The notes beneath the pieces are model-generated. The model was given only the letters and a program-made list of their open reading frames with translations, did not search any database and was not told the DNA's origin. This document shows positions 1 to 64,000 of a stretch of 64,000 bases of DNA, piece by piece. This DNA is from Onishia taeanensis (GTDB lineage Bacteria > Pseudomonadota > Gammaproteobacteria > Pseudomonadales > Halomonadaceae), in the NCBI RefSeq assembly GCF_013349955.1, contig NZ_JABVXC010000002.1, positions 337,623 to 401,622 of the forward strand, read 5' to 3'. Position 1 is the stretch's first letter. Every line of letters starts with the position of its first letter. Position numbers and translations under genes: made by a program.

Positions 1-76
1 TGGCTCCCCGAACAGGACTCGAACCTGTGACCCAATGATTAACAGTCATTTGCTCTACCAACTGAGCTATCGGGGA
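1..76 (-). tRNA. tRNA-Asn(GTT), copy 1
   Basis: Read on the minus strand this is a complete 76-nt cloverleaf with a 7-bp acceptor stem, an anticodon loop CTGTTAA giving anticodon GTT, a TTCGAGT T-loop and an encoded CCA end. It is identical to the copies at 105-180 and 209-284 and is the promoter-distal member of the cluster. The window begins at its CCA end, so further copies could lie outside. Confidence 0.97.
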
Positions 77-104
77 ATGACCCTATCGATCACAATGCTC
101 CGTG

Positions 105-180
105 TGGCTCCCCGAACAGGACTCGAACCTGTGACCCAATGATTAACAGTCATTTGCTCTACCAACTGAGCTATCGGGGA
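105..180 (-). tRNA. tRNA-Asn(GTT), copy 2
   Basis: Identical in sequence to copies 1 and 3: anticodon GTT, encoded CCA, 76 nt. It is separated from both neighbours by the same 28-bp spacer, so the three are probably cut from one transcript. Confidence 0.97.
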
Positions 181-208
181 ATGACCCTATCGATCACAAT
201 GCTCCGTG

Positions 209-284
209 TGGCTCCCCGAACAGGACTCGAACCTGTGACCCAATGATTAACAGTCATTTGCTCTACCAACTGAGCTATCGGGGA
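209..284 (-). tRNA. tRNA-Asn(GTT), copy 3
   Basis: Promoter-proximal copy of the identical tRNA-Asn genes (anticodon GTT, 76 nt with CCA). Its 5' flank differs from the shared spacer and leads to the promoter at 305-332. Confidence 0.97.
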
Positions 285-304
285 ATGACCGGAACACGCG
301 ACGT

Positions 305-332
305 AGTATAAGGATTGGTGGCGCAAGGTCAA
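305..332 (-). promoter_or_regulatory. sigma70-type promoter of the tRNA-Asn cluster
   Basis: On the minus strand, TTGACC (327-332) and TATACT (305-310) are separated by 16 bp, about 20 bp upstream of the first tRNA-Asn. The stretch after the -10 box is GC-rich (CGTCGCG), as in stable-RNA promoters under stringent control. Confidence 0.7.
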
Positions 333-432
333 GGCCAGTGTGTAAATTCTCACCATAATCCATGGCGAATCAATCACCTGACGCCACAACCAAACCGAAG
401 CAGTGCTGAGCCTGACCGAGACCCATATACGA

Positions 433-463
433 AACAGGCCCGCACCATCGGTGCGGGCCTGTT
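433..463 (-). terminator. terminator after tRNA-Met
   Basis: Perfect 13-bp inverted repeat (433-445 with 451-463) around a 5-nt loop, followed on the minus strand by a short T stretch. It lies just downstream of tRNA-Met and upstream of the tRNA-Asn promoter. Confidence 0.7.
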
Positions 464-474
464 GTCTTGATTCC

Positions 475-551
475 TGGTGGCTACGCCCTGATTCGAACAG
501 GGGACCCCATCATTATGAGTGATGTGCTCTAACCAGCTGAGCTACGTAGCC
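475..551 (-). tRNA. tRNA-Met(CAT), elongator type
   Basis: A 77-nt cloverleaf with acceptor stem GGCTACG/CGTAGCC, anticodon loop CTCATAA (CAT), T-loop TTCGAAT and encoded CCA. The fully paired acceptor stem and the body fit elongator tRNA-Met rather than the initiator. A tRNA-Ile2 with lysidine-modified CAT is the alternative but is less likely from the body sequence. Confidence 0.93.
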
Positions 552-591
552 ACACCGCTACCGATGGCTTAGCGCTCGGTAACGGGGGCGT

Positions 592-620
592 ATTATGCAT
601 GCCCCAGCTACGCTTGGCAA
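592..620 (-). promoter_or_regulatory. promoter of tRNA-Met
   Basis: On the minus strand TTGCCA (615-620) and CATAAT (592-597) are 17 bp apart, about 40 bp upstream of the tRNA. A G/C-rich stretch follows the -10 box. Confidence 0.55.
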
Positions 621-643
621 GCATGCGATGGTAACGAGCTGGT

Positions 644-1606
644 TTAAATATCCAGCGCCTGCTTCACCGCGGGCAAACCTGACTCACCGTCTACGGTGGT
701 CACGCCCTCAAGCCAACCCTCAAGGACTGCCGGGTTGGCCTGCAGGTAAGCGCGTGCAGCCTCGCGCGGCTTTTCCCCGTCGTCCATGATGTTACCCATC
801 AGTTGGTTTTCCATCTCCAGGGTAAAGGATAGGTTATTGAGAAGCGTTCCAACATTGGCACATTCCTGCGCATAGTTGGCGCGGGTGTTGGTATAGACGG
901 TAGCACCGCCCAAGTTAGGGCCAAAGTAGTCATCGGCGCCTTCAAGGTAGGCAATGTCGAAATTGGTGTTCATCGGGTGCGGCTCCCAGCCCAGGAACAC
1001 CATCCAGTCCTCGCGGCTGGAGCGAGAGCTCAACTCGGCCAACATGCCCGCCTCACTGGAATCGATCAGCTCCCAGTCGCCAAGGCCAAAGGCTTTGTCA
1101 TCAATCATGTCCTGGATCAACATGTTGCCGTCGTTGCCGGCTTCGATGCCGTAAATTTCGCTATCGAACTGTTCGGCATGATCGGCCAGATCCGCCACAC
1201 TGGTAACACCAGCGTCATAGACATACTGCGGCACCGCCAGGGTGTACTTGGCACCCTCGAGGTTGGCGTTCAAACGATCCACCGTACCCTGCTCGACGTA
1301 GGGGTCACTGATCGACGCCATTGACGGCATCCAATTGCCCAGAAAGACATCAAAGTCGCCGTTCTTCATGCCAGAGTAGGCGATCGGCACAGAGACCGTA
1401 TCGACCCGTGTCTCGTACCCCAGCGCCTCGAGCACCTCGGAGGTCAGGGCGGTCGTCGCGGTGATATCGGTCCAGCCCACCTCAGCAAAGCGCACTTTCT
1501 GGCAGGATTCCGGAGCAGCCGCCTGGCTCTGTGTCGCCGCCAGGGTGAGCGCGCCGGCGCTCAGGGCCATCAAGGACATCTTGAGAGTCGGGATCGTCTT
1601 GGACAT
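644..1606 (-). CDS. choline/glycine-betaine ABC transporter, periplasmic binding protein (ChoX/OpuAC type)
   Basis: A 320-residue substrate-binding protein that should capture choline or betaine in the periplasm. The start at 1606 gives a classic signal peptide (MSKTIPTLKMSLMALSAG, then an AAATQSQA cleavage region) and has AGAGG upstream; an in-frame start further upstream would bury it. The mature protein opens with a ChoX-like segment (VRFAEVGWTDI), and internal stretches such as FLGNWMPSM and FLGWEPHPM carry the aromatics typical of the quaternary-amine box. No permease or ATPase gene is adjacent, so it is an orphan binding protein here. It diverges from betI across one operator, which suggests choline-responsive control by BetI. 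Confidence 0.88.
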   Translation of the reverse strand: MSKTIPTLKMSLMALSAGALTLAATQSQAAAPESCQKVRFAEVGWTDITATTALTSEVLEALGYETRVDTVSVPIAYSGMKNGDFDVFLGNWMPSMASISDPYVEQGTVDRLNANLEGAKYTLAVPQYVYDAGVTSVADLADHAEQFDSEIYGIEAGNDGNMLIQDMIDDKAFGLGDWELIDSSEAGMLAELSSRSSREDWMVFLGWEPHPMNTNFDIAYLEGADDYFGPNLGGATVYTNTRANYAQECANVGTLLNNLSFTLEMENQLMGNIMDDGEKPREAARAYLQANPAVLEGWLEGVTTVDGESGLPAVKQALDI

Positions 1607-1730
1607 AGGGATCGAACCTCTTATTGGTCTAAAAAAGGGAGCGACTGAGCCATGCAGAACGGGACGCGCAAGACATCGCCTGGTGCACGGCAAGCCCCCG
1701 GATCATAGGCCGAGTTGGCCGACATCTTTT

Positions 1731-1752
1731 ATTGATTGAACGTTCAATAAAA
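1731..1752. promoter_or_regulatory. BetI-type operator
   Basis: A perfect 14-bp palindrome ATTGAACGTTCAAT (1735-1748) inside an AT-rich flank lies between the divergent choline-binding gene and betI. BetI, a TetR-family repressor, binds this kind of inverted repeat in other gammaproteobacteria. The position lets one site serve both promoters. Confidence 0.75.
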
Positions 1753-1837
1753 AAGATGCATACTTAACACCATAGAACATTTGCCTTCCCCTGCCCACCC
1801 GGCATGGGAAAGACCAAACAGAAGAGGAGTTGCCACG

Positions 1838-2452
1838 GTGCCGAAAGTCGGAATGGAACCCATCCGCCGCCGTCAGCTGATCCAGGCCACCATGGAGGCC
1901 ATCGACGAAGCAGGCCTGGCCGATGCCACCGTGGTTCGCATCGCCCGGCTGGCAGGGGTCTCGGCAGGCATCATCAGCCACTACTTCGGTGGCAAGGATG
2001 GGCTGCTGGAGGCCACCATGCGCCAGATCCTGAAAGACCTGGGCGATGCGGTTCATCAACGCCGTCAGGGGCTGCCCAAACATGCCCCTCGGGCCCACAT
2101 GCGCGCCATCATCGACGGCAACTTCGACCGCAGCCAGGTCAGCCAGTCGGTGATGAAGACTTGGCTGGCCTTCTGGGCAAGCAGCATGCACCGCACCACG
2201 CTGCATCGGCTGCAGCACGTCAATGATCGTCGGCTTTACTCCAATCTCTGCCATCAGTTCAGGCAGTGCCTGCCGAAGCAGCAGGCCCGGGAGGCCGCTG
2301 GCGGGCTGGCTGCCATGATCGATGGCCTCTGGCTGCGCGGTGCCTTGGCGCCCGAAGGGCTCGATGTGGATCGTGCCCGCAAGCTTGCCTACGACTACCT
2401 GGACGAGAAACTTGCCCACGGCGCAGAGCACAGTGCACTGCGCAGGGCCTAA
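1838..2452 (+). CDS. betI: HTH-type transcriptional repressor BetI
   Basis: TetR-family repressor of the choline-to-betaine genes, released by choline. The GTG at 1838 is chosen because GAGGAG sits 8 nt upstream and the protein then begins [15 protein letters not shown], matching the N-terminus of E. coli BetI. The N-terminal HTH ([16 protein letters not shown], about residues 30-46) and the body segment [10 protein letters not shown] are characteristic. The protein is 204 residues, normal for the family. It is first in betI-betB-betA, with betB 22 bp downstream behind AGGAGG. Confidence 0.95.
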
Positions 2453-2474
2453 CGCACACTTTTAGGAGGTTCTC

Positions 2475-3959
2475 ATGACGACACTTCCCACTCAGCAACT
2501 CTATATCAACGGAAAGCTGACCGACGCCACCTCCGGCGAGACCTTCTCCGTCACCAACCCGCTCGACGGCTCGCTGATCGCCAACATCCAGCAGGCTAGC
2601 CAAGCCGACGTGGATGCCGCCGTCGCTGCAGCCCGTGAAGGACAAAAAGTCTGGGCAGCCATGAGCGGCATGGAGCGGTCACGTATCCTGCTCAAGGCCG
2701 TGGCACTCCTGAGAGAGCGCAATGACGAGCTGGCCAAACTCGAGACCCTCAACACCGGCAAGCCGATCAGCGAGACCGCGGCGGTCGATATCGTCACTGG
2801 CGCCGACGCCCTCGAATACTTCGCCGGACTGGCGCCTGCCATCGAAGGCACCCAGATCCCGCTGCGTGAGGACTCCTTCGTCTACACTCGCCGGGAGCCG
2901 CTGGGCGTAATCGGCTCGATCGGCGCCTGGAACTACCCGATCCAGATCGCCTGCTGGAAGGCCGCCCCAGCCCTGGCCGCCGGCAATGCCGTGGTCTTCA
3001 AGCCCAGCGAAGTGACCCCGCTGACCACCCTGAAGCTTGCCGAGATCTTTACCGAAGCCGGCCTGCCCGCTGGTGTCTTCAACGTGGTGCAGGGCGATGG
3101 CCGCGTCGGCCAGATGCTGACCGCCCACCAGGGCATCGACAAAGTGTCCTTCACCGGTGAAGTCGGTACTGGCAAGAAAGTCATGTCCGCCTCGGCAAGC
3201 TCGAGCCTCAAGGACGTGACGATGGAGCTAGGCGGCAAGTCTCCGCTGATCGTCTTCGAAGACGCCGATCTTGATCGCGCTGCCGATGCGGCGATGATGG
3301 CCAACTTCTATTCCAGCGGTCAGATTTGCACCAACGGCACCCGCGTATTCGTTCATGCCAGCGTCAAGGAGGCCTTCGAGGCTAAGCTCGTCGAGCGCGT
3401 CAAGCGCATCAAGGCCGGCGACCCGATGGACCCGGCGGTCAACTTCGGTCCGCTGGTCAGCTTCGAGCATCAGGAGAAAGTCCTGTCCTACATCGCGCTC
3501 GGCAAGCAAGAAGGCGCTCGCGTGCTGATCGGCGGCGAAGCCTGGGACCAGGGCGATGCACACGGAGTCGACTGGGCCAAAGGCGCCTGGGCGGCCCCGA
3601 CCGTGTTCACCGACTGCACCGACGAGATGCGCATCGTGCGTGAGGAAATCTTCGGTCCAGTCATGTCCGTGCTGGCCTTCGACGACGAAGACGAAGTGAT
3701 CCGCCGCGCCAACGATACCGAGTACGGCTTGGCCGCAGGCGTCTTCACCGAAAACCTGAACCGAGCGCACCGCAGCATCCATCGCCTTGAGGCTGGCATC
3801 TGCTGGATCAATACCTGGGGTGATTCCCCGGCGGAGATGCCGGTGGGCGGCTACAAGCAATCGGGCGTAGGCCGTGAGAACGGTATTTCGACCCTGAATC
3901 ACTACACCCAGATCAAGTCCGTGCAGATCGAGATGGCGCCCTTCGAATCGGTGTTCTGA
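2475..3959 (+). CDS. betB: betaine aldehyde dehydrogenase
   Basis: NAD(P)-dependent oxidation of betaine aldehyde to glycine betaine, the second step of osmoprotectant synthesis. It is 494 residues, the usual length. Visible motifs are the cofactor-binding PWN-like segment ([20 protein letters not shown]), the general-base glutamate in ELGGKSP and the nucleophilic cysteine in [15 protein letters not shown] precedes the ATG. It lies between betI and betA, and the combination makes the assignment secure over other aldehyde dehydrogenases. Confidence 0.96.
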
Positions 3960-4001
3960 TTCTCCCCTGACGCCACCCTGGAAAACGGCACGACCCACGC
4001 C

Positions 4002-4035
4002 TGCCATGCCCCATCAGGGCATGGCACGGTGTTTT
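4002..4035 (+). terminator. intercistronic hairpin between betB and betA
   Basis: Perfect 10-bp inverted repeat TGCCATGCCC/GGGCATGGCA around a 5-nt loop, followed after 5 bases by TTTT. It could attenuate read-through or protect the 3' end of the betIB message, letting betA be expressed at a different level. Confidence 0.5.
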
Positions 4036-4120
4036 GCGTCCTTTCTTCTGAGGCCGTCGTTTTCCTGCGTCACTCAGTGTTTGTTCGTTACTCCAATTTA
4101 CTGATCAGGAGGGCTTGTCG

Positions 4121-5812
4121 ATGACACAGCCTAGAGAGTTCGATTACATCATCGTTGGCGCTGGCTCGGCCGGCAATGTGCTCGCCACTCGACTGACCGA
4201 GGACGCTGACGTCTCGGTACTGCTGCTCGAGGCCGGCGGCAAGGACCATCGCTTCGATTTCCGCACCCAGATGCCGGCGGCCCTGGCCTATCCGCTGCAA
4301 GGCAAGCGCTACAACTGGGCCTTCGAGACCGATCCTGAACCGCACATGGACAACCGTCGCATGGAATGCGGTCGTGGCAAGGGCCTCGGCGGCTCCTCGC
4401 TGATCAATGGCATGTGCTACATCCGCGGTAACGCCCTGGACTATGACAACTGGGCCAAGAACTCGGGGCTCGAGGACTGGACCTACGCCGACTGCCTGCC
4501 GTACTTCCGCAAGGCCGAGACCCGCGACATCGGCCCCAACGACTACCACGGTGGTGACGGCCCGGTCGCAGTGGCCACCCCGAAAGCGGGCAACAACCCG
4601 CTCTATCACGCCTTCATCGACGCAGGCGTCGAGGCCGGCTACCCGCGCACCGAGGACGTCAACGGCTACCAGCAGGAAGGCTTCGGGCCGATGGACCGTT
4701 TCGTGACCCCCAACGGCCGTCGCGCTTCCACCGCCCGCGGCTACCTGGACACCGCCAAACAGCGCTCCAACCTGACCATCGTCACCCGGGCCACCACCGA
4801 TCGCATTCTCTTCGAGGGCAAGCGTGCGGTGGGCGTCAGCTACCTGCACAAGGACCAGGCGGTCGAGGCCCGCGCCCGCCGCGAGGTGCTGGTGTGTTCC
4901 GGTGCCATCGCTTCACCGCAACTGCTGCAGCGCTCCGGTGTCGGCAATGCCGAGCTGCTCAAGCAGTTCGACATCCCGGTGGTCCATGACCTCAAGGGCG
5001 TGGGCGAGAATCTCCAGGATCACCTGGAGATGTACATCCAGTACGAGTGCAAGAAGCCGATCTCCCTGTACCCGGCGCTCAAGTGGTACAACCAGCCGAA
5101 GATCGGCTTGGAGTGGATGCTCAACGGTACCGGCATCGGCGCCAGCAACCAGTTTGAAGCGGCCGGCTTCATTCGCTCGAGCGATGACGAAAAGTGGCCT
5201 AACTTGCAGTACCACTTCCTGCCGATCGCCATCAACTACAACGGCACCAGCGCCATCCAGGCACACGGCTTCCAGGCCCACGTCGGCTCGATGCGCTCTG
5301 AGAGCCGCGGTCGCGTCAAGCTGACCTCGCGCGACCCCAAGGCCGCGCCGAGCATCCTGTTCAACTACATGTCCACCGACAAGGACTGGCAGGAGTTCCG
5401 CGACGCCATCCGTCTGACCCGCGAGATCATCGCCCAGCCAGCCATGGACGAGTTTCGTGGTCGCGAGCTCGCCCCCGGCCCGGACGTGCAGTCCGATGCC
5501 GAGCTCGATGCCTTCGTGCGCGAGCATGCCGAGACCGCTTACCACCCCTGCGGCACATGCCGCATGGGCGAGGGCGAAGATGCCGTGGTCGATGGCGCCG
5601 GCCGCGTGCACGGCCTCGAGGGTCTGCGGGTGGTCGATGCCTCGCTTTTCCCGCTTATCCCTACCGGCAACCTCAACGCACCGACGATCATGCTGGCCGA
5701 GAAGATGGCCGACAAAATCCGTGGCCGTGAGCCCCTGGCTCCCTCCAAAGCGCCCTACTACGTCGCTGAAGATACACCGGCCCAGGCGGCGCCCCAATAC
5801 CGCCTGAACTAA
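4121..5812 (+). CDS. betA: choline dehydrogenase
   Basis: FAD-dependent GMC oxidoreductase that oxidises choline to betaine aldehyde, normally membrane-associated. The start at ATG 4121 lies 7 nt after AGGAGG; an in-frame TTG two codons upstream is too close to the ribosome site. The N-terminus carries the FAD dinucleotide fold ([17 protein letters not shown]), followed by the GMC signature [15 protein letters not shown], and near the C-terminus the catalytic region [10 protein letters not shown]. The protein is 563 residues, as expected. It is the last gene of the bet operon and is followed by a strong terminator. Confidence 0.96.
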
Positions 5813-5842
5813 TCAAAAGCACTAGATATGCATGCACTTAAA

Positions 5843-5880
5843 AGCCCCCGAAGGTTAGGCCTTCCGGGGCTATTTTTTTG
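5843..5880 (+). terminator. rho-independent terminator after betA
   Basis: A 12-bp stem (5843-5854 with 5860-5871, one C-C mismatch) is followed by TATTTTTTT. It separates the bet operon from the curli genes. Confidence 0.85.
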
Positions 5881-6181
5881 CTTCTTTTCGGTGAGACCTC
5901 ACCTGCCACAATTCGTCTCCAAAAAGTGACCACCAACATAATATCCTTGCAGCACTCTCAACTTGCGCCTGATTAGTTTTGTAACACTACAAGTATTAGG
6001 CATCTAATATATTAATGTATTAGAAAAACCACATCACAGAGAAATTGACGCCCCAACTAGTGAGTGCCAGTATGAGTCCGAGCGTAAAGAAACGTTACAA
6101 AACGTATCCGCTCATTCCATCGTCGAGCCAGTGGATGGAATTACGACGATATCTCATCGCTATACAGCAAGGGTGATTAAA
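5881..6181 (+). promoter_or_regulatory. AT-rich regulatory region upstream of the curli genes
   Basis: About 300 bp without a gene and clearly more AT-rich than the flanks. A possible promoter is TTGACG (6045-6050), 17 bp, CAGTAT (6068-6073), leaving a leader of about 100 nt before the first curli gene. Upstream at 6004-6023 lies an interrupted palindrome with arms CTAATA/TATTAG, a candidate regulator site. No csgD-like regulator gene is present to suggest who binds it. Confidence 0.4.
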
Positions 6182-6820
6182 ATGAAAAAACTTCTCCTCT
6201 CCGCAAGCATTATGGCCATCATGTCCACTCCGGTCCTGGCGGATAGCAATGAAGTATATATGGAACAGCTGGGCATTATTAACCAGTTCAACTCCGACCA
6301 AAGCGGAAACAACAACACTATTGGCTCTTCTCGTAATGCGGCCACCCAGGATGGTACTGGTAACTACGCAGACCTGGATCAGACTGGGAATCGTAATGGC
6401 ATCGATCGCTTCATGCAAGATGGCAACTATAACCGTGCAGACATCGACCAAGTCGGCTATGGCAACGACTCCAACACCTACCAAAAAGGCGATGGCAACC
6501 AGACAAATGTCGCCCAATATGTCTATGACAACGAATCCAACACCGTGCAAGTTGGCGATGAAAACGTAATTGGCGCCTTCCAGTTTGGCTCCCAGAACGA
6601 TATTTACGCAGAACAGCGTGGCGATGGCAACACCATCAATGCCAGCCAAGTTTTAAACAACAACGACCTCGATGCTGAACAATTTGGCAACGGCAATATG
6701 CTAACGTCATCACAGTTCGGTTCCTACAACCGTATCGATTCTCACCAGCATGGCACTGACAACATGGCACACCTGAGCCAGCAAGGTATCGGAAACCGCG
6801 CCAATGTCGTTCAGCACTGA
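6182..6820 (+). CDS. curlin-repeat amyloid subunit (CsgA-like)
   Basis: A secreted 212-residue amyloid subunit. The ATG at 6182 begins a clear signal peptide (MKKLLLSASIMAIM, cleavage after PVLA). The mature protein is built almost entirely from about 16 half-repeats of the Q-x-G-x-x-N type spaced about 11 residues apart (EQLGIIN, DQSGNNN, DQTGNRN, MQDGNYN, DQVGYGN, EQRGDGN, EQFGNGN, SQQGIGN and others), i.e. about eight curlin repeats. E. coli CsgA has five, so this is a longer version. It is low in charge and rich in N, Q, G and D. It is the first gene of the curli cluster and is followed by a terminator-like hairpin, which would give excess subunit mRNA. Confidence 0.88.
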   Translation: MKKLLLSASIMAIMSTPVLADSNEVYMEQLGIINQFNSDQSGNNNTIGSSRNAATQDGTGNYADLDQTGNRNGIDRFMQDGNYNRADIDQVGYGNDSNTYQKGDGNQTNVAQYVYDNESNTVQVGDENVIGAFQFGSQNDIYAEQRGDGNTINASQVLNNNDLDAEQFGNGNMLTSSQFGSYNRIDSHQHGTDNMAHLSQQGIGNRANVVQH

Positions 6821-6846
6821 TTAAGGGCTGAAACCTTCAAGATCTG

Positions 6847-6876
6847 CCGGGCATCCAGTGGGGTGCCCGGGTTTTC
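6847..6876 (+). terminator. partial terminator between csgA-like gene and the rest
   Basis: A 10-bp stem CCGGGCATCC/GGGTGCCCGG (one G-T pair) with loop AGT is followed directly by GTTTTCTC. It lies 27 bp after the subunit stop and just before the next gene. It would lower expression of the downstream genes relative to the major subunit. Confidence 0.6.
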
Positions 6877-6890
6877 TCAAGGTGCAATGC

Positions 6891-7310
6891 ATGATGCCCC
6901 ACAGCACAGCATGGAACATCAGACGCTCGAGAACGCTATCGAAAGCACTGATCGCTGGCTTTATCACGATCAGTACTGCTCCCTCGGCCATGGCTCAACA
7001 GGTATTCACTCAGCTCAATTGCAAAATTGTCATCGAGCGTGAGGCAGAGGCTGTCAGGGCGACAAGTGTTATCGAGGCTAACAAGCCGACCCGTGCCGAC
7101 TATGTCTTGAGGACACTCAAGATTGATGCCGCCGGCTCCGGAACAAGCGAACAATCCGGTTCCATTTCACTGCTACCCGGTGAGTCCGCTACTACTGCAC
7201 AGACAATTCACCGACTGGCTAAGACAGGTTGGCTCGAATTCCATTTACGCGTTACTGAGCGGTTGACAGGGACCTCGTGTGAGGCCAAGGAAATCGTTAG
7301 CCCAATGTAG
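6891..7310 (+). CDS. curli assembly chaperone-like protein (CsgC/CsgH type)
   Basis: A 139-residue exported protein. The ATG at 6891 is preferred because AAGG lies 8 nt upstream; a GTG at 6858 would sit inside the terminator hairpin. A basic N-terminus and hydrophobic stretch (ALIAGFITISTAPSAMA) form a signal peptide. The mature part is a small beta-rich domain with spacing like CsgC/CsgH (SEQSGSISLLPGESA, then WLEFHLRVTERL). In known systems CsgC and CsgH stop curlin from polymerising in the periplasm. The CXC motif of enteric CsgC is absent, so it is closer in character to CsgH. The call rests on weak similarity plus its place between two curlin genes. Confidence 0.6.
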   Translation: MMPHSTAWNIRRSRTLSKALIAGFITISTAPSAMAQQVFTQLNCKIVIEREAEAVRATSVIEANKPTRADYVLRTLKIDAAGSGTSEQSGSISLLPGESATTAQTIHRLAKTGWLEFHLRVTERLTGTSCEAKEIVSPM

Positions 7311-7361
7311 CATCAGCCAATACAACCACCTGCTAACGTATCGATTAAAAAGGTAAGTGCC

Positions 7362-7931
7362 ATGCAATCAAGAACCTCCCATTATCTCGCTGCACTGGTA
7401 TTTACCTTTTTACCAGCACTTGCATCAGCTAGTGACAGCAGCGCATTCATTACCCAGATCACTAGGAATGATGCTCCAGAGCAGGCTAATGAACGTCAAA
7501 TCGCTAATTTCTCAACACCTGGAACCGGCCAACTCGGCGCCTTGGATATCGACCGTCTGGCACTTTCGCAAGTATCAGCAAGCAACCAGCACGGCACACT
7601 TTCGGTTGCTAACCAGCAGGGAAAAGACAATCGCCTCTCCGTTGTCGCCATGGGTAGGGGAAATATCACCCTGCAGCAACAGCAGGGGGTAGGCAACACA
7701 TCGGATATAGCGCTTGCTGGTCAACGCAATGCTATTTCAGTAGATCAACGTGGCAACTACCTAGACTCAGACATAAAGGTAGTAGGAAGTAATAAAGTCA
7801 TTTTCCACTTTCAGCGAGGCACCGGTCAGAGTGGCCATCAACAGCCACTACTTTATACGGGGAACCAGCGAGAAGCACAGGTCATCCTCGACACCCCCAA
7901 GGGGCGGCTGACCAAAACAATAGCCAACTGA
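7362..7931 (+). CDS. curlin-repeat minor subunit/nucleator (CsgB-like)
   Basis: A 189-residue secreted protein with a signal peptide (YLAALVFTFLPALASA) behind an AAAAGG ribosome site. Only the middle, about residues 70-145, carries curlin-type half-repeats (NQQGKDN, QQGVGN, LAGQRN, DQRGNY), fewer and less regular than in the 6182 gene. A basic, non-repetitive tail follows (GNQREAQVILDTPKGRLTK). A short repeat core plus a charged tail fits a CsgB-type nucleator that anchors the fibre. The order csgA-csgC-csgB differs from E. coli csgBAC. Confidence 0.68.
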   Translation: MQSRTSHYLAALVFTFLPALASASDSSAFITQITRNDAPEQANERQIANFSTPGTGQLGALDIDRLALSQVSASNQHGTLSVANQQGKDNRLSVVAMGRGNITLQQQQGVGNTSDIALAGQRNAISVDQRGNYLDSDIKVVGSNKVIFHFQRGTGQSGHQQPLLYTGNQREAQVILDTPKGRLTKTIAN

Positions 7932-7958
7932 CAATCGTCCTTAGAGGAAGATACGTAA

Positions 7959-8438
7959 ATGAAGACTACTACGCCACTCACTATCTCATCACTTACTGCC
8001 GCCTCATCACTTACTGTCTCATCACTTACTATAATAGTGGCAGCTACTCTGCTCTTTCCCATTAGTGCTTGCGCAGGCGATCTGACCTATCGCCCCATCA
8101 ACCCTTCATTTGGCGGCGACCCCTTCAATAGCTCTCATCTGCTGCAAATGGCTGACATACAAAATCAGTACAAGGACGATGGTAGCGACCTTGACTCACT
8201 GTTCGCGGAGGAAACGGCTGCTGATCAGTTTGTCTCCTCAATGCAAGGCACGATGATTTCCGGCGCATCCTCACAACTGAGAGAAGCCATCTTCGAAGAT
8301 GGGGCACCACCCTCGGGAACCTTCACATTGAACGGTGCCACAGTGACATATGAGACGGTCAACAGCCGTGTCCTAGTAAAGGTGTCGGATGGCATCACTA
8401 CCAATTCCTTTGACATCCCTAAGCCCAATACTAACTAA
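7959..8438 (+). CDS. csgF: curli production/assembly component CsgF
   Basis: CsgF couples curlin export through CsgG to surface nucleation. The mature N-terminus LTYRPINPSFGGDPFN matches the CsgF signature FRNPNFGGNP, the segment that inserts in the CsgG pore. Continuing features are LLQMADIQNQYKDD and a C-terminal beta domain. The signal peptide is unusually long, about 40 residues, because a 15/18-bp sequence encoding SSLT is repeated three times in it. The residues before cleavage (PISAC) happen to resemble a lipobox, but ordinary cleavage before GDL is the parallel of E. coli. AGAGGAAG precedes the ATG. Confidence 0.88.
   Translation: MKTTTPLTISSLTAASSLTVSSLTIIVAATLLFPISACAGDLTYRPINPSFGGDPFNSSHLLQMADIQNQYKDDGSDLDSLFAEETAADQFVSSMQGTMISGASSQLREAIFEDGAPPSGTFTLNGATVTYETVNSRVLVKVSDGITTNSFDIPKPNTN
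7985..8030 (+). repeat. in-frame triplicated element in the csgF signal peptide
   Basis: CTCATCACTTACTG occurs at 7985 and 8003, and all but its last base at 8018. The spacings are 18 and 15 bp, both multiples of three, so copy-number change would lengthen or shorten the signal peptide without a frameshift. Confidence 0.85.
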
Positions 8439-8463
8439 TCAGCATTTACGCGCAGGGAATATC

Positions 8464-9339
8464 ATGAAAACGTTAACTCAAGCTCTGTGCCTATTGGCCA
8501 GCGTCATACTCTCAGGGTGTGTATCGACCTCTGGCCCGATGTCAGAGCCCGCATCCTATATCAGTGAAACCAGCACCTCTTCACTGCTCAAGAACCTGCC
8601 CGCGGCGGCCAGGCCAGTCGACATCGCAGTGTATGAATTTTCTGATCTGACGGGACAATACAAACCCAATGAAGGCTTTGCGGAATACTCCCGCGCCGTG
8701 ACTCAAGGCGCCGATGCGATTCTTGTCGATGTGCTAGCCGATGCAGGCCAGGGTCAGTGGTTCAATGTTGTCGAGCGCCGAGGTCTCCCCAACCTGCTGC
8801 GCGAGCGCCAGGTCATACAAGCCACTCGTCAGCAGTTCAATGGCCAGGCGGCGGCTCCCTTGCCTCCGCTGACCTTCGCTGGCGTGATCATCGAAGGTGG
8901 CATCATTGCCTATGAAACCAATTTATCGACCGGTGGTGCCGGCGCCAGATACCTGGGCATTGGCGTCAACTCTGAATACCGCACCGACCTGGTCACCATT
9001 AACCTACGCTTGGTCAGCGTGCAGACGGGGCGCATCCTCAACAGCATTACCACCACCAAGAAGATTTACTCCGTTCTGGTCCAAGGGTCGGTATTCAAGT
9101 ACATCGCGGCCGATGAGATCCTCGAACTCGAGGCTGGCTATACCCGCAACGATCCACCGCAACTTGCCGTACGTGAAGCCATCGAACTGGCAGTCTACAC
9201 CGCCATCATCGAGGGCGCAGAACGGGACACCTGGGGGTTCGCGAATACTCAGCAGGGACGAGAGGCCATCGACACCTTCCAACAGCGTGTGGCGGGGTTG
9301 CAGCCCTCTTCCCATGGTCAGGCGTTACAGGACAGCTAA
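8464..9339 (+). CDS. csgG: curli secretion channel lipoprotein CsgG
   Basis: Outer-membrane export pore for curlin subunits. The ATG at 8464 gives a lipoprotein signal with lipobox LSGC at about residues 16-19. The CsgG core is recognisable from PVDIAVYEFSDLTGQYKPN through WFNVVERRGLPNLLRERQ to the strand-forming ARYLGIGVNSEYRTDLVTINLR and the SIT-TTKKIYS segment. It has 291 residues, close to E. coli CsgG. It is the last gene of the curli cluster, 25 bp after csgF, with a perfect terminator following. Confidence 0.95.
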   Translation: MKTLTQALCLLASVILSGCVSTSGPMSEPASYISETSTSSLLKNLPAAARPVDIAVYEFSDLTGQYKPNEGFAEYSRAVTQGADAILVDVLADAGQGQWFNVVERRGLPNLLRERQVIQATRQQFNGQAAAPLPPLTFAGVIIEGGIIAYETNLSTGGAGARYLGIGVNSEYRTDLVTINLRLVSVQTGRILNSITTTKKIYSVLVQGSVFKYIAADEILELEAGYTRNDPPQLAVREAIELAVYTAIIEGAERDTWGFANTQQGREAIDTFQQRVAGLQPSSHGQALQDS

Positions 9340-9371
9340 CACCGACCAGAAAGCTGCTGCTATCTGACTTC

Positions 9372-9402
9372 AAACAGCCCCGCACATGCGGGGCTGTTTG
9401 CT
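9372..9402 (+). terminator. terminator after csgG
   Basis: Perfect 13-bp inverted repeat (9372-9384 with 9387-9399) whose right arm ends in TTT. The symmetric A/T ends would allow it to work in both directions. Confidence 0.85.
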
Positions 9403-9484
9403 GCTTTACCAGCCGCAGCCTAGCGGATATTGCCTGTCACCTCAGGGGGTGGTCGCCGGTCGAGCAATGGGCTAGGCTACAAGA

Positions 9485-9504
9485 ATTCAAACGCTCGTTA
9501 GAAT
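9485..9504. promoter_or_regulatory. PsrA/FadR-type operator upstream of fadE
   Basis: ATTCAAACG-CT-CGTTAGAAT is an inverted repeat with one mismatch, close to the TTCAAAC/GTTTGAA pattern bound by PsrA, the long-chain acyl-responsive TetR repressor of pseudomonads and relatives. It lies 30 bp upstream of the fadE start, where a repressor would block transcription. Confidence 0.55.
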
Positions 9505-9533
9505 GCTGCCACTTATCGTAACGGAGCCTACCC

Positions 9534-11984
9534 ATGATCCACCTCTTGCTGATCGTTCTGGCCCTGGCGGGCCTCACCGCAGTAATGCGGCGTGAAGCCG
9601 GCGCCCTCGCCGCCCTTGGCGTGCTCGCCGTACTTGGCATCGCCGGCCTCGTGCTCAACGCACCTCTCCTTGGTTTGGTACTGCTCATTGCTGCCGCCGG
9701 CGTGGCGGCATGCGGCCTGCCTCCGCTGCGTCGCCGCTGGCTGTCGCCTCGGCTCTTCGCCATGTTCAAGCGAGTCGCCCCCAAGGTGTCGGCCACCGAG
9801 CGCACGGCTCTCGAGGCAGGCAGCGTCGGCTGGGACGGCGAACTGTTTTCCGGTAAGCCGGATTGGCAGGCCCTGCTGGATACAACAGACAATGGCCTGA
9901 CGGACAAGGAGCAGGCCTTCCTCGATCAGCAGTGCTCCGTGGCCGCCGGCATGTGCAACGCCTGGGACATCGCGCGGGATCGCGCCGACCTGCCGCCGGA
10001 GCTTTGGGCCTACCTCAAGCAGGAAGGCTTCTTCGGCATGATCATCCCCGAGGCCTACGGCGGTCTCGGCTTCTCGGCCAAGGCGCAGTCACTCGTGTTG
10101 CAGAAGCTTGCGGTCAACGAGACCCTGATGGTCACCGTCGGCGTGCCCAACTCACTGGGGCCGGGCGAGCTGCTGCTCAAATACGGTACCGACGCCCAGA
10201 AGGATCACTACCTGCCGCGCCTGGCCGACGGCCGCGAGATACCCTGTTTCGGTCTTACCGGCCCGCGCGCGGGCTCCGATGCCACCGCCCTGCCGGACAC
10301 CGGCGTGGTCTGCAAGCAGATGGTCGACGGAAAGGAAGTACTGGGCCTCAGGCTCAACTTCGAGAAGCGCTGGATCACGCTTGCACCCATCGCCACCGTG
10401 GTTGGCCTAGCGTTTCGCATGTTCGACCCGGATCACCTGCTCGGTGATAGCGAGGACCTGGGTATCACCTGCGCGCTGATTCCCCGCGACACCGACGGCA
10501 TGGAAATCGGCCGCCGCCATCACCCCATCGGCAGCCCCTTCATGAACGGCCCGATCAAGGGCAAGGATGTGTTCGTACCGCTGGACACCATCATCGGCGG
10601 CCCGGAAATGGCCGGCCAAGGCTGGCGTATGCTGGTCGAGTGCCTGTCGGTGGGGCGCTGCATCACCCTGCCCTCCGGCGCCACTGGCACCGCGCGCTAC
10701 GCACTAGGCTGGAGCGGTGGTTTTGCCCGCATTCGCCGCCAGTTCAACGTTCCTGTCGCTGAAATGGAAGGGGTGCAGGAGCCACTGGCCCGCATCGCCT
10801 CGATGGCCTATATCGCCCAGGCCACGGTTCGCCAGACCGCCAACATGATCGACCACGGCCACAAGCCAGCGGTCCCCTCGGCGATTCTCAAGAGCCAGCT
10901 CACAGAGTTCCAGCGCAGCCTGCTCGGCGACGCCATGGATATCCACGGCGGCAAGGCCGTCACGCTTGGACCAAGCAACTATATTGGCATCGGCTACTCG
11001 GCCAACCCGGTAGCGATCACCGTGGAAGGTGCCAACATCATGACCCGCAACCTGATGATCTTCGGGCAGGGAGCGATTCGCTGTCACCCCTATGTGCTCG
11101 AGGAACTGGCCGCCAAGGACGCCGACGACCTCAAGGCCTTCGATCAGGCCTTCTTCGCCCATACCGGTCTGATCTTGGGTAACGCCGCCCGAGCACTGAC
11201 CCAGGGGCTCGGTATCGGCCGCCCGGCGGTGCCCTTCGATAGCGTCGCCGCACCTTATGCGCAGGATGTTGCCAGGCTCTCGGCGGGCTTCGGCCTCGCC
11301 GCGGATGCGGCAATGGCGAGCCTCGGCGCCAGCCTCAAACTGCGCGAAATGCTCTCGGCAAGGCTTGGCGATGTATTGTCGAACCTCTATCTGGCGTCGA
11401 TGGTGCTCAAGTCCTGGCACGAAGGCGATAAGGTCGAAGGCGAGGATGAACTCTTGCACTACAGCTGTCGCTTCCTGCTGCAGCGCGCCGAACAGGCCTT
11501 CGTCGAGTTGTTCGACAACCTGCCCAACCGCGCTCTAGCCCGAGTGCTCAAGCCCATCGTGATGCCACTGGGGCGGCGTTGGGCTCGCCCATCCGATAAG
11601 CTGACTCGCCATATCGCCAAGAACGTCTCACAGGCGTCAGCACTGCGCACCATGCTGCTCGCCCATACCTGGGATACTCAGGAAGAAGGCCAGCAGGATA
11701 ATCCTCTGGCCCACTACAACGCCTTGCTTGTTGACCAGGAGCGCGCCGAGCCCATTTATCGCACCCTCAACAAGGCCTACGCCAAGGGCGAGCTGCCTGC
11801 TGACGCGCTACACCCCGAACAGCGCATCGAAGCGGCCCTGGCCGCCGGCCTGATCAGCGAGGACGATGCCCATTTCATGCGCCGGCATGAAGCCGAAGTA
11901 TTGGAGATGCTCAGCGTCGACGACTTCGCTTTCGACGCCTTCGCCAGCGCCAAGGAAAACGTCACCTGGCACAACGCAGCCTGA
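9534..11984 (+). CDS. fadE: acyl-CoA dehydrogenase FadE
   Basis: First oxidation step of fatty-acid beta-oxidation. It has 816 residues, the long FadE form, with a hydrophobic N-terminus of about 70 residues (two or three membrane segments, LLLIVLALAGLTAVM and LLGLVLLIAAAGVAAC). The dehydrogenase core follows (GFFGMIIPEAYGGLGFSAKA, PCFGLTGPRAGSDA) and then a C-terminal DUF1974-type extension. GGAG precedes the ATG, a PsrA-like box lies upstream and a terminator follows, so it is probably a single-gene unit. Confidence 0.94.
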   Translation: MIHLLLIVLALAGLTAVMRREAGALAALGVLAVLGIAGLVLNAPLLGLVLLIAAAGVAACGLPPLRRRWLSPRLFAMFKRVAPKVSATERTALEAGSVGWDGELFSGKPDWQALLDTTDNGLTDKEQAFLDQQCSVAAGMCNAWDIARDRADLPPELWAYLKQEGFFGMIIPEAYGGLGFSAKAQSLVLQKLAVNETLMVTVGVPNSLGPGELLLKYGTDAQKDHYLPRLADGREIPCFGLTGPRAGSDATALPDTGVVCKQMVDGKEVLGLRLNFEKRWITLAPIATVVGLAFRMFDPDHLLGDSEDLGITCALIPRDTDGMEIGRRHHPIGSPFMNGPIKGKDVFVPLDTIIGGPEMAGQGWRMLVECLSVGRCITLPSGATGTARYALGWSGGFARIRRQFNVPVAEMEGVQEPLARIASMAYIAQATVRQTANMIDHGHKPAVPSAILKSQLTEFQRSLLGDAMDIHGGKAVTLGPSNYIGIGYSANPVAITVEGANIMTRNLMIFGQGAIRCHPYVLEELAAKDADDLKAFDQAFFAHTGLILGNAARALTQGLGIGRPAVPFDSVAAPYAQDVARLSAGFGLAADAAMASLGASLKLREMLSARLGDVLSNLYLASMVLKSWHEGDKVEGEDELLHYSCRFLLQRAEQAFVELFDNLPNRALARVLKPIVMPLGRRWARPSDKLTRHIAKNVSQASALRTMLLAHTWDTQEEGQQDNPLAHYNALLVDQERAEPIYRTLNKAYAKGELPADALHPEQRIEAALAAGLISEDDAHFMRRHEAEVLEMLSVDDFAFDAFASAKENVTWHNAA

Positions 11985-12024
11985 GGCCGCTCCATTCACC
12001 GTAATCGCCTGACGATCAGAACCC

Positions 12025-12066
12025 ATCGCCCCGCCTAGGACCTCCCCTGGGCGGGGCGATTTCATT
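12025..12066 (+). terminator. terminator after fadE
   Basis: Perfect 11-bp stem ATCGCCCCGCC/GGCGGGGCGAT with a 14-nt loop, followed by TTCATTT. It lies between two convergent genes, fadE and the 12088-14034 transporter. Confidence 0.7.
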
Positions 12067-12087
12067 TCAGGCTCCGCCGTTGGTGCC

Positions 12088-14034
12088 CTACAGCGGCCAG
12101 ACCCAAAGAATCAAAGGAAGCGCGGTGAGCATCACCACCAGCGACAGCGGTAGGCCAAGCTTCCAGTAGTCGCTAAACCGATAGCCGCCGGGCCCCATCA
12201 CCAGAGTATTGGACTGATGACCGATCGGGGTCAGGAAGGCACAGGAGGCACTCACCGCCACCACCATCAGAAAGGGGTCCAGCGATGCCTCGAACCCATT
12301 GGCAAGGCTCGCGGCAATGGGCGCCATCAGCAAGGCGGCGGCGGCGTTGTTGATGACGTTGGAAAGCAGCATGCTGAGGCCGAACAACCCCGCCAGCGTG
12401 GCCACCACTGGCCAGTCGCCCCCCAGCGCCAGCATCTGATCGGCAATCAGCGCGGCACCGCCGCTGGTGTCCAGGGCTTGGCCCACCGGCAGCATCGCGC
12501 CCAGCAACACGATGACCGGCCCATCGATGGCCTGATACGCCTCGCGCAATGGCAGCACCCCAGCGAGTAAAGAAGCCAGCGCCGCCGTCGACAGCGCCAC
12601 CGCCGCGGGCAACCAATCGAGCAGCATGGCCACGATAGCCAGTGCGAAAATAGCCAGCGACAACGCCAGCGAACGCGGCTGGCCGAGGGTCAGGTTGCGA
12701 CTGGCCAGGGGCAGACAGCCAAGGATGGCCAGGCTCTCGCCAAGCCCGCCCTCGTCGCCCTGCAACAGCAACACGTCGCCAGCGCGAAAGCGGATATCGC
12801 GCAGGCGCTGCTTGAGGCGCGCACCGTCCCTGGCCACCGCCACCAGATGCAAGCCGTGCTGATTCAGCAGGCGCAGCTGCACCACAGTGCGATGGATCAT
12901 CATCGAGTCGTTGCGCACCACCGCCTCGACCAGCTGCAGCCCCTCGGAGTCCAGTCGGCGTGGCTGTTTTTTTGCTTTATCGGCCTCGGCTCTGTCGTCT
13001 TCCCTGGCAGCAGATTTTGCCAATACCGCGCTATCCGATGCCTCTTTGTTTGAGGTCGCTTTGTTGGATGCCTCTTGATTCAGGACCTCTTCTTTCAGGG
13101 CTTCGCTGTCCTCATCGCTCGTCTCACTGTCTTCGTCATCGCCATTAGCCTCGGTACCGAGCCGCAGGCCGGCCTTGTCCTCGAGCAGCTTCATTTCATC
13201 GGGGCCGGCCTCGATCAACAGGATGTCACCGACCTCGAGTTTGCCCATGAAGGCATGACCGGCACGGCGGGTTTCGTCGCGGACCACCGCCAACACCGGT
13301 ACCGGTTCTTCGAGCGCAGCCTGCAGCTCACGCAGGCTCCACCCCAGAGCCTTGCTGTCCTCATCGACTCGCATCTCGATCAGATAGTGGGCGGTATCGA
13401 AGAGCTCGTCCGCTGAGGCCTGGCCCTCTCGGCGCGGAGTCAGTCGCCAGCCCAGCAACACGATAAATAAAAGTCCCGCCAGCGCCACCCCCACCCCGAC
13501 CGGGGAAAACGCGAACATGCCGAAGGCCTCGCCGGTCTGGGTCGCACGGTAACTGGAGATGATGATGTTGGGTGGAGTGCCGATCAGGGTGGTGAGGCCA
13601 CCGAGCAGCGAACCAAAGGCCAGCGGCATCAGTAGCAACGACGGAGAGCGAGCATGCTCACGGGCCATGCGCATCGCCACCGGCAGCATAAGCGCCAGGG
13701 CGCCGACATTATTCATCACCGCCGAGAGCACCAGCACCGTGCCCGTCAGCACCAGCACCTGCCATACCAGCTTCTCGCCGACTTTAAGCGTCTGCTCGGC
13801 AATCACATCGACAACCCCGGATCGCTCGAAGCCACGGCTCAGCACCAACACCGCCGCCACCGTGATCACCGCCGGGTGGCCGAACCCCAGGAAGGCCTCA
13901 TTGGCCGGCACCAGCCCTGTCAGCGTCGTTGCCAACAAAGCCGCCAATGCCACCAGGTCATAGCGAAAACGCCCCCAGGCGAAAGCCGCCAGTGTCAGGC
14001 CAAGAATCAGAAATATCTGGGTACTATCGGCCAT
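12088..14034 (-). CDS. SLC13-family anion permease with two RCK_C domains
   Basis: A 648-residue inner-membrane transporter of the ArsB/NhaD-like SLC13 group. About five membrane helices at each end (PPNIIIS and TPIGHQSNTLVMGPGG are the two hairpin motifs) flank a cytosolic insert with two TrkA-C/RCK_C units (about residues 205-285 and 355-435). Substrate is unknown: dicarboxylate, sulfate or another anion. The ATG at 14034 has GGGAGG 8 nt upstream; a GTG three codons earlier is too close. The linker between the RCK units (about residues 290-350) is charged and repetitive, encoded partly by a 15-bp tandem array. Confidence 0.8.
   Translation of the reverse strand: MADSTQIFLILGLTLAAFAWGRFRYDLVALAALLATTLTGLVPANEAFLGFGHPAVITVAAVLVLSRGFERSGVVDVIAEQTLKVGEKLVWQVLVLTGTVLVLSAVMNNVGALALMLPVAMRMAREHARSPSLLLMPLAFGSLLGGLTTLIGTPPNIIISSYRATQTGEAFGMFAFSPVGVGVALAGLLFIVLLGWRLTPRREGQASADELFDTAHYLIEMRVDEDSKALGWSLRELQAALEEPVPVLAVVRDETRRAGHAFMGKLEVGDILLIEAGPDEMKLLEDKAGLRLGTEANGDDEDSETSDEDSEALKEEVLNQEASNKATSNKEASDSAVLAKSAAREDDRAEADKAKKQPRRLDSEGLQLVEAVVRNDSMMIHRTVVQLRLLNQHGLHLVAVARDGARLKQRLRDIRFRAGDVLLLQGDEGGLGESLAILGCLPLASRNLTLGQPRSLALSLAIFALAIVAMLLDWLPAAVALSTAALASLLAGVLPLREAYQAIDGPVIVLLGAMLPVGQALDTSGGAALIADQMLALGGDWPVVATLAGLFGLSMLLSNVINNAAAALLMAPIAASLANGFEASLDPFLMVVAVSASCAFLTPIGHQSNTLVMGPGGYRFSDYWKLGLPLSLVVMLTALPLILWVWPL
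13037..13111. repeat. five imperfect 15-bp units inside the transporter linker
   Basis: Units begin at 13037, 13052, 13067, 13082 and 13097 and share a gcctct/gctt core (for example GATGCCTCTTTGTTT and GATGCCTCTTGATTC). They encode pentapeptide-like repeats (NQEAS, NKATS, NKEAS) in the loop between the two RCK_C domains. Confidence 0.7.
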
Positions 14035-14118
14035 GCGTCTCACCTCCCTGTGGCAGCATCTCGAGCGGAGCTACTTGGTTAAGAACACCAGCAGGCGACT
14101 GAAAACGCTAGCTAAAAC

Positions 14119-14152
14119 GACGACGCCCGCCATAGAAATGGCGGGCGTCGTC
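14119..14152 (-). terminator. terminator after the quinone oxidoreductase
   Basis: Perfect 15-bp stem (14119-14133 with 14138-14152) and a 4-nt AGAA loop, followed on the minus strand by GTTTTAG. Confidence 0.85.
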
Positions 14153-14183
14153 ATATCGGCTGTTTTATCCCCTTTTCAGCGGG

Positions 14184-15161
14184 TCAGGGCACCAGGATGG
14201 TCGAGCCGGTGGTCTGACGGGCGGCTAGGGCCTGCTGGGCCTTAGCCGCATCGGCCAGCGCAAAGCGTTGGCCGATGTCGATGGTGATCTTGCCGCTCTC
14301 GAGCATCGCGAAGAGCTCCTCGCTCATGGCCTCCAGCCGCTCGCGGGTATCGGCATAGCCGTTGAGGCTCGGCCGGGTCACGAACAGCGAGCCCTTCTGA
14401 TTGAGGATGCCGATATTGACGCCCTCCACCGGCCCGGAGGCGTTGCCGAAGCTGACCATCAGGCCGCGCTTCTTGAGGCAATCCAGTGACATCTCCCAGG
14501 TGTCCTTGCCAACCGAGTCGTAGACCACATCGACCATCGCGCCATCGGTGAGTTCGCGTACACGCTCGACGACGTTCTCCTTGGTGTAGTCGATGGTCGC
14601 CCAGGCGCCGTTCTGCTCGGCAAGCGCTGCCTTCTCGGGTGAGCTGACGGTACCGATCAGCTTGACGCCCAGGGACTTGGCCCACTGACAGGCGATCGAA
14701 CCGACGCCGCCGGCGGCGGCGTGGAAGAGGATCGTCTCGCCACCCTGAAGCGGATAGGTCTGGCGCAGCAGGTATTGGACCGTGAGGCCCTTGAGCATCG
14801 AGGCGGCGGCGGTCTCGACATCCACGCCCTCCGGCAGGCGGACGACCTTCTCGGCGGGCAGCGTATGCAGTTCGCCGTAGGCTCCCAGCGGGCCCTGGGC
14901 ATAGGCGACCCGATCGCCGACCGTGAGCTGCCCCACGCCCTCGCCCACCGCCTCGACCACGCCGGCGCCCTCGGTACCCAGGCCCGAGGGCAGCGCCGGC
15001 ACCGGATAGAGGCCGGTGCGCACATAGATGTCGATGAAGTTGAGCCCTACCGCCTGGTTGCGGACCCGCACCTCTCCTGGCGCTGGCTCCGCGGGGGTAA
15101 AGTCGATGAATTCGAGAACTTCTGGGCCGCCAGTGCTGGCGAACTGGATACGCTTGACCAT
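14184..15161 (-). CDS. NAD(P)H:quinone oxidoreductase, zinc-free MDR family (QorA type)
   Basis: A cytosolic 325-residue medium-chain reductase reducing quinones or enones with NADPH. It shows the N-terminal GroES-like part (VRNQAVGLNFIDIYVRTGLYP) and the Rossmann motif HAAAGGVGSIACQWAK. The zinc-binding cysteines and histidine of alcohol dehydrogenases are missing, as in QOR. The ATG at 15161 is chosen because AAGGAAGG lies upstream and the protein starts MVKRIQFASTGGPEV. It is a single-gene unit with its own terminator. Confidence 0.9.
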   Translation of the reverse strand: MVKRIQFASTGGPEVLEFIDFTPAEPAPGEVRVRNQAVGLNFIDIYVRTGLYPVPALPSGLGTEGAGVVEAVGEGVGQLTVGDRVAYAQGPLGAYGELHTLPAEKVVRLPEGVDVETAAASMLKGLTVQYLLRQTYPLQGGETILFHAAAGGVGSIACQWAKSLGVKLIGTVSSPEKAALAEQNGAWATIDYTKENVVERVRELTDGAMVDVVYDSVGKDTWEMSLDCLKKRGLMVSFGNASGPVEGVNIGILNQKGSLFVTRPSLNGYADTRERLEAMSEELFAMLESGKITIDIGQRFALADAAKAQQALAARQTTGSTILVP

Positions 15162-15295
15162 GAAATACCTTCCTTGCGTTGGAACATGCGTGAACACAGA
15201 CAGAAACTGCTTCTATCCAAGCGTCCGCAACGCAAGGGGTCAAGCCCGCCATTGGCAGCAGCCGCCGGGGCAACAACGGTTGGTGTCTTGCTGGT

Positions 15296-15334
15296 CATGA
15301 CGAGAAGGCATGACGAGAAGACATGACGAGAGTC
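15296..15334. repeat. three 13-bp tandem units (CATGACGAGAAGG type)
   Basis: Units at 15296, 15309 and 15322 differ only at the ends. They lie in a 219-bp intergenic stretch between the oxidoreductase start and the 3' end of the next minus-strand gene. Nothing else is recognisable there. Confidence 0.8.
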
Positions 15335-15380
15335 CTTACAGAGGAGACGTATCGCCGGGACGACCGACAGCATAGTCGGC

Positions 15381-15953
15381 TTACAGTGTGATCGGAAAGG
15401 ATTCCAGCCCGCGCACAAAACGTGACTTGTAGCCCTCGAAGGCCTCCTTGTCCTGCTTGAAAGAGGCCACCACCGAGCCCTCATCGAAGGCGAGGGTGCG
15501 CGTCACGTCATCAAGCCCTTCGGCCGGATGCTGGGCACCGAGCCCGATGCGCCGCCCCTGCTCGCCGTCAAACCAGCGCTTGATACCGGCGTCGCGGAAC
15601 ATGGTTTCCTGCTTGGAATCTGTGGCCACCACCTTCAGCGGCGCCCTGAGGGCAAGTTCCTGCACCAGACGCTGGACGGGGTTCGCCACGCTGCTTTCCT
15701 CTAGGCCGGTGAGCAACGACACTTCCATGCCCTGGCCCGCCTCATCCAGCACCAGCAGCGCCAAGGCAACCGGGCGCGACTGATTGTCGACCAGCGCAAA
15801 CACACGCGCGGCCTCCTGCTTGACCAGCACGCCCAAGGTGCCAGCAAAGGTCACCAGTGGCGCCAGACCCGCCTGGTGACCGTAGACTTCGGCACACAGC
15901 CGGGCGAGGCAGGACTCGCGCTGCTGAACGTTATTGACGTGCACGACTCTCAT
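15381..15953 (-). CDS. hypothetical protein, possible GNAT-fold
   Basis: A 190-residue soluble protein that I do not recognise. The ATG at 15953 (MRVVHVNNVQQRESC) is preferred to upstream in-frame codons, which would add a cysteine-rich, unconserved-looking head. The middle (ARVFALVDNQSRPVALALLVLDEAG, then a helix and VVATDSKQETMFRDAGIKRWF) resembles the strand-strand-helix run of an acetyltransferase, but the acetyl-CoA loop is not clear. It stands alone between convergent and divergent neighbours. Confidence 0.6.
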   Translation of the reverse strand: MRVVHVNNVQQRESCLARLCAEVYGHQAGLAPLVTFAGTLGVLVKQEAARVFALVDNQSRPVALALLVLDEAGQGMEVSLLTGLEESSVANPVQRLVQELALRAPLKVVATDSKQETMFRDAGIKRWFDGEQGRRIGLGAQHPAEGLDDVTRTLAFDEGSVVASFKQDKEAFEGYKSRFVRGLESFPITL

Positions 15954-16148
15954 CGACTTACCCCTATCGCAGCACCCGCCAGCGCGGGCCTTGATGTAAA
16001 AAAGCCGCAGCCTAGCACAGTCAGGCGTCGCTGGCCCCGTTACACACTTTCGCACCTGGATGCAGGGCCAAGCGCATCATCGGCACTGCGACGCCCGGCA
16101 CATATCGTTTAGTCTGAAAACCGTCCCCTCCCGCTCAGGAGCCACCAC

Positions 16149-16988
16149 ATGTCGGCCTCTTCCATCGATGCGTCAGAGACGTCACCGCTTTCTTCTTCGG
16201 TCTCTTCGCCAGGTGCCTCGTCGCTGTCGCCATCAGCCACGGAAGCGCTGCCGCGGCTGATGGCCCATCGCGGCCTTTCGGCGAGCGCACCGGAGAACAC
16301 GCTTGCCGCAGTGCGGGCCGCCCATGAGGCCGGCTTCACCTGGGTGGAACTGGACGTCCAGCTGCTCGCCGACGGCGCGCCGGTCATCTGGCATGATGCC
16401 ACCGTCAAGCGTTGCTCGAATGGCCACGGCCGGCTGGCAAAACTCAGCCTTGCCGAGGCACGGCGGCTGGACGTGGGCACCTGGTTCGACGCCTCCTTCG
16501 CCGGAGAGCGCATGGCGACCCTCGATGAGATGCTCGCACTGATCGACACGCTGGGCATGGGGCTCAATCTGGAACTCAAGCTCGCTCGTGGCCGCGACCC
16601 GGCGGCGCTGGCCGAGGCGACAGTGCCCAGGGCGATGGCAATGCTGCCCGCCACGCGGCTGATCGTCTCATCATTTTCTAGGTCGGCCCTCAAGGCCGCC
16701 CGGGGCCTCGAGCCAGACCCCACGCGGCTCAGGCTTGGCCGGCTCTACGACAAGATAGCCAAGGGCTGGGAAACGGAGGCGCGCAGCCTCGAGGCATTCA
16801 GCGTGCACGGCGACTGGACTCGACTGACCGAAGCTCGCGCCCGGGCGATCAAGGCCGCCGGCTATCGGTTGATCTGCTACACCGCCAACGACCCAGAGGC
16901 CTTCGCACCGCTGTGGCAATGGGGGGTCGATGCGGCCATCAGCGACGACCCGCGACGCTTTTGCGGCCGGCTGCCCGATGCCGTCTAG
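16149..16988 (+). CDS. ugpQ: cytosolic glycerophosphodiester phosphodiesterase (UgpQ type)
   Basis: Hydrolyses glycerophosphodiesters to glycerol-3-phosphate and an alcohol. GDPD motifs are in order: AHRG, APENTLAA, WVELDVQ and IWHD, then a LNLELK strand and a C-terminal barrel with GYRLICYTANDP. No signal peptide is present; an extra Ser/Ala-rich head of about 35 residues precedes the catalytic domain. AGGAG is 8 nt before the ATG. It has 279 residues, slightly longer than E. coli UgpQ because of that head. Confidence 0.88.
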   Translation: MSASSIDASETSPLSSSVSSPGASSLSPSATEALPRLMAHRGLSASAPENTLAAVRAAHEAGFTWVELDVQLLADGAPVIWHDATVKRCSNGHGRLAKLSLAEARRLDVGTWFDASFAGERMATLDEMLALIDTLGMGLNLELKLARGRDPAALAEATVPRAMAMLPATRLIVSSFSRSALKAARGLEPDPTRLRLGRLYDKIAKGWETEARSLEAFSVHGDWTRLTEARARAIKAAGYRLICYTANDPEAFAPLWQWGVDAAISDDPRRFCGRLPDAV

Positions 16989-17132
16989 CAAACCCATCTA
17001 GGTGAAATCTGGCTAGATAGGGCGCAATTCCTGGCAAGAATTGATCTGGATCAAGCCGGCGCGACACTATGATCAAGAACGCCAGCCGGGTGCCGATAGA
17101 GATTCATGACTTCCCACGGATCGGAGATTTGC

Positions 17133-17981
17133 ATGAACCCGTCGACGCTGATCGGCATACTGGCAAGCATTGGCCTGCTCGGCACCGTATTGCTATTTAC
17201 TGCCGAATCGCCTCAGAGCTTCATCAATCTGCCGGGGCTCGCCATCGTCGTCACCGGCACGCTAGCCGCCACCTTCATCAGCTATCCCCTCAGGGAAGTC
17301 GTGCGCGTGGTGCGCCTAGTGAGCCTGGTCTTTCGCCGCGAGAATACCTACACCCGTGGCGATATCCAGGAACTCGTGGCGATCTCGCGGCTGTGGTTCA
17401 AGGGCGATGTGCGCGCCGTGGAGCAGTCCCTGGAAAAGGCCAGTAATCCCTTCCTGCGCACTGGCGTGCAGTTGGTGATCGCCAACACCAAGGAAGAGGA
17501 CATTCTCGAGCTGCTGCGCTGGCGTATCGCCCGTCTCAAGGCCAGAGAGTACGCCGAAGCACAGATATTTCGCACCATGGCCACCTATGCCCCGGCATTC
17601 GGCATGATCGGCACCCTGGTCGGTCTGGTGAACATGCTCGAGGTCATGGAAGCAGGCGATATCGGCGTGATCGGACCGCGCATGGCGATTGCCCTGCTGA
17701 CCACCTTTTACGGCATCCTGCTGGCCAACCTGGTCTTCAAGCCCATCGCCGTGAAACTCGAACGGCGCACCGAGGAACGGCTGATCGCCATGAACATGGT
17801 GCTCGAGGGCATTTCGCTGATCTGCCGGCGCCGGCTGCCCTCCTTCATCGAAGAGACCCTCAACTCCTTCATGGCCAACTATCGCGACGAGATCCGCGAT
17901 GTGCCGCCGGGGATCGACATCGAGAGCACGAGTCCAGACACCGGGGGTTCCGGCGTTCAGGAGGCTCGACAGGATGGCTGA
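17133..17981 (+). CDS. motA: flagellar motor stator protein MotA/PomA
   Basis: Inner-membrane ion channel subunit of the flagellar stator. It has 282 residues with four membrane segments (two near residues 5-45, two near 150-205) and the typical APAFGMIGTLVGLVNML and GIALL-TTFYGILLANLVFKP motifs. The cytosolic loop has conserved charges for FliG contact. The ATG at 17133 has GGAG 7 nt upstream. It overlaps motB by 8 bp. The PomA-like loop and the marine-type host raise the possibility of sodium coupling, but the ion is not readable here. Confidence 0.9.
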   Translation: MNPSTLIGILASIGLLGTVLLFTAESPQSFINLPGLAIVVTGTLAATFISYPLREVVRVVRLVSLVFRRENTYTRGDIQELVAISRLWFKGDVRAVEQSLEKASNPFLRTGVQLVIANTKEEDILELLRWRIARLKAREYAEAQIFRTMATYAPAFGMIGTLVGLVNMLEVMEAGDIGVIGPRMAIALLTTFYGILLANLVFKPIAVKLERRTEERLIAMNMVLEGISLICRRRLPSFIEETLNSFMANYRDEIRDVPPGIDIESTSPDTGGSGVQEARQDG

Positions 17982-18642
17982 TTCAGATGACGCCCTGCTG
18001 CCAGGCGCCGGCCAAGCCGGCAAGGACAGCGACGGCGAAAACTGGCTGACCAGCTATCTGGACGTGCTGACTCTGCTGATCACCCTCTTCGTGCTGCTTA
18101 TCTCGATGAGCGGCGGCGAAGCAGGCGATGCCACGTCGTCACAGGCAGCGGCCACCCCCAGCTTTACTCCCTTGGCCAAGGTGGGCGAGCGCCAGGCAGG
18201 AATACTGCCGCAACAGGGCGATGGCGTGAACGACGCCTTCGACGACCTGGCAGTAGACGGCGTGGTGGTGGCCCGCCACGCCCAGGGCACGATGCTGCGC
18301 ATCGCCGATCACCTGCTGTTCGACAGCGCCAGCGCCTCGCTAACGCCCAGCGGCGAGGCCACGCTTGCCCAACTGACCGACAAGCTGAGCGCCTTTCCGG
18401 GGCGTATCTCCGTCGAGGGGCACTCCGACAATCGCCCCATTACCACCTCGCGCTATCCTTCCAACTGGGAGCTATCCAGTGCGCGAGCAAGCGCGGTGCT
18501 GCGCTTTTTAACCCAGCAGGGCATTGATGCCACGCGCCTGCGTGCCATCGGCTATGCCGACACCAAGCCGCTGTCTTCCAACGACGACGCCCAAGGCCGG
18601 GCCAGCAACCGCCGCGTGGAACTGGTGCTGCACAACGACTGA
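17974..18642 (+). CDS. motB: flagellar motor stator protein MotB/PomB
   Basis: Partner of MotA that anchors the stator to peptidoglycan. One N-terminal membrane helix carries the ion-binding aspartate in WLTSYLDVLTLLITLF. The C-terminal OmpA-like domain (about residues 110-220) has FDSASASLTPSGEATL and GHSDNRPI. AGGAGG lies 10 nt before the ATG, inside motA. It has 222 residues, shorter than E. coli MotB because the linker is reduced. Confidence 0.9.
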   Translation: MADSDDALLPGAGQAGKDSDGENWLTSYLDVLTLLITLFVLLISMSGGEAGDATSSQAAATPSFTPLAKVGERQAGILPQQGDGVNDAFDDLAVDGVVVARHAQGTMLRIADHLLFDSASASLTPSGEATLAQLTDKLSAFPGRISVEGHSDNRPITTSRYPSNWELSSARASAVLRFLTQQGIDATRLRAIGYADTKPLSSNDDAQGRASNRRVELVLHND

Positions 18643-18674
18643 TGCCCAGGCGTCAGCCGGGATCGGTTCTGGCA

Positions 18675-20168
18675 TCAGTGCCGGCCAACCAGCTCGAGCA
18701 CCTGCGCCATATCGAGCTGTTCCTCCAAGGCATCGGCGAGGCGGTCGAGCTCGCGCTCGCGATGGGCCGCGTAGTCTACCGCCTGGGCCTCTGCATCACC
18801 GAGACCCAGGCGGGCCAGCAGCGCGGTGCAGGCGCTCGCTTCATCGAAGAGACCGTGCAGGTAGGTACCCAGCAGTTGGCCATCCTCGCTGACCGCCCCG
18901 TCCGGGCGACCCTCGAGCTGCATCAAGGGCCTCTCCAGCGCCACGCCCTCGCTGATGCCGTTATGAATTTCGTAGCCACTCACCGCCACGCCTTCGCCGG
19001 CCTGGGTGGCTAAGGCAGTACCGACGCGAGGACCGACGAGAGTGCCACGCACATTGCGCAACTGCTTGCCTGGCACCATACGGGTGCGCATGGGCAGCAG
19101 CCCCAACCCGGGCGTCACGCCGGGCGCGCCTTCCAAGCCATCGGGGTCGTCGATGGTCTCCCCCAGCATCTGGAAACCGCCGCAGATACCGAGCACCTTG
19201 CCGCCATAGCGCAGGTGGCGCTGGATCGCCGCCTCCCAGCCCTGAGCGCGCAACCAAGCAAGATCGCTTGTCGTCGCCTTGCTGCCGGGTAGCAGGATCA
19301 CATCGGCCGGCGGTATTGGCTCCCCCGGCCCTACCAGGCTCAAGGACACCCGCGGATGCAGACGCAGGGGGTCGAGGTCGGTGTGATTGCTGATGCGAGG
19401 CAACATCGGCACCACGATATTCAGCGCGGGCCGATCCGTTTCCTGGCCGACGAGCCCGACGCCATCTTCGGCGTCGAGCAGCAGGCCATCGAGGTGGCGC
19501 AGAACGCCGAGCACCGGCTTGCCGGCATACGATGTCAGCCAGTCGAGGCCAGCTTCCAGCAGCGCAATATCGCCGCGAAAGCGATTGATGATAAAGCCTT
19601 TGGTACGGGCCCGTTCGGTCTCGGAGACAAGCGCCAGGGTCCCCACCAGCTGGGCGAAGACGCCGCCCCGATCGATATCGCCCACCAGCAGTACCGGGCA
19701 GTCGATGGCCTCGGCGAAGCCCATATTGGCGATATCGCCCTCACGCAGGTTGACCTCGGCGGGGCTGCCCGCCCCCTCGGCGATAATCACCTCGAAGCGG
19801 CTCGACAGTCGCTCCCAGGCCGCCAGTACCGTAGCGCGCGCCTGACGTTTGAAGGCGTGATAGTCGAGCGCGCCCATGTGGCCATAGACCTGACCATCGA
19901 GAATCACCTGCGCGCCCTGATCGGTCTCAGGCTTGAGCAGCACCGGATTCATGTCGCAGTGAGGAGCAATGCCGGCGGCTCGCGCCTGCAGGGCCGTAGA
20001 ACGGCCGATCTCGCCGCCCTGTGGCGTGACGGCGCTGTTCAGCGCCATGTTCTGGGGCTTGAAGGGTGCCACCGCGATACCACGACGCGACAGCACGCGA
20101 CACAGCCCCGCCACCACCGTGCTCTTGCCGGCATCCGAGGTCGTGCCCTGGATCATCAGAGTCGTCAT
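18675..20168 (-). CDS. cobQ: cobyric acid synthase
   Basis: Amidates adenosylcobyrinic diamide at four carboxylates using glutamine and ATP. It has 497 residues. The N-terminal P-loop-like segment ([20 protein letters not shown]) is followed by the DMNPVLLKP region and the C-terminal class-I amidotransferase with cysteine in [11 protein letters not shown] and histidine in YLHGLFD. It is the last gene of the riboswitch-led btuB operon, 21 bp after cobO, and converges on motB without an obvious terminator. Confidence 0.95.
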
Positions 20169-20189
20169 GGCCGTGTCCTTATGGGGGCA

Positions 20190-20801
20190 TTACAGCTCCA
20201 CGCCCTTCTGGGCCTTGATGCCCTGGTCCTTGAAGGCGTGCTTGATCACTTTCATCTCGGTCACGGTGTCGGCCAGCTCGATCAGCGGCTCCGGCGCATG
20301 GCGCCCGGTGACCACGACGTGCTGCATGGCCGGGCGCGCCTGCAAGTCGTCGAGCACGGTATCCAGGTCCAGGTAGCCATGGCGCAGGGCGATATTGAGT
20401 TCGTCCAGCAGCACTAGTCCGTAGCCTTCGTCGGCAAGCATGCGCCTAGCCTGCTCCCAGGCGGCTTCGGCGGCGAGAATGTCGCGCTCGCGGCTCTGGG
20501 TGTCCCAGGTATAGCCATCCCCCATGACGTGATAATCCACGCCGGGCAGGTCACGGAAGAAAGCCTCCTCGCCGGTGCTGAACGCCCCCTTGATGAACTG
20601 CACCACGCCAACCTTCATGCCGTGACCGAGTGCGCGGGCGGCCATGCCGAAGCCTGAACTGCTCTTGCCCTTGCCGGGCCCCGTAAGCACCAGCAACACG
20701 CCCTGCTCCTTGTCGGCGGCTTTGATCCGCTCATTCATGATGCGCTGCTTGGCGGCCATGCGCTGCGCATGACGCTCTGGGTCGATGGATGCTCGGCTCA
20801 T
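20190..20801 (-). CDS. cobO: corrinoid adenosyltransferase CobO/BtuR, copy 1
   Basis: Transfers adenosyl from ATP to cob(I)alamin. It has 203 residues with the P-loop LVLTGPGKGKSSSGFGMAARALGHG, KVGVVQFIKGAFSTGEE and LLDELNIALRHGY. The ATG at 20801 follows AGGAGA. The frame stays open upstream through five 18-bp repeats to a GTG at 20903, so a longer protein with a repetitive head is formally possible, but the ribosome site favours the short form. A second, more BtuR-like paralogue lies at 34041-34640. Confidence 0.92.
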   Translation of the reverse strand: MSRASIDPERHAQRMAAKQRIMNERIKAADKEQGVLLVLTGPGKGKSSSGFGMAARALGHGMKVGVVQFIKGAFSTGEEAFFRDLPGVDYHVMGDGYTWDTQSRERDILAAEAAWEQARRMLADEGYGLVLLDELNIALRHGYLDLDTVLDDLQARPAMQHVVVTGRHAPEPLIELADTVTEMKVIKHAFKDQGIKAQKGVEL

Positions 20802-20810
20802 GGGTCTCTC

Positions 20811-20900
20811 CTTTTCAGAACCGCAGGGCTTTTCAAAACGTCGTGGCTTTTCAGAACGGCTCGGCTTTTGAAAACGGCTGAGCTTTTCAAAAAGACGTAG
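20811..20900. repeat. five 18-bp tandem units upstream of cobO
   Basis: Units start at 20811, 20829, 20847, 20865 and 20883, each CTTTTCA(A/G)AAC-like followed by a variable GC-rich half. They fill the gap between the transporter ATPase stop and cobO. Read on the cobO strand and frame, each encodes a hexapeptide of the P-x-R-F-E-K type with no stop codon. Confidence 0.92.
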
Positions 20901-20920
20901 CACCGAGGAAAATCGTCATA

Positions 20921-21709
20921 TCAGCGTTTGGGCACGAAGACCGGCGCGCCATCCACCATGGCGGTGGTCAACGCCTGACCGTAGAGGCCTTCAAGCGCTG
21001 CCGGCACCAGCATGCTGTCCGCCGCGCCCCAGCAGGCCTCGCCGTCGGGGTAGAGCAGCAGCAGGTGGCTGCACCAGCGGGCCGCCAGATTGAGGTCATG
21101 CAGGCACATCACCACGCCACAACCCTGATCGGCCTGTTCGGCCAGCAGCTCCATGACCGCCACCTGGTGGTGCAGATCGAGATGGTTGGTGGGCTCGTCG
21201 GCAAGCCAGAAACGCGGCGCCTGGGTCAGGAGTGTGGCGAGGCTGACGCGCTGACGTTCACCGCCGGAGAGGGTGGCGAGCTCTCGCTCGGCCAGCGGCG
21301 TCAGGTCCAGGCGCTCGAGCGCCGCCTGGGCCCGGGCGATATCCTCCGCGCCTTCCTGTTGCCAGGGAGCAATGAAAGGATGGCGGCCGATCAAGGCCGT
21401 CTCGCGGACGGTGGCCGGGAAGTCGTCGTGGTGTGTCTGGAAGACGATGCCCAACCGGCGTGCCAGCTCCCGACGCTTGAGGCGTGACAGGGGCTTTCCA
21501 CCAAGGCGCACTTCCCCTGAGCGTGGTGCCCGCAGCCCGGCCAGGGTGTGCATCAGCGTCGTCTTGCCGGCGCCATTGGGACCCAACACACCCCAGCGCT
21601 CGCCGGGAGCGATGCGCAGATACAGCGGCCTGCCTGCCGGGCGTCCAGGAATATCGATGACCAGCTCACGGGCTTCGAGGGTCTCTATCTGCGGTTCCGA
21701 GATAGCCAT
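20921..21709 (-). CDS. btuD: cobalamin ABC transporter, ATP-binding protein (BtuD-like)
   Basis: Energises corrinoid import together with the 21709 permease. It has 262 residues with Walker A GPNGAGKTTLMHT, signature LSGGERQRVSLA and Walker B FWLADEPTNHLDL, in the FecE/BtuD/HmuV style. The ATG overlaps the permease stop (TGATG), showing translational coupling. GGAG is 6 nt upstream. Its place in a B12 riboswitch operon makes cobalamin a better substrate guess than iron chelates. Confidence 0.9.
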   Translation of the reverse strand: MAISEPQIETLEARELVIDIPGRPAGRPLYLRIAPGERWGVLGPNGAGKTTLMHTLAGLRAPRSGEVRLGGKPLSRLKRRELARRLGIVFQTHHDDFPATVRETALIGRHPFIAPWQQEGAEDIARAQAALERLDLTPLAERELATLSGGERQRVSLATLLTQAPRFWLADEPTNHLDLHHQVAVMELLAEQADQGCGVVMCLHDLNLAARWCSHLLLLYPDGEACWGAADSMLVPAALEGLYGQALTTAMVDGAPVFVPKR

Positions 21710-22728
21710 CAGCGGCTCCGAGACAGCAGGTAGAGAAAGCTCGGCACCCCGAGCAGTGCGGTGATCACGCCCACCGGCAGTTGCTGAGGGGCGATCAGGG
21801 TACGCGCCAGGGTGTCGGCCAAGGTCAAGAGCGTCCCCCCGGCCAGCAGGCTTGCCGGCAGAATCAGTCGCTGATCGTTGCCGAGCCTCAAGCGCAGCAT
21901 ATGGGGCACCATCAGACCGACGAAGCCCACGCTGCCGGCCGTGGTAACCGCCACCGCCGTCAGCAGGCTAGCCAGCAGGAAAAGGGTCCACTCCAGCGGT
22001 CGTACCGCCACGCCCAGGGCTGCGGCTTGAAGACCGCCGCGAGCCAATACGTTGAGGGTGCGTCCCAGCGGCATGACCACCAGCAGGCTGGCAATGGCTA
22101 CCCCCAGCACTGGCCAGGGGCTGCCGGCATAGGCCATGTCGCCCATCAGCCAATAGAGCATGCCGGGCAGCCGCTCCACCGGACTCACCGCCAGTAGAAA
22201 GCTGATCAATGCGCCCCAGCCAGCGGCCATCACCACCCCGGTGAGCAGTAGGCGGGTCGGCGTCCAGCTGCCGGTACCATGAGCCAGGCCGAAAACGATC
22301 AGGATCGAGACCAGCGCGCCGACAAAGGCCGCACCGGAGACCAGCGCCATGCTAGCCCCGGCGAGCATCGCCAGCAGCGCCGCCACCGAGGCCCCGCCGG
22401 AAAGCCCTAGCACATAAGGGTCTGCCAGTGGATTGCGCAGCAGTATCTGCATCAGGGCGCCGGCCAGGGCCAGCAAGGCACCGGTGCCGAAGGCAGCCAG
22501 CGCCCGCGGTAGCCTCAGCTCCAGCACCAGCGTCTGATAAAGGGCATCGCCGCCGCCCAGAAGCACCGCCACCAACTCATCCGGGGCAATGCCGACACTG
22601 CCCAATGCCAGGGCTATCGCCAGCGCCAGCAACGCGGCCAACGCCAGCCAGGCTAAAGGCCTCAGACCCCGCGTACGACTCACCCTATCGGCGCTAGCGT
22701 CGGCCACGCGCGACCTCCAGCCGGTCAC
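21709..22728 (-). CDS. btuC: cobalamin ABC transporter, permease BtuC
   Basis: FecCD-family permease of 339 residues or slightly less, with about ten membrane helices and the motifs FGTGALLALAGALMQ, PLADPYVLGLSGGASVAALL and VAVTTAGSVGFVGLMVPHMLRL. The start is uncertain. The GTG at 22728 overlaps btuF by 35 bp, and GTG codons at 22707 and 22686 are alternatives; the last would sit just after the btuF stop. None has a strong ribosome site, so coupling to btuF is likely. Confidence 0.88.
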   Translation of the reverse strand: MTGWRSRVADASADRVSRTRGLRPLAWLALAALLALAIALALGSVGIAPDELVAVLLGGGDALYQTLVLELRLPRALAAFGTGALLALAGALMQILLRNPLADPYVLGLSGGASVAALLAMLAGASMALVSGAAFVGALVSILIVFGLAHGTGSWTPTRLLLTGVVMAAGWGALISFLLAVSPVERLPGMLYWLMGDMAYAGSPWPVLGVAIASLLVVMPLGRTLNVLARGGLQAAALGVAVRPLEWTLFLLASLLTAVAVTTAGSVGFVGLMVPHMLRLRLGNDQRLILPASLLAGGTLLTLADTLARTLIAPQQLPVGVITALLGVPSFLYLLSRSR

Positions 22729-23605
22729 ATAGCGCCCGAGTGCCGTCCAGCAGCCGCGGCGTAGCGCGCTGCACTAGATCTGGGTCGACAAAGAAGAGGT
22801 TGTCCCGCTGCACCGCCGTCAGTTGGGGGAAATCCCCCCAGGCCTCGAGCCAGGTCGAGTTGGGATCGCCCATGCCGCCAGTGATAATCGCTTCCGGGTC
22901 GCGGGCCAGCACTGACTCGACGCCGATCCGCGGCGCCAGGGTGGACGCATCGGCAAAAAGGTTGACCCCACCACACAGTTCAAGCGAACGGCTGATCCAG
23001 TGTTCACCATTGATGGTCATCAGCGGCTGCTCCCAGACCTGATAGAAAACCGGCACCGGATCGGCACCAGCATAACGCGCCCGCAGCGTCGCCACGTCTT
23101 CGCGCAGTGACGCCGCCGCTGATGCGGCGACTTCAGGGGTGCCGGCCAGGGTGCCGAAACGCTCGAGGGTCTCGGCAATCCCCGCAAAGTCTTCCACGTC
23201 AGAGTAGTAGACCGGCAGGCCGAGTCGCGATAGCCGCTCGACCTGCTCACGGGGATTGCCACCCTGCCATGCCACCACCAGGTCGGGCTCCAGGGCCAGC
23301 AGGGCTTCAAGGTCCAGGCGGTCGTAACCGCCCACTTGAGGAATCGACCGAGCGGCGGCCGGGAAGTCACTGAAATTGACCACGCCGACCACGCGCTCGC
23401 CGGCGCCAGCGGCAAAGAGCAGTTCGGTGACGCTGGGGGAAAGCGCGACGATACGCTGAGCCGGGGCCTCCAGGCAGAGTTCATGCCCGGCGTCATCGCC
23501 CACGCAGACCTTTGCCCGGGCAACGCCGGGCAGGCAAGCCCCTAGCCCTATGATCAAGGTTAGGGGCAGGGCCGCCATCGAGGCCAGGCGAGCGTTCTTG
23601 CGCAT
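22694..23605 (-). CDS. btuF: cobalamin-binding periplasmic protein BtuF
   Basis: Delivers corrinoid from the outer-membrane receptor to BtuC/BtuD. A signal peptide covers about residues 1-31 (LPLTLIIGLGACLPGVARA). Class-III binding-protein features follow: RIVALSPSVTELLFAAGAG, VVGVVNFSDFPAAA, LDLEALLALEPDLVVAW. The ATG at 23605 overlaps the btuB stop (TGATG). The SPSVTEL motif is shared by BtuF-type B12 binders. Confidence 0.9.
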   Translation of the reverse strand: MRKNARLASMAALPLTLIIGLGACLPGVARAKVCVGDDAGHELCLEAPAQRIVALSPSVTELLFAAGAGERVVGVVNFSDFPAAARSIPQVGGYDRLDLEALLALEPDLVVAWQGGNPREQVERLSRLGLPVYYSDVEDFAGIAETLERFGTLAGTPEVAASAAASLREDVATLRARYAGADPVPVFYQVWEQPLMTINGEHWISRSLELCGGVNLFADASTLAPRIGVESVLARDPEAIITGGMGDPNSTWLEAWGDFPQLTAVQRDNLFFVDPDLVQRATPRLLDGTRALCDRLEVARGRR

Positions 23606-25455
23606 CACTCGCCGAACCGCACGCTGAGGAAGGCCGCACGGCCAGGACTGTTATAGCCGTCGACGGTCTGGTACTCCTTGTCCAGCATGTTTTCCAGCGT
23701 CAGGCGGGTCGACCAGCGCGGGGCGAAGTTCCAGCCAGCGCGCAGGGCGAGGGTAGCAAAGCCGCCGACTCGCTCCTCATTGCCCGCATCGTCATAGCGA
23801 TGGTTCTGGGCAATCACCGAGCCGCCCAGCGTCCAGTCGCCCAGAGCACGGTCTGCGTCGAACCGCAGGCTGCGCGATGCGCGGCGTGCAAGGCGCTTGC
23901 CGGTCTCGCGGTTCTCGGGATCGGTGTAGGTCAGAGCGGCGCGCAGCGTCCAGTCATTGACGTCGGCGCCGGTGGCAAGTTCCACGCCGCGAATTCGAGC
24001 CCGGTCGACGTTATCCGAGGTATCGACGCTGCCATCGCCGTCGGTATCGACCGTCGTGATCATGTCATCGATATTGCTCTGATAGACCGCGAGGTCCCAG
24101 AAACCGAGCCCCACCTGGCCCCGAATGCCCAGCTCATAGGTCTCCGAGGTCTCCGCATCGAGATTCGGATTGCCTTCGTAGAAGCCATCGTCTGGATAGT
24201 AAAGGTCATTGAAGGTCGGCGCGCGGAAGGCAGTGCCGTAGCTGGCGCGCAGGGTATGAATCTCGTCTAGCGCTACCCCCAGCGCCAGGCTGCCGGTCGT
24301 CTCTTCGCCGTAGGCCTCATTGTCATCATGGCGCAGCGAGGCCTGCACGCTCAGCGGTGAGAAGTCCATCAGCGCCTGAGTGAAGACGGCCGTGTTGTCG
24401 CGGCTGTCCTCGTCGAAGGCAGTGCTGGAGTCGACCTCATCGCGGGAATATTCAGCGCCGGCGATCAATTCATGACCACCCAAGGCCAGCGTATTCTCCC
24501 AGCGGGCGGTGCGCGTTTGAGTGTCGAAGACGCTGCTATACACAGGTGTTTCCTGTTCGTCTCGCGCTTCGCTGAGAGTCAGGCGGCTTGACCAGGCCTC
24601 GGTGATTGGCAGCTCAGCGTAGATGCCGGCCACCTGCTGCACGTAATCGGTGTCGCCGGGCGAGCCATAGGCATCGAACTCGGTATTGCCGCGCGCCCGC
24701 AGCCCCAGTACACCCAGCTCGGCACCACCGGCGAAGGTGTGCGAGAGGCGCACCAGGCCGGTCGTGTTGTCATAGCCCTTGTCGCCCTCGCCGTCGACGA
24801 TCTCGTAGCCATCGCTCTCCAGACGGCTCGCCGCCACGTAATAGCGCGTACCGCTCTCGGCTCCGGACAGCGAGGCGCTGGCACGGCGGGTATCGAAGCT
24901 TCCGCCCCCCAGGCTGATGCTGGGAGTGGGCTCGCCCTCGCCTTCCGGCGTGAACAGCTGAATCACGCCGCCCACGGCATCGGCGCCATAGAGGCTACCG
25001 CGCGGGCCACGCACGATCTCGACCCGCTCGAACATGCGTGGATCGAGAAACTGCCAGGAGGGGTTGCCCGCGGTCGCAGAACGCAGCCGGATGCCGTCGA
25101 TCAGCAGCGGCGTGGACTTGCTGCCGGTGCCGCGCAGGTAGACGCTCGTGTTCTTGCCAAAGCCGCCACTCGAGGAGACATCCACACCGGGCTGGGCGCG
25201 CAGAATATCGGTGATGTCCTTGGGATCCTGGCGGCGCAGGTCGGCCTCATCGATCACCGTGACCGAGGCCAGGCTCTGGTCGGCGGTGCGCGGCGCGAGG
25301 GCCGCGGTCACCACCATCGGGTTGAGCGCCTGCTGGCTGGCGGCAGTGTCGGAAGCGGCCTCGGAGGACGCCGTACCGGAAGCGGCGCTGGCAAAAGGCG
25401 CGACGCCAATACACAGGGCGGCCAGGCCCTGACGGCGGGGGAATGGTGTCATCAT
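23605..25455 (-). CDS. btuB: TonB-dependent cobalamin receptor BtuB
   Basis: Outer-membrane receptor for corrinoids. The ATG at 25455 with AGGGA upstream gives a signal peptide ending near FASAAS. The plug domain (about residues 45-155: VTVIDEADLRRQDPKDITDIL, LIDGIRLRS, VEIVRGPRGSLYGADAVGG) is followed by the barrel, ending in the aromatic-type strand AAFLSVRFGE. It has 616 residues. It is the first gene after the cobalamin riboswitch. A calcium-type acidic loop (DTDGDGSVDTSDN) near residue 465 is a notable detail. Confidence 0.92.
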   Translation of the reverse strand: MMTPFPRRQGLAALCIGVAPFASAASGTASSEAASDTAASQQALNPMVVTAALAPRTADQSLASVTVIDEADLRRQDPKDITDILRAQPGVDVSSSGGFGKNTSVYLRGTGSKSTPLLIDGIRLRSATAGNPSWQFLDPRMFERVEIVRGPRGSLYGADAVGGVIQLFTPEGEGEPTPSISLGGGSFDTRRASASLSGAESGTRYYVAASRLESDGYEIVDGEGDKGYDNTTGLVRLSHTFAGGAELGVLGLRARGNTEFDAYGSPGDTDYVQQVAGIYAELPITEAWSSRLTLSEARDEQETPVYSSVFDTQTRTARWENTLALGGHELIAGAEYSRDEVDSSTAFDEDSRDNTAVFTQALMDFSPLSVQASLRHDDNEAYGEETTGSLALGVALDEIHTLRASYGTAFRAPTFNDLYYPDDGFYEGNPNLDAETSETYELGIRGQVGLGFWDLAVYQSNIDDMITTVDTDGDGSVDTSDNVDRARIRGVELATGADVNDWTLRAALTYTDPENRETGKRLARRASRSLRFDADRALGDWTLGGSVIAQNHRYDDAGNEERVGGFATLALRAGWNFAPRWSTRLTLENMLDKEYQTVDGYNSPGRAAFLSVRFGE

Positions 25456-25594
25456 GATCGTGTATCCCTGAGCCGCACGCACCCGTGCGGCAAGAACCCT
25501 TGAAGGGCCGGGAAACGGAGGGATAAACAGGCCTGCCAGCGATAAAGACAACGCGAGCCCTGCCCAAGGGTCGCCCTCCGCGTCCTGGCATGCG

Positions 25595-25848
25595 CTCACC
25601 GGCCGGTATCCGGACTGACGAATGAAGGGCCTGACACTGCAAGCGAGTACTGCAAGCTTGCAATGCCAGAAAGGCACCTTCCGGACCGCCGCCTTCCCAT
25701 GCCGCAGGGGCACAGTGGCGTACCATCAAAAGTAGTGGCGGACCTTGATTCGATCACCGTTGCGGGGGCAGCGTCGGAATGGCCGTTTGGCATCACCGAC
25801 TTCCCGTTTAAACCCGGCCCATCTGCGCGGGCCTGGGTCACCTGAGAG
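25595..25848 (-). promoter_or_regulatory. cobalamin riboswitch (B12 element)
   Basis: On the minus strand the conserved pieces occur in order: a 5' pairing arm near 25846, ACGGGAAGTCGGTGATGCC, the B12 box GCTGCCCCCGCAACGG (near 25757-25772), GCCACTG, ATGGGAAGGC, and the 3' box CAGTCCGGATACCGGCC (25601-25617) with the closing TGAG at 25595-25598. Its 3' end is about 140 nt upstream of btuB. Binding of adenosylcobalamin is known to switch such elements off. Confidence 0.93.
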
Positions 25849-25855
25849 TGGACGT

Positions 25856-25884
25856 AAGCTAGCAACCGGGGGTAGGCGAGTCAA
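25856..25884 (-). promoter_or_regulatory. promoter of the riboswitch-btuB operon
   Basis: TTGACT (25879-25884), a 17-bp spacer and TAGCTT (25856-25861) on the minus strand put the transcript start near 25849, exactly where the riboswitch fold begins. It sits just past the stop of the CobU-like gene. Confidence 0.65.
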
Positions 25885-25894
25885 CGCGAATTCC

Positions 25895-26341
25895 TCAGCA
25901 GGGCCGCTTCAGGCATTGAGCCAGCCCGTGGCGCACGTACCAGACGGCATCGGCACGGCAGGCCGCATCCTGGTTGAACCAGCCGGCAAGGTCACGCAAG
26001 CGGCGTTCCTCGCTCGCCAATGGCACGATGCCCCGCCCCATCTCCGGCAGAATTAACACGACCTCACCGCCCGAGCGCTCCTCGGCCTCGAGCATGGCCT
26101 TGAGGGTGTCGACCAAACGCTGGCGCAGCCGGTCATCATCGCCTTCATCGGCCAGTGCTCGCGCGAGCCAATCGGTCCACCCGGTGATCACGACCGCAGG
26201 CGCTGACGCGAGCCGGTCCCGCCAGCCGGTCAGCGTATCGCCCTCGCCCACCTTCCCCGCCTTCAGCCAACTGGCATCAGGGAAGCGCGCGGTTACGATG
26301 TCGCCTTTGCCGGCGCAGGCACCACCGATGAAGAGCTGCAT
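25895..26341 (-). CDS. CobU-like protein with degenerate P-loop
   Basis: A 148-residue relative of adenosylcobinamide kinase/guanylyltransferase. The C-terminal half is close to CobU (VLILPEMGRGIVPLASEERRLRDL, then GWFNQDAACRADAVWYVRHGL), but the N-terminal nucleotide motif reads GGACAGKGD, lacking the Ser/Thr that follows the lysine in a true Walker A. It is also about 50 residues shorter than the genuine cobU at 27730-28320. AGGAGG precedes the ATG, and the start overlaps cobC by 49 bp. It may be a non-catalytic or altered paralogue; function is unknown. Confidence 0.75.
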   Translation of the reverse strand: MQLFIGGACAGKGDIVTARFPDASWLKAGKVGEGDTLTGWRDRLASAPAVVITGWTDWLARALADEGDDDRLRQRLVDTLKAMLEAEERSGGEVVLILPEMGRGIVPLASEERRLRDLAGWFNQDAACRADAVWYVRHGLAQCLKRPC

Positions 26342-26943
26342 GACCAGCCATCCTCCTGGAGCGTAAAGGTGAAACAGCGTCCCTGGGCCTGGCCGACCAC
26401 TCCGTCCCAGAAATCGGCCGCCTCGAGGCGGCGACGCAGCTCGCGGATGGTACCGCCATGGCTGACCGCCAGCACGCGACGCTGCTGGCGATGGCGTGCC
26501 TCGGCGAGCACGTCATCGAGCCAGGCTGATAGCCGTGCCCAGAGATCATCCGCCGACTCCCCGCCGGGCGTGGCCAAACGGCCCTGGCTGTCGACCCAGG
26601 CCCGATAGTCGGGGTCGTCCTTGAGCGCGTCCCAGGTTTGGCCTTCATAGTCGCCGAAGTTCAGCTCGCGCAGCCTGGCATCGTAGCGCGGCGTATCAGG
26701 ATGGCCCTCCCACACCTTCGCAAGCGTCTGACGACAGCGAGCCAGATCACTGCAGTAGACGGCATCGAAATCGGTATCTGCCAGGTGGTCACGCAGCCGG
26801 TCCAGGTCTGGCTCGGCATCGGGCAACAGCAGCGGAATATCGCGGTGGCCCTGATAGCGACGCTGCTGGTTCCAACTCGTCAGACCATGGCGAACGACCA
26901 CCACGTCGAGGCAGCGGGTACCGTCCAGGTGAAAGTCGCTCAT
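26293..26943 (-). CDS. cobC: histidine phosphatase, probable alpha-ribazole phosphatase
   Basis: Branch-1 histidine phosphatase likely removing phosphate from alpha-ribazole-5'-phosphate or adenosylcobalamin-phosphate. It has 216 residues, with the catalytic RHG in VVVRHGLTSWN, a second Arg in CSDLARCRQT, the acid in RELNFGDYEGQTW and the second His in AVSHGGTI. It lies between cobS and the CobU-like gene in the cobalamin operon, which supports CobC over a general phosphoglycerate mutase. GAGGAGGAG precedes the ATG. A 32-bp piece of its 5' end is repeated at 26967-26998. Confidence 0.85.
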   Translation of the reverse strand: MSDFHLDGTRCLDVVVVRHGLTSWNQQRRYQGHRDIPLLLPDAEPDLDRLRDHLADTDFDAVYCSDLARCRQTLAKVWEGHPDTPRYDARLRELNFGDYEGQTWDALKDDPDYRAWVDSQGRLATPGGESADDLWARLSAWLDDVLAEARHRQQRRVLAVSHGGTIRELRRRLEAADFWDGVVGQAQGRCFTFTLQEDGWSCSSSSVVPAPAKATS

Positions 26944-26998
26944 CGACGCTCCTCCTCTTTACAAACCCAACTCGTCAGACCATGGCGAACGACCACCA
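26872..26998. repeat. 32-bp direct repeat linking cobC 5' end and cobS 3' end
   Basis: Positions 26872-26903 and 26967-26998 are identical, offset by 95 bp. The first copy encodes VVRHGLTSW at the catalytic start of cobC. The second lies over the cobS stop in another frame, so the last seven residues and stop of CobS come from the duplicated segment. Confidence 0.95.
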
Positions 26999-27733
26999 GC
27001 TCCAGGCGATCATCAACAACCATAATTCTCCCCCCTCGATGGCGGCGCCGACGATATCGCCATTGATGCCGCCGAAGGCCCGGCGCATCGCCAGGCCGTA
27101 GATGATGATAAAGCTCGCAAGGCCGCTCAGTAGCCAAGCCATGCTGGGTATGATGACCAGCGCGGCCAGCGGCAGCAGCGCCGCCAGGGCGATATCCCGC
27201 AAACCGAGACTCTGCTGCCAGGCATGTGCCAGGCCCTCGGGCCGTGCCGCCGGCACCCACACCAGCAAGCCGACGCCGCCCAGCCGCCCCAGGGCGGCAA
27301 CGGACACCAGCCACCAGGGGCTGGCGCCTGCCTCGAGCAGCGCCCATAGCAACATGGCCTTCCAGGCCAGATGGAAGACCAGCGCCAATATGGCGAAGCT
27401 GCCCACCTGGGAATCCTTCATGATCGCCCAGCGCCGCTCCAGCGGCGCATTGCTGCCCAGGGCATCGGCCAGGTCCATCAAGCCATCCAGGTGCAGGCCA
27501 CCGGAGAGCGCCACCCAGAGACTCAGCAGCATCAGGGCCAGCATGGGGGTGGGCAGCAGCGGCTGCAGTAGTATACCGGCCCCGCCCACCAGGGTGCCGA
27601 GTAGCGCCCCCACCAGCGGATAGGCCCGTGCCGCCCAGCGCCTGGTGCCAGATGTCCAGGGGCAGGCCACGGGTACCGGTATCCGGGTCAGAAACTGAAT
27701 CGCTAGCAGTACGCCGTAGATAGCGTCCTTCAT
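26975..27733 (-). CDS. cobS: adenosylcobinamide-GDP ribazoletransferase CobS
   Basis: Joins alpha-ribazole(-phosphate) to adenosylcobinamide-GDP in the inner membrane. It has 252 residues, with several membrane helices, the signature FLTRIPVPV near the N-terminus and the active-site region GGLHLDGLMDLADALGS. The ATG overlaps the cobU stop (ATGA). The C-terminal tail, ending WWSFAMV, is encoded by a copied piece of cobC rather than native sequence. Confidence 0.93.
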   Translation of the reverse strand: MKDAIYGVLLAIQFLTRIPVPVACPWTSGTRRWAARAYPLVGALLGTLVGGAGILLQPLLPTPMLALMLLSLWVALSGGLHLDGLMDLADALGSNAPLERRWAIMKDSQVGSFAILALVFHLAWKAMLLWALLEAGASPWWLVSVAALGRLGGVGLLVWVPAARPEGLAHAWQQSLGLRDIALAALLPLAALVIIPSMAWLLSGLASFIIIYGLAMRRAFGGINGDIVGAAIEGGELWLLMIAWSWWSFAMV

Positions 27734-28320
27734 GAGGCTTCTCCCTTGCCGTCATGGTGTGGCTTGCCGTCAACCAGGGTCTTGGCGCAGGCTGAGCCCT
27801 TCCAATCGATCGAGCAGCCGGCCACCACCTCGATCACCCGGTCAGCCTGATGGGCCAGATCGCGGTGCAGGCGCTGCAGAAAAACCAGGTAGCGCCAGAC
27901 CATCTCGTCTCGCGGCGGCAGGTCCTCGTTGAGGTCGTTGGAGACCACCACCAGCGTTATCTCGCGACGGCGCGCCGTGTCGACCAGCTGACGAAGCATC
28001 CGGCGCCCGGCTTCTTCCTCAAGCCCGGCCTCGAACATCACTTGGCTGGCCCACAGCGTCAGGCAGTCGAGCAGCACGCTGCTGCCGACCGGCACATGGT
28101 CCAGCGCATCGGCTATTTCCAGTGGCGCTTCCAGGGTCAGCCAGTCCTCGCCGCGATCGCGACGATGCCGCGCGATCCTGGCGGCCATTTCATCGTCGCT
28201 AACCCGGGCCGTGGCCAGATACACCAGGCCGCCGGGCTCTGGCGAGCGCCAGGCCCGAGCCAGCGTCTCAGCCACTGCACTCTTACCGCAGCGGGCACCA
28301 CCGGAGACAAAGGCGATCAT
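27730..28320 (-). CDS. cobU: adenosylcobinamide kinase/guanylyltransferase CobU
   Basis: Phosphorylates adenosylcobinamide and adds GMP. It has 196 residues with a true P-loop GGARCGKS, followed by VYLATARVSDDEMAARI with the HRRDR stretch and LLDCLTLWASQ. The ATG at 28320 follows GGAGG and overlaps the cobD stop. The C-terminus is unusual: instead of the common GMGIVPE...LNQ run it ends WKGSACAKTLVDGKPHHDGKGEAS. The usual run is found in the small paralogue at 25895-26341. Confidence 0.9.
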   Translation of the reverse strand: MIAFVSGGARCGKSAVAETLARAWRSPEPGGLVYLATARVSDDEMAARIARHRRDRGEDWLTLEAPLEIADALDHVPVGSSVLLDCLTLWASQVMFEAGLEEEAGRRMLRQLVDTARRREITLVVVSNDLNEDLPPRDEMVWRYLVFLQRLHRDLAHQADRVIEVVAGCSIDWKGSACAKTLVDGKPHHDGKGEAS

Positions 28321-29414
28321 GCTTGCCTCCAGGCGGCCAGCGCCTCGAGCAAGCACGCATTGTCCGTGCTGTCGCGCAGCGCCAGGCGCAGCCAGCGGCC
28401 ATCGAGGCCGACAAAGTTATGGGTATGCCGGGCGAGCAGGCCACGGCGCAGCAGGAAGGCAAACAACGCTTCTGCCTCGGCGGCATCTCGGCCGTCCAGC
28501 AGCATGAAGTTGGCCTGCGTCGCCGGCACCCTATAGCCCAGCGCGCGCACCGCATTGGGCACGCCAGGACGCACACCGGCAAGCCAGGTGCGCGTGCGGG
28601 AGAGGTAGTCGGCGTCGGCCAACAGTGGCGCGACAAGCCCCAGCGCCAGGGCATTGACGCTCCAGGGCATCTGCAGGTCACGGGCACCTTGCACCAGCGA
28701 GGGCGAGCCAAGCATGTAGCCAAGTCGCAGGCCCGGCAGGTCATAGAGTTTGGTCAGCGAGCGCAGCAGTACCAGGTTGGGAGCCGACGCCAGCAAGGGC
28801 GTGAGAGCTTGCTCGTCGCTGAAATCGATGAAGGCCTCATCGACCACTAACGTCGTGCCCGTCTCAAGGCCTCGCGCCAGCAGACGCTCAATGGTCTCGG
28901 CCGCCACCATGGTACCGGTGGGATTATTGGGGCGGCACAGAAAGAGCAGCGCGGCAGGACGTGTCGTACCCGCCATGGCCCGCTCGGCCGCGTCGACGTC
29001 GAGCTCGAACGACTCGCCTCGCAGCCTAAGCGACTCGACCGAAAGACCGTAATGGGCGCAGGCGAGGCGGTATTCGCTGAAGGTCGGCTCGATCACCAGC
29101 GCCCGGCCACCGGCGTGCAGGGCGGCGGCCAGATAAATGGCTTCGGCACCGCCGTTGGTCACCAGTACTTGCTCGGGCAGCACACCGTCGCGTTCGGCGA
29201 TGGCCCGGGCAGGCGTCTCGTCATCCGGATTCGGGTAGGCAGCAAGCCGGTCGGCGGCACCGCTCAGCCAGTCGCTCAGCCAGGCAGGCGGGCCCAAGGG
29301 ATTGAGATTGGCGCTGAAGTCGATCAGCGAATGATCCGCCGGCAGGCCGAACCGCGCCAGCAAGGCCGCCCGACGCCCACCGTGATCGGGCCAATTTGTG
29401 CTCCCCGGCGTCAT
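28317..29414 (-). CDS. cobD: threonine-phosphate decarboxylase
   Basis: PLP enzyme making (R)-1-aminopropan-2-ol phosphate, the linker of the nucleotide loop. It has 365 residues, class I/II aminotransferase fold: FSANLNPLGPP, VTNGGAEAIYLAA, LCRPNNPTGT, VDEAFIDFS and the PLP lysine in LRSLTKLYDLPGLRLGY. The ATG at 29414 overlaps the cbiB stop (ATGA) and has GGGAG 8 nt upstream. Pseudomonad literature calls the same gene cobC. Confidence 0.92.
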   Translation of the reverse strand: MTPGSTNWPDHGGRRAALLARFGLPADHSLIDFSANLNPLGPPAWLSDWLSGAADRLAAYPNPDDETPARAIAERDGVLPEQVLVTNGGAEAIYLAAALHAGGRALVIEPTFSEYRLACAHYGLSVESLRLRGESFELDVDAAERAMAGTTRPAALLFLCRPNNPTGTMVAAETIERLLARGLETGTTLVVDEAFIDFSDEQALTPLLASAPNLVLLRSLTKLYDLPGLRLGYMLGSPSLVQGARDLQMPWSVNALALGLVAPLLADADYLSRTRTWLAGVRPGVPNAVRALGYRVPATQANFMLLDGRDAAEAEALFAFLLRRGLLARHTHNFVGLDGRWLRLALRDSTDNACLLEALAAWRQA

Positions 29415-30427
29415 AACAGCCACTCCCGCATCAGCACCAGCGGTGCCGCCAGCAGCAGGAAGACCAGCCAGCCGCCGTGCATGTAACCAATCGCTCGCTC
29501 AATGTGGGCGACACTCAAGGCCTTATGGGGCGTACCCAGGGTAGCGCGCGGCGAGGGACGTCCGGCGTAGTGATTGAGGCCGCCAAGCTGCACCCCCATC
29601 AGGTTGGCTACCATGGCCTCTGGCCAGCCCGCATTGGGGCTGGGGTGCCGAGGCGCCTCGCGGCGAGTGCTTGCAAGGGCGCCGCGCCAACGGCTGCCGG
29701 GAATGGCCCATGCGGCCAGCCACAGCGACAGGGCGGTGATCCTTGCCGGTAGCCAGTTCGCCGCATCGTCGAGCCGCGCCGAAGCCCAGCCGAAGTCTTC
29801 CAAGCGCGGGCTGCGATAGCCAACCATGGAATCCAGGGTGTTGGTGGCCTTGTAGGCCAGCGCCAGCGGCGCACCGCCCAGCAGCGCCCAGAACAGCGGT
29901 GCAGTGATGCCATCCACGGTGTTCTCGGCCACGGTTTCCACCGCGCCCCGGGCGAGTTCGCTCTCATCAAGGCCGGTCGTGTCCCGGCCCACGATCATGG
30001 AAAGGGCGTTGCGGGCGGCCTGCATATCGCCCTGTGCCAGCGGCGCGGCCACCGCCCGCGCGGCGTCGGCAAGCCCCCGAGCCGCCAGCGTGGTGGCCAG
30101 CAACACAAGCTCCACGGCCACCGACAGCCAAGGGCTGACCCAGGCGAGCACGGCAAGGACACTCCAGGCGAGCGCCCAGGTGCCACCCACCACCAGCACC
30201 GCCAGCCACTGGCCGCGCCGCCGGCGATCGGCGCAAGTCCCGTGGTTCCAGGCTCGCTCGAGTCGAGCGATGACCCGGCCAATGCCAACGACCGGATGCG
30301 GTAGCCAGCGCGGGTCACCCAGCAACAGATCCAGCAACAGGGCGGCGCCGATCAGCGCCAGCAGCTCGATGGACAAAGGCGCCACGATCATTGATTCAGA
30401 CAGCATGGAACCGAATGCGTCTGGCAT
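29411..30427 (-). CDS. cbiB: adenosylcobinamide-phosphate synthase CbiB/CobD
   Basis: Membrane enzyme that attaches aminopropanol phosphate to adenosylcobyric acid. It has up to 338 residues, with DLLLGDPRWLPHPVVGIGR near the N-terminus, the helical GAVETVAENTVDGITAPLFWA segment, YKATNTLDSMVGYRSPR and a C-terminal membrane helix. The start is uncertain: ATG codons at 30427, 30406 and 30391 all lack a good ribosome site, and the first is taken because it is nearest to the cobT stop. Confidence 0.9.
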   Translation of the reverse strand: MPDAFGSMLSESMIVAPLSIELLALIGAALLLDLLLGDPRWLPHPVVGIGRVIARLERAWNHGTCADRRRRGQWLAVLVVGGTWALAWSVLAVLAWVSPWLSVAVELVLLATTLAARGLADAARAVAAPLAQGDMQAARNALSMIVGRDTTGLDESELARGAVETVAENTVDGITAPLFWALLGGAPLALAYKATNTLDSMVGYRSPRLEDFGWASARLDDAANWLPARITALSLWLAAWAIPGSRWRGALASTRREAPRHPSPNAGWPEAMVANLMGVQLGGLNHYAGRPSPRATLGTPHKALSVAHIERAIGYMHGGWLVFLLLAAPLVLMREWLL

Positions 30428-30451
30428 GGCATGAGGGTGAGGGGCATCGGA

Positions 30452-31501
30452 TCAGTGGGCCTCACGGTTATCGACGCCGGCATCGGCGAAGGTCGCCATC
30501 TCCGAGAGCATGGCGGCGGCCGACTCTAGCAGCGAGAACGCCAGGGCGGCACCACTGCCCTCTCCCAACCGCAGGGAGAAATCGAGCAGCGGATCGGCGT
30601 CCAGCGCAGCCAGGGCGCGATCATGGCCGGGCTCATGGGAACGATGAGCGAAGATCAGATAAGGACGCAGTGACGGATCGAGGCGACAGGCCGTCAGCGC
30701 GGCGACGGTGGCAATAAAGCCATCGACGAGAATCGGCAGGCGATGCGCGCCAGCGCCGAGGTAAGCCCCTACCATGGCAGCGATCTCGAGGCCCCCCAGG
30801 CGCGCGAGCACGTCCATGGGATCGTCGGGACCGGCCCCCCGAGCGACCAGGGCGGCCTCGATGACGGACTGTTTGTGGACCAGGGCATCGCCGGCCACAC
30901 CGGTGCCCGGCCCTACCAGCTCGGCCACCGGCACATCGATCAGTACGGCCAGCATGGCCGTGCTGGCGGTGGTATTGGCGATGCCCATTTCGCCGACGAT
31001 CAGGCAGCGACAGCCGGCCTTCGCGGCGCGCTCGGCGGCACGTCGACCGACCGCCATGGCCGCTTCGGTCTCCTGCTGGGTCATGGCGCTCTCTCGCGCC
31101 ATGTTGCGCGTTCCCGGACGCACCTTGTCATGCACGATGCCGGGGCCCGACAAGTCGCTCGCCACCCCGACATCGACCACCTCGAGCCGAGCGCCAATGC
31201 GTCGCGCAAAGACATTAATGGCCGCCCCACCGGCGACGAAGTTGGCGACCATCTGAGCGGTCACCGCCTGGGGAAAGGCGGAAACGCCCTCCTCTGCCAC
31301 GCCATGATCGGCAGCGAAGACCACCACCCCGGGCGGGCTGACGCGGGGAAAATCTTCCCCGGTCACGGCGGCCAGCGTCACCGCCAGGGACTCGAGACGC
31401 CCAAGGCTGCCGGGAGGCTTGGTGAGGGTGTCGAGGTAGCGGCCAACCCGCTTGGCACAGGCCGTGTCGAGATCAGGGATCAGTGGCGAAGAATCATTCA
31501 C
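30452..31501 (-). CDS. cobT: nicotinate-nucleotide--dimethylbenzimidazole phosphoribosyltransferase
   Basis: Makes alpha-ribazole phosphate from nicotinate mononucleotide and dimethylbenzimidazole. It has 349 residues. Recognisable segments are LTKPPGSLGRLE, VVVFAADHGVAEEGVSAFPQAVT, GEMGIANTTAST and the general-base glutamate region near LGEGSGAAL. It starts at GTG 31501, with GGAG 7 nt upstream. It is the first gene of the minus-strand cobalamin block. The 187 bp upstream, shared with the divergent 31689 gene, show no B12 box. Confidence 0.94.
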   Translation of the reverse strand: MNDSSPLIPDLDTACAKRVGRYLDTLTKPPGSLGRLESLAVTLAAVTGEDFPRVSPPGVVVFAADHGVAEEGVSAFPQAVTAQMVANFVAGGAAINVFARRIGARLEVVDVGVASDLSGPGIVHDKVRPGTRNMARESAMTQQETEAAMAVGRRAAERAAKAGCRCLIVGEMGIANTTASTAMLAVLIDVPVAELVGPGTGVAGDALVHKQSVIEAALVARGAGPDDPMDVLARLGGLEIAAMVGAYLGAGAHRLPILVDGFIATVAALTACRLDPSLRPYLIFAHRSHEPGHDRALAALDADPLLDFSLRLGEGSGAALAFSLLESAAAMLSEMATFADAGVDNREAH

Positions 31502-31688
31502 GAGACGTCTCCGGAGCTGCTTTTCAAGCCAGGTATCTTACCAGAGCCTCACTTGCGGAGCCTGGCCTGGCGACGCCGTGCGACAGACACTGACCTTTTC
31601 CCCCCCCGTCGGCCAGAGACTCGGCTAGCCTGAGAAAAGCACGCTCCAAGCAAAGGGTGCATGGGCGATAATCACAGAGGGCATAACG

Positions 31689-32153
31689 ATGCGCTTTCAT
31701 CAGGTAAAAGAGCTGGTGCGCTGGGCGGCGGATTATCACCAGCGCTTGGCGGAGTACTACGCCAAGCACGCCGGCGGCAATGTCAAAGAGCGAGTGCGCA
31801 TGGCCCTCGAGTATCTGGCCAATCATGAACGCACCCTGCAGGCAAACCTCGAGGATTACTTCACCGACGGCAGCGACCACCACGCCGTGCTGGACACCTG
31901 GTTCGACGACCCGGTCGACTTTCCCCACCTACCGGTTCTCGATCGGCTTCCCGAATGCATGGACTGCGACAGCGTGCAGGACGTGCTGGCCACCGCCCTG
32001 GCCACCCACAAGACGCTGCAGGATCTCTACCGGCACCGGGCCGACCGGGCCAGCATCGAGGAAGAGCGCGACTTCTTTACCGCCCTCGCCGCCGGGCACG
32101 ACGGCGAGGTGCGCCGCCTGGCCCGGGATATTCAGCGTCTCGAGGATTATTGA
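31689..32153 (+). CDS. hypothetical helical protein, ferritin-like character
   Basis: A 154-residue soluble protein, almost entirely helical, that I do not recognise by name. It has His/Glu-rich helices (AADYHQRLAEYYAKH, LEYLANHERTLQANLEDYF, RADRASIEEERDFFTALAAGHD) like small ferritin-like or rubrerythrin-like proteins, but metal ligands cannot be assigned with confidence. GAGGG lies 7 nt before the ATG. It diverges from cobT. Confidence 0.7.
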   Translation: MRFHQVKELVRWAADYHQRLAEYYAKHAGGNVKERVRMALEYLANHERTLQANLEDYFTDGSDHHAVLDTWFDDPVDFPHLPVLDRLPECMDCDSVQDVLATALATHKTLQDLYRHRADRASIEEERDFFTALAAGHDGEVRRLARDIQRLEDY

Positions 32154-32213
32154 TGGTTTACGCTGGACCTGCCTCACGTAGGATAAGCAGGCCATTCGCT
32201 GCCAGGAACGCCG

Positions 32214-32516
32214 ATGTCTCCAAGCCAGATCAGCAAGACCAAGACCAGCTTCTATCGCCGCCTCTATGTGGCCTACCTGATCGATCAGGGCATCGCCAGC
32301 GTGCCCGCCCTGACCGAGGCCACCGGTATGCCAAGGCGCACCGCTCAGGACACCCTCAACGCCCTGGCCGAGCTGGACATCGACTGCCGGTTCGAGCCCG
32401 AGCCAGGCGAGCGCCACAACATTGGCCGTTACGTGATTCATGACTGGGGCGCCATCAACCCCGAATGGATCGCTCGCCACCAGGCCGCCATCAAGGCAGC
32501 GCTGGGCTATCCATAA
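32214..32516 (+). CDS. winged-helix DNA-binding protein, small
   Basis: A 100-residue protein. Its core VAYLIDQGIASVPALTEATGMPRRTAQDTLNALAELDI is a typical helix-turn-helix with a recognition helix after TGMP, followed by a short beta wing (RFEPEPGERHNIGRYVI). AGGA precedes the ATG. It lies 60 bp after the helical protein and may be cotranscribed. Target unknown. Confidence 0.75.
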   Translation: MSPSQISKTKTSFYRRLYVAYLIDQGIASVPALTEATGMPRRTAQDTLNALAELDIDCRFEPEPGERHNIGRYVIHDWGAINPEWIARHQAAIKAALGYP

Positions 32517-32558
32517 GCGCCGCATCGAACCGCGGTCGCCAGCCGACTCGCGCGCGCT

Positions 32559-32603
32559 CTATTCCCACACTATCTATTCCCACACTTTCTATTCGCACAT
32601 TCT
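32559..32603. repeat. three 15-bp tandem units
   Basis: CTATTCCCACACTAT-like units at 32559, 32574 and 32589 fill the gap between two convergent genes and run up to the stop codon of the oxidoreductase at 32604. Confidence 0.85.
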
Positions 32604-33860
32604 CTAGAAACGATCCGCGCGAAAGGGTGCCATATCAATGGCCGGCGTCTCGCCGTCCATCAGCTCACCGAGCAGGCGCCCGGTCGTCGGCCCCAGCGTG
32701 AAGCCCTGATGGCCATGGCCGAAGGCAAACCACAGCCCCTTGTGTGACGGCGCCGGGCCGATCACCGGCTTCATATCCGAGGTGCAGGGACGGGCGCCCT
32801 TCCAGGGCGTGTCGTCGCGCCGGGCCCCCAGCGGCACCAGCTTGCGAGCCACCGCCTCGGCGGCATCCAACTGATCCAGGGCCGGCGCAGCATCCCGGTT
32901 CGCCAGCTCAGCCCCCGTGGTCAAGCGCACACCGGCGCGCATCGGTGCCAGCAGATAGCCGACCTCGGCATCCATGACCCAGTGATTGAGCGTACGCCCT
33001 TCCTGCAGGGCGTAATGCATGTGATAGCCGCGTTTGACGAACAACGGCAGCCGGTAGCCCAGGCGACTCAGCCAGTCGCCGGACCAGGGGCCCATCGCCA
33101 TCACTAGCTCAGCGGCCTCCAGAGAGCCAGCGTCGGTTTCCACCTTCCAGCCATCAGCGCTCTGTTCAACCGACTCGACGCTTGCCTTGACTACCTTGCC
33201 GCCCAGCGCCTTGAAAGCCTCGGCATAGGCCGCCACCAAGCCACCGGGATCGGCGACGGTCCAGCTGTCGCGCCACAGAATCGCGCCGACGATCTCATCG
33301 GACAGATCGGGCTCCTGTTCGGCGAGCGCTGCTCGGTCGAGCCGGTCGTACGTAAGGCCAAACCGTTTGGCCAGAGGGGCCACCTTGGCCAGACGCGCCT
33401 CGAAGGCCTCAGGGGTGCGATAGAGCTCCAGCCAGCCGTCGCGGCTGACCAGCGCATCCGCCCCGGCAGCCTCGATCATCGGCGCGTGCTCCTGAGTGGA
33501 CAGCGCGATCAGTGAGGCATATTCGGGCAGAATTCGCGCATAGGGGCCCGGCGCTGAATTCTGCCAATAGCGAAACAGCGAACCGGCCGATTCCAGCATG
33601 CCGCTGGGCCGGTAACGGATATCCACGCGCTGATTTGGCATCACCTGCATGAGGGTCTTGGCATCCCGCGGGAAGGCATAGGGCGCCACCGCTTCGCGCT
33701 GAATGATGCCGGCATTGCCAAACGAGGTCTCGTGGCCCGGCTCCCGGCGATCGACCAGCACCACCGAACGCCCCCGCTTGGCCAAGTGGTAGGCGATCGA
33801 TACACCGACCATGCCGGCCCCCAGGACGATGGTATCGCTGACATCAGGTTTCTTGGACAT
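32604..33860 (-). CDS. FAD-dependent amino-acid dehydrogenase (DadA-like)
   Basis: A 418-residue DAO-family flavoprotein, probably oxidising a D-amino acid and passing electrons to the respiratory chain. It has the N-terminal FAD motif TIVLGAGMVGVSIAYHLAKRG and the C-terminal DAO segment GPAPSHKGLWFAFGHGHQGFTLGPTTGRL. The ATG at 33860 is chosen since AGGAG would be too close to the GTG two codons before. Substrate (D-alanine, hydroxyproline or another) cannot be told. No alr or other dad gene is adjacent. Confidence 0.85.
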   Translation of the reverse strand: MSKKPDVSDTIVLGAGMVGVSIAYHLAKRGRSVVLVDRREPGHETSFGNAGIIQREAVAPYAFPRDAKTLMQVMPNQRVDIRYRPSGMLESAGSLFRYWQNSAPGPYARILPEYASLIALSTQEHAPMIEAAGADALVSRDGWLELYRTPEAFEARLAKVAPLAKRFGLTYDRLDRAALAEQEPDLSDEIVGAILWRDSWTVADPGGLVAAYAEAFKALGGKVVKASVESVEQSADGWKVETDAGSLEAAELVMAMGPWSGDWLSRLGYRLPLFVKRGYHMHYALQEGRTLNHWVMDAEVGYLLAPMRAGVRLTTGAELANRDAAPALDQLDAAEAVARKLVPLGARRDDTPWKGARPCTSDMKPVIGPAPSHKGLWFAFGHGHQGFTLGPTTGRLLGELMDGETPAIDMAPFRADRF

Positions 33861-34040
33861 GCGCACTCCTGACCTTGGGGGAAAACAACCGGCAATTACC
33901 GGACCTCCATTCTAGAGCATCTGCCGACGCATGCCATGCCGATCCAGGTTGGGCTCAGGGCCTCTGCTCCAGCTGGACGGCTGACGCCATGGCATGGCTC
34001 GCGTAAGCTTGGGTGCATTCACTTTCCCGCCGGAGCTCCC

Positions 34041-34640
34041 ATGACCGATCGCGATACGCGCCATCAGCAATCGATGCAGAAACTCAAGGCCCACGTCGAC
34101 GACAAGGTGGCCAACGCCACCGAGGAACGCGGCTTGCTGATGGTCTTCACCGGTAACGGCAAGGGCAAGACCACCGCCGCTTGGGGCACCGTGACCCGCG
34201 CACTGGGCTACGGCTACAAGGTCGGCGTTATCCAGTTCATCAAAGGGCTATGGGAATGCGGCGAGCGCGAGCGGCTTAACGACGACACCAACCTCGAGGT
34301 CGCGATCATGGCCACCGGCTTTACCTGGGACACCCAGAACCGGGAGAGCGATACTCAGGCCTGCCAGGAAGTCTGGCAAGAAGCCAGGCGCATGCTCGAG
34401 GACCCCGAGGTCTACCTGGTGGTGCTCGATGAGATCACCTACATGATGAAGTACGGCTACCTGGACAGCGCCGAGGTTATCTCTGCACTCGAGAACCGCC
34501 CGACAGAGCAGACGGTGATTATTACCGGCCGCAACGCCAACCGCGAGGTGGTTGCCATGGCCGATACAGTGACCGAAATGCAGGAGACTCGCCACGCCTT
34601 CAACGCAGGGCTGAAGGCACGCCGCGGCATCGATTTCTAG
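34041..34640 (+). CDS. btuR: corrinoid adenosyltransferase BtuR/CobO, copy 2
   Basis: A second cob(I)alamin adenosyltransferase with 199 residues. It resembles enteric BtuR more than the operon copy does: VANATEERGLLMVFTGNGKGKTTAAWGT, VIQFIKGLWECGERERL, LDEITYMMKYGYLD. CGGAG precedes the ATG at 34041. It stands outside the riboswitch operon, so it may serve constitutive adenosylation while copy 1 answers to B12 supply (inference). Confidence 0.92.
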   Translation: MTDRDTRHQQSMQKLKAHVDDKVANATEERGLLMVFTGNGKGKTTAAWGTVTRALGYGYKVGVIQFIKGLWECGERERLNDDTNLEVAIMATGFTWDTQNRESDTQACQEVWQEARRMLEDPEVYLVVLDEITYMMKYGYLDSAEVISALENRPTEQTVIITGRNANREVVAMADTVTEMQETRHAFNAGLKARRGIDF

Positions 34641-34731
34641 GCCACGAACTTTCTCACTGCCTACGGCTCACACATGATGACGCCTTCGCCTCACAGGCCG
34701 AGCTGGCCCCATGCGCAAATGGAGACGACCG

Positions 34732-35445
34732 ATGAATGCCAAGGGAATCCTCGATCAACTGATGAAGCAGGCCAGCGGCCAAAGCAAATCCAGCGGCGGG
34801 TTCGACGCCCAGCAACTGGTCAAAGGCCTTTCCTCTCAGTTCAGTGGCAATAGCGGCAAGGAAGGCGCTTCCAGCGGTGGCTTCGACGTCAAGAGCCTGC
34901 TCGGCGGCGGCGCCATGGGCGCACTGATTGGCTCCAAACGCGGCCGCAAGATGGGCGGCAAGGCCCTCAAGTACGGCGCCATTGCTGGCGTCGGCGTGCT
35001 GGCCTGGAAGGCGTGGCAGAATCGCCAAGCCAGCGGCGACTCTGCCCAAGAAGGCGCGCCCATCGACGACCTGAATGGCCAGGCCCAGGAGCAGCGCAGC
35101 CTGGAGATCCTGCAGGCAATGATCATGGCGGCGCGGGCCGATGGCCATATCGACGACACCGAACGCCGCCAGCTTGGTGAACAGATAGAAGCCCTGGGCG
35201 CCGACGCTGAGCTACAAGCCTGGGTTGAACAGCAGTTTCAGGCCCCGCTGGATGCCGAAGCACTGGCCCAGCAGGCCGACTCGCCCCAGGCTGCCCGGGA
35301 GATCTATCTTGCCAGCGTGGCGATCATCGACGACCAGAACCCCATGGAGCGCGCCTGGCTCGATCAGCTTGCCGCCGCCTTGGAGCTGGACGCCGAGATG
35401 CGCGCCGAGCTGGAGCGTCAGGCCCTGGGTGCCGCACAGGGCTGA
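34732..35445 (+). CDS. DUF533/TerB-like protein (YebE family)
   Basis: A 237-residue protein. The N-terminus is flexible (MNAKGILDQLMKQASGQSKSS), the middle has GGGAMGALIGSKRGRKMGGK and a membrane-like YGAIAGVGVLAWKAW segment. The C-terminal helical TerB-like domain (ILQAMIMAARADGHIDDTERRQL) ends the protein. GGAG is 7 nt before the ATG. E. coli YebE belongs to the envelope-stress set; the role here is unknown. Confidence 0.82.
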   Translation: MNAKGILDQLMKQASGQSKSSGGFDAQQLVKGLSSQFSGNSGKEGASSGGFDVKSLLGGGAMGALIGSKRGRKMGGKALKYGAIAGVGVLAWKAWQNRQASGDSAQEGAPIDDLNGQAQEQRSLEILQAMIMAARADGHIDDTERRQLGEQIEALGADAELQAWVEQQFQAPLDAEALAQQADSPQAAREIYLASVAIIDDQNPMERAWLDQLAAALELDAEMRAELERQALGAAQG

Positions 35446-35517
35446 ATGACCCGACGCTTCTGAGCAGGCGCTTCCGAACAGAGACTAACGACTAGAACGA
35501 TTACTAGAGAGCTACCG

Positions 35518-35880
35518 CTAACGATGGCCGAGCCGATCGAGTAAGGCCGCATCATCGACCACAGGTTCGGTCATCTCGGGCAACACCTCGGCCGGCAGCG
35601 CCATGATGCCGGCTTTCTCATGGATAGTAAGCACCCACTCCTGGCAGCGCCCACAGCGTAGCTTCTCGCCACCGTGCCCCGCGTGTTGATGCTCTAGCTC
35701 ATCGAAGCCGCCGGCGAACTGCACCGACACCTCTGGCCAGAACAGCAGCTTGGTGGCACTGCCATCCGCCCCGCAGCAATCCGCACAATCACAGTGTGCC
35801 GCCCCCAGCGGCGCCCCGGTGGCCATTAGCGTTACCGCCCCGCAGCCACAGTCGCCCTGGTAGAAGGGTCCGTTACTCAT
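35518..35880 (-). CDS. GFA-like zinc-binding protein
   Basis: A 120-residue protein with cysteines spaced as in the glutathione-dependent formaldehyde-activating (GFA) fold: CGCGAV near the start, HCDCADCC, then CGRCQ. The start at 35880 has GGAG upstream and removes a poorly supported 38-residue head. GFA-fold proteins bind structural zinc; a catalytic role is not proven for most. Single gene. Confidence 0.7.
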   Translation of the reverse strand: MSNGPFYQGDCGCGAVTLMATGAPLGAAHCDCADCCGADGSATKLLFWPEVSVQFAGGFDELEHQHAGHGGEKLRCGRCQEWVLTIHEKAGIMALPAEVLPEMTEPVVDDAALLDRLGHR

Positions 35881-36015
35881 GATGGGCTCCATTGGCCAAC
35901 AATGATGTTGCCAGTGTGACAGCGACCGGCCGCGCTCTACCAGCTGACACCTTGCTCGCAGGCAGACGGGAGCATCGAGTTGAAAAGTGCTCAAACGGCG
36001 CTTGAAACTAAACGT

Positions 36016-36050
36016 AAAAGGGCCGCTTCAGCGATGAAGCGACCCAAAAA
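36016..36050 (-). terminator. terminator downstream of the higBA cassette
   Basis: An 11-bp stem (36020-36030 with 36035-36045, one mismatch) and a 4-nt loop are followed on the minus strand by TTTTACGTTT. It marks the left border of the foreign-looking region. Confidence 0.7.
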
Positions 36051-36140
36051 CTTCGGAGCAGGGTCAGTGGCTACCACTCTTTTATTGCCGGTAGCAATGC
36101 GCGCCAGCGCAGCGTAGGTGCGTCCTGCAGCAGCCAGTGG

Positions 36141-36434
36141 TTAAGCTGCATCGAAGTCCAGGGGATGAATTTCATCAAGATTGACCGTGTTGCGAGCCAC
36201 CCACAAATCGTACATATCCTGCATCGCCAACCAGCTCTCAGGTGTACGCCCCAGAACCTTGGATAGCCGAAGCGACATTTCCGGGCTAACACCACTCCCC
36301 CCTTTGAGTAGCCGAGACAACGTGGAGGGTGAAACCCCCAGACTGGAAGCAAGCTGACGGGCACTGATACCGAAAGGCTCCAAGTAGACCTCCCGAATGA
36401 ATTCACCAGGATGCGGCGGATTATGCATAGTCAT
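36141..36434 (-). CDS. higA: HigA-type antitoxin
   Basis: A 97-residue DNA-binding antitoxin that neutralises HigB and represses the pair. It shows the HigA signature HPGEFIREVYLEPFGIS followed by the helix-turn-helix ARQLASSLGVSPSTLSRLL, then ALRLSKVLGRTPESWLAMQ-like sequence (here SLRLSKVLGRTPESW). The toxin gene comes first and the ATG overlaps its stop by one base, the usual higBA order. Its stop codon lies within GCTTAAC, a possible attC end. Confidence 0.92.
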   Translation of the reverse strand: MTMHNPPHPGEFIREVYLEPFGISARQLASSLGVSPSTLSRLLKGGSGVSPEMSLRLSKVLGRTPESWLAMQDMYDLWVARNTVNLDEIHPLDFDAA

Positions 36435-36712
36435 TAGTGATAATCCTCATAATCAAGAATGTAGGCGTTGCCGTCCTGAAACTCGAACGTCATGCGCCAA
36501 TTTCCGTTAACTCTGACCGACCACCGCCCCTTATCCTTTCCCATCAATGGATGAAGCCGAAAGCCAGGGATGTCCATGTCCTCCACCGAAGTAGCCGTAT
36601 CCAGAGCAGCTAACTGCATACGCAGCTTCTTGGCGTGATCTGGCTGGATGCCAGATGTGCTGCCGGTCGAGTAGAACCGTTTCAGTCCTTTGTGACGGAA
36701 TGATTTAATCAT
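36434..36712 (-). CDS. higB: HigB-type mRNA endonuclease toxin
   Basis: A 92-residue ribosome-dependent mRNase of the RelE/HigB fold. Family segments are FRHKGLKRFYSTGSTSGIQPDHAKKL, then PGFRLHPLMGKDKGRWSVRVNGNWRMTFEF. A palindromic operator lies 16 bp upstream. Toxin-antitoxin pairs are common passengers of integron cassette arrays, where they discourage cassette loss; that fits the attC-like hairpins around this gene. Confidence 0.93.
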   Translation of the reverse strand: MIKSFRHKGLKRFYSTGSTSGIQPDHAKKLRMQLAALDTATSVEDMDIPGFRLHPLMGKDKGRWSVRVNGNWRMTFEFQDGNAYILDYEDYH

Positions 36713-36727
36713 GAAGAAATAATAGCA

Positions 36728-36746
36728 TGTTGCGCATCACGCAACA
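36728..36746. promoter_or_regulatory. palindromic operator of higBA
   Basis: TGTTGCG and CGCAACA form a 7-bp inverted repeat around CATCA, just upstream of the toxin start. HigA is the expected binder (autoregulation is known for the family). Confidence 0.6.
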
Positions 36747-36751
36747 ACAGA

Positions 36752-36836
36752 TCTTAACACCGGAGCACATCGGCGACCTTGAAGTGGCGACAAAGGAGCC
36801 ACGTAAAGGGCGTCCGGCGGCCGCGAACTGCTGCGT
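36752..36836 (-). other. possible degenerate attC site before higBA
   Basis: On the minus strand this ends in GTTAAGA (36752-36758). It can fold with GTGGC/GCCAC and CCTT/AAGG as inner arms and CCGG/CCGG outside. The 5' end lacks a clear RYYYAAC box, so it is a weak or decayed site, supported mainly by position between two cassette-like genes. Confidence 0.35.
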
Positions 36837-36840
36837 CTTG

Positions 36841-37256
36841 CTAATTGGATACCTCAATGTACCACTTGGGTTTGATGCGCCCGAAATCCCGGCGAACATT
36901 TGATTTCAGTGCCTTTTTGGAGTCTAGCACCTTTGCCTCGCCATTTTTTCGGACGAACAAAACCCAGTGCCAAAATGGCTTGCCCTGCTCTATTCGCCAT
37001 TTAATGGCGAATAGAGCAGGGCCTTATCTGGCAACTGCTCCCAAGACTCGAATGGTGTTTCTTTGGGAGATACGGAGATACCAAATTCTCGCAGAAGAGT
37101 TCGGACGTACTCCGTGTCGGACCAGAGTGATGTGTCTGATGCGTGAATACCAAGAGCGGAGGCTCTACTTCTGGCCTCAGCATAGCTGAGTCCCGCCAGT
37201 GCGGCAGATGCTGCAATGCCACAACCGGTCACTTCTTCTTGAACGACAACTTCCAT
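36841..37256 (-). pseudogene. C39-like cysteine peptidase gene, frameshifted
   Basis: The first part (from ATG 37256, MEVVVQEEVTGCGIAAS) has the catalytic-type cysteine in GCGIAASAALAGLSY and runs to a premature stop at 36990. The rest continues in another frame with the partner histidine and aspartate (GKPFWHWVLFVR, KVLDSKKALK) and a natural stop at 36841. Removing five bases (37009-37013, TATTC on the coding strand) joins the halves as DKALLAIKWRIEQGKPFWHW, giving about 137 residues. The break lies in a perfect 41-bp palindrome. A sequencing or assembly error is the alternative. The gene sits between attC-like hairpins. Confidence 0.8.
36982..37022. repeat. perfect 41-bp palindrome at the frameshift
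   Basis: Two 20-nt arms (36982-37001 and 37003-37022) are exact reverse complements around a single T. It lies inside the broken peptidase gene and contains the five extra bases. Confidence 0.97.
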
Positions 37257-37261
37257 ATCTT

Positions 37262-37346
37262 TACCAACGCCATCCAGCATGCGTGGCTACGGAATGGAGG
37301 CGAAGCCGCAATGTAGTAGACGTCGCCGTGCCTGGCCTTGTTAGAT
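37262..37346 (-). other. attC-like site, moderately supported
   Basis: On the minus strand it begins with ATCTAAC (37340-37346), which fits RYYYAAC, two bases after the stop of the 37349 gene, and ends with GTTGGTA (37262-37268), six bases before the peptidase start. Inner pairing (CTAC/GTAG, GGC-TTC-GCC) is present, but the outer arms pair poorly. Confidence 0.5.
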
Positions 37347-37348
37347 TG

Positions 37349-37618
37349 CTAGCTACGCTCCTCATCAAGCCTCTTTGCGAACTTGTTTAGCTCGCGAGCG
37401 AGCTTTTTAAGGAATTTTGTGTCTGATGGAATCTCAAGCTCTGCGTAAGATTCACCTGCTTGCTCGCCAGCATAATGAATCCACGCCGAAGAGTGGTCAT
37501 AGGTTATGTATAGGCCACTTGGGTTCATGGTGAACTTCTTTTCTCTTCCAGGAACTACAACAGTAAAATCTTCCGGAAGTTCTATGTAGTGACCCTTTTG
37601 AGTTTTCTGCCTTCCCAC
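37349..37618 (-). CDS. hypothetical cassette protein
   Basis: An 89-residue soluble protein, not recognised. It starts at GTG 37618 with AAGGAGG 7 nt upstream. A beta-rich first half (HYIELPEDFTVVVPGREKKF, GLYITYDHSSAWIHY) is followed by a charged helix (KFLKKLARELNKFAKRLDEERS). Small orphan genes directly after an attC hairpin, with a good ribosome site, are typical of integron cassettes. Confidence 0.65.
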   Translation of the reverse strand: MGRQKTQKGHYIELPEDFTVVVPGREKKFTMNPSGLYITYDHSSAWIHYAGEQAGESYAELEIPSDTKFLKKLARELNKFAKRLDEERS

Positions 37619-37637
37619 TTCTTATCCTCCTTTTGCA

Positions 37638-37715
37638 AACTAACGCCTAGGCTCAGCGGCCGCTTTGGAGGCGCAACGCGCCGGAAACGAGGTCCGCTGC
37701 AGCCCCTGGTTATAA
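37638..37715 (-). other. attC site (integron cassette recombination site), well supported
   Basis: Minus strand, 78 nt. It starts TTATAAC and ends GTTAGTT. Inside, GGCTGCAGCGGACC pairs with GGCCGCTGAGCC, leaving one extra G and one extra A unpaired on the same arm. These extrahelical bases are the hallmark of attC strand choice. An inner hairpin GGCGC-GTT-GCGCC caps it. It follows one cassette gene by 9 bp and precedes the next gene's ribosome site. Confidence 0.78.
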
Positions 37716-37724
37716 GGTGAACCT

Positions 37725-38273
37725 TTATCCACAGTACACGTAACGACGACAGTTCCAGTCAGACGGGATTTTGTTTTTTTTATAAAGCCAGTGAAAACTG
37801 GGATAGAGAACTTTGACTAAAGGTTCGCCGTCTGTCTCAGAAATGGTGGAAAGCCACGCATGTATGGTATCCATCAGTTGCCCATATTTATGGTAGAAGA
37901 TTCTGAGGTCGAGAGTACGCTTACGCGCTTGCTCCGCCACTAGATCGAAAACCTGGGATATCCGATCTATTGCACCGTTATCGGGTGGCCCCTCGGCATA
38001 TAAAGCCCTAAAGGGGATCTGTTGCCCTCCCTCAGATACAAAGCATCCATGCTTCGCACCAGCTGGCTCAGATGCGGCATGGAACAGTTCAATCCATTCC
38101 TCAAAATCATCGTTTGAGATGCTATCTCGGAAAAGCTGAATCATGCGAAAACTATTCTCCAGCTTTCGCTGATTCTGGCCTCTGTGATAGGTCAGCAAAC
38201 CAACCGCACCGCCTACCACACCAAGACATAGCATTAACCAACCCCGAAGCTCTTCGATCAAGGCGATATCCAT
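37725..38273 (-). CDS. hypothetical membrane-anchored cassette protein
   Basis: A 182-residue protein, not recognised. One N-terminal membrane helix (WLMLCLGVVGGAVGLLTYH, about residues 12-30) precedes a cytosolic helical domain (LENSFRMIQLFRDSISNDDFEEWIELF; FDLVAEQARKRTLDLRIFYHKYGQLMD). The ATG lies nine bases after the GTT core of the preceding attC-like site. The layout resembles the next cassette protein, but the sequences are not alike. Confidence 0.65.
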   Translation of the reverse strand: MDIALIEELRGWLMLCLGVVGGAVGLLTYHRGQNQRKLENSFRMIQLFRDSISNDDFEEWIELFHAASEPAGAKHGCFVSEGGQQIPFRALYAEGPPDNGAIDRISQVFDLVAEQARKRTLDLRIFYHKYGQLMDTIHAWLSTISETDGEPLVKVLYPSFHWLYKKNKIPSDWNCRRYVYCG

Positions 38274-38282
38274 ATGAAATTC

Positions 38283-38345
38283 TTATAACGCTTCAAGCAG
38301 AGGCGCCAGCTTCGCTGGCGTCCTGCTGGCTTGACTTTTTATGCG
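38283..38345 (-). other. attC-like site with one degenerate end
   Basis: On the minus strand TCAAGCCAGCAGGACGCC pairs with GGCGCCTCTGCTTGA, leaving three unpaired bases on one arm, and CGCCAGC-GAA-GCTGGCG forms the tip. It ends in GTTATAA (38283-38289). The opposite end reads CATAAAA instead of RYYYAAC. The upstream gene's stop lies inside the site, as is common. Confidence 0.62.
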
Positions 38346-38880
38346 ATGACCTAGCATGCCGTATAGGTAGTATATTTTCGCCAACAAGCCGTTTTTTATT
38401 GTTTATAATTTCATCCTCAATTGCACGCAGGTAATTTCCAAAGCTAACGAAGGTAGAAATAAATTCTTCTTGATCTATTTGTCCGTGCTCAAGAAGCATG
38501 TAGATCTTCTCCGTTATTTCTCTATTCCCATGAAACAGCTCAATATGAGTCTCTTGGAGTTCAGGAAAATACAAGCGAACATACATAAGTATCTGCTTGT
38601 TAATATCTAACAAGTAGAGCTTATGTGTATGCTCAGGATCCTCCAATATAGAATTATCACCATGGGTGATATTCCTTATCATCTCAAACCTAACAGCGTG
38701 CTTGTTAGATAGATCATTAACTGCAAGATACAGCTCTTCTAGTTTTTTCGTGCGAAGTTCAATAGAGTTTCTGCGAGATAGAAACCATTGCGATAGGAAA
38801 AACAGCGCTATAGCGACAAACGCACTTATTATTGCAGGAAGCATTTTAGACCCAAGAAGTTCTTCCATATTCACATCCAT
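38293..38880 (-). CDS. hypothetical membrane-anchored cassette protein, AT-rich gene
   Basis: A 195-residue protein, not recognised. An N-terminal membrane helix (MLPAIISAFVAIALFFLSQWFL, about residues 13-34) is followed by a long helical cytosolic domain (LRTKKLEELYLAVNDLSNKHAVRFEM; ILMYVRLYFPELQETHIELF). The coding sequence is much more AT-rich than its surroundings, a sign of transfer. The tail (QQDASEAGASA) is encoded by the attC hairpin. Confidence 0.68.
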   Translation of the reverse strand: MDVNMEELLGSKMLPAIISAFVAIALFFLSQWFLSRRNSIELRTKKLEELYLAVNDLSNKHAVRFEMIRNITHGDNSILEDPEHTHKLYLLDINKQILMYVRLYFPELQETHIELFHGNREITEKIYMLLEHGQIDQEEFISTFVSFGNYLRAIEDEIINNKKRLVGENILPIRHARSSHKKSSQQDASEAGASA

Positions 38881-38889
38881 ACTAGATTC

Positions 38890-38948
38890 GCATAACTGTT
38901 AAGCATTTCTTCGCCGTGCGGAGCATGGCGTATAAATGCTTGTTGGAC
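38890..38948 (-). other. attC site, 59 bp, well supported
   Basis: On the minus strand it begins GTCCAAC, which fits RYYYAAC, and ends GTTATGC. Arms AAGCATTT/AAATGCTT pair perfectly, with an inner CGCCATGC/GCACGGCG stem carrying one mismatch. The length of 59 nt is that of the classic 59-base element. It is the right-hand border of the cassette region; the start codon of the first cassette gene follows 10 bp later. Confidence 0.75.
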
Positions 38949-39011
38949 TAAGCCGACATCCTAGGTCCGACCATAGCCTTTTGCTTATAAAAGGCACAAT
39001 GCCGCCGATGA

Positions 39012-39503
39012 TCACGCCAGGCTTTCTTGTAGCGCTCGCTGCGCTTGATCGAGTTCAAACTGGCTAAACACTCGCACGCCGTGGCGTTCGAGCAGGGCGG
39101 CGGTGACGCCTTGGCCGGGCACGCGGTGGCCGGTGAAGCTGCCGTCGTAGAGGGTGCTGCTGCCGCAGGAAGGGCTGGCTTCGGTGAGAATAGCGACGCG
39201 GATATCATGCCGCTTGCACAACGCCAGGGCCTGCTCGGCGCCGCTTAGAAAGGCTTGGCTGACATCTTCGCCGTCCCGGGCGATCACCCGGGCGGTACCG
39301 TCCCAGACACCAGCGCCTCCGCCGCCCTGGATCTCGGCGGGAGCGCGGGGAGTACTCAGGCCGGCCTGTACTTCGGGGCAGGCGGCCACCAGGCGCCCTT
39401 CCCGGCGCCAGCGCTCAAGGGTGGGATCATGCAGCGTCTTGGCGCCGCCGTCGTAGCGCACCGGTTGGCCAAGCAGGCAGGCGCTGATCAGTAGTTTTTC
39501 CAT
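39012..39503 (-). CDS. DUF523 family protein
   Basis: A 163-residue protein with the family's N-terminal LLISACLLGQPVRYDGGAK and VAACPEVQAGLSTPRAPAEI, and the later ILTEASPSCGSSTLYDGSF. Three conserved cysteines suggest metal or thiol chemistry. Some DUF523 members are fused to a DUF1722 domain; this one is the short form. Function is not known. It lies just outside the cassette array and shares the normal base composition. Confidence 0.88.
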   Translation of the reverse strand: MEKLLISACLLGQPVRYDGGAKTLHDPTLERWRREGRLVAACPEVQAGLSTPRAPAEIQGGGGAGVWDGTARVIARDGEDVSQAFLSGAEQALALCKRHDIRVAILTEASPSCGSSTLYDGSFTGHRVPGQGVTAALLERHGVRVFSQFELDQAQRALQESLA

Positions 39504-39554
39504 AAGCGCTAGCCTGCCATGCCATACCGGCGCATGGGAATATCCTTTACCGGC

Positions 39555-40631
39555 TCAGGCCCCCTGCGCCATGGCCTGCTGGAGAAAGGCCTCGCAGCGC
39601 TGGCGCGCTGGGCGCTCGTTAAGGCCGGCACAGTAAGCCTCGAACTCGGGGCGCCAGGGGATGGAGCCGAACTGCAGTCCCCAACTGAGATGAGCCCCCA
39701 CATAGATATCCGCGGCACTGAAGGCGTCGCCGGCGATATAGCGCTTGCCCGCAACAGCGCCTGCCAGGGTATCGAGCACCGCTTGAAGGCTGCCGCAGCC
39801 AAGCTGCATGTGCTGACGCTCGTCCGGATAGACACCCAGCAGGCCTTTGAGAGAGACGGCGGTTTCCAGCGGCCCGGCCGCGAAGAACAGCCAGCGGTAG
39901 TAGTCGCCCCGCAGCGCCAATGGTGGCGCTAATCCGGCTTGGGGGAAGGCATCGGCCAGGTAGGCGCAAATGGCAGCGGTCTCGGTGACCACTACGTCGC
40001 CGTGGCGAATCGCCGGCACCTTGCCCATCGGGTTGATGGCCAAATAATTCGGCGCCTTCATCGAAGTGCCATAATCCAGCACCACCATGCGATAGGCGAC
40101 GCCGAGCTCCTCGAGCATCCAGTGGACGATGCTTCCCCGCGACAAAGGGTGGGTATAGAAGATTAGCTCGTCTGTCGCCGCCTCTTCCCGGCGATCACTA
40201 CCCCAGGGTCCCTCGGAGACTAGGCTGGCCGCATCCTGTTCGACGACGCCTTGGTCGCTGCCTGCCAGTTTGAGGCCGGTCAAGCGCTCTGCCTGCTCAT
40301 CGGGCAAGGCATCGGCCACCTTGTCGCGCAGCTGTGCGGCCGGGGCGGCCAGCGGGCCCGCCGCATCCTCGACCTTCACCAGCCCCAGCGCCAGCGCATC
40401 GAGTTGCTCGTCGGTCAGCATCAGCGCCGGCAGCAGCACGCCGGGCGCCAACGTATAGCCGGTGCCGGGCACATGCTCGATGTCGACACCGACCGCTTTC
40501 AGCACGGCGATATCCTGATACAGGGTGCGCAGCGAGATACCCTGTGTCTCGGCCAGGGTCGTGCCGTTCACCGGCCCCTCGTGGCGGCGCATCACACGGA
40601 CAATATCCTGCAAGCGAGTCTTACGGGACAT
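39555..40631 (-). CDS. fusion of YafY-type HTH regulator and glutathione S-transferase
   Basis: A 358-residue protein. Residues 1-100 are the DeoR/YafY DNA-binding part (TRLQDIVRVMRRHEGPVNGTTL, GISLRTLYQDIAVLKAVGVDIE, PGTGYTLAPGVLLPALMLTDEQ). The WYL domain normally following is missing. After a linker, about residues 155-358 form a complete GST (LIFYTHPLSRGSIVHWMLEELG, NPMGKVPAIRHGDVVVTETAAICAYLADAFP, AGDAFSAADIYVGAHLSWG). GAGGAG precedes the ATG. A regulator sensing a glutathione-linked ligand is possible; fusion of two neighbouring genes by loss of a stop is the other reading. Confidence 0.85.
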   Translation of the reverse strand: MSRKTRLQDIVRVMRRHEGPVNGTTLAETQGISLRTLYQDIAVLKAVGVDIEHVPGTGYTLAPGVLLPALMLTDEQLDALALGLVKVEDAAGPLAAPAAQLRDKVADALPDEQAERLTGLKLAGSDQGVVEQDAASLVSEGPWGSDRREEAATDELIFYTHPLSRGSIVHWMLEELGVAYRMVVLDYGTSMKAPNYLAINPMGKVPAIRHGDVVVTETAAICAYLADAFPQAGLAPPLALRGDYYRWLFFAAGPLETAVSLKGLLGVYPDERQHMQLGCGSLQAVLDTLAGAVAGKRYIAGDAFSAADIYVGAHLSWGLQFGSIPWRPEFEAYCAGLNERPARQRCEAFLQQAMAQGA

Positions 40632-41037
40632 GTAGTTGGTCTCCTCGGGTTGCTGGCACAGGCGTCATCTTCGCGGCAGGTTGCTCAACGATGAATGGCT
40701 CAAGGCCGGATGCAAGGACTGACTGGCAGCAAAACTCGGCAGCACAACCTGCTCAACACAATGCGGCCAGCAATATCGACACAGGTATCGGCTCTTGGAT
40801 CATGCAGTAAGCCTCAGCCTTGGCGTCCTTGATGCGTGCTCTCGCAGATCTCTTAGCCTTCCGTGAGCGCGAACGCTTACAGACTAGCAGTAAGTGTCAA
40901 AAAACGAAGGGATGGCCGTAAAAAAAAATCAACAGCAGCCACCTGCCGGCATCATATCAGCGCAGGGGCTTGGCTGAGGCTGCCCGTCAATTGGCGTAGG
41001 TTACCTCAAGGCGTGAAGGGCCAGGATCGTAGAAACA
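40632..41037. other. intergenic stretch with no recognised gene
   Basis: About 400 bp upstream of the HTH-GST gene and downstream of the SleB-like gene. I see no RNA gene, strong hairpin or convincing coding frame here. Confidence 0.5.
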
Positions 41038-41097
41038 GGCCTTGAAGAACTAGGCCTTGAAGAACCAGGCCCTGTCGAACCAGGCCCTGTCGAACCA
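41038..41097. repeat. four 15-bp tandem units
   Basis: Units at 41038 and 41053 (GGCCTTGAAGAACTA type) and 41068 and 41083 (GGCCCTGTCGAACCA) form two subtypes in tandem, ending 13 bp from the stop codon of the SleB-like gene. Confidence 0.9.
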
Positions 41098-41109
41098 GGG
41101 CAGGAAGCA

Positions 41110-41727
41110 TCAGGGCTTATAGAAGATGAAATCGCCGACTCTGGCCGTTTCGGTGAACTCCGCCGCCCAATAGGGAGAGATGGTGCGCTGATGGAAAAAC
41201 ATCGCTCCGCCGGTGTGATCCGAAAGCTGCCCATTGAGTGCCTGGCGCGCGACCTCCTTGACGATCGCATAGCGCTGCGGCTCCTGGACATCATCCCCGC
41301 GACCATCGCACCACCAGGAAAACTGGCAGTAGCCCTGCTCGCCGCCTTGCTTGACCACGCCGCAAATGGTGTCCGGAAAGCGACTATCCGCGAGCCGGTT
41401 CATCACCACATTGGCCACGGCGGCCATATCATCGGTGCCTTCTCCCTTGGCTTCCCAATAGACAGCACGCGAAAGGCAGGTAATCGCATCATCGAGTGGC
41501 GACGCACCCGCGGGGTCCACCGCCGCAACGCCGGGACGAGTGATGGCCACGGCCGGATCGGGGCGCGACTCGCTGCCACCGTCGACGATGCTCTGCTCGA
41601 TCAGTTCCGCCTTATCCTGAGCGATCGTCGACTTCTGCTCTCGGGTCAACGGCGCACTCTCCGCGGCCATCACGGGGTCTGCGAGCATCAGCACCGCCAG
41701 GCCGAGCACCAGAACGAACTGGTACAT
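41110..41727 (-). CDS. cell-wall hydrolase, SleB/CwlJ family
   Basis: A 205-residue exported peptidoglycan hydrolase. A signal peptide (YQFVLVLGLAVLMLADPVMA) precedes a low-complexity linker and the SleB domain from about residue 80 (CLSRAVYWEAKGEGTDDMAAVANVVMNRL, YCQFSWWCDG, GAMFFH). The glutamate in YWEAKGE is the expected catalytic residue. GAGGAGG is 7 nt before the ATG. In non-sporulating bacteria these are general wall enzymes. Confidence 0.87.
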   Translation of the reverse strand: MYQFVLVLGLAVLMLADPVMAAESAPLTREQKSTIAQDKAELIEQSIVDGGSESRPDPAVAITRPGVAAVDPAGASPLDDAITCLSRAVYWEAKGEGTDDMAAVANVVMNRLADSRFPDTICGVVKQGGEQGYCQFSWWCDGRGDDVQEPQRYAIVKEVARQALNGQLSDHTGGAMFFHQRTISPYWAAEFTETARVGDFIFYKP

Positions 41728-41855
41728 AGGTGAACCTCCTCAATGCAGTACCGCGGCGCCATGCCGACAAGGTTTCTCGACCGATAATACTCCAGCAGCA
41801 CTATCGATGTGGATAATCCACAAAATCGGCTAGCCGACACCGCATGTCTCGCCCA

Positions 41856-41883
41856 TAAAAAACGGCGAACCGAGGTTCGCCGT
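41856..41883 (-). terminator. terminator after the acyl-CoA dehydrogenase
   Basis: ACGGCGAACC/GGTTCGCCGT is a perfect 10-bp inverted repeat (41862-41871 with 41874-41883) followed on the minus strand by TTTTTT. Confidence 0.85.
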
Positions 41884-41930
41884 GGAAGGTGGTCAGAGCG
41901 CCTGACCGAGAGAGACCGTTGTCGTGGAGA

Positions 41931-43748
41931 TCAGATCTCGAAACCGAGACCGAAGTCCTCGGCGGAGATCGCCATCAGCGAAGCGCCGCCGGCCTTGATC
42001 ATTTCTGCATGAGCCCGGGTGCGCGGCAGCAGGCGCTGATAGAAGAAGCGCGCGGTATCGAGCTTGGCTTGGTAGAAGGCGTCTTCCTCGCCGCCAAGCG
42101 ACTGCTGTGACTGTTTGGCGGCGCGGGCAAACAGGTAGGCAAGGGTCACGTAGCCCGAGTACATCAGGTAATCGACGCTGGCGGCCCCGACCTCTTCGCG
42201 ATCGTTCATCGCCTTCATGCCCACGCCCATGGTCAGCTCGCCCCATTCGGCATTGAGCCCGGCAAGGGGTGCGACGAATTCCTGAAGGGCCGGGTTATCG
42301 GCTTCGGCCTTGCAGAACTGGTGAATTTCCTTGGTGAAGACCTTGAGGGTCTCGCCCTGGCTCATCAGCACCTTGCGGCCCAACAGATCGAGGGCCTGGA
42401 TACCGGTGGTGCCCTCGTAGAGACGAGTGATACGCGCATCGCGCACCAACTGCTCCATGCCCCATTCCTGGATGAAGCCGTGGCCGCCGAACACCTGCAC
42501 GCCCTCGTTGGTAGCCTCGAAGCCGACCTCGGTGAGGAACGCCTTGACGATCGGCGTCAAAAGGCCAAGCAAGGTCTCGGCCCGCTCGCGCTCGGCAGGA
42601 TCTTGACCGTGCTCGACCAGGTCGACCAGCTGGGCGGTATACATCACCAGCATCCGCCCACCTTCGGCAAAGGCCTTCTGGGTCAGCAGCATGCGCCGCA
42701 CATCCGGGTGCACGATGATCGGATCGGCGGGCTTAGCCGGTGCCTTCGCGCCAGACAGCGCCCGCATCTGCAGACGGTCGCGGGCATAGGCCAGCGAGTT
42801 CTGAAAGCTTGCCTCCATTAGCCCGAGGCCCTGAATACCCACGCCGATGCGGGCCACGTTCATCATCGTGAACATGCAGGCAAGCCCCTTGTGGGGACGG
42901 CCCACCAGGTAGCCTCGAGCACCGTCGAAGTTCATCACACAGGTGGCGTTGCCGTGGATGCCCATCTTGTGTTCCAGCGACCCACAGGAGACGCCGTTGC
43001 GCGCGCCCGGGTTGCCGTTTTCATCCGGCAGGTCCTCTGGCAAGTACTTCGGCACCACGAACAGCGAGATGCCCTTCGAGCCTTCTGGGGCGTCAGGCAG
43101 CTTGGCGAGCACCAGGTGCACGATGTTTTCGGCCAGGTCATGCTCGCCCGCCGAGATGAAGATCTTGGTACCGCTGATGTCATAGCCGCCATCATCGGCC
43201 GGCACCGCGCGGGTCTTGATCAGGCCCAGGTCGGTGCCGCAGTGAGGTTCGGTCAGGCACATGGTGCCGGTCCAGACACCCTCGACCAGCTTGGTCAGGT
43301 AGGTGGCCTTCTGCTCCTCACTGCCGTGATGACGCAGGGCATCGGCGGCGCCATGGGAAAGCCCCGGATACATGCCCCAGGCCAGGTTGGTGGCACAGGT
43401 CATCTCGGAAAGCGCCATGCCCAGCGAGTGCGGCAGGCCCTGGCCGCCGAATTCCGGCTCAGCGGCAAGGCCCGGCCAGCCCCCTTCGATGTACTGGCGG
43501 TAGGCTTCCTTGAAGCCTCGGGGCGCCTTGACCTCGCCGCCTTCCAGCAGGCAGCCCTCACGGTCACCGCTCTGATTGAGCGGCAGTAGCACCTCGCGGG
43601 AGAAGCGTGCGCCCTCCTCGAGAATCGCGCCGACGACATCCGGCGTGGCGTCATCGCCGCCCGGCAGCCGTGAATAGTGGCCGGGGAAGTCCAGCAGCTC
43701 GTCCATCACGAAGCGCAAGTCGCGCAGGGGGGCCTGGTAGTCGGGCAT
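41931..43748 (-). CDS. acyl-CoA dehydrogenase (AcdB-like, long form)
   Basis: FAD acyl-CoA dehydrogenase of 605 residues with the extra C-terminal helical domain found in the PA0506/AcdB group. Motifs: CLTEPHCGTDLGLIKTRA, ISGTKIFISAGEHD and, near residue 410, VQVFGGHGFIQEWGMEQLVRDARITRLYEGTTGIQALDLLGRK. AGGAG precedes the ATG at 43748. With the SDR and synthetase genes downstream of the same regulator it likely belongs to acyl-CoA catabolism; chain-length preference is not readable. Confidence 0.9.
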   Translation of the reverse strand: MPDYQAPLRDLRFVMDELLDFPGHYSRLPGGDDATPDVVGAILEEGARFSREVLLPLNQSGDREGCLLEGGEVKAPRGFKEAYRQYIEGGWPGLAAEPEFGGQGLPHSLGMALSEMTCATNLAWGMYPGLSHGAADALRHHGSEEQKATYLTKLVEGVWTGTMCLTEPHCGTDLGLIKTRAVPADDGGYDISGTKIFISAGEHDLAENIVHLVLAKLPDAPEGSKGISLFVVPKYLPEDLPDENGNPGARNGVSCGSLEHKMGIHGNATCVMNFDGARGYLVGRPHKGLACMFTMMNVARIGVGIQGLGLMEASFQNSLAYARDRLQMRALSGAKAPAKPADPIIVHPDVRRMLLTQKAFAEGGRMLVMYTAQLVDLVEHGQDPAERERAETLLGLLTPIVKAFLTEVGFEATNEGVQVFGGHGFIQEWGMEQLVRDARITRLYEGTTGIQALDLLGRKVLMSQGETLKVFTKEIHQFCKAEADNPALQEFVAPLAGLNAEWGELTMGVGMKAMNDREEVGAASVDYLMYSGYVTLAYLFARAAKQSQQSLGGEEDAFYQAKLDTARFFYQRLLPRTRAHAEMIKAGGASLMAISAEDFGLGFEI

Positions 43749-43896
43749 CTCGCACACTCCTGAAAGCATCATCCACTCGGCCGCTGCCGAAGGATTAAAA
43801 CATGTGTTTGAAATTATCCAGCTACCCGCCTGTAGTCAAGCGGTCGTTTAAAAAATGGCAAGCCGGCAAACAGCATAAGTTTGCCTGATCCATAGC

Positions 43897-43930
43897 AAAC
43901 GCCCCCGTAGCACTGCTACGAGGGCGTTTT
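43897..43930 (-). terminator. bidirectional terminator after the SDR gene
   Basis: A 16-bp stem (43897-43912 with 43914-43929, one mismatch) has AAA at its left end and GTTTTTC at its right. On the minus strand it follows the SDR gene and separates it from the acyl-CoA dehydrogenase. Confidence 0.75.
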
Positions 43931-43976
43931 TCTTCAAGCTTCGAGCTTATGGCTTACAGCTCCCGGCGTAGCCGGG

Positions 43977-44735
43977 TCATTGCATGCGAATGCCTCCGTC
44001 GAGGCGGATCACCTCGCCGTTGAGCATCACGTTGGTGATGATCTGCTCGGCCAGGCTCGCAAACTCAGCAGGCTTGCCCAGGCGCTTGGGGAAAGGCACG
44101 GCGGCCGACAGCGACGCCACCGCATCCTCGGGGATGCCGCTCATCATCGGGGTCTCGAATACCCCGGGGGCGATACTCATCACCCGGATGCCGTGGCGCG
44201 ACAGCTCACGGGCCAGCGGCAAGGTCATGCCCGCCACACCGGCCTTGGAGGCACTGTAGGCGGCCTGGCCCACCTGGCCGTCGAAGGCCGCCACCGAGGC
44301 GGTGGTAATGATCACCCCCCGCTCACCATCATCCCCCGGGGCGTTGGCGGCCATGGCGGCGGCGGCCAGCCGCATGACGTTGAAGGTACCGATCAGGTTG
44401 ATCTCGACGGTGCGGGTATAGCCGGCGAGGTCTGCGGGGTTGCCCTCACGATCGAGCAGCTTGGCTACGCTGACCACGCCAGCACAGTGCACCACCCCGT
44501 GCAGGCCACCCGCGTTCACGGCGAGATCGACGGCGGCCTGGATATCCGCTTGCTGGGTCACATCGCCACGACAGGCCGTGGCAGCCTCGCCGAGCCGGCC
44601 GGCCAGTTCGTCTACTGCGCCGTTGAGGTCACAGAGCACCACTCGGGCACCGCCAGCGACCAACCGCTCGGCGGTGGCAGCGCCGAGTCCGGAGGCGGCG
44701 CCGGTGATCAGGAAGGTTTTTGCATTGACTTGCAT
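43977..44735 (-). CDS. SDR-family 3-hydroxyacyl-CoA dehydrogenase (type II-like)
   Basis: A 252-residue short-chain dehydrogenase resembling HSD17B10-type 3-hydroxyacyl-CoA dehydrogenases. The cofactor motif is [13 protein letters not shown] with DLNG after strand 2 (NAD preference). The catalytic Ser-Tyr-Lys lie in [23 protein letters not shown], and the C-terminus ends [14 protein letters not shown] precedes the ATG. It follows the acyl-CoA synthetase by 62 bp and probably shares its promoter. Confidence 0.87.
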
Positions 44736-44797
44736 GGTCTCTCTCCGGTCTAGGCAATGTCTGAAAGTACTGCGCTCGTCGACTTTTCAGACACAAC

Positions 44798-46456
44798 CTA
44801 AGACGTGCGAACGTCGTCGGCTGCCTGGGCACGCAGCTTGAAACGCTGAATCTTGCCACTGGGTGTCTTCGGCAACTCGTCGATGAAGGTGATGATCCGC
44901 GGAAAAGCGTGAGTCGACAGGCGCTCGCGCACCCGCTGGCGAATCTCGTCGGCCAGTTCGTCGCTGGCCTCGAAGCCTTCGCGCAGCACGACGTAGGAAG
45001 TGATGATTTCGCCACGGATCTCGTCGGGCTGGCCGACGGCGGCACTCTCGGCCACCGCCGGATGCGTCATCACGGTATTCTCGACATCGGTGGGGCCAAC
45101 CCGGTAGCCGGCCGTGCTGATGATGTCATCGTCGCGGCCGGCAAACTGGAAGGTGCCGTCCTCGGCCTTTACCACCACGTCGCCGGTCAGATAGTAGCCA
45201 TCAGCGAAGGGTCGCTTTTCCTGCCAGGTGTAGCCTGGGAAGAAATGCGCTGGCGAATGGGCGATATCCACGGCCAGCACACCCGGCTCCCCCGCTGGCT
45301 GCTCGTGATTTTCGGCATCGAGTATTACCAAACGATAACCGGGCATCGGCACCCCCATGGCGCCGACATGCTTGGGGTGCTCGAGGCCATGATGGTTGCA
45401 GCAGGTCATGCCGGTCTCGGTCTGGCCGTAGTGGTCCATCACCGCACAACCCAGCGCCCCTTCGACCCAGTTCACCACTTCGGTGTTCAGCGGCTCGCCA
45501 GCGGAGCTGGCGGCCCGCAGTGAGAGGTTGCGGTGGGCATCATCGAAGAGTCCCGAGGCTTTCATCAGCCGATAGGCGGTCGGCGCGGCGGCGAAGTTGG
45601 TAATGCCATGGCGCTGCATGAAGGCAAGTGCGCCCTCGGCCGTAAAGCCCGCCTCGCAGAAATGGGTGGTGCCACCCAGCAGCAACGGGCCGGTGATGGC
45701 GTAATACAGGCCATAGGCCCAGCCCGGGTCGGCCATGTTCCAGAAACGATCATCGTCGCGCAGCCCGATGGCCAGCTCCATGTAGCTGGCAAAGGCCGGC
45801 AACGCCGCCAGCGGCACCGCCACGCCCTTGGGCTTGCCGACGGTTCCGGACGTGAACATCTGCAAGAAGGGCGCATCGCGGCTCAGGCGCGGCGGCGTTG
45901 CGGTCATCGGCGCATGGCCGATAGCCGTCTGCCAGTCGAGATCCTCTGGGTGCTCGACATCGGCGCCTTCCATGCACATTACCGCCGGACACTGGGTCAG
46001 GCCATCGAACTTGGCGCGATTGGCGTGATCGGTGATCACCAATCGCGTATCGGCCCGCGACAGGCGGTAGTCGACGGCATCCGGCCCGAAGGCGGTGAAC
46101 AGCGGCTGATACACGGCGCCGATGCGCCAGGTGGCCAGTACCGTGATCAACAGCGCCGGCGTGCGCGGCAGCATGCTGGCGATGCGATCACCGACGCCCA
46201 GCCCGCGTTCTTGAAACCAGCCGGCCAGCCGAGCGCTCTGGGCATCTAGCTCGGCATAGCTCAAACGCGACACCTGCCCATCGCAGGATTCATGCACCAG
46301 TGCCGTTACGTCACCGCGACCGGCACGCAGCTGGCGCCCACAACAGGCCTCATAGGCATTGAGATGGCCGTCACGATGGTCATCGAGACGAGCCACCATG
46401 TCATCGAAAGAGAAGCGATCAGTGGGCGACTGATAGGGCTGAGGCGGTGTTGTCAT
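44798..46456 (-). CDS. acyl-CoA synthetase (AMP-forming)
   Basis: Activates a carboxylic acid to its CoA thioester. It has 552 residues, with the adenylation motif MFTSGTVGKPKGVAV, DHYGQTETGMTCCNHHG, YLTGDVVVKAEDGTFQFAGRDDDIIS and the C-terminal lysine in LPKTPSGKIQRFKL. The ATG at 46456 follows AGGAG. It resembles medium-chain, benzoate or acetate-type synthetases; the acid is unknown. Two palindromic operators lie upstream. Confidence 0.9.
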   Translation of the reverse strand: MTTPPQPYQSPTDRFSFDDMVARLDDHRDGHLNAYEACCGRQLRAGRGDVTALVHESCDGQVSRLSYAELDAQSARLAGWFQERGLGVGDRIASMLPRTPALLITVLATWRIGAVYQPLFTAFGPDAVDYRLSRADTRLVITDHANRAKFDGLTQCPAVMCMEGADVEHPEDLDWQTAIGHAPMTATPPRLSRDAPFLQMFTSGTVGKPKGVAVPLAALPAFASYMELAIGLRDDDRFWNMADPGWAYGLYYAITGPLLLGGTTHFCEAGFTAEGALAFMQRHGITNFAAAPTAYRLMKASGLFDDAHRNLSLRAASSAGEPLNTEVVNWVEGALGCAVMDHYGQTETGMTCCNHHGLEHPKHVGAMGVPMPGYRLVILDAENHEQPAGEPGVLAVDIAHSPAHFFPGYTWQEKRPFADGYYLTGDVVVKAEDGTFQFAGRDDDIISTAGYRVGPTDVENTVMTHPAVAESAAVGQPDEIRGEIITSYVVLREGFEASDELADEIRQRVRERLSTHAFPRIITFIDELPKTPSGKIQRFKLRAQAADDVRTS

Positions 46457-46512
46457 ATTGAGCCTTCTCCTGGGGCTTGGGCCTGTGACGACCTTGGCTA
46501 CCACATCATCTA

Positions 46513-46530
46513 GTTAACGTTAACGTCAAC
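46513..46530. promoter_or_regulatory. palindromic operator, possibly MerR/LiuR type
   Basis: GTTAACGTTAACGTCAAC is an 18-bp palindrome with one mismatched pair, 57 bp upstream of the synthetase start. The ACGT-based symmetry is reminiscent of MerR-family regulators of branched-chain and acyl-CoA catabolism, but no such regulator is in the window. Confidence 0.45.
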
Positions 46531-46556
46531 TAGTAACTTAGCAGCATGGACAGACC

Positions 46557-46572
46557 TAGCAAGCGCTTGCTA
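46557..46572. promoter_or_regulatory. TetR-type operator upstream of the acyl-CoA synthetase
   Basis: TAGCAAGCGCTTGCTA is a perfect 16-bp palindrome. Ten of its bases (AGCGCTTGCT) recur in the regulator-thiolase intergenic region, pointing to the TetR protein encoded at 46807-47394. Confidence 0.6.
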
Positions 46573-46806
46573 CAACGTCTTTAGTCGCGCACGCAAAGCG
46601 CCTTGGCATGCCCTTGTCGCTCACGTCCAAGACGATGACATGGCCAAGCGTCATGACTGGCCAACGCGATGAGACAGGAAAAGTTAAAAGCGGTGAGAAC
46701 GCGCTGCTAGGCTAATCGGGGAGCAGCGCAGAGGTATCGGAAAGGGAGTCGCCGCGCCGGCGGCAAGCGCCATCGACCGCGATAGAGGACAAGCCGCCAG
46801 CAAGGG
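46573..46806. other. intergenic stretch, nothing else recognised
   Basis: Between the operator sites of the synthetase and the 3' end of the TetR gene. No gene, RNA or strong hairpin is visible. Confidence 0.4.
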
Positions 46807-47394
46807 TTAGGCGGGCGTCGCCGCCGGCGCACCAAGCATGCCGATCAGCTCGCTTGCCAGGGCGTCCGGCGAGTAGGCACCGGCAGGGTCATACCAGCGC
46901 ACCGTCCAGTTCAGGGCGCCGAGCACGAAACGCGAGACCAGAAACTTGTCACCGCGGATCAGCCCGGCCTCCAGGGCGTCGCCTATCACCTCCTGCCAGA
47001 GCTGTTCGTAGGCATCGCGCAGGTGGCCAAGGTGGTCACGAGAGGCTTCGTCCAGCCGCCGCCATTCGTAGAGGGCCACCACATGGGCATTGCGGTCGGT
47101 GAGCAGGGTCTCGAGGTGCGCACGCGCCATGGCATGCAACCTGGCCTCGGCGCCTCCGTCGCACTGCGCAAGGGCCTCGTGAGCGATGGACAGGGCGTTA
47201 TGGGTGCCCTCTTCGATGACCGCACAGAGGATTTCCTGCTTGTCGCGGAAGTGATGGAAGAGGCTGCCCGATTTAATGCCCATTTCCTGGGCCAGCATGC
47301 GCACGGTGGTGCGATCGAAGCCTTCCTGAACGAACAGTTGGGCGGCGACGCGAATCAGTTCCCGGCGCCGCGGCGAGTTATTCACTACATTCAT
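46807..47394 (-). CDS. TetR-family transcriptional regulator
   Basis: A 195-residue repressor. Its N-terminal HTH is ELIRVAAQLFVQEGFDRTTVRMLAQEMGIKSGSLFHHFRDKQEIL (about residues 11-55). The C-terminal ligand-binding domain contains WTVRWYDPAGAYSPDALA, typical of TetR regulators of fatty-acid or acyl-CoA genes. The ATG at 47394 (MNVVNNSPRRREL) is chosen over an upstream in-frame codon. It is divergent from the thiolase and upstream of the synthetase-SDR genes, and it shares a sequence box with both promoters. Confidence 0.88.
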   Translation of the reverse strand: MNVVNNSPRRRELIRVAAQLFVQEGFDRTTVRMLAQEMGIKSGSLFHHFRDKQEILCAVIEEGTHNALSIAHEALAQCDGGAEARLHAMARAHLETLLTDRNAHVVALYEWRRLDEASRDHLGHLRDAYEQLWQEVIGDALEAGLIRGDKFLVSRFVLGALNWTVRWYDPAGAYSPDALASELIGMLGAPAATPA

Positions 47395-47406
47395 CGCATT
47401 TACACT

Positions 47407-47416
47407 AGCGCTTGCT
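47407..47416. promoter_or_regulatory. TetR-type operator between regulator and thiolase
   Basis: AGCGCTTGCT repeats ten bases of the palindrome at 46557-46572. It lies just upstream of the TetR start and 76 bp before the thiolase start, so one protein could control both directions. Confidence 0.5.
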
Positions 47417-47491
47417 TGGTTAGCCTTGAGAAAACCATAGCCCCCATCTGCGGTCAACGGCTCTGCCCCGCGACCGCCAAGGAGTCATACC

Positions 47492-48679
47492 ATGTCCACT
47501 TCCCACGAGATCGTGATCCTGGCCGCCACCCGCACGCCGATGGGCGGCATGCTGGGCAGCCTGTCGAGCCTCACTGCGCCTGAGCTCGGCGCTACCGCTA
47601 TCCAGGCCGCCCTGTCCCGTGCGGGCATCGATGCCGCCGCCGTCGACGAAGGCATCTTCGGCTGCGTACTACCGGCCGGGGTCAAGCAAGGACCGGCGCG
47701 CCAGGCGATGCGCCAGGCCGGGGTGCCGGATGCCATCGGTGCCACCACAATCAACAAGCTGTGCGGCTCCGGCATGAAGGCCACCATGCTGGCCCATGAC
47801 CTGATTCTCGCCGGCAGCGGTGAGCTGGTGCTGGCGGGCGGCATGGAGTCGATGTCCAACGCCCCTCACGTGCTGACCAAGGCCCGTCGTGGCTATCGGC
47901 TGGGCCATGGCGAGCTCAAGGATCACATGTTCTTGGACGGCCTCGAGGATGCCGAGACCGGGCAGCTGATGGGGGTGTTCGCGCAGAATATCGCCGACCA
48001 GCGCGGCTATAGCCGCGAGCGCATGGATGACTTCGCGATCGCCTCTCTGGAGCGCGCCATGACCGCTCACGAGGCCGGGCACCTGGCCGCCGAGTTGACG
48101 CCGGTCACGGTCAGCGGTCGTGGCGGTGACAGCATCGTGGATCACGATGAGCAGCCCTTCCAGGCGCACCTCGACAAGATTCGCGACCTGCGGCCGGCCT
48201 TCGCCAAGGACGGTACCATCACCGCCGCCAACGCCAGCTCGATCTCCGATGGCGCCTCGGCACTGGTGCTGGCCAGCCACGAGGCCGCCAAAGCCCACGG
48301 CGCCCGGCCGCTAGCCCGAATCCTCGGCCACAGCACTCACTCCCAGCATCCCAGCGAGTTCACCATTGCCCCGGTGGGTGCGATCGGCAAGCTGATGAAG
48401 CGCCTCGACTGGACGGTGGATGACGTCGACCTCTTCGAGATCAACGAAGCCTTCGCGGTGGTCACCCTGCTGGCCATGGATGGGTTGGACATTCCTCACA
48501 ACAAGGTCAATGTGTTCGGCGGCGCCTGTGCCCAAGGCCACCCCATCGGCTCCACCGGCTCGCGGATCATCGCCACCCTGATCAATGCGCTGCGGGTCAC
48601 CGGCGGCAAGCGTGGCATCGCCAGTTTGTGCATCGGTGGTGGTGAGGCCACCGCCGTGGCGGTCGAGCTGCTCGACTAG
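47492..48679 (+). CDS. acetyl-CoA C-acyltransferase (thiolase)
   Basis: A 395-residue thiolase for cleavage or condensation of 3-ketoacyl-CoA. The acylated cysteine is in INKLCGSGMKATMLAHD, the general-base histidine in NVFGGACAQGHPIGSTGSRI and the second cysteine in GIASLCIGGGEATAVAVE. AAGGAG precedes the ATG. Divergent from the TetR gene, with a terminator after it. It completes a set with the synthetase, dehydrogenase and SDR. Confidence 0.92.
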   Translation: MSTSHEIVILAATRTPMGGMLGSLSSLTAPELGATAIQAALSRAGIDAAAVDEGIFGCVLPAGVKQGPARQAMRQAGVPDAIGATTINKLCGSGMKATMLAHDLILAGSGELVLAGGMESMSNAPHVLTKARRGYRLGHGELKDHMFLDGLEDAETGQLMGVFAQNIADQRGYSRERMDDFAIASLERAMTAHEAGHLAAELTPVTVSGRGGDSIVDHDEQPFQAHLDKIRDLRPAFAKDGTITAANASSISDGASALVLASHEAAKAHGARPLARILGHSTHSQHPSEFTIAPVGAIGKLMKRLDWTVDDVDLFEINEAFAVVTLLAMDGLDIPHNKVNVFGGACAQGHPIGSTGSRIIATLINALRVTGGKRGIASLCIGGGEATAVAVELLD

Positions 48680-48723
48680 CCGCCAGCCAAGCAGTGCTCG
48701 ATCACTGCGCGCTACAACGTAAA

Positions 48724-48758
48724 AGAGGGGAAGCCGGTTGGCTTCCCCTCTTCTCTTT
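48724..48758 (+). terminator. terminator after the thiolase
   Basis: Perfect 12-bp stem AGAGGGGAAGCC/GGCTTCCCCTCT with loop GGTT, followed by TCTCTTT. It lies between convergent thiolase and pstB. Confidence 0.85.
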
Positions 48759-48831
48759 CAGGGCTAGGCAGTTTCAGGATTCATACTTCAGGAACCGTGT
48801 GTCAGTACCCGGTGCGTATTGGGCCCGCGAC

Positions 48832-49641
48832 TTAGCCGTAACGGCCGGTGATGTAATCCTCGGCTTTCTTGGTATGCGGGTTGGCGAACATCGTCTTGGT
48901 ATCGTTGTACTCGACCATTTCCCCCAGGTGGAAGAAAGCCGTGTAGTCCGCCACACGTGCCGCCTGCTGCATGTTGTGGGTCACGGTGATGATGGTGAAG
49001 TCCTGCTTGAGCTTGTCGATCAAGTCCTCGATGGTCGCCGTGGAGATCGGGTCCAGCGCTGAGGTCGGCTCATCCATCAGGATCACATCGGGTTGCACGG
49101 CGATTGCCCGGGCGATGCAAAGACGCTGCTGCTGGCCACCGGACAGGGAGGTGCCGGGCTGTTGCAGCTTGTCCTTGACCTCGTTCCACAGGCCGGCCTC
49201 GCGCAGCGCCTTCTCCACCAGCTCGTCCTGGTCGGCCTTGCGGCTCACCAGATCGTGCATGCGCGGGGCATAGGCGATGTTCTCGTAGATCGACTTGGGA
49301 AAGGGGTTGGGCTTCTGGAAGACCATGCCAACCCGACGCCGCAGCGCGACCTCGTCCATCTTGGCCTCGTTCACATCGCGACCATCCATCTCGATCAGCC
49401 CCTCGAGATGCACGCTGGGGATCAAGTCGTTCATGCGATTCAGGCAGCGCAGGAAGGTCGACTTGCCGCAGCCCGAGGGGCCGATCAAGGCAGTTACGTT
49501 CTTCTGGAAGACATCGACGTTGATGTTCTTCAGCGCCTGGGTCTCGCCGTACCAGAGGTTGAGATCGCGTACGCGAATGCTCAGCTCGTGGTGGGCCTGC
49601 TCGTTGCGAGTAACCGGCTGGCCGGTATCGTGACCTGACAT
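48832..49641 (-). CDS. pstB: phosphate ABC transporter, ATP-binding protein PstB
   Basis: Powers high-affinity phosphate import. Motifs: Walker [42 protein letters not shown], signature [14 protein letters not shown] and Walker [14 protein letters not shown], all diagnostic of PstB. The ATG at 49641 has GGAG 5 nt upstream; ATGs at 49674 and 49668 are possible alternatives adding 9-11 residues. Last gene of pstSCAB; no phoU is seen after it. Confidence 0.95.
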
Positions 49642-49705
49642 GGTGACTCCACGGTCGGCAACTTTCATATCCATAGTGACGTATCCTGTTGCAAGTGCCG
49701 GTCGG

Positions 49706-50872
49706 TTACCAGCGACGTTCGAATTTCTTGCGCAACACCACGGCCGTTGCGTTGAGAGTGATCAAGATGGTCAACAACACCAGAATGCCGCCGGCGGTCC
49801 TCTCGGTGAAGGCGCGATCCGGCTCACCGGCCCAGGTAAAGATCTGCGCGGGCATCACCGTGGCAGCCTCGGTAAAGGTCGCCGTGACATCGGGAATGAA
49901 GGCCACCATGCCGACGATGATCAGCGGCGCCGTCTCGCCCATGGCCTGAGCCAGACCGATGATCGAGCCCGTCATGATGCCCGGCATGCTGACCGGCAGC
50001 ACATGGTCACGCACCACCTGCCAGCGCGAGCAGCCCACCCCGAAGGCAGCATGACGGATATCTTCCGGCACGCTGCGCAGCGCCGTACGGGTAGCGATGA
50101 TGATCACCGGCAACGTCATCAGCGCCAGCGTCAGGCCGCCCACCAGCGGCGAGGAGCGCGGCACACCGAAGAAGTTGATAAAAATCGCCAGACCCAGCAG
50201 ACCGAACAGGATCGAGGGAATCGCTGCCAGGTTGTTGATATTGATTTCGATGATCTGAGTGAAACGGTTGTCAGGAGCGAACTCCTCGAGATAGACCGCC
50301 GTCATCACGCCGATCGGGAAGGCCACGGCAAGCGTCACCAGCAACGTCATCACCGTCCCCATCGCGGCAGAGGCGATACCGGCGAGTTCTGGCATCTTGG
50401 AATCGCCGCGGGTGAAGAAGTTCGTGTTGAACTTGAGTTCGGCACGTCCCTCAGAGGCGAGCTGGTCGACCACCGCCTGCTCGCTGGCGCTCAGGTTGGT
50501 GTGATGGCCCTTCAGGTATTGGTCGACCTGGCCATCGGCCAGCACCCATTCCATCCGGGAGGTGCCGAGCAGATCGGGATTGTCTTCCATGCGCCCCGGG
50601 ATCAGCCGCAGGTAACCGCGGCTGACCAAGGGACGCACGTCCTCATTGACCGCCGCCGGGGGAATCTCCTGGGCCATCTCGTTGTAGTCGACCTGCACCT
50701 GAATCTGGGCCTGCTGAAACGCCGGCAGCCCCTTGATCAGCATGTCGGTAAAGAAGAACACCAGGAATAGCCCGGCCAGGCCAAGGGCGCCCATCGACAT
50801 CCACTTCAGTCGAGCGGACTTGCGATGGCGGCCCTTGAGCTGAGCGCTGATATCGTCGAAGGATTGTCTCAT
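49706..50872 (-). CDS. pstA: phosphate ABC transporter, permease PstA
   Basis: Inner-membrane permease of 388 residues. A first membrane helix ([20 protein letters not shown]) is followed by an extended periplasmic segment of about 130 residues, then the permease domain with [22 protein letters not shown] and the EAA-type loop [22 protein letters not shown]. The long insert is the form seen in many marine gammaproteobacteria and exceeds E. coli PstA (296 residues). 21 bp after pstC. Confidence 0.93.
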
Positions 50873-50893
50873 TGTCCGATTGGCCTCAATCGA

Positions 50894-52150
50894 TCACAGG
50901 TTATTGGAGCGATACTTTTCGCGGAAACGACGGATCATGATCACCGAGACCATGTTCAACGTCAGAGTCACCACGAACAGCACCAGACCCAGGGCGAAGG
51001 CCGATAGCGTTTCGGCGCTGGCGAACTCCTGGTCACCGGTCAACGCCGCGACGATGCGCACCGTCACCGTGGTCATATCTTCCAGCGGGTTGGCGGTCAG
51101 GTTGGGACGCATGCCGGCCGCCATCACCACGATCATGGTCTCGCCCATGGCCCGCGACACGGCCAGCAGCGAGGCTGAGATGATGCCCGGCAGGGCGGCC
51201 GGCACCACCACATCTTTGATGGTCTCGGCACGGGTCATGCCAAGCGCCAGCGAGCCCTGACGCATGCTATCCGGGACCGCATTGATGACGTCATCGGAAA
51301 GTGATGAGATGAAGGGAATGATCATGATGCCCATCACGATGCCCGGCGCCAGGGCGTTGCTGAAGGAGGCCTCCAGCCCCACCATGCCAGCGAGGCTCAC
51401 CACCAGCGGCGCTACGGTAATCGCGGCGAAGAAGCCATAAACCACCGTCGGGATACCCGCCAGCACTTCCAGCACCGGCTTGGCAATGGTGCGCACCTTG
51501 GCAGGTGCATACTCGGACATGTAGATCGCCGACATGAGACCAATCGGGATAGCCACCAGCATGGCGATCAGGGTGATCATGAAGGTACCGGCAAACAGGG
51601 GCACCGAGCCGAACTGAGCGGCCGTGGCGCCCTCTTCGGCGCGACCCGCAGCGGCCAAGAAGCTCGCACCGGGGTTCCATGTGGTACCGGTGATGAAATC
51701 CCAGAAACTCTGCATCTGGAAAAAACGAATCGCTTCGGAAATGATCGAGATCAGAATGCCGAAGGTCGTAAAGATCGAGATCATCGCCGCACCGGCCAGC
51801 ACGAAGCGAATGGTTCGCTCGATGGCCTTGCGCGCATGGAAATCAGGGCGTACCTGCATCATTGCCACCATCATGCCGCCGGCGGCGACGACCAGGCTGG
51901 CGGCCAGCAGGTAGGGTGTGGGGATCTCTGCCCCCATCAACAACAAGGCGAAGGCGCCAATGGCCCCCACTGCCACCGCCGGCCCGGCAGTGGCAAGGGC
52001 CGCGAACCAAGCATATTGGTCGGGCTGTGCATACATCGCGGTACCACTGGCACGCACCTTGGCGGCCTTGGCACGGCCCATGAAGAAGGCTATCAGCCCC
52101 AACACCAGCAAGGCGCCGCTGAATAGCAGGATCAGTTGGTTAGTCTGCAT
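50894..52150 (-). CDS. pstC: phosphate ABC transporter, permease PstC
   Basis: Inner-membrane permease of 418 residues. An extra N-terminal part with about three membrane helices (about residues 1-100) precedes the usual PstC core (IPIGLMSAIYMSEYAPAKVRTIAKP, VLEVLAGIPTVVYGFFAAI, EAA loop VPDSMRQGSLALGMTRAETIKDVVVP). E. coli PstC has 319 residues, so about 100 are added. It lies between pstS, 106 bp upstream behind a hairpin, and pstA. Confidence 0.93.
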   Translation of the reverse strand: MQTNQLILLFSGALLVLGLIAFFMGRAKAAKVRASGTAMYAQPDQYAWFAALATAGPAVAVGAIGAFALLLMGAEIPTPYLLAASLVVAAGGMMVAMMQVRPDFHARKAIERTIRFVLAGAAMISIFTTFGILISIISEAIRFFQMQSFWDFITGTTWNPGASFLAAAGRAEEGATAAQFGSVPLFAGTFMITLIAMLVAIPIGLMSAIYMSEYAPAKVRTIAKPVLEVLAGIPTVVYGFFAAITVAPLVVSLAGMVGLEASFSNALAPGIVMGIMIIPFISSLSDDVINAVPDSMRQGSLALGMTRAETIKDVVVPAALPGIISASLLAVSRAMGETMIVVMAAGMRPNLTANPLEDMTTVTVRIVAALTGDQEFASAETLSAFALGLVLFVVTLTLNMVSVIMIRRFREKYRSNNL

Positions 52151-52205
52151 GGGAAGCTCTCAGTCAACGGGGCTCGGCAAAACCAGCTTGCCGGAACGTA
52201 CAGAA

Positions 52206-52228
52206 GCCGGCAGCTCATCGCTGCCGGC
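52206..52228 (-). terminator. intercistronic hairpin between pstS and pstC
   Basis: GCCGGCAGC/GCTGCCGGC is a perfect 9-bp inverted repeat with a 5-nt loop and no T-run. Such a structure after a binding-protein gene usually stabilises its message and lowers read-through to the permease genes. Confidence 0.5.
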
Positions 52229-52256
52229 CGATTCAACCATCAGGCGACGTTGTCGT

Positions 52257-53270
52257 TCACTTGATGTCAGACAGTTCCAGAGTCTTGTGGTTGGCCACTT
52301 GCTCACGAAGCTCGGCGCGCATCTCCTTCGGAGCCGGGATCAGGCCGATGCCCTTGAGGTAGCCCATGTCACCGATCATCTTCTCGCTCATGAACAGGTC
52401 GGCGTACTCGTACATGGCCGGCACATCGTCAGCGTGCTGGTTCTTCACGTAGAAGAACAGCGAGCGAGACACCGGGTATTCGCCGCTGCCGATCGCCTCG
52501 GGAGTCGGTGCCACACCGTCGATATTGGAGCCAATCAGGGTGTCGCCGTTCTCTTCCAGGAAGGAGTAGCCGAAGATACCGAAGGCATCAGTGTTCTCGG
52601 ACAGGCGCTGAACGATCAGGTTGTCGTTTTCACCGGCGTCGATGTAGGCGCCATCGGAGCGGATGTCGGTGTAGGCCTCACCACCGTAGGCTTCCATGTC
52701 CTCAGAAGCGGCTTCCATCACCAGCTCTTCGAAGGCATCGCGGGTGCCAGAGGTAGTGGGCGGACCGTAGACGGCAATTTCACGAGCCGGCAGAGACGAG
52801 TCGATCTCGTTCCACTGGGTGTAGGGGTTGTCGACCAGTTCGCCATCGACCGGCACCTGGGCGGCCAGCGCCATGAACAGCTGCTCGCGAGTCACGTTCA
52901 TCGCGTCATTTTTGCTGGACTGGGCAAAAGCAATGCCGTCGTAGCCGACCATGGCCTCGGTGATATCGGTAACGCCGTTCTCTGCACAGCGCTCGAACTC
53001 GGAAACCTTGATACGACGCGAGGCGTTGGTGATATCGGGGGTATCATCACCTACACCGTTGCAGAACAGACGCAGACCACCGCCGGAACCGGTGGACTCG
53101 ATGACAGGCGTCGGGTAATCGGTAGTGGCACCGAACTCTTCTGCAACGTAGCTGGCAAACGGATACACGGTGCTGGAGCCGACGATGCGCACTTGGTCGC
53201 GAGCCTGAGCGGCAGTCGCAAAGCCCATGACGGCGGCAGCAATAGCGGTGGTCTTGAGAATACGGTTCAT
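52257..53270 (-). CDS. pstS: phosphate-binding periplasmic protein PstS
   Basis: Captures phosphate for PstCAB. A signal peptide (ILKTTAIAAAVMGFATAAQA) precedes the mature start RDQVRIVGSSTVYPFASYVAEEF. Phosphate-contact regions are visible: STGSGGGLRLF, MVGYDGIAFAQ and PTTSGTRDAFEEL. It has 337 residues. AGGAG lies 8 nt before the ATG and a Pho box about 60 bp upstream. Confidence 0.95.
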   Translation of the reverse strand: MNRILKTTAIAAAVMGFATAAQARDQVRIVGSSTVYPFASYVAEEFGATTDYPTPVIESTGSGGGLRLFCNGVGDDTPDITNASRRIKVSEFERCAENGVTDITEAMVGYDGIAFAQSSKNDAMNVTREQLFMALAAQVPVDGELVDNPYTQWNEIDSSLPAREIAVYGPPTTSGTRDAFEELVMEAASEDMEAYGGEAYTDIRSDGAYIDAGENDNLIVQRLSENTDAFGIFGYSFLEENGDTLIGSNIDGVAPTPEAIGSGEYPVSRSLFFYVKNQHADDVPAMYEYADLFMSEKMIGDMGYLKGIGLIPAPKEMRAELREQVANHKTLELSDIK

Positions 53271-53330
53271 GCAGGTAACTCCTGTCGATGAGGGTGTTCA
53301 ACCTTCGCGACACATAAGATGACGCAAGTA

Positions 53331-53349
53331 GATGACAACTTCGTGACAT
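53331..53349 (-). promoter_or_regulatory. Pho box (PhoB site) of pstS
   Basis: On the minus strand TGTCACGAAGT-TGTCATC contains two TGTCA direct repeats 11 bp apart, the PhoB pattern. A third, weaker GTCATC follows. It lies 61-79 bp upstream of the pstS start, consistent with phosphate-starvation induction. Confidence 0.7.
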
Positions 53350-53508
53350 GCGAGACATCTTCGACACGCTAGACCAACGCACCCACTACCGCCAGGCTGC
53401 ACAGCAGCATTAACCCTCGTACTAGCGCCTGTCGCCTGCCTGGCAGAGCACCTCTCGAACCTCGCGTCACCCCCTCGCACTCACCGAATCGCCGCTGATA
53501 TGCCCCTA

Positions 53509-53540
53509 CCACTTCACATCATGTCCACTTCACATCATGT
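53509..53540. repeat. two 16-bp tandem units at an efflux gene's 3' end
   Basis: CCACTTCACATCATGT is present twice without interruption (53509 and 53525), reaching the first base of the efflux-pump stop codon. Confidence 0.9.
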
Positions 53541-54727
53541 CACCGGGTATTGGTATTTCTTCCCACCAAGAACCTGAGGCCCAGGTTACCCAGGGTCGAG
53601 ACACCCAGCATGGTCAGCACCATCGGCCAGGGGCTCTCGACCTCGAAGGCGCCGACCAACACCCCAGCCAGGGCACCGCAGGAAAATTGAATGCTGCCCA
53701 ACAGTGCCGTCGCAGTGGCGCTCATATGGCTGAACTTTTCCAGCAACGAACTCATGGCATTGGGCGTAATCAGACCGACCTGCCCCATGAACAGCATGAT
53801 CAGCGGCACCACGGTATAGAGCGAATCCTCCCCCAGGGCCACGACAAGCACCAGACTAATGGCCGCCAGCAACTGTACCCCGAGCCCCAGGCGCAAATTC
53901 TGCTGAGGCGAGCGGTACCGCAGAAGAAGGATGTTGAGCCGATTCGACGATGCCATGACCACCACATTGGCGCCGAACACCACCGGATACATGGCAGGCG
54001 ACAGGCCGTAATAGTCCATGTACAGAAAGGGCGAGGCGGTGATGAAGGCGAACATGCCGGCAAAGGCCATCGCCACCGCACAGATATATCCCATGGCCTC
54101 GCGGTGGCGAAAAACACTGGCGTAGTTGCCAAGCACTTGCCGAAAGGACGCCGTGGGCTGGTCCGGCGAGCGCGTTTCGGGCAAGCGCGTGCCGAGCAGC
54201 CAGCCAAGGAAGGCGGCATAGACCGCCAGGAACACGAAGATCAGCCACCAGTCAGCCAGGTACAGCAGGCCACTGCCCACGGCCGGGGCGGCCAACGGCG
54301 CCAGCATCATGATCATGGCCATGGTCGACATCACCTTGGCCGCTTCGCGACCGCTGAAGCAGTCGCGCACGATAGCCGCCGAGTTGACCACACAGGCACC
54401 ACCGCCCAGTGCTTGTATGAAGCGCCATACCCACAGCGTTTCGAGCGAGCCCACCTGAGTGATGGCCAGGCTGGCCAGGCAGAACACGAACAGGCCAGTC
54501 AGCAGTACCGGCTTGCGCCCCAGACGATCAGACATGGGGCCGCCGGTCAGTTGGCCGATGGCGAAGCCGAACAGAAAAACGCTGATCGACAGCTCGGTGT
54601 GATGAATGCTCGCTCCCACGGCTTCGGCCAACGCAGGCATAGCCGGCAGGTAGGCATCAATGGCAAAGGGTGCCAGCGCCGTGTTGGCAGCCACCAGCAG
54701 GGCCACTCTTCGGGTACTCAGTGTCAA
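53540..54727 (-). CDS. Bcr/CflA-family multidrug efflux MFS transporter
   Basis: A 12-helix drug:H+ antiporter of 395 residues. The start is a TTG at 54727, six bases after AGGAG; upstream in-frame codons would add about 50 unlikely residues. Family motifs: FAIDAYLPAMPALAEAVGAS, FGFAIGQLTGGPMSDRLGRKPVLLTGL (motif A) and RFIQALGGGACVVNSAAIVRD (motif C region). Substrates cannot be told. No adjacent regulator. Confidence 0.88.
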   Translation of the reverse strand: MTLSTRRVALLVAANTALAPFAIDAYLPAMPALAEAVGASIHHTELSISVFLFGFAIGQLTGGPMSDRLGRKPVLLTGLFVFCLASLAITQVGSLETLWVWRFIQALGGGACVVNSAAIVRDCFSGREAAKVMSTMAMIMMLAPLAAPAVGSGLLYLADWWLIFVFLAVYAAFLGWLLGTRLPETRSPDQPTASFRQVLGNYASVFRHREAMGYICAVAMAFAGMFAFITASPFLYMDYYGLSPAMYPVVFGANVVVMASSNRLNILLLRYRSPQQNLRLGLGVQLLAAISLVLVVALGEDSLYTVVPLIMLFMGQVGLITPNAMSSLLEKFSHMSATATALLGSIQFSCGALAGVLVGAFEVESPWPMVLTMLGVSTLGNLGLRFLVGRNTNTR

Positions 54728-55001
54728 AGGATGCTCCTGAGAAAAAGTGAGCGAAAAACAGGGAAAGCCAAAAAATAGCGGGCTAAGGATAACCGATCCA
54801 TCGCGACACTGCCGCCCTGCCCCGCCAATACCGTTGCCAAGGTGCAATCCCCGGACGTGTGTCAGGCGTACCAGGTTCATGACCTCAGGCTGTCATACTT
54901 TGCTGATAAATCAGGGAGCTATCATCAAGCATTCCTTTGAGTTCCGGGCACACGGAGCCGAGGCCTAGCGGCCCATCACACAGCAGGGGACAGACAGCAG
55001 C

Positions 55002-56720
55002 ATGCGACTCTTCGACAACATGACGGTCAAACTCAGTGGCTCATTGGTACTGATTGCCTTAACGCTCATGCTACTGGTCAGCGCGGGTCTCGGACTCTTC
55101 GCCAACCATTACAGCCGCCAGGCCTTCGGCACGCTCAACCAGATCAACGTCGAACAGGCTCAGGCCCTCAACCATGCCTATGTCGATATTTTGCGCGCCC
55201 GAGTGGAGTTGAACCGGGCAGCCCAATTGATCCGCAAGCCTTCATTCGACCGCCCCGGACCGGTCATCGAGCGCGCCGAAGGCCTGATGAGCTCGGCCGA
55301 AAAAGCCTTTCAGAATTTTCTGGCAATTCCTCCCCAACCGTCTCAGGCCGAACCCATCGACACCCTCGAGAATCACTTCCAATCGCTGCTCAATACCGGC
55401 CTATCGCTGCAGTTAATGGTACTCAAGGAAAACGACGTCGGCGCCTATGACTCCGGACAGTCCCGGGTGAGCGATATGAGCAAGGCCTTTATGGAAAGCG
55501 CAGACGCCTTCTTTGCAGCCTCGCAGGAGAGCGGCAACGGCCTCGCCGCACAGTTCGACCGTATGGGCACCTGGATGAACACCGCCATGGGCGGCGCCGT
55601 GGCCATCACGCTGCTGCTCGTGCTAGTGACCGTATGGGGCGTCACCGTTAACGTCATCCGGCCGCTGCGCCGACTCATCGCGCACTTCCGCCACATGGCA
55701 GCGGGGGATCTTTCCCAACCCATCGAGACCAAGGGCAGCAATGAGATCGGCCAGCTTTATAGCGAGCTTTCCCGCATGCAACAGTCACTGGCGAACACGG
55801 TCGGCCGGGTGCGCGAGAGCAGCAAGACCATTTTCGACGGCGCCCAGCGCACCAGCGAAGGTAATCAGGAGCTGTCCTCACGTACCCAGCAACAGGCCTC
55901 GTCCCTCGAGCAGACCGCGGCAAGCCTCGACGAACTGACCGCCACCGTGGCGCACAACGCCGACAACTCTCGTCAAGCGGCCAAATTCGCCGACGACGCG
56001 AGCAGCAAGGCCCGCGCCAGCGGCGAGGTGATCAGCAACTTCGTCGACACCATGGGCGAGATCAATGACCGCTCGACGCAGATTCACGACATTATCGCTC
56101 TGATCGACAACATCGCTTTCCAAACTAACCTGCTGGCCCTGAATGCCTCGGTGGAGGCCGCTCGGGCCGGCGATCACGGCCGCGGTTTCGCGGTCGTGGC
56201 AAGCGAAGTACGCTCGCTGGCCTCACGCAGCGCCAATGCCGCCAACGACGTGCGTCGCCTGATCGACGACTCCCGTCAGAGCCTCGAGCGTGGCAATGCC
56301 CTGTCGACGGAAGCCAGCCAGGAGATGGAGACCGTCATCGCGGCGGTCGGTCAGGTCAACGGTCTCATGGAGCAGATCGCCCAGGCCTCCGACGAGCAGC
56401 ACCGTGGCATCGAACAGCTCAACCAGGCCATGAACCAGATGGAGACCGTCACCCAACACAATGCCCAACTGGTCGAACAGGCTTCTAAGGGAGCGATGTC
56501 GCTTGAAGATGAGGCCGAGCAGATGCGCCGTTTCGCCGCCCGCTTTACGACAAGATCGAGCACGGAAGCCGAAGGAAAGTCGCCATCTTCGCATGCTGGG
56601 CTGGAGTCAGAGGCCGCGCATATCGAGACCCAGCGCGACTGGGTTCCCCGAGTCGTCGCCGATGAAGCCCCCCAGGCGTCAGGAGCAGATACACAGCGCG
56701 ACACCGCCTTGCTACAGTGA
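55002..56720 (+). CDS. methyl-accepting chemotaxis protein (4HB ligand domain)
   Basis: A 572-residue chemoreceptor. TM1 ([20 protein letters not shown]) is followed by a periplasmic four-helix sensor of about 150 residues in the Tar/Tsr style, TM2 ([21 protein letters not shown]), HAMP, and the signalling tip [36 protein letters not shown]. Flanking helices hold the methylation regions. The C-terminus lacks the NWETF tether for CheR/CheB. The ligand is unknown. Single gene, 26 bp before the tal unit. Confidence 0.92.
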
Positions 56721-56752
56721 AGGCCTGACTCACTCGACCATTCAGGATGACC

Positions 56753-57688
56753 ATGACACAGGACAAGTTGACACAGCTTAAAGCCGTGACCACGGTGGTC
56801 GCGGATACTGGCGACCTGGACGCCATCGCCCGCTTCCAGCCTACCGATGCCACCACCAATCCTTCGCTGATCCTGCAGGCCGCTCAACAGGAGGGCCGCC
56901 GCACCCGACTGGCGGAGCTGGCTCGCCAGAGCACCGATATCGACGATGCTTTGGACGCCGTAGCGGTCGACATCGGCAGCGAGATCAGCGCCCTGGTGCC
57001 AGGCTATGTGTCCACCGAGGTCAGCGCTCGCTTGTCCTTCGACACCCAGGCCACCCTGGCTCGCGCCCATTCGCTGATCGAACGCTACGAGCGCCGTGGC
57101 GTCGGTCGCGAACGCATTCTGATCAAGGTCGCGTCAACCTGGGAAGGCATTCGCGCCGCCAAACAGCTCGAACGTGAAGGCATTCGCACCAACCTGACCC
57201 TGCTGTTCAGTTTCGCTCAGGCGCAGGCCTGTGCCGATGCCGGCGTGACGCTGATTTCCCCCTTCGTCGGTCGCATCCTCGACTGGCACAAGGCCCGCGA
57301 GCCCGAAGCGGACTTCAGTGGCGCCAAGGATCCCGGTGTGCGCTCGGTGCGGGCCATCTATCAGCATTACAAGGGACATGGCTACAAGACGGTGGTGATG
57401 GGTGCGAGCTTTCGCAACGCCGGTGAGATCGAAGCCCTGGCCGGCTGTGATCGCCTGACCATATCGCCAAAGCTACTCGAAGAGCTTTCCAAGGACAACG
57501 GCCCTCTGCCCCGCTGCCTAAGTGCAGACGACGCCGAGAGTGCCAGACCGGAAATGCTGGACGAGGGAGATTTTCGCTGGGCGATGAACGAAGATGCCAT
57601 GGCCACCGAAAAGCTCGCTGAAGGTATCCGCAAGTTCATGGCAGACCAGCGCAAGCTGGAGACGCTGCTGGCCGAGCTGCGTAAGTAG
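56753..57688 (+). CDS. tal: transaldolase
   Basis: Pentose-phosphate enzyme transferring dihydroxyacetone units. It has 311 residues, class I TalB type. Asp18 lies in VVADTGD, the substrate region is [12 protein letters not shown], and the Schiff-base Lys125 lies in [28 protein letters not shown] and the FVGRILDW loop are standard. The ATG at 56753 is preferred to one at 56747 because of ribosome-site spacing. Confidence 0.95.
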
Positions 57689-57749
57689 CCGCGCCACCAC
57701 CCAGATAGTCTTGTCGCTGTGGCCATCTCGTCTCAAGCAAGCCGCAATG

Positions 57750-57786
57750 AAAGAGGGCCGGTCGCTATCGACCGGCCCTCTTTATA
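57750..57786 (+). terminator. terminator after transaldolase
   Basis: Perfect 15-bp stem (57750-57764 with 57769-57783) and CTAT loop; the right arm ends in TTT followed by ATAT. Adjacent 57782-57807 holds two 13-bp tandem copies of TTATATCGGCTGC. Confidence 0.85.
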
Positions 57787-57921
57787 TCGGCTGCTTATAT
57801 CGGCTGCGTTTTACTTGGCTGCTTTACATCAGCCGTGGCTTATAATGACCGCTCTTGGATGGCCTTTTATGACGACAGCGTCACTACGTAAGCCAGCTGC
57901 AGGACCAGCCAAGTGGGGTCA

Positions 57922-58431
57922 CTATGGCTCGCTCGGTTGGCGATGCTGCTCTTCGAGCAGTTCCACCAGCGGCTGAAACTCTTCGCGATTATGCTCACTC
58001 ATATGCATCAGGATGCGATGTGCCTCGAGAATACGCTCCTGAAGCACCCGTTCATCAGCGTTGACCAACGGCAGGTCCGCAAGCTCGGAGGTTTCCTGAA
58101 TGGGTGTCTCAACCAGGGTGAAATAGTCACCGAAGCCCATCACATCGAGCATCCGCCGTACATCCGGATTATCGACGACAATGGTCGGCGGCTGCTCGAG
58201 CCGGTCGCGCACGGCAAGCGCCACCTTGGCCAGAAAGCCCAACGCCGTGGAGTCCACATTGGTGGCCTCGCGCAGATCGACCATCACGGTTTCCAAACCA
58301 GGCATCTCGGCCAGCCGCTGTGCCTGGCTGTCCAAGGTCGCACTCAAGGTCAGGCGCACGTCACCGGACAGCTTGAGGATGAAAACCCCCGAATCGATGG
58401 CCGCCTGAAGTCGCCCTTCATTCTTCATCAT
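57922..58431 (-). CDS. STAS-domain anti-sigma factor antagonist-like protein
   Basis: A 169-residue protein. The STAS fold covers about residues 10-110 (GVFILKLSGDVRLTLSATLD, VMVDLREATNVDSTALGFLAKVA). The serine of NVDSTALG is the phosphorylation site in SpoIIAA/HsbA-type antagonists. A helical C-terminal tail (ERILEAHRILMHMSEHNREEF) is extra. The start overlaps the upstream phosphatase gene by 14 bp, so the two are coupled: the phosphatase probably acts on this protein, as in the HsbR-HsbA pair of Pseudomonas. Confidence 0.87.
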   Translation of the reverse strand: MMKNEGRLQAAIDSGVFILKLSGDVRLTLSATLDSQAQRLAEMPGLETVMVDLREATNVDSTALGFLAKVALAVRDRLEQPPTIVVDNPDVRRMLDVMGFGDYFTLVETPIQETSELADLPLVNADERVLQERILEAHRILMHMSEHNREEFQPLVELLEEQHRQPSEP

Positions 58432-59614
58432 GGTAAAAACCGCTCAACGTCATGATCGTCAGATCGTCAGGCAGCTCCTCGTACCCCGGCGCGTGCCCAC
58501 TGATGGTTTCCTCGTCGTCCTCGGGAAGCCTGCCGAGTGACAGGCTGGTCCGCAGTGCTGCCAGATCGTCACAGGCCAGCACCAGTCGCTCGAGCTCCTT
58601 GAGCCGCCCGTCAAGCGTCCTGCCTGACAGGTACTCCAGTACTCCATCTGAACATAACCATAATCGGAAGTTTTGCGGCAGCGCACAACTCAACGTTGGA
58701 TATTTCACATTCGGGAATAGTCCGACCGGCATGCCTTCTCCCTCAAGCGGAGCAACGCTGCCCTCACTGACCAGTAATGGCATCGGCAACTGAGCCCCCA
58801 GCGAATAGTGCAGCTGGCGAGTCTCGTGATCGATGACTCCCACGAACATGGCCATATGTTTGCCGATACCCGTATCCAAAAGCTCACGATTCAGGCTCGC
58901 CAACCAGCCCGCTGCCAGGCTCTCGGGATTGGCACCGTCCCACTCTCCCAGCCAGCGATTGCACAGGTACTTCAGCAGCACGGTGACAAAGGCCGATGAA
59001 GCGCCATGGCCGGAGACATCGGCAAAGTAGAAAATGCTGAAACGCGCATCAAAGCGCTGGTAATCGAGAAAATCGCCGGACAAGTACAGCGATGGCGCCA
59101 GCCAGTAATCACAGGTCACGCCATCCACGGACAGCGGACGGGGAGGCAGCAGCTTGCGCTGGATATGGCCCCCGGCCTGCTGATCCAGGCGCAGCATTTC
59201 CAGATGCGTCTCCAGACTCTCGTTGAGCTCGGCGAGACGTTCGCGATCGCGCCGATTCTCCTCGGCCAGCCGGTGATTCTCGATCACCTTGGCGATCATA
59301 CGGCGCAGGATATCGCCATGACGCAGTGGCTCGATGATGTAATCGACCACCCCCGCATCGACGGCCTTGAGCAGATCACTGTCGAGACGACTGTCGCTGA
59401 CCGCCAGCGTCGGCAACCGGGCGGTCAAGGACGACCAGTCGCGGGTCGGCACGGCGCGCACATGGGCGACGACCAGCTCGGTCTCGCTTGGCAGTTCCTC
59501 TGGCCGTTCGGTCGCGATCACCGCAAACGCGCCCTTGGCAACCACCTCGGCCAGATCATCTCGTGCCTTGCCGGGCAGGTCGAGCACGCCGATCAATATT
59601 CTTGGGCTGGCCAT
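58418..59614 (-). CDS. PP2C/SpoIIE-type serine phosphatase with a degenerate receiver domain
   Basis: A 398-residue protein. Residues 1-115 keep the receiver fold (PRILIGVLDLPGKARDDLAEVV ... AVDAGVVDYIIEPLRHGDILRRMI), but the acidic pair after strand 1 is gone, the phospho-acceptor position reads AHVRAVP instead of a D-containing loop, and the KP motif is EP. A coiled coil (about 118-145) leads to the PP2C domain with all metal-site pieces (SGDFLDY, FADVSGHGASSAF, LCSDGVLEY, PDDLTIMTL). It is likely controlled without phosphorylation. Coupled to the STAS gene. Confidence 0.88.
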   Translation of the reverse strand: MASPRILIGVLDLPGKARDDLAEVVAKGAFAVIATERPEELPSETELVVAHVRAVPTRDWSSLTARLPTLAVSDSRLDSDLLKAVDAGVVDYIIEPLRHGDILRRMIAKVIENHRLAEENRRDRERLAELNESLETHLEMLRLDQQAGGHIQRKLLPPRPLSVDGVTCDYWLAPSLYLSGDFLDYQRFDARFSIFYFADVSGHGASSAFVTVLLKYLCNRWLGEWDGANPESLAAGWLASLNRELLDTGIGKHMAMFVGVIDHETRQLHYSLGAQLPMPLLVSEGSVAPLEGEGMPVGLFPNVKYPTLSCALPQNFRLWLCSDGVLEYLSGRTLDGRLKELERLVLACDDLAALRTSLSLGRLPEDDEETISGHAPGYEELPDDLTIMTLSGFYHDEE

Positions 59615-59700
59615 GCACTCCGTCCCCTTATCCCTAAACAGATAACCGCGGGAGGGCGCCCCTTCCCGCGGATCACTTCCGGGCCGCCGTCAGGCGCACG

Positions 59701-60534
59701 TCAAGGCGTCGGTGCCGCCTCGTTGTCAGTGTCGGACTGGGTCGCACCGACTTCGTCGTCAACCGCAAAATCGCTGTCGTCAAACTCGAAGCTGTCACTG
59801 GCAAAGGGGTCATCGCCCACCTCGCCGTCGTTGACCTCGAAGCGTCGCTGCTGCAACCAGGTATCGCGAATGAAGCTGTAGCGATCGCCCTGGATCAGAC
59901 GCTCCTGATCGAGCAGCGCGGCCCGCTTGTCGACCAGACGCAAGAAGGTCAGGCCATAGGCGACCTTATCTTCTTCCACATGGGTCACTGGGTCGGTGTA
60001 CATATCCACCGGTAGGCCGGAGGTATCGCGCACCGTGCTTGGGCCAAGCAGCGGCAGGACCAGATAAGGGCCCTCGCCTACCCCCCAGACAGCGAGGGTT
60101 TGGCCGAAATCTTCCTCGCGCCCGGTGATCCCCATATCAGTGGCAATATCCAACAGCCCGGCCAGGCCGAGGGTCGAGTTGATCACGAAACGTCCTGAGG
60201 CGATGCCCGCGTTCCCCCACTTCCACTGCAGCACGCTATTGAAGGCCGTGCCCACCTCACCGAGGTTGGAAAAAAAGTTGCCGACCCCCGTCTGCACCGG
60301 TGACGGCGTCACATAGTCGTACCCCTGAGCAATCGGCTTCAGAGCATAGCGATCGACGGTGTCGTTGAAGGCATAGACCTTGCGGTTGAAGCCTTCCCAG
60401 GGGTCTTGCGGGTTACGCTCGGCGGTCTGAGTGCTGGCACAGCCGGCCATTCCCATCACGGCGCTTAGCAGGATGGCCTTCGCCATCACTCCCTGAATCC
60501 TTTGGCCTTCGGGCCTACGCGTGCTCTCTTTCAT
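59701..60534 (-). CDS. mlaA: MlaA/VacJ outer-membrane lipoprotein
   Basis: Removes misplaced phospholipids from the outer leaflet. The ATG at 60534 (AAGGA upstream) gives a signal with lipobox MAGC; a second ATG at 60486 is possible. Core motifs: DPWEGFNRKVYAFNDTVDRY, FFSNLGEVGTAFNSVLQWKW and FGQTLAVWGVGEGPYLVLPLLGPSTVRD. It has 277 residues; the tail is acidic and low-complexity (DDPFASDSFEFDDSDFAVDD). The rest of the Mla system is not in the window. Confidence 0.93.
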   Translation of the reverse strand: MKESTRRPEGQRIQGVMAKAILLSAVMGMAGCASTQTAERNPQDPWEGFNRKVYAFNDTVDRYALKPIAQGYDYVTPSPVQTGVGNFFSNLGEVGTAFNSVLQWKWGNAGIASGRFVINSTLGLAGLLDIATDMGITGREEDFGQTLAVWGVGEGPYLVLPLLGPSTVRDTSGLPVDMYTDPVTHVEEDKVAYGLTFLRLVDKRAALLDQERLIQGDRYSFIRDTWLQQRRFEVNDGEVGDDPFASDSFEFDDSDFAVDDEVGATQSDTDNEAAPTP

Positions 60535-60577
60535 CGACGTTCCTTGGCAGTTCTTCCTGCAAATCATCTTACGGCCG

Positions 60578-61699
60578 TCATGTACGGCGCACCACGACGC
60601 AGCCGGCACTGTAGCCGGCTCCGAAGGAACACACCACCCCCAGCGCGCCGGAGTGCAGATCGCCGCGATGTAGATGGAAGGCAATCATCGAGCCCGCCGA
60701 ACTGGTATTGGCATAGCGATCGAGAATGATCGGCGCCTGATCATCACGGGGCGGCTGTCCCAGCACCCGGCGCGCGATCAGGTCGTTCATATGCTGATTC
60801 GCCTGATGCAACCAGAGTCGTGACAGGTCAGCGGCCTTCTGCCCCAAGTCGTCCAGATGCTGCTGAATCAGCGAGGCTACCAGGGGGCAGACCTCCTTGA
60901 AGACCCGCCGACCTTCCTGGACGAAAAGCTTGTCCAGCGCCTGGGGATCGGCATCGGTGACGCAGTTGAGAAACCCCGCATTGTTGCGGATAGCATTGGA
61001 AAACTGGGTGACCAGCCGGGTGCCGAGAATTTCGAAGCGCTCGCTACCGCGCGCCACGGCATCGTCTTCGATCACCAAGGCGGTGCAGGCATCGCCGAAG
61101 ATAAAATGGCTGTCGCGGTCGCGAAAATTGAGATGCGCCGAGCAGATCTCGGGGCTAACCACCAGTACGCGTTGGGCGCTACCGGCAAGGATTGCATTGC
61201 GCGCGGCATCGAGGGCAAAGGTCGCCGAGCTGCAGGCCACGTTCATGTCATAGGCATAACCGCCGGCCCCCAGCGCCGCCTGGAGCTCGACCGCCACCGC
61301 CGGATAGGCCCGTTCCAGGTTGGAGCAGGCAACGATCACCAGGTCGACCTCCTCGGCCTGCACCTGGGCGGCATCCAGCGCCTGGCGAGCCGCGGCAAGG
61401 CCCATCTCGGCCTGTTGCGAGAGCTCGTCATTGCCACGCTGAGACAGCCTCGGCCGCATACGCTGTGGGTCCAGGATACCCTCGGCGTCCAGCACATAGC
61501 GGCTCTTGATACCCGAGGCCTTCTCGATGAACGCACTGCTGGAATGCGCTAGCGCCTCTCTCTCGCCGGCGGCGATGGCCTCTTCATGCTCGGCATTGTC
61601 GCTGTCCACCCAGGCATTGAAGGCCGCCACCAGGGCATCATTGTCGATGGCATGGGGCGGCGTATAAAGCCCGCTGCCGGTGATCACTGCGGTCGTCAT
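60578..61699 (-). CDS. beta-ketoacyl-ACP synthase III-like enzyme (FabH-like, PA3286 type)
   Basis: A 373-residue KAS III homologue. Catalytic triad: Cys in DMNVACSSATFAL, His in LWLHQANQHMND, Asn in RYANTSSAGSM. It is longer than FabH (about 317) and carries the N-terminal AFNAWVDSDNAEHEEAIAAGE stretch found in enzymes that condense acyl-CoA from beta-oxidation with malonyl-ACP, so a salvage role is possible. GGAAGG precedes the ATG, which overlaps the hrpA stop (ATGA). Confidence 0.87.
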   Translation of the reverse strand: MTTAVITGSGLYTPPHAIDNDALVAAFNAWVDSDNAEHEEAIAAGEREALAHSSSAFIEKASGIKSRYVLDAEGILDPQRMRPRLSQRGNDELSQQAEMGLAAARQALDAAQVQAEEVDLVIVACSNLERAYPAVAVELQAALGAGGYAYDMNVACSSATFALDAARNAILAGSAQRVLVVSPEICSAHLNFRDRDSHFIFGDACTALVIEDDAVARGSERFEILGTRLVTQFSNAIRNNAGFLNCVTDADPQALDKLFVQEGRRVFKEVCPLVASLIQQHLDDLGQKAADLSRLWLHQANQHMNDLIARRVLGQPPRDDQAPIILDRYANTSSAGSMIAFHLHRGDLHSGALGVVCSFGAGYSAGCVVVRRT

Positions 61700-64000
61700 G
61701 GGGTCCTTCCTGTGATTTCTGCCCAGCGTTTTTCTAGCCGCTTGGAGGAAACGGGCTCTAGGGTGCCGAGCTGCTGGGCGAAAAGCGACACGCGCAGTTC
61801 CTCTATCCACCAGCCGAACTCAGTGAGCTCAGGGTCCTCGGGGCCTTGGCGACGCCCGGCCTCGCGGCGTTTGGCAAGACGCGTCTCGAAGTCCTGAATG
61901 TCCTGCATCAGCATCTGGTCACGATTGCGCTCTCTAGGGGCCTTCTCGAGGCGGATCTGTGCGGCTTCCATATAGCGCGGATACTGTTCGAGCCAGGCAC
62001 CTGCTTCAACCACGAAGCCCGGATGCACCAACCGCTGCATCTGTGCCTTTAGATCACTGTACACCAGCGCCAAGGCGAAGCTGAGATTGCCCTTCAACGC
62101 CTTGGTCACTGCCAGATGGCCGTTCAGGGCGCGCTCCAGCACCTTCACCAGATGCTCGCCGTGGGGCAGCAACTGCTCACGGGTCTCGACCAGGCGTGTC
62201 TCGAGCGCTTCACGCGAGCGCGGCAGCGGGTCCACCGCCACCACCTGCAGGAACACGGCCTCGACGAGATCGTCGATGAGCTGACGCTTGCTGCCCACCT
62301 TGGCGAACAGCAGGGCGCACTTGTCGAGCCCTTTCACCCGCTTGAGCTCACGCACCGCCTCGGGGGCACGCTGCATGGCCAGCCGCTTGATGCCATGACG
62401 ATGCGCCTCGCGGGCCTTGGCGGGATGCTCAAAGAGCTCGACGGAGAGCCCCTCGGTAGCCTCGACCAATGCCGGGAAGGCCTCGACGCGAATGCCGGCC
62501 TGGGTAGTCACCCGCGATTCGGGCAGGGCCGCCTCGGGAAGATCCTCGAGCACCTGCTGCTGGCCCGTTGCCTGCTCCGCCAGTGCCTGGGCACCTTCGC
62601 TTGCCGCCTTGGCGAAGCGACGCTCCAGCTCGACCGGATCACGCCCCTCGCCTAACACCTTGCCGTCGTGATCGACCACGCTCAGGTTCATGCGCAGGTG
62701 GGGCTCGAGCTGATCGACCTGCCAGTCATCGGGACCCAGGCGCAGGCCGGTCTTGACGCGCAGGAAGTCACCGAGGGCGGCAGTCAAGGAGACATCATCG
62801 GGCGTCAGGGTCGCCAGGGCCGCATCCACCCAGTCGGGGATCGGCACCACCTGTCGACGCACGGACTTGGGCAGCGATTTCATCAGCGCGATGCACTTCT
62901 CGCGCAAGAGCCCCGGCACCAGCCATTCGAGTCGCTCGACGGGCAGTTGGGAGAGCATCGCCGCCGGCACCGTCAGGGTCACGCCATCGTCGCTGGCGCC
63001 GGGCTTGAAGTGGTAGCGCAGCGGGTAGCGCACCCCGCCGAGCTGGAGTTCATCCGGATACTGTTCCTCGGTGACATCCTCGGCACCGCGGGCCATCAAT
63101 GCCTCGCGGTCGAACTTGAGGATGTCGGGATCCTGGGCCTCGGCCTTCTTCCGCCAGGCCTCGAAGCCCTTGCCATTGATGATGTCGGCAGGCAGCCGCT
63201 GGTCGTAGAAATCGAACAGCGTCTCTTCGTCGACCAGAATATCGCGCTTGCGGGCACGATCCTCGAGGTCTTCGACTTCCTCGATCAGCGAGCGGTTGTA
63301 GGCGAAGAAATCCGCCTTGGTGCGATACTCCCCTTCGACCAGGGCACGGCGAATCAAGAGTTCACGCGCCTCGGCCGGGGCGATCGGCCCATAGTGGACG
63401 CGGCGCCGATTGACGATGGGCAAGCCGAACAGGGTCACCTGCTCGAAGGCCACCACCTGGGCCCGCTTCATTTCCCAGTGGGGCTCGCTGTAGGTGCGCT
63501 TGACCAGATGACCGGCCAGCGGCTCGATCCACTGCGGTTCGATGCGTGCCACCTCGCGGGCGAACAGCTTGGACGTCTCGACCAGCTCGCCGGCCATGAT
63601 CCACTTCGGCCGCTTGCGACCCAGGCCGGAACTCGGGTGAACCTGAAACTTGCGATTGCGGGCCCCAAGGTAGTCGCGGGTTTCGAGCAACTGGCCAATA
63701 TTCGACAACAGGCCGGTCAACAGCGCCTGATGCATTGCGGTGGTATTCTCGCGGCGGCGCTTGGCTCGCGCTTCGTCGTCTTCCGGCAGCGGCGCCGGAG
63801 CCGGCACCTTGATGCCCATGTCGTTAAGCAGCTGACGCAGCTGGCGGAAGGTGTCGTGCCACTCTCGCAGGCGCAGATAGCTCAGGAAATGATCGCGGCA
63901 CCAGCGCCGCAGCCGATTGCCGGAGAGCTCTTCGCGAGCCGCCTCGAAGCCGGCCCACAGGTTCAACCAGGCGACGAAGTCGGAGTCCTGATCCTTCCAG
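61696..64000 (-). CDS. hrpA: ATP-dependent RNA helicase HrpA, 3' part only
   Basis: The frame is open to the right edge of the window, so the start and helicase motor (DEAH) lie outside. The visible 767 residues begin DQDSDFVAWLNLWAGFEAAREELSGNRLRRWCRDHFLSYLRLREW, matching the HrpA segment after the OB fold, and continue through GPIAPAEARELLIRRALVEGEY and the DUF3418 C-terminal domain (LTVPAAMLSQLPVERLEWLVPGLLREKC). E. coli HrpA is about 1300 residues. Translationally coupled to the downstream KAS III gene. Confidence 0.93.
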   Translation of the reverse strand, partial: WKDQDSDFVAWLNLWAGFEAAREELSGNRLRRWCRDHFLSYLRLREWHDTFRQLRQLLNDMGIKVPAPAPLPEDDEARAKRRRENTTAMHQALLTGLLSNIGQLLETRDYLGARNRKFQVHPSSGLGRKRPKWIMAGELVETSKLFAREVARIEPQWIEPLAGHLVKRTYSEPHWEMKRAQVVAFEQVTLFGLPIVNRRRVHYGPIAPAEARELLIRRALVEGEYRTKADFFAYNRSLIEEVEDLEDRARKRDILVDEETLFDFYDQRLPADIINGKGFEAWRKKAEAQDPDILKFDREALMARGAEDVTEEQYPDELQLGGVRYPLRYHFKPGASDDGVTLTVPAAMLSQLPVERLEWLVPGLLREKCIALMKSLPKSVRRQVVPIPDWVDAALATLTPDDVSLTAALGDFLRVKTGLRLGPDDWQVDQLEPHLRMNLSVVDHDGKVLGEGRDPVELERRFAKAASEGAQALAEQATGQQQVLEDLPEAALPESRVTTQAGIRVEAFPALVEATEGLSVELFEHPAKAREAHRHGIKRLAMQRAPEAVRELKRVKGLDKCALLFAKVGSKRQLIDDLVEAVFLQVVAVDPLPRSREALETRLVETREQLLPHGEHLVKVLERALNGHLAVTKALKGNLSFALALVYSDLKAQMQRLVHPGFVVEAGAWLEQYPRYMEAAQIRLEKAPRERNRDQMLMQDIQDFETRLAKRREAGRRQGPEDPELTEFGWWIEELRVSLFAQQLGTLEPVSSKRLEKRWAEITGRTP

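Follow-up and report, generated by a model that had tools for sequence, protein, structure and literature searches.

Curli operons that contain CsgH and lack CsgE, CsgC and CsgD are known in Alphaproteobacteria (PMC3521004). In Oricola nitratireducens (L103), on plasmid pRCCGE532c of Rhizobium sp. CCGE532 and on plasmids of Limimaricola variabilis and Bosea, the same five genes (csgA, csgH, csgB, csgF and csgG) lie in one order on one strand, with CsgE and CsgC absent from the locus. On the Rhizobium, Limimaricola and Bosea plasmids an annotated csgH stands beside curlin-like, CsgF and CsgG genes (the Bosea csgF being recognized by blast only), Oricola carries the five genes in two tandem copies, and an invasion-associated locus B gene follows csgG in Limimaricola and Sulfitobacter. 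In E. coli MG1655 (L069), the divergent csgBAC and csgDEFG operons include CsgE and CsgD, and CsgC, with its CxC motif, takes the place of CsgH. E. coli CsgE caps the periplasmic side of CsgG, makes the channel less permeable and gives preference to curli subunits (PMC6050966), while R. palustris CsgH inhibits CsgA amyloid formation, low ratios being sufficient (PMC4838910). Horizontal transfer has been regarded as of minor importance in the spread of curli (PMC3521004).

The window, a stretch of 64,000 nucleotides from the halomonad Onishia taeanensis, contains a complete csgAHBFG curli operon of the alphaproteobacterial type that was very probably transferred horizontally into the gap between betA and fadE. 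The operon fills the interval between the end of betA (5812) and the start of fadE (9534), and the features of the region are as follows.

4115..5812, + strand: betA-like choline dehydrogenase, left flank of the proposed insertion.
5858..5880, + strand: terminator-like stem with a T run, 3' of betA, left boundary of the putative inserted segment.
6040..6181, + strand: csgA upstream region, a likely promoter/regulator region from the alignment of six congeneric genomes.
6182..6820, + strand: csgA, major curlin of 212 amino acids (Curlin_rpt match, QxGxxN motifs).
6847..6870, + strand: G+C-rich hairpin of 10 bp with a T-rich tail between csgA and csgH, proposed attenuator or 3' stabiliser.
6891..7310, + strand: csgH, periplasmic amyloid-inhibitor chaperone (NCBIfam CsgH match, AF2 model, PDB matches).
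7362..7931, + strand: csgB-like gene with degenerate repeats and a basic C-terminus, putative minor curlin/nucleator from its place and repeats.
7959..8438, + strand: csgF, extracellular adaptor (CsgF profile match, tree).
8464..9339, + strand: csgG, outer-membrane secretion channel lipoprotein of alphaproteobacterial type (CsgG profile match, tree, AU tests, signature residues).
9371..9400, + strand: perfect 14-bp inverted repeat 3' of csgG, likely operon terminator and right boundary.
9534..11984, + strand: fadE-like acyl-CoA dehydrogenase, right flank of the proposed insertion.

A preliminary description of this DNA reported a one-strand curli locus in which two curlin genes enclose a CsgC/CsgH-like gene and neither csgD nor csgE is nearby. 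ORF coordinates and profile searches bear this out: csgA-csgH-csgB-csgF-csgG is the gene order at 6182-9339, all on the + strand, the gene between the curlins matches CsgH, and neither csgD nor csgE is found within the locus. The order exceeds what chance would yield, because it recurs in nine genomes of four Halomonadaceae genera and in Oricola. What had been described as a deviation from the E. coli layout is, however, the ordinary alphaproteobacterial arrangement (Oricola, Rhizobium, Limimaricola), apparently acquired by a gammaproteobacterium. CsgG scores 197.2 bits (family cut-off 20.8) as an outer-membrane channel homologue, and CsgF, whose gene is linked to csgG, scores 87.4 bits (family cut-off 25.8). 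CsgF retains its N-terminal NPsFGG segment; in E. coli, the N-terminal CsgF segment lines the CsgG pore (PMC7304575). The locus thus combines CsgG, a curlin subunit and a CsgF linked to CsgG, the marks of type VIII secretion (curli), and its products are predicted to form fibres.

CsgA matches Curlin_rpt with 54.1 bits (cut-off 20.7) and contains 14 exact QxGxxN motifs, spaced mostly by 11 residues, plus about two degenerate ones. The earlier count of about 16 half-repeats is therefore fair, as is the statement that the protein has more of them than enteric CsgA, since E. coli CsgA has six by the same pattern. The CsgB-like protein is a weak match to the CsgB profile (22.6 bits, E 7e-5) and stays below the cut-off for the curlin repeat (12.3 bits); its repeats are degenerate, with two exact QxGxxN motifs, and sequence comparison reveals conservation with Oricola. 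Place, residual repeats and conservation suggest that 7362-7931 is csgB-like. The AF2 model of this protein (mean pLDDT 52) had no significant PDB match and was set aside. The missing Gly-rich N22-like signal in CsgA was considered as a mark of CsgE loss and rejected, as the csgE-containing relatives that were inspected also have no obvious one.

The gene at 6891-7310 scores 40.8 bits with the NCBIfam CsgH model (cut-off 35) and 17.9 bits with the Pfam CsgH model, below the cut-off of 27. Structure prediction, which the preliminary description had called for, yields a seven-stranded Ig-like fold as in the CsgH chaperone family (pLDDT about 94 from residue 41); the best PDB match is 2n59, CsgH of R. 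palustris (E 1.1e-7, TM 0.72 by target), and the second is 2xsk, CsgC of E. coli. Residues C44 and C130 are invariant in all nine CsgH proteins of the window type, and in Oricola as well, and sit at opposite ends of the domain. Cysteines at the two domain ends distinguish CsgH from CsgC with its CxC (PMC4838910, PMC5135000), so that C44 and C130 fit the putative CsgH-type disulphide between the N- and C-terminal strands. The chaperone is CsgH, not CsgC.

No CsgE is found genome-wide in the window genome (G000; 92 contigs, 99.9% complete), either by the Pfam profile or by a nine-sequence profile whose hits in three control genomes have E-values of 1e-50 to 1e-66. A proposed search for csgD had a divided outcome: none lies at the csg locus, but a CsgD-like gene on another contig (G000:C4:42924-43532), unlinked to curli genes, matches the full length of the NF007505 model with 144.6 bits, compared with 145.9 and 148.7 bits for csg-linked CsgD proteins of relatives. 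The normal second operon with csgE and csgD that would have contradicted the preliminary description is absent, the CsgD-like gene standing outside any curli operon. The window genome accordingly has no csgE and no csgD linked to csgEFG genes, and has the alphaproteobacterial features of CsgH beside the curlins, no CsgE, no CsgC at the locus, no linked CsgD, the same gene order and placement in the same CsgG/CsgF clade. The CsgD-like gene is flanked by rdgB-hemW on one side and, on the other, by a gene cluster that includes FapD-like and FapF-like proteins. In the related genome G016, a csgDEFG-BA curli operon occupies the corresponding rdgB-hemW place, and in G027 a CsgD-like gene and the FapD/FapF-like cluster precede the curli operon. 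These arrangements suggest that the unlinked CsgD-like regulator is probably ancestral, and it is a putative regulator of the csg operon.

Among 275 Halomonadaceae genomes, CsgF is found in 107, CsgE in 99 and CsgH above cut-off in nine. CsgF occurs without CsgE in ten of the 275, namely six of the window genus (G000, G163, G165-G168), G010, G149, G170 and G056. CsgH is above cut-off in nine of these ten and in no other genome of the family, including the 97 with both CsgF and CsgE; this mutual exclusion is confined to Halomonadaceae, and outside the family CsgE and CsgH can occur together, for instance in G277. The A-H-B-F-G order is kept in all nine CsgH-positive genomes. Named relatives in the family are Onishia taeanensis, O. 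niordana, Chromohalobacter marismortui and Halomonas sp. M20. A sub-threshold match to the CsgH model also comes from E. coli, which has CsgC as its chaperone.

Other curli loci of the family are of two kinds. The csgDEFG-BA type (for example, G016 and G027) has curlin, CsgF and CsgG homologues in common with the window but includes csgD and csgE in the operon, has no CsgH above cut-off and encodes a CsgG that is 42-46% identical to that of the window and falls in the other tree clade. The type III loci, found in G056 and as second loci of G214 and G224 beside a csgDEFG-type locus, resemble the window in lacking CsgE and in having a CsgG of the same large clade, but differ in having no detectable CsgH, the order F-G-curlins and a CsgG on a separate branch, about 50% identical to the window protein. 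E. coli has CsgA, CsgB, CsgF and CsgG homologues (CsgG 40% identical) and a CsgC whose fold resembles CsgH. CsgE is also lacking in six CsgF-bearing genomes of other Pseudomonadota classes (G347, G410, G422, G618, G622 and G646). No relative of the window CsgG was found in viral contigs. The literature searched yielded nothing on csgH in Halomonas and no published report of CsgH-type curli in Halomonadaceae by transfer; the kind of system is already known, and Halomonadaceae is a host lineage unreported in that literature.

The alphaproteobacterial csgAHBFG operons provide the CsgG and CsgF sequences nearest to those of the window, yet the CsgG proteins are just 47-59% identical. The nearest CsgG outside Halomonadaceae is that of the alphaproteobacterium Oricola nitratireducens (59% identical), followed by Afifella. 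In the CsgG tree, the window protein groups with its eight relatives (99/96); Oricola is the sister of this clade (99/96), and both lie inside a 26-row alphaproteobacterial-type clade (100/94). Constraining the window-type proteins to group with the csgDEFG-type curli of their own family is rejected for CsgG (AU p 7.8e-48) and also for CsgF (AU p 7.5e-8); the CsgF tree, with its long branches, is less dependable in detail. The window operon differs from its alphaproteobacterial counterparts in its gammaproteobacterial host and its chromosomal betA-fadE site, and from those of Limimaricola and Sulfitobacter in having no invasion-associated locus B gene.

The betA-fadE site itself is empty in relatives. 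The gap is 184 bp in a congeneric genome without CsgF (G164, 88% complete), where a betA terminator adjoins the fadE upstream region seen in the window, with nothing intervening, and 162-419 bp in 13 other genomes of the family. Neither a mobile-element gene nor a flanking direct repeat was found at the insertion ends. The csg segment has a GC content of 52% versus about 63% in the flanks, which is weak evidence of foreign origin because csg loci native to the family are GC-poor too. In G010, G149 and G170 the operon is found at other genomic places, so that repeated insertion, or subsequent relocation, of the csg operon is likely.

Vertical descent, in which an ancestral gammaproteobacterial curli operon was rearranged and lost csgE, csgD and csgC, could draw on the presence of curli in 107 of the 275 family genomes and on the variation of curli gene order among genera (PMC3521004). 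It is nevertheless highly improbable: both trees reject grouping with the csgDEFG curli of the family, the window order equals that of Oricola gene for gene, the site is empty in relatives, and csgDEFG-type loci lie at other places, such as beside rdgB-hemW in G016. If CsgE-less and CsgE-containing curli had instead both been present in the Pseudomonadota ancestor, with Halomonadaceae retaining either one, the two locus types of G214 and G224 would illustrate that co-existence is possible, and old duplication with differential loss could yield the same trees. Many losses would be required, however, the window type lies at differing places across genera while its site is unoccupied in a congeneric genome, and it is most closely related to a single alphaproteobacterial lineage, not to a deep branch; such ancient paralogy is therefore improbable. 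Horizontal transfer of the five-gene module from the alphaproteobacterial side accounts for the empty site and the alphaproteobacterial sister clade together, and makes the Onishia operon a clear counter-example to the view that transfer has been of minor importance.

The degenerate CsgB repeats, with two exact motifs, could be read as signs of a non-functional or decaying locus. Decay is scarcely credible, as none of the five reading frames is interrupted in any of the nine genomes, CsgG identity within the genus is 92-97% and the csgA repeats are kept. The locus is thus probably a functional, horizontally acquired, CsgE-independent curli system, expression and fibre formation being predicted from its genes.

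CsgG sequences of the CsgE-less clade (26) were aligned with those of the other clade (42). At the position of E. coli T73, two residues past the constriction Phe71, all 26 sequences of the CsgE-less clade have Arg or Lys and all 42 others have Thr or Ser. Three residues are inserted after E. coli residue 91 in all 26 of the former and in none of the 42 latter; the insertion presumably separates helix 1 from the strand that follows. In the CsgE-less set, the Phe71 position is mostly Tyr and the Asn70 position mostly Glu (constriction residues as in PMC7304575). CsgE status is genome-wide for most of the G-numbered genomes, the Bacteroidetes being covered by one of their four rows, and refers to the neighbourhood for Oricola, Afifella, Pseudovibrio and the plasmids; G214 and G224 carry CsgE at another locus. 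These marks are confounded with ancestry, and their link to CsgE loss is a working hypothesis, because the two sets are two clades.

The preliminary description held that export specificity must depend on CsgG and CsgF alone or on genes elsewhere. Specificity by CsgG/CsgF alone is possible, but this CsgG clade has distinctive residues of its own and CsgH is present as well. Sec would carry CsgA and CsgB into the periplasm, where CsgH, as an Ig-like chaperone, would hold them unfolded and soluble; a nonameric channel, lined by the CsgF N-terminus and built from the CsgG variant with Arg/Lys beside the constriction and the three-residue insertion, would then export them with gating that needs no CsgE cap, and CsgB and CsgF would nucleate and anchor the fibre. 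That CsgE-free export evolved in one CsgG lineage, the Arg/Lys ring and the insertion replacing the capping and gating by CsgE while CsgH delivers the subunit, is a tentative proposal of rather low confidence. A cap provided by an unrelated periplasmic protein encoded elsewhere, which would keep secretion capped, is unlikely given that no CsgE homologue exists in the ten family genomes with CsgF and without CsgE, that the six genomes of other classes also lack it, and that only five genes travel together. If CsgE-free export by the channel itself is true, the presence of both channel types in Halomonadaceae allows swap tests of CsgE-free gating. The occurrence of CsgE-containing and CsgE-lacking curli in one family makes the gating and feeding of CsgG without CsgE testable in comparable hosts, with the CsgG residues named above as targets.

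The csgA upstream region (6040-6181) is strongly conserved in six congeneric genomes, with the pattern TTGACG ... TGCCAGTATGAGTCCGAGCGTAA ... GTTACAAAACGTA, and an inverted repeat (I3, 5971-5985/6094-6108) lies upstream of csgA. Neither terminator-like scans (3 versus 3.7 in shuffles) nor promoter-like scans exceed shuffled sequence, and pair counts of the csgA-csgH hairpin alone do not either, so that the case for the hairpin rests on conservation across relatives. Its stem is kept in six of six congeneric genomes, nine of ten pairs being invariant and one varying as CG/UG/UA, and strong stems occur at the corresponding place in G010, G149, G170 and Oricola. This candidate attenuator or 3' stabiliser may keep csgA mRNA in excess.

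Adjoining the CsgD-like gene of the window genome (G000), which lies on another contig, is a gene cluster at G000:C4:36803-42831 (L152:804-6832) that encodes:

a Gly-rich protein
a FapD-like C39 peptidase (139 bits, below the cut-off of 330)
a FapF-like barrel (154 bits, below the cut-off of 700)
a sigma-54 activator

This cluster, possibly a second functional-amyloid/pilus cluster of G000, is conserved in two congeneric genomes (G163 and G165), a family genome of another genus (G149) and a genome with csgDEFG-type curli (G027).

A third curli type among Halomonadaceae, in which csgF-csgG is followed by curlin genes, occurs at L057 (G056), L058 (G214) and L059 (G224); neither CsgE nor CsgH was detected within these three loci. 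G214 and G224 additionally contain a CsgE-containing locus.

In the alphaproteobacterium Oricola nitratireducens, csgA-csgH-csgB-csgF is duplicated in tandem (L103:2482-8823); no intact csgG frame was recovered after the second copy, which lies near the contig end.

Upstream of csgA in the window is a 15-bp inverted repeat with arms at 5971-5985 (GATTAGTTTTGTAAC) and 6094-6108 (GTTACAAAACGTATC). Congeneric genomes retain most of the right arm, a possible regulator site.

The signal-peptide region of the window csgF (7975-8030) carries an imperfect 23-bp direct repeat with a spacing of 33 bp. The encoded CsgF is 159 aa long, whereas that of the five congeneric genomes is 147-148 aa. A second, weak CsgF-like match (20.9 bits, below the cut-off) falls in a 310-aa frame of the congeneric genome G168 (G168:C2:157709-157912; L061).
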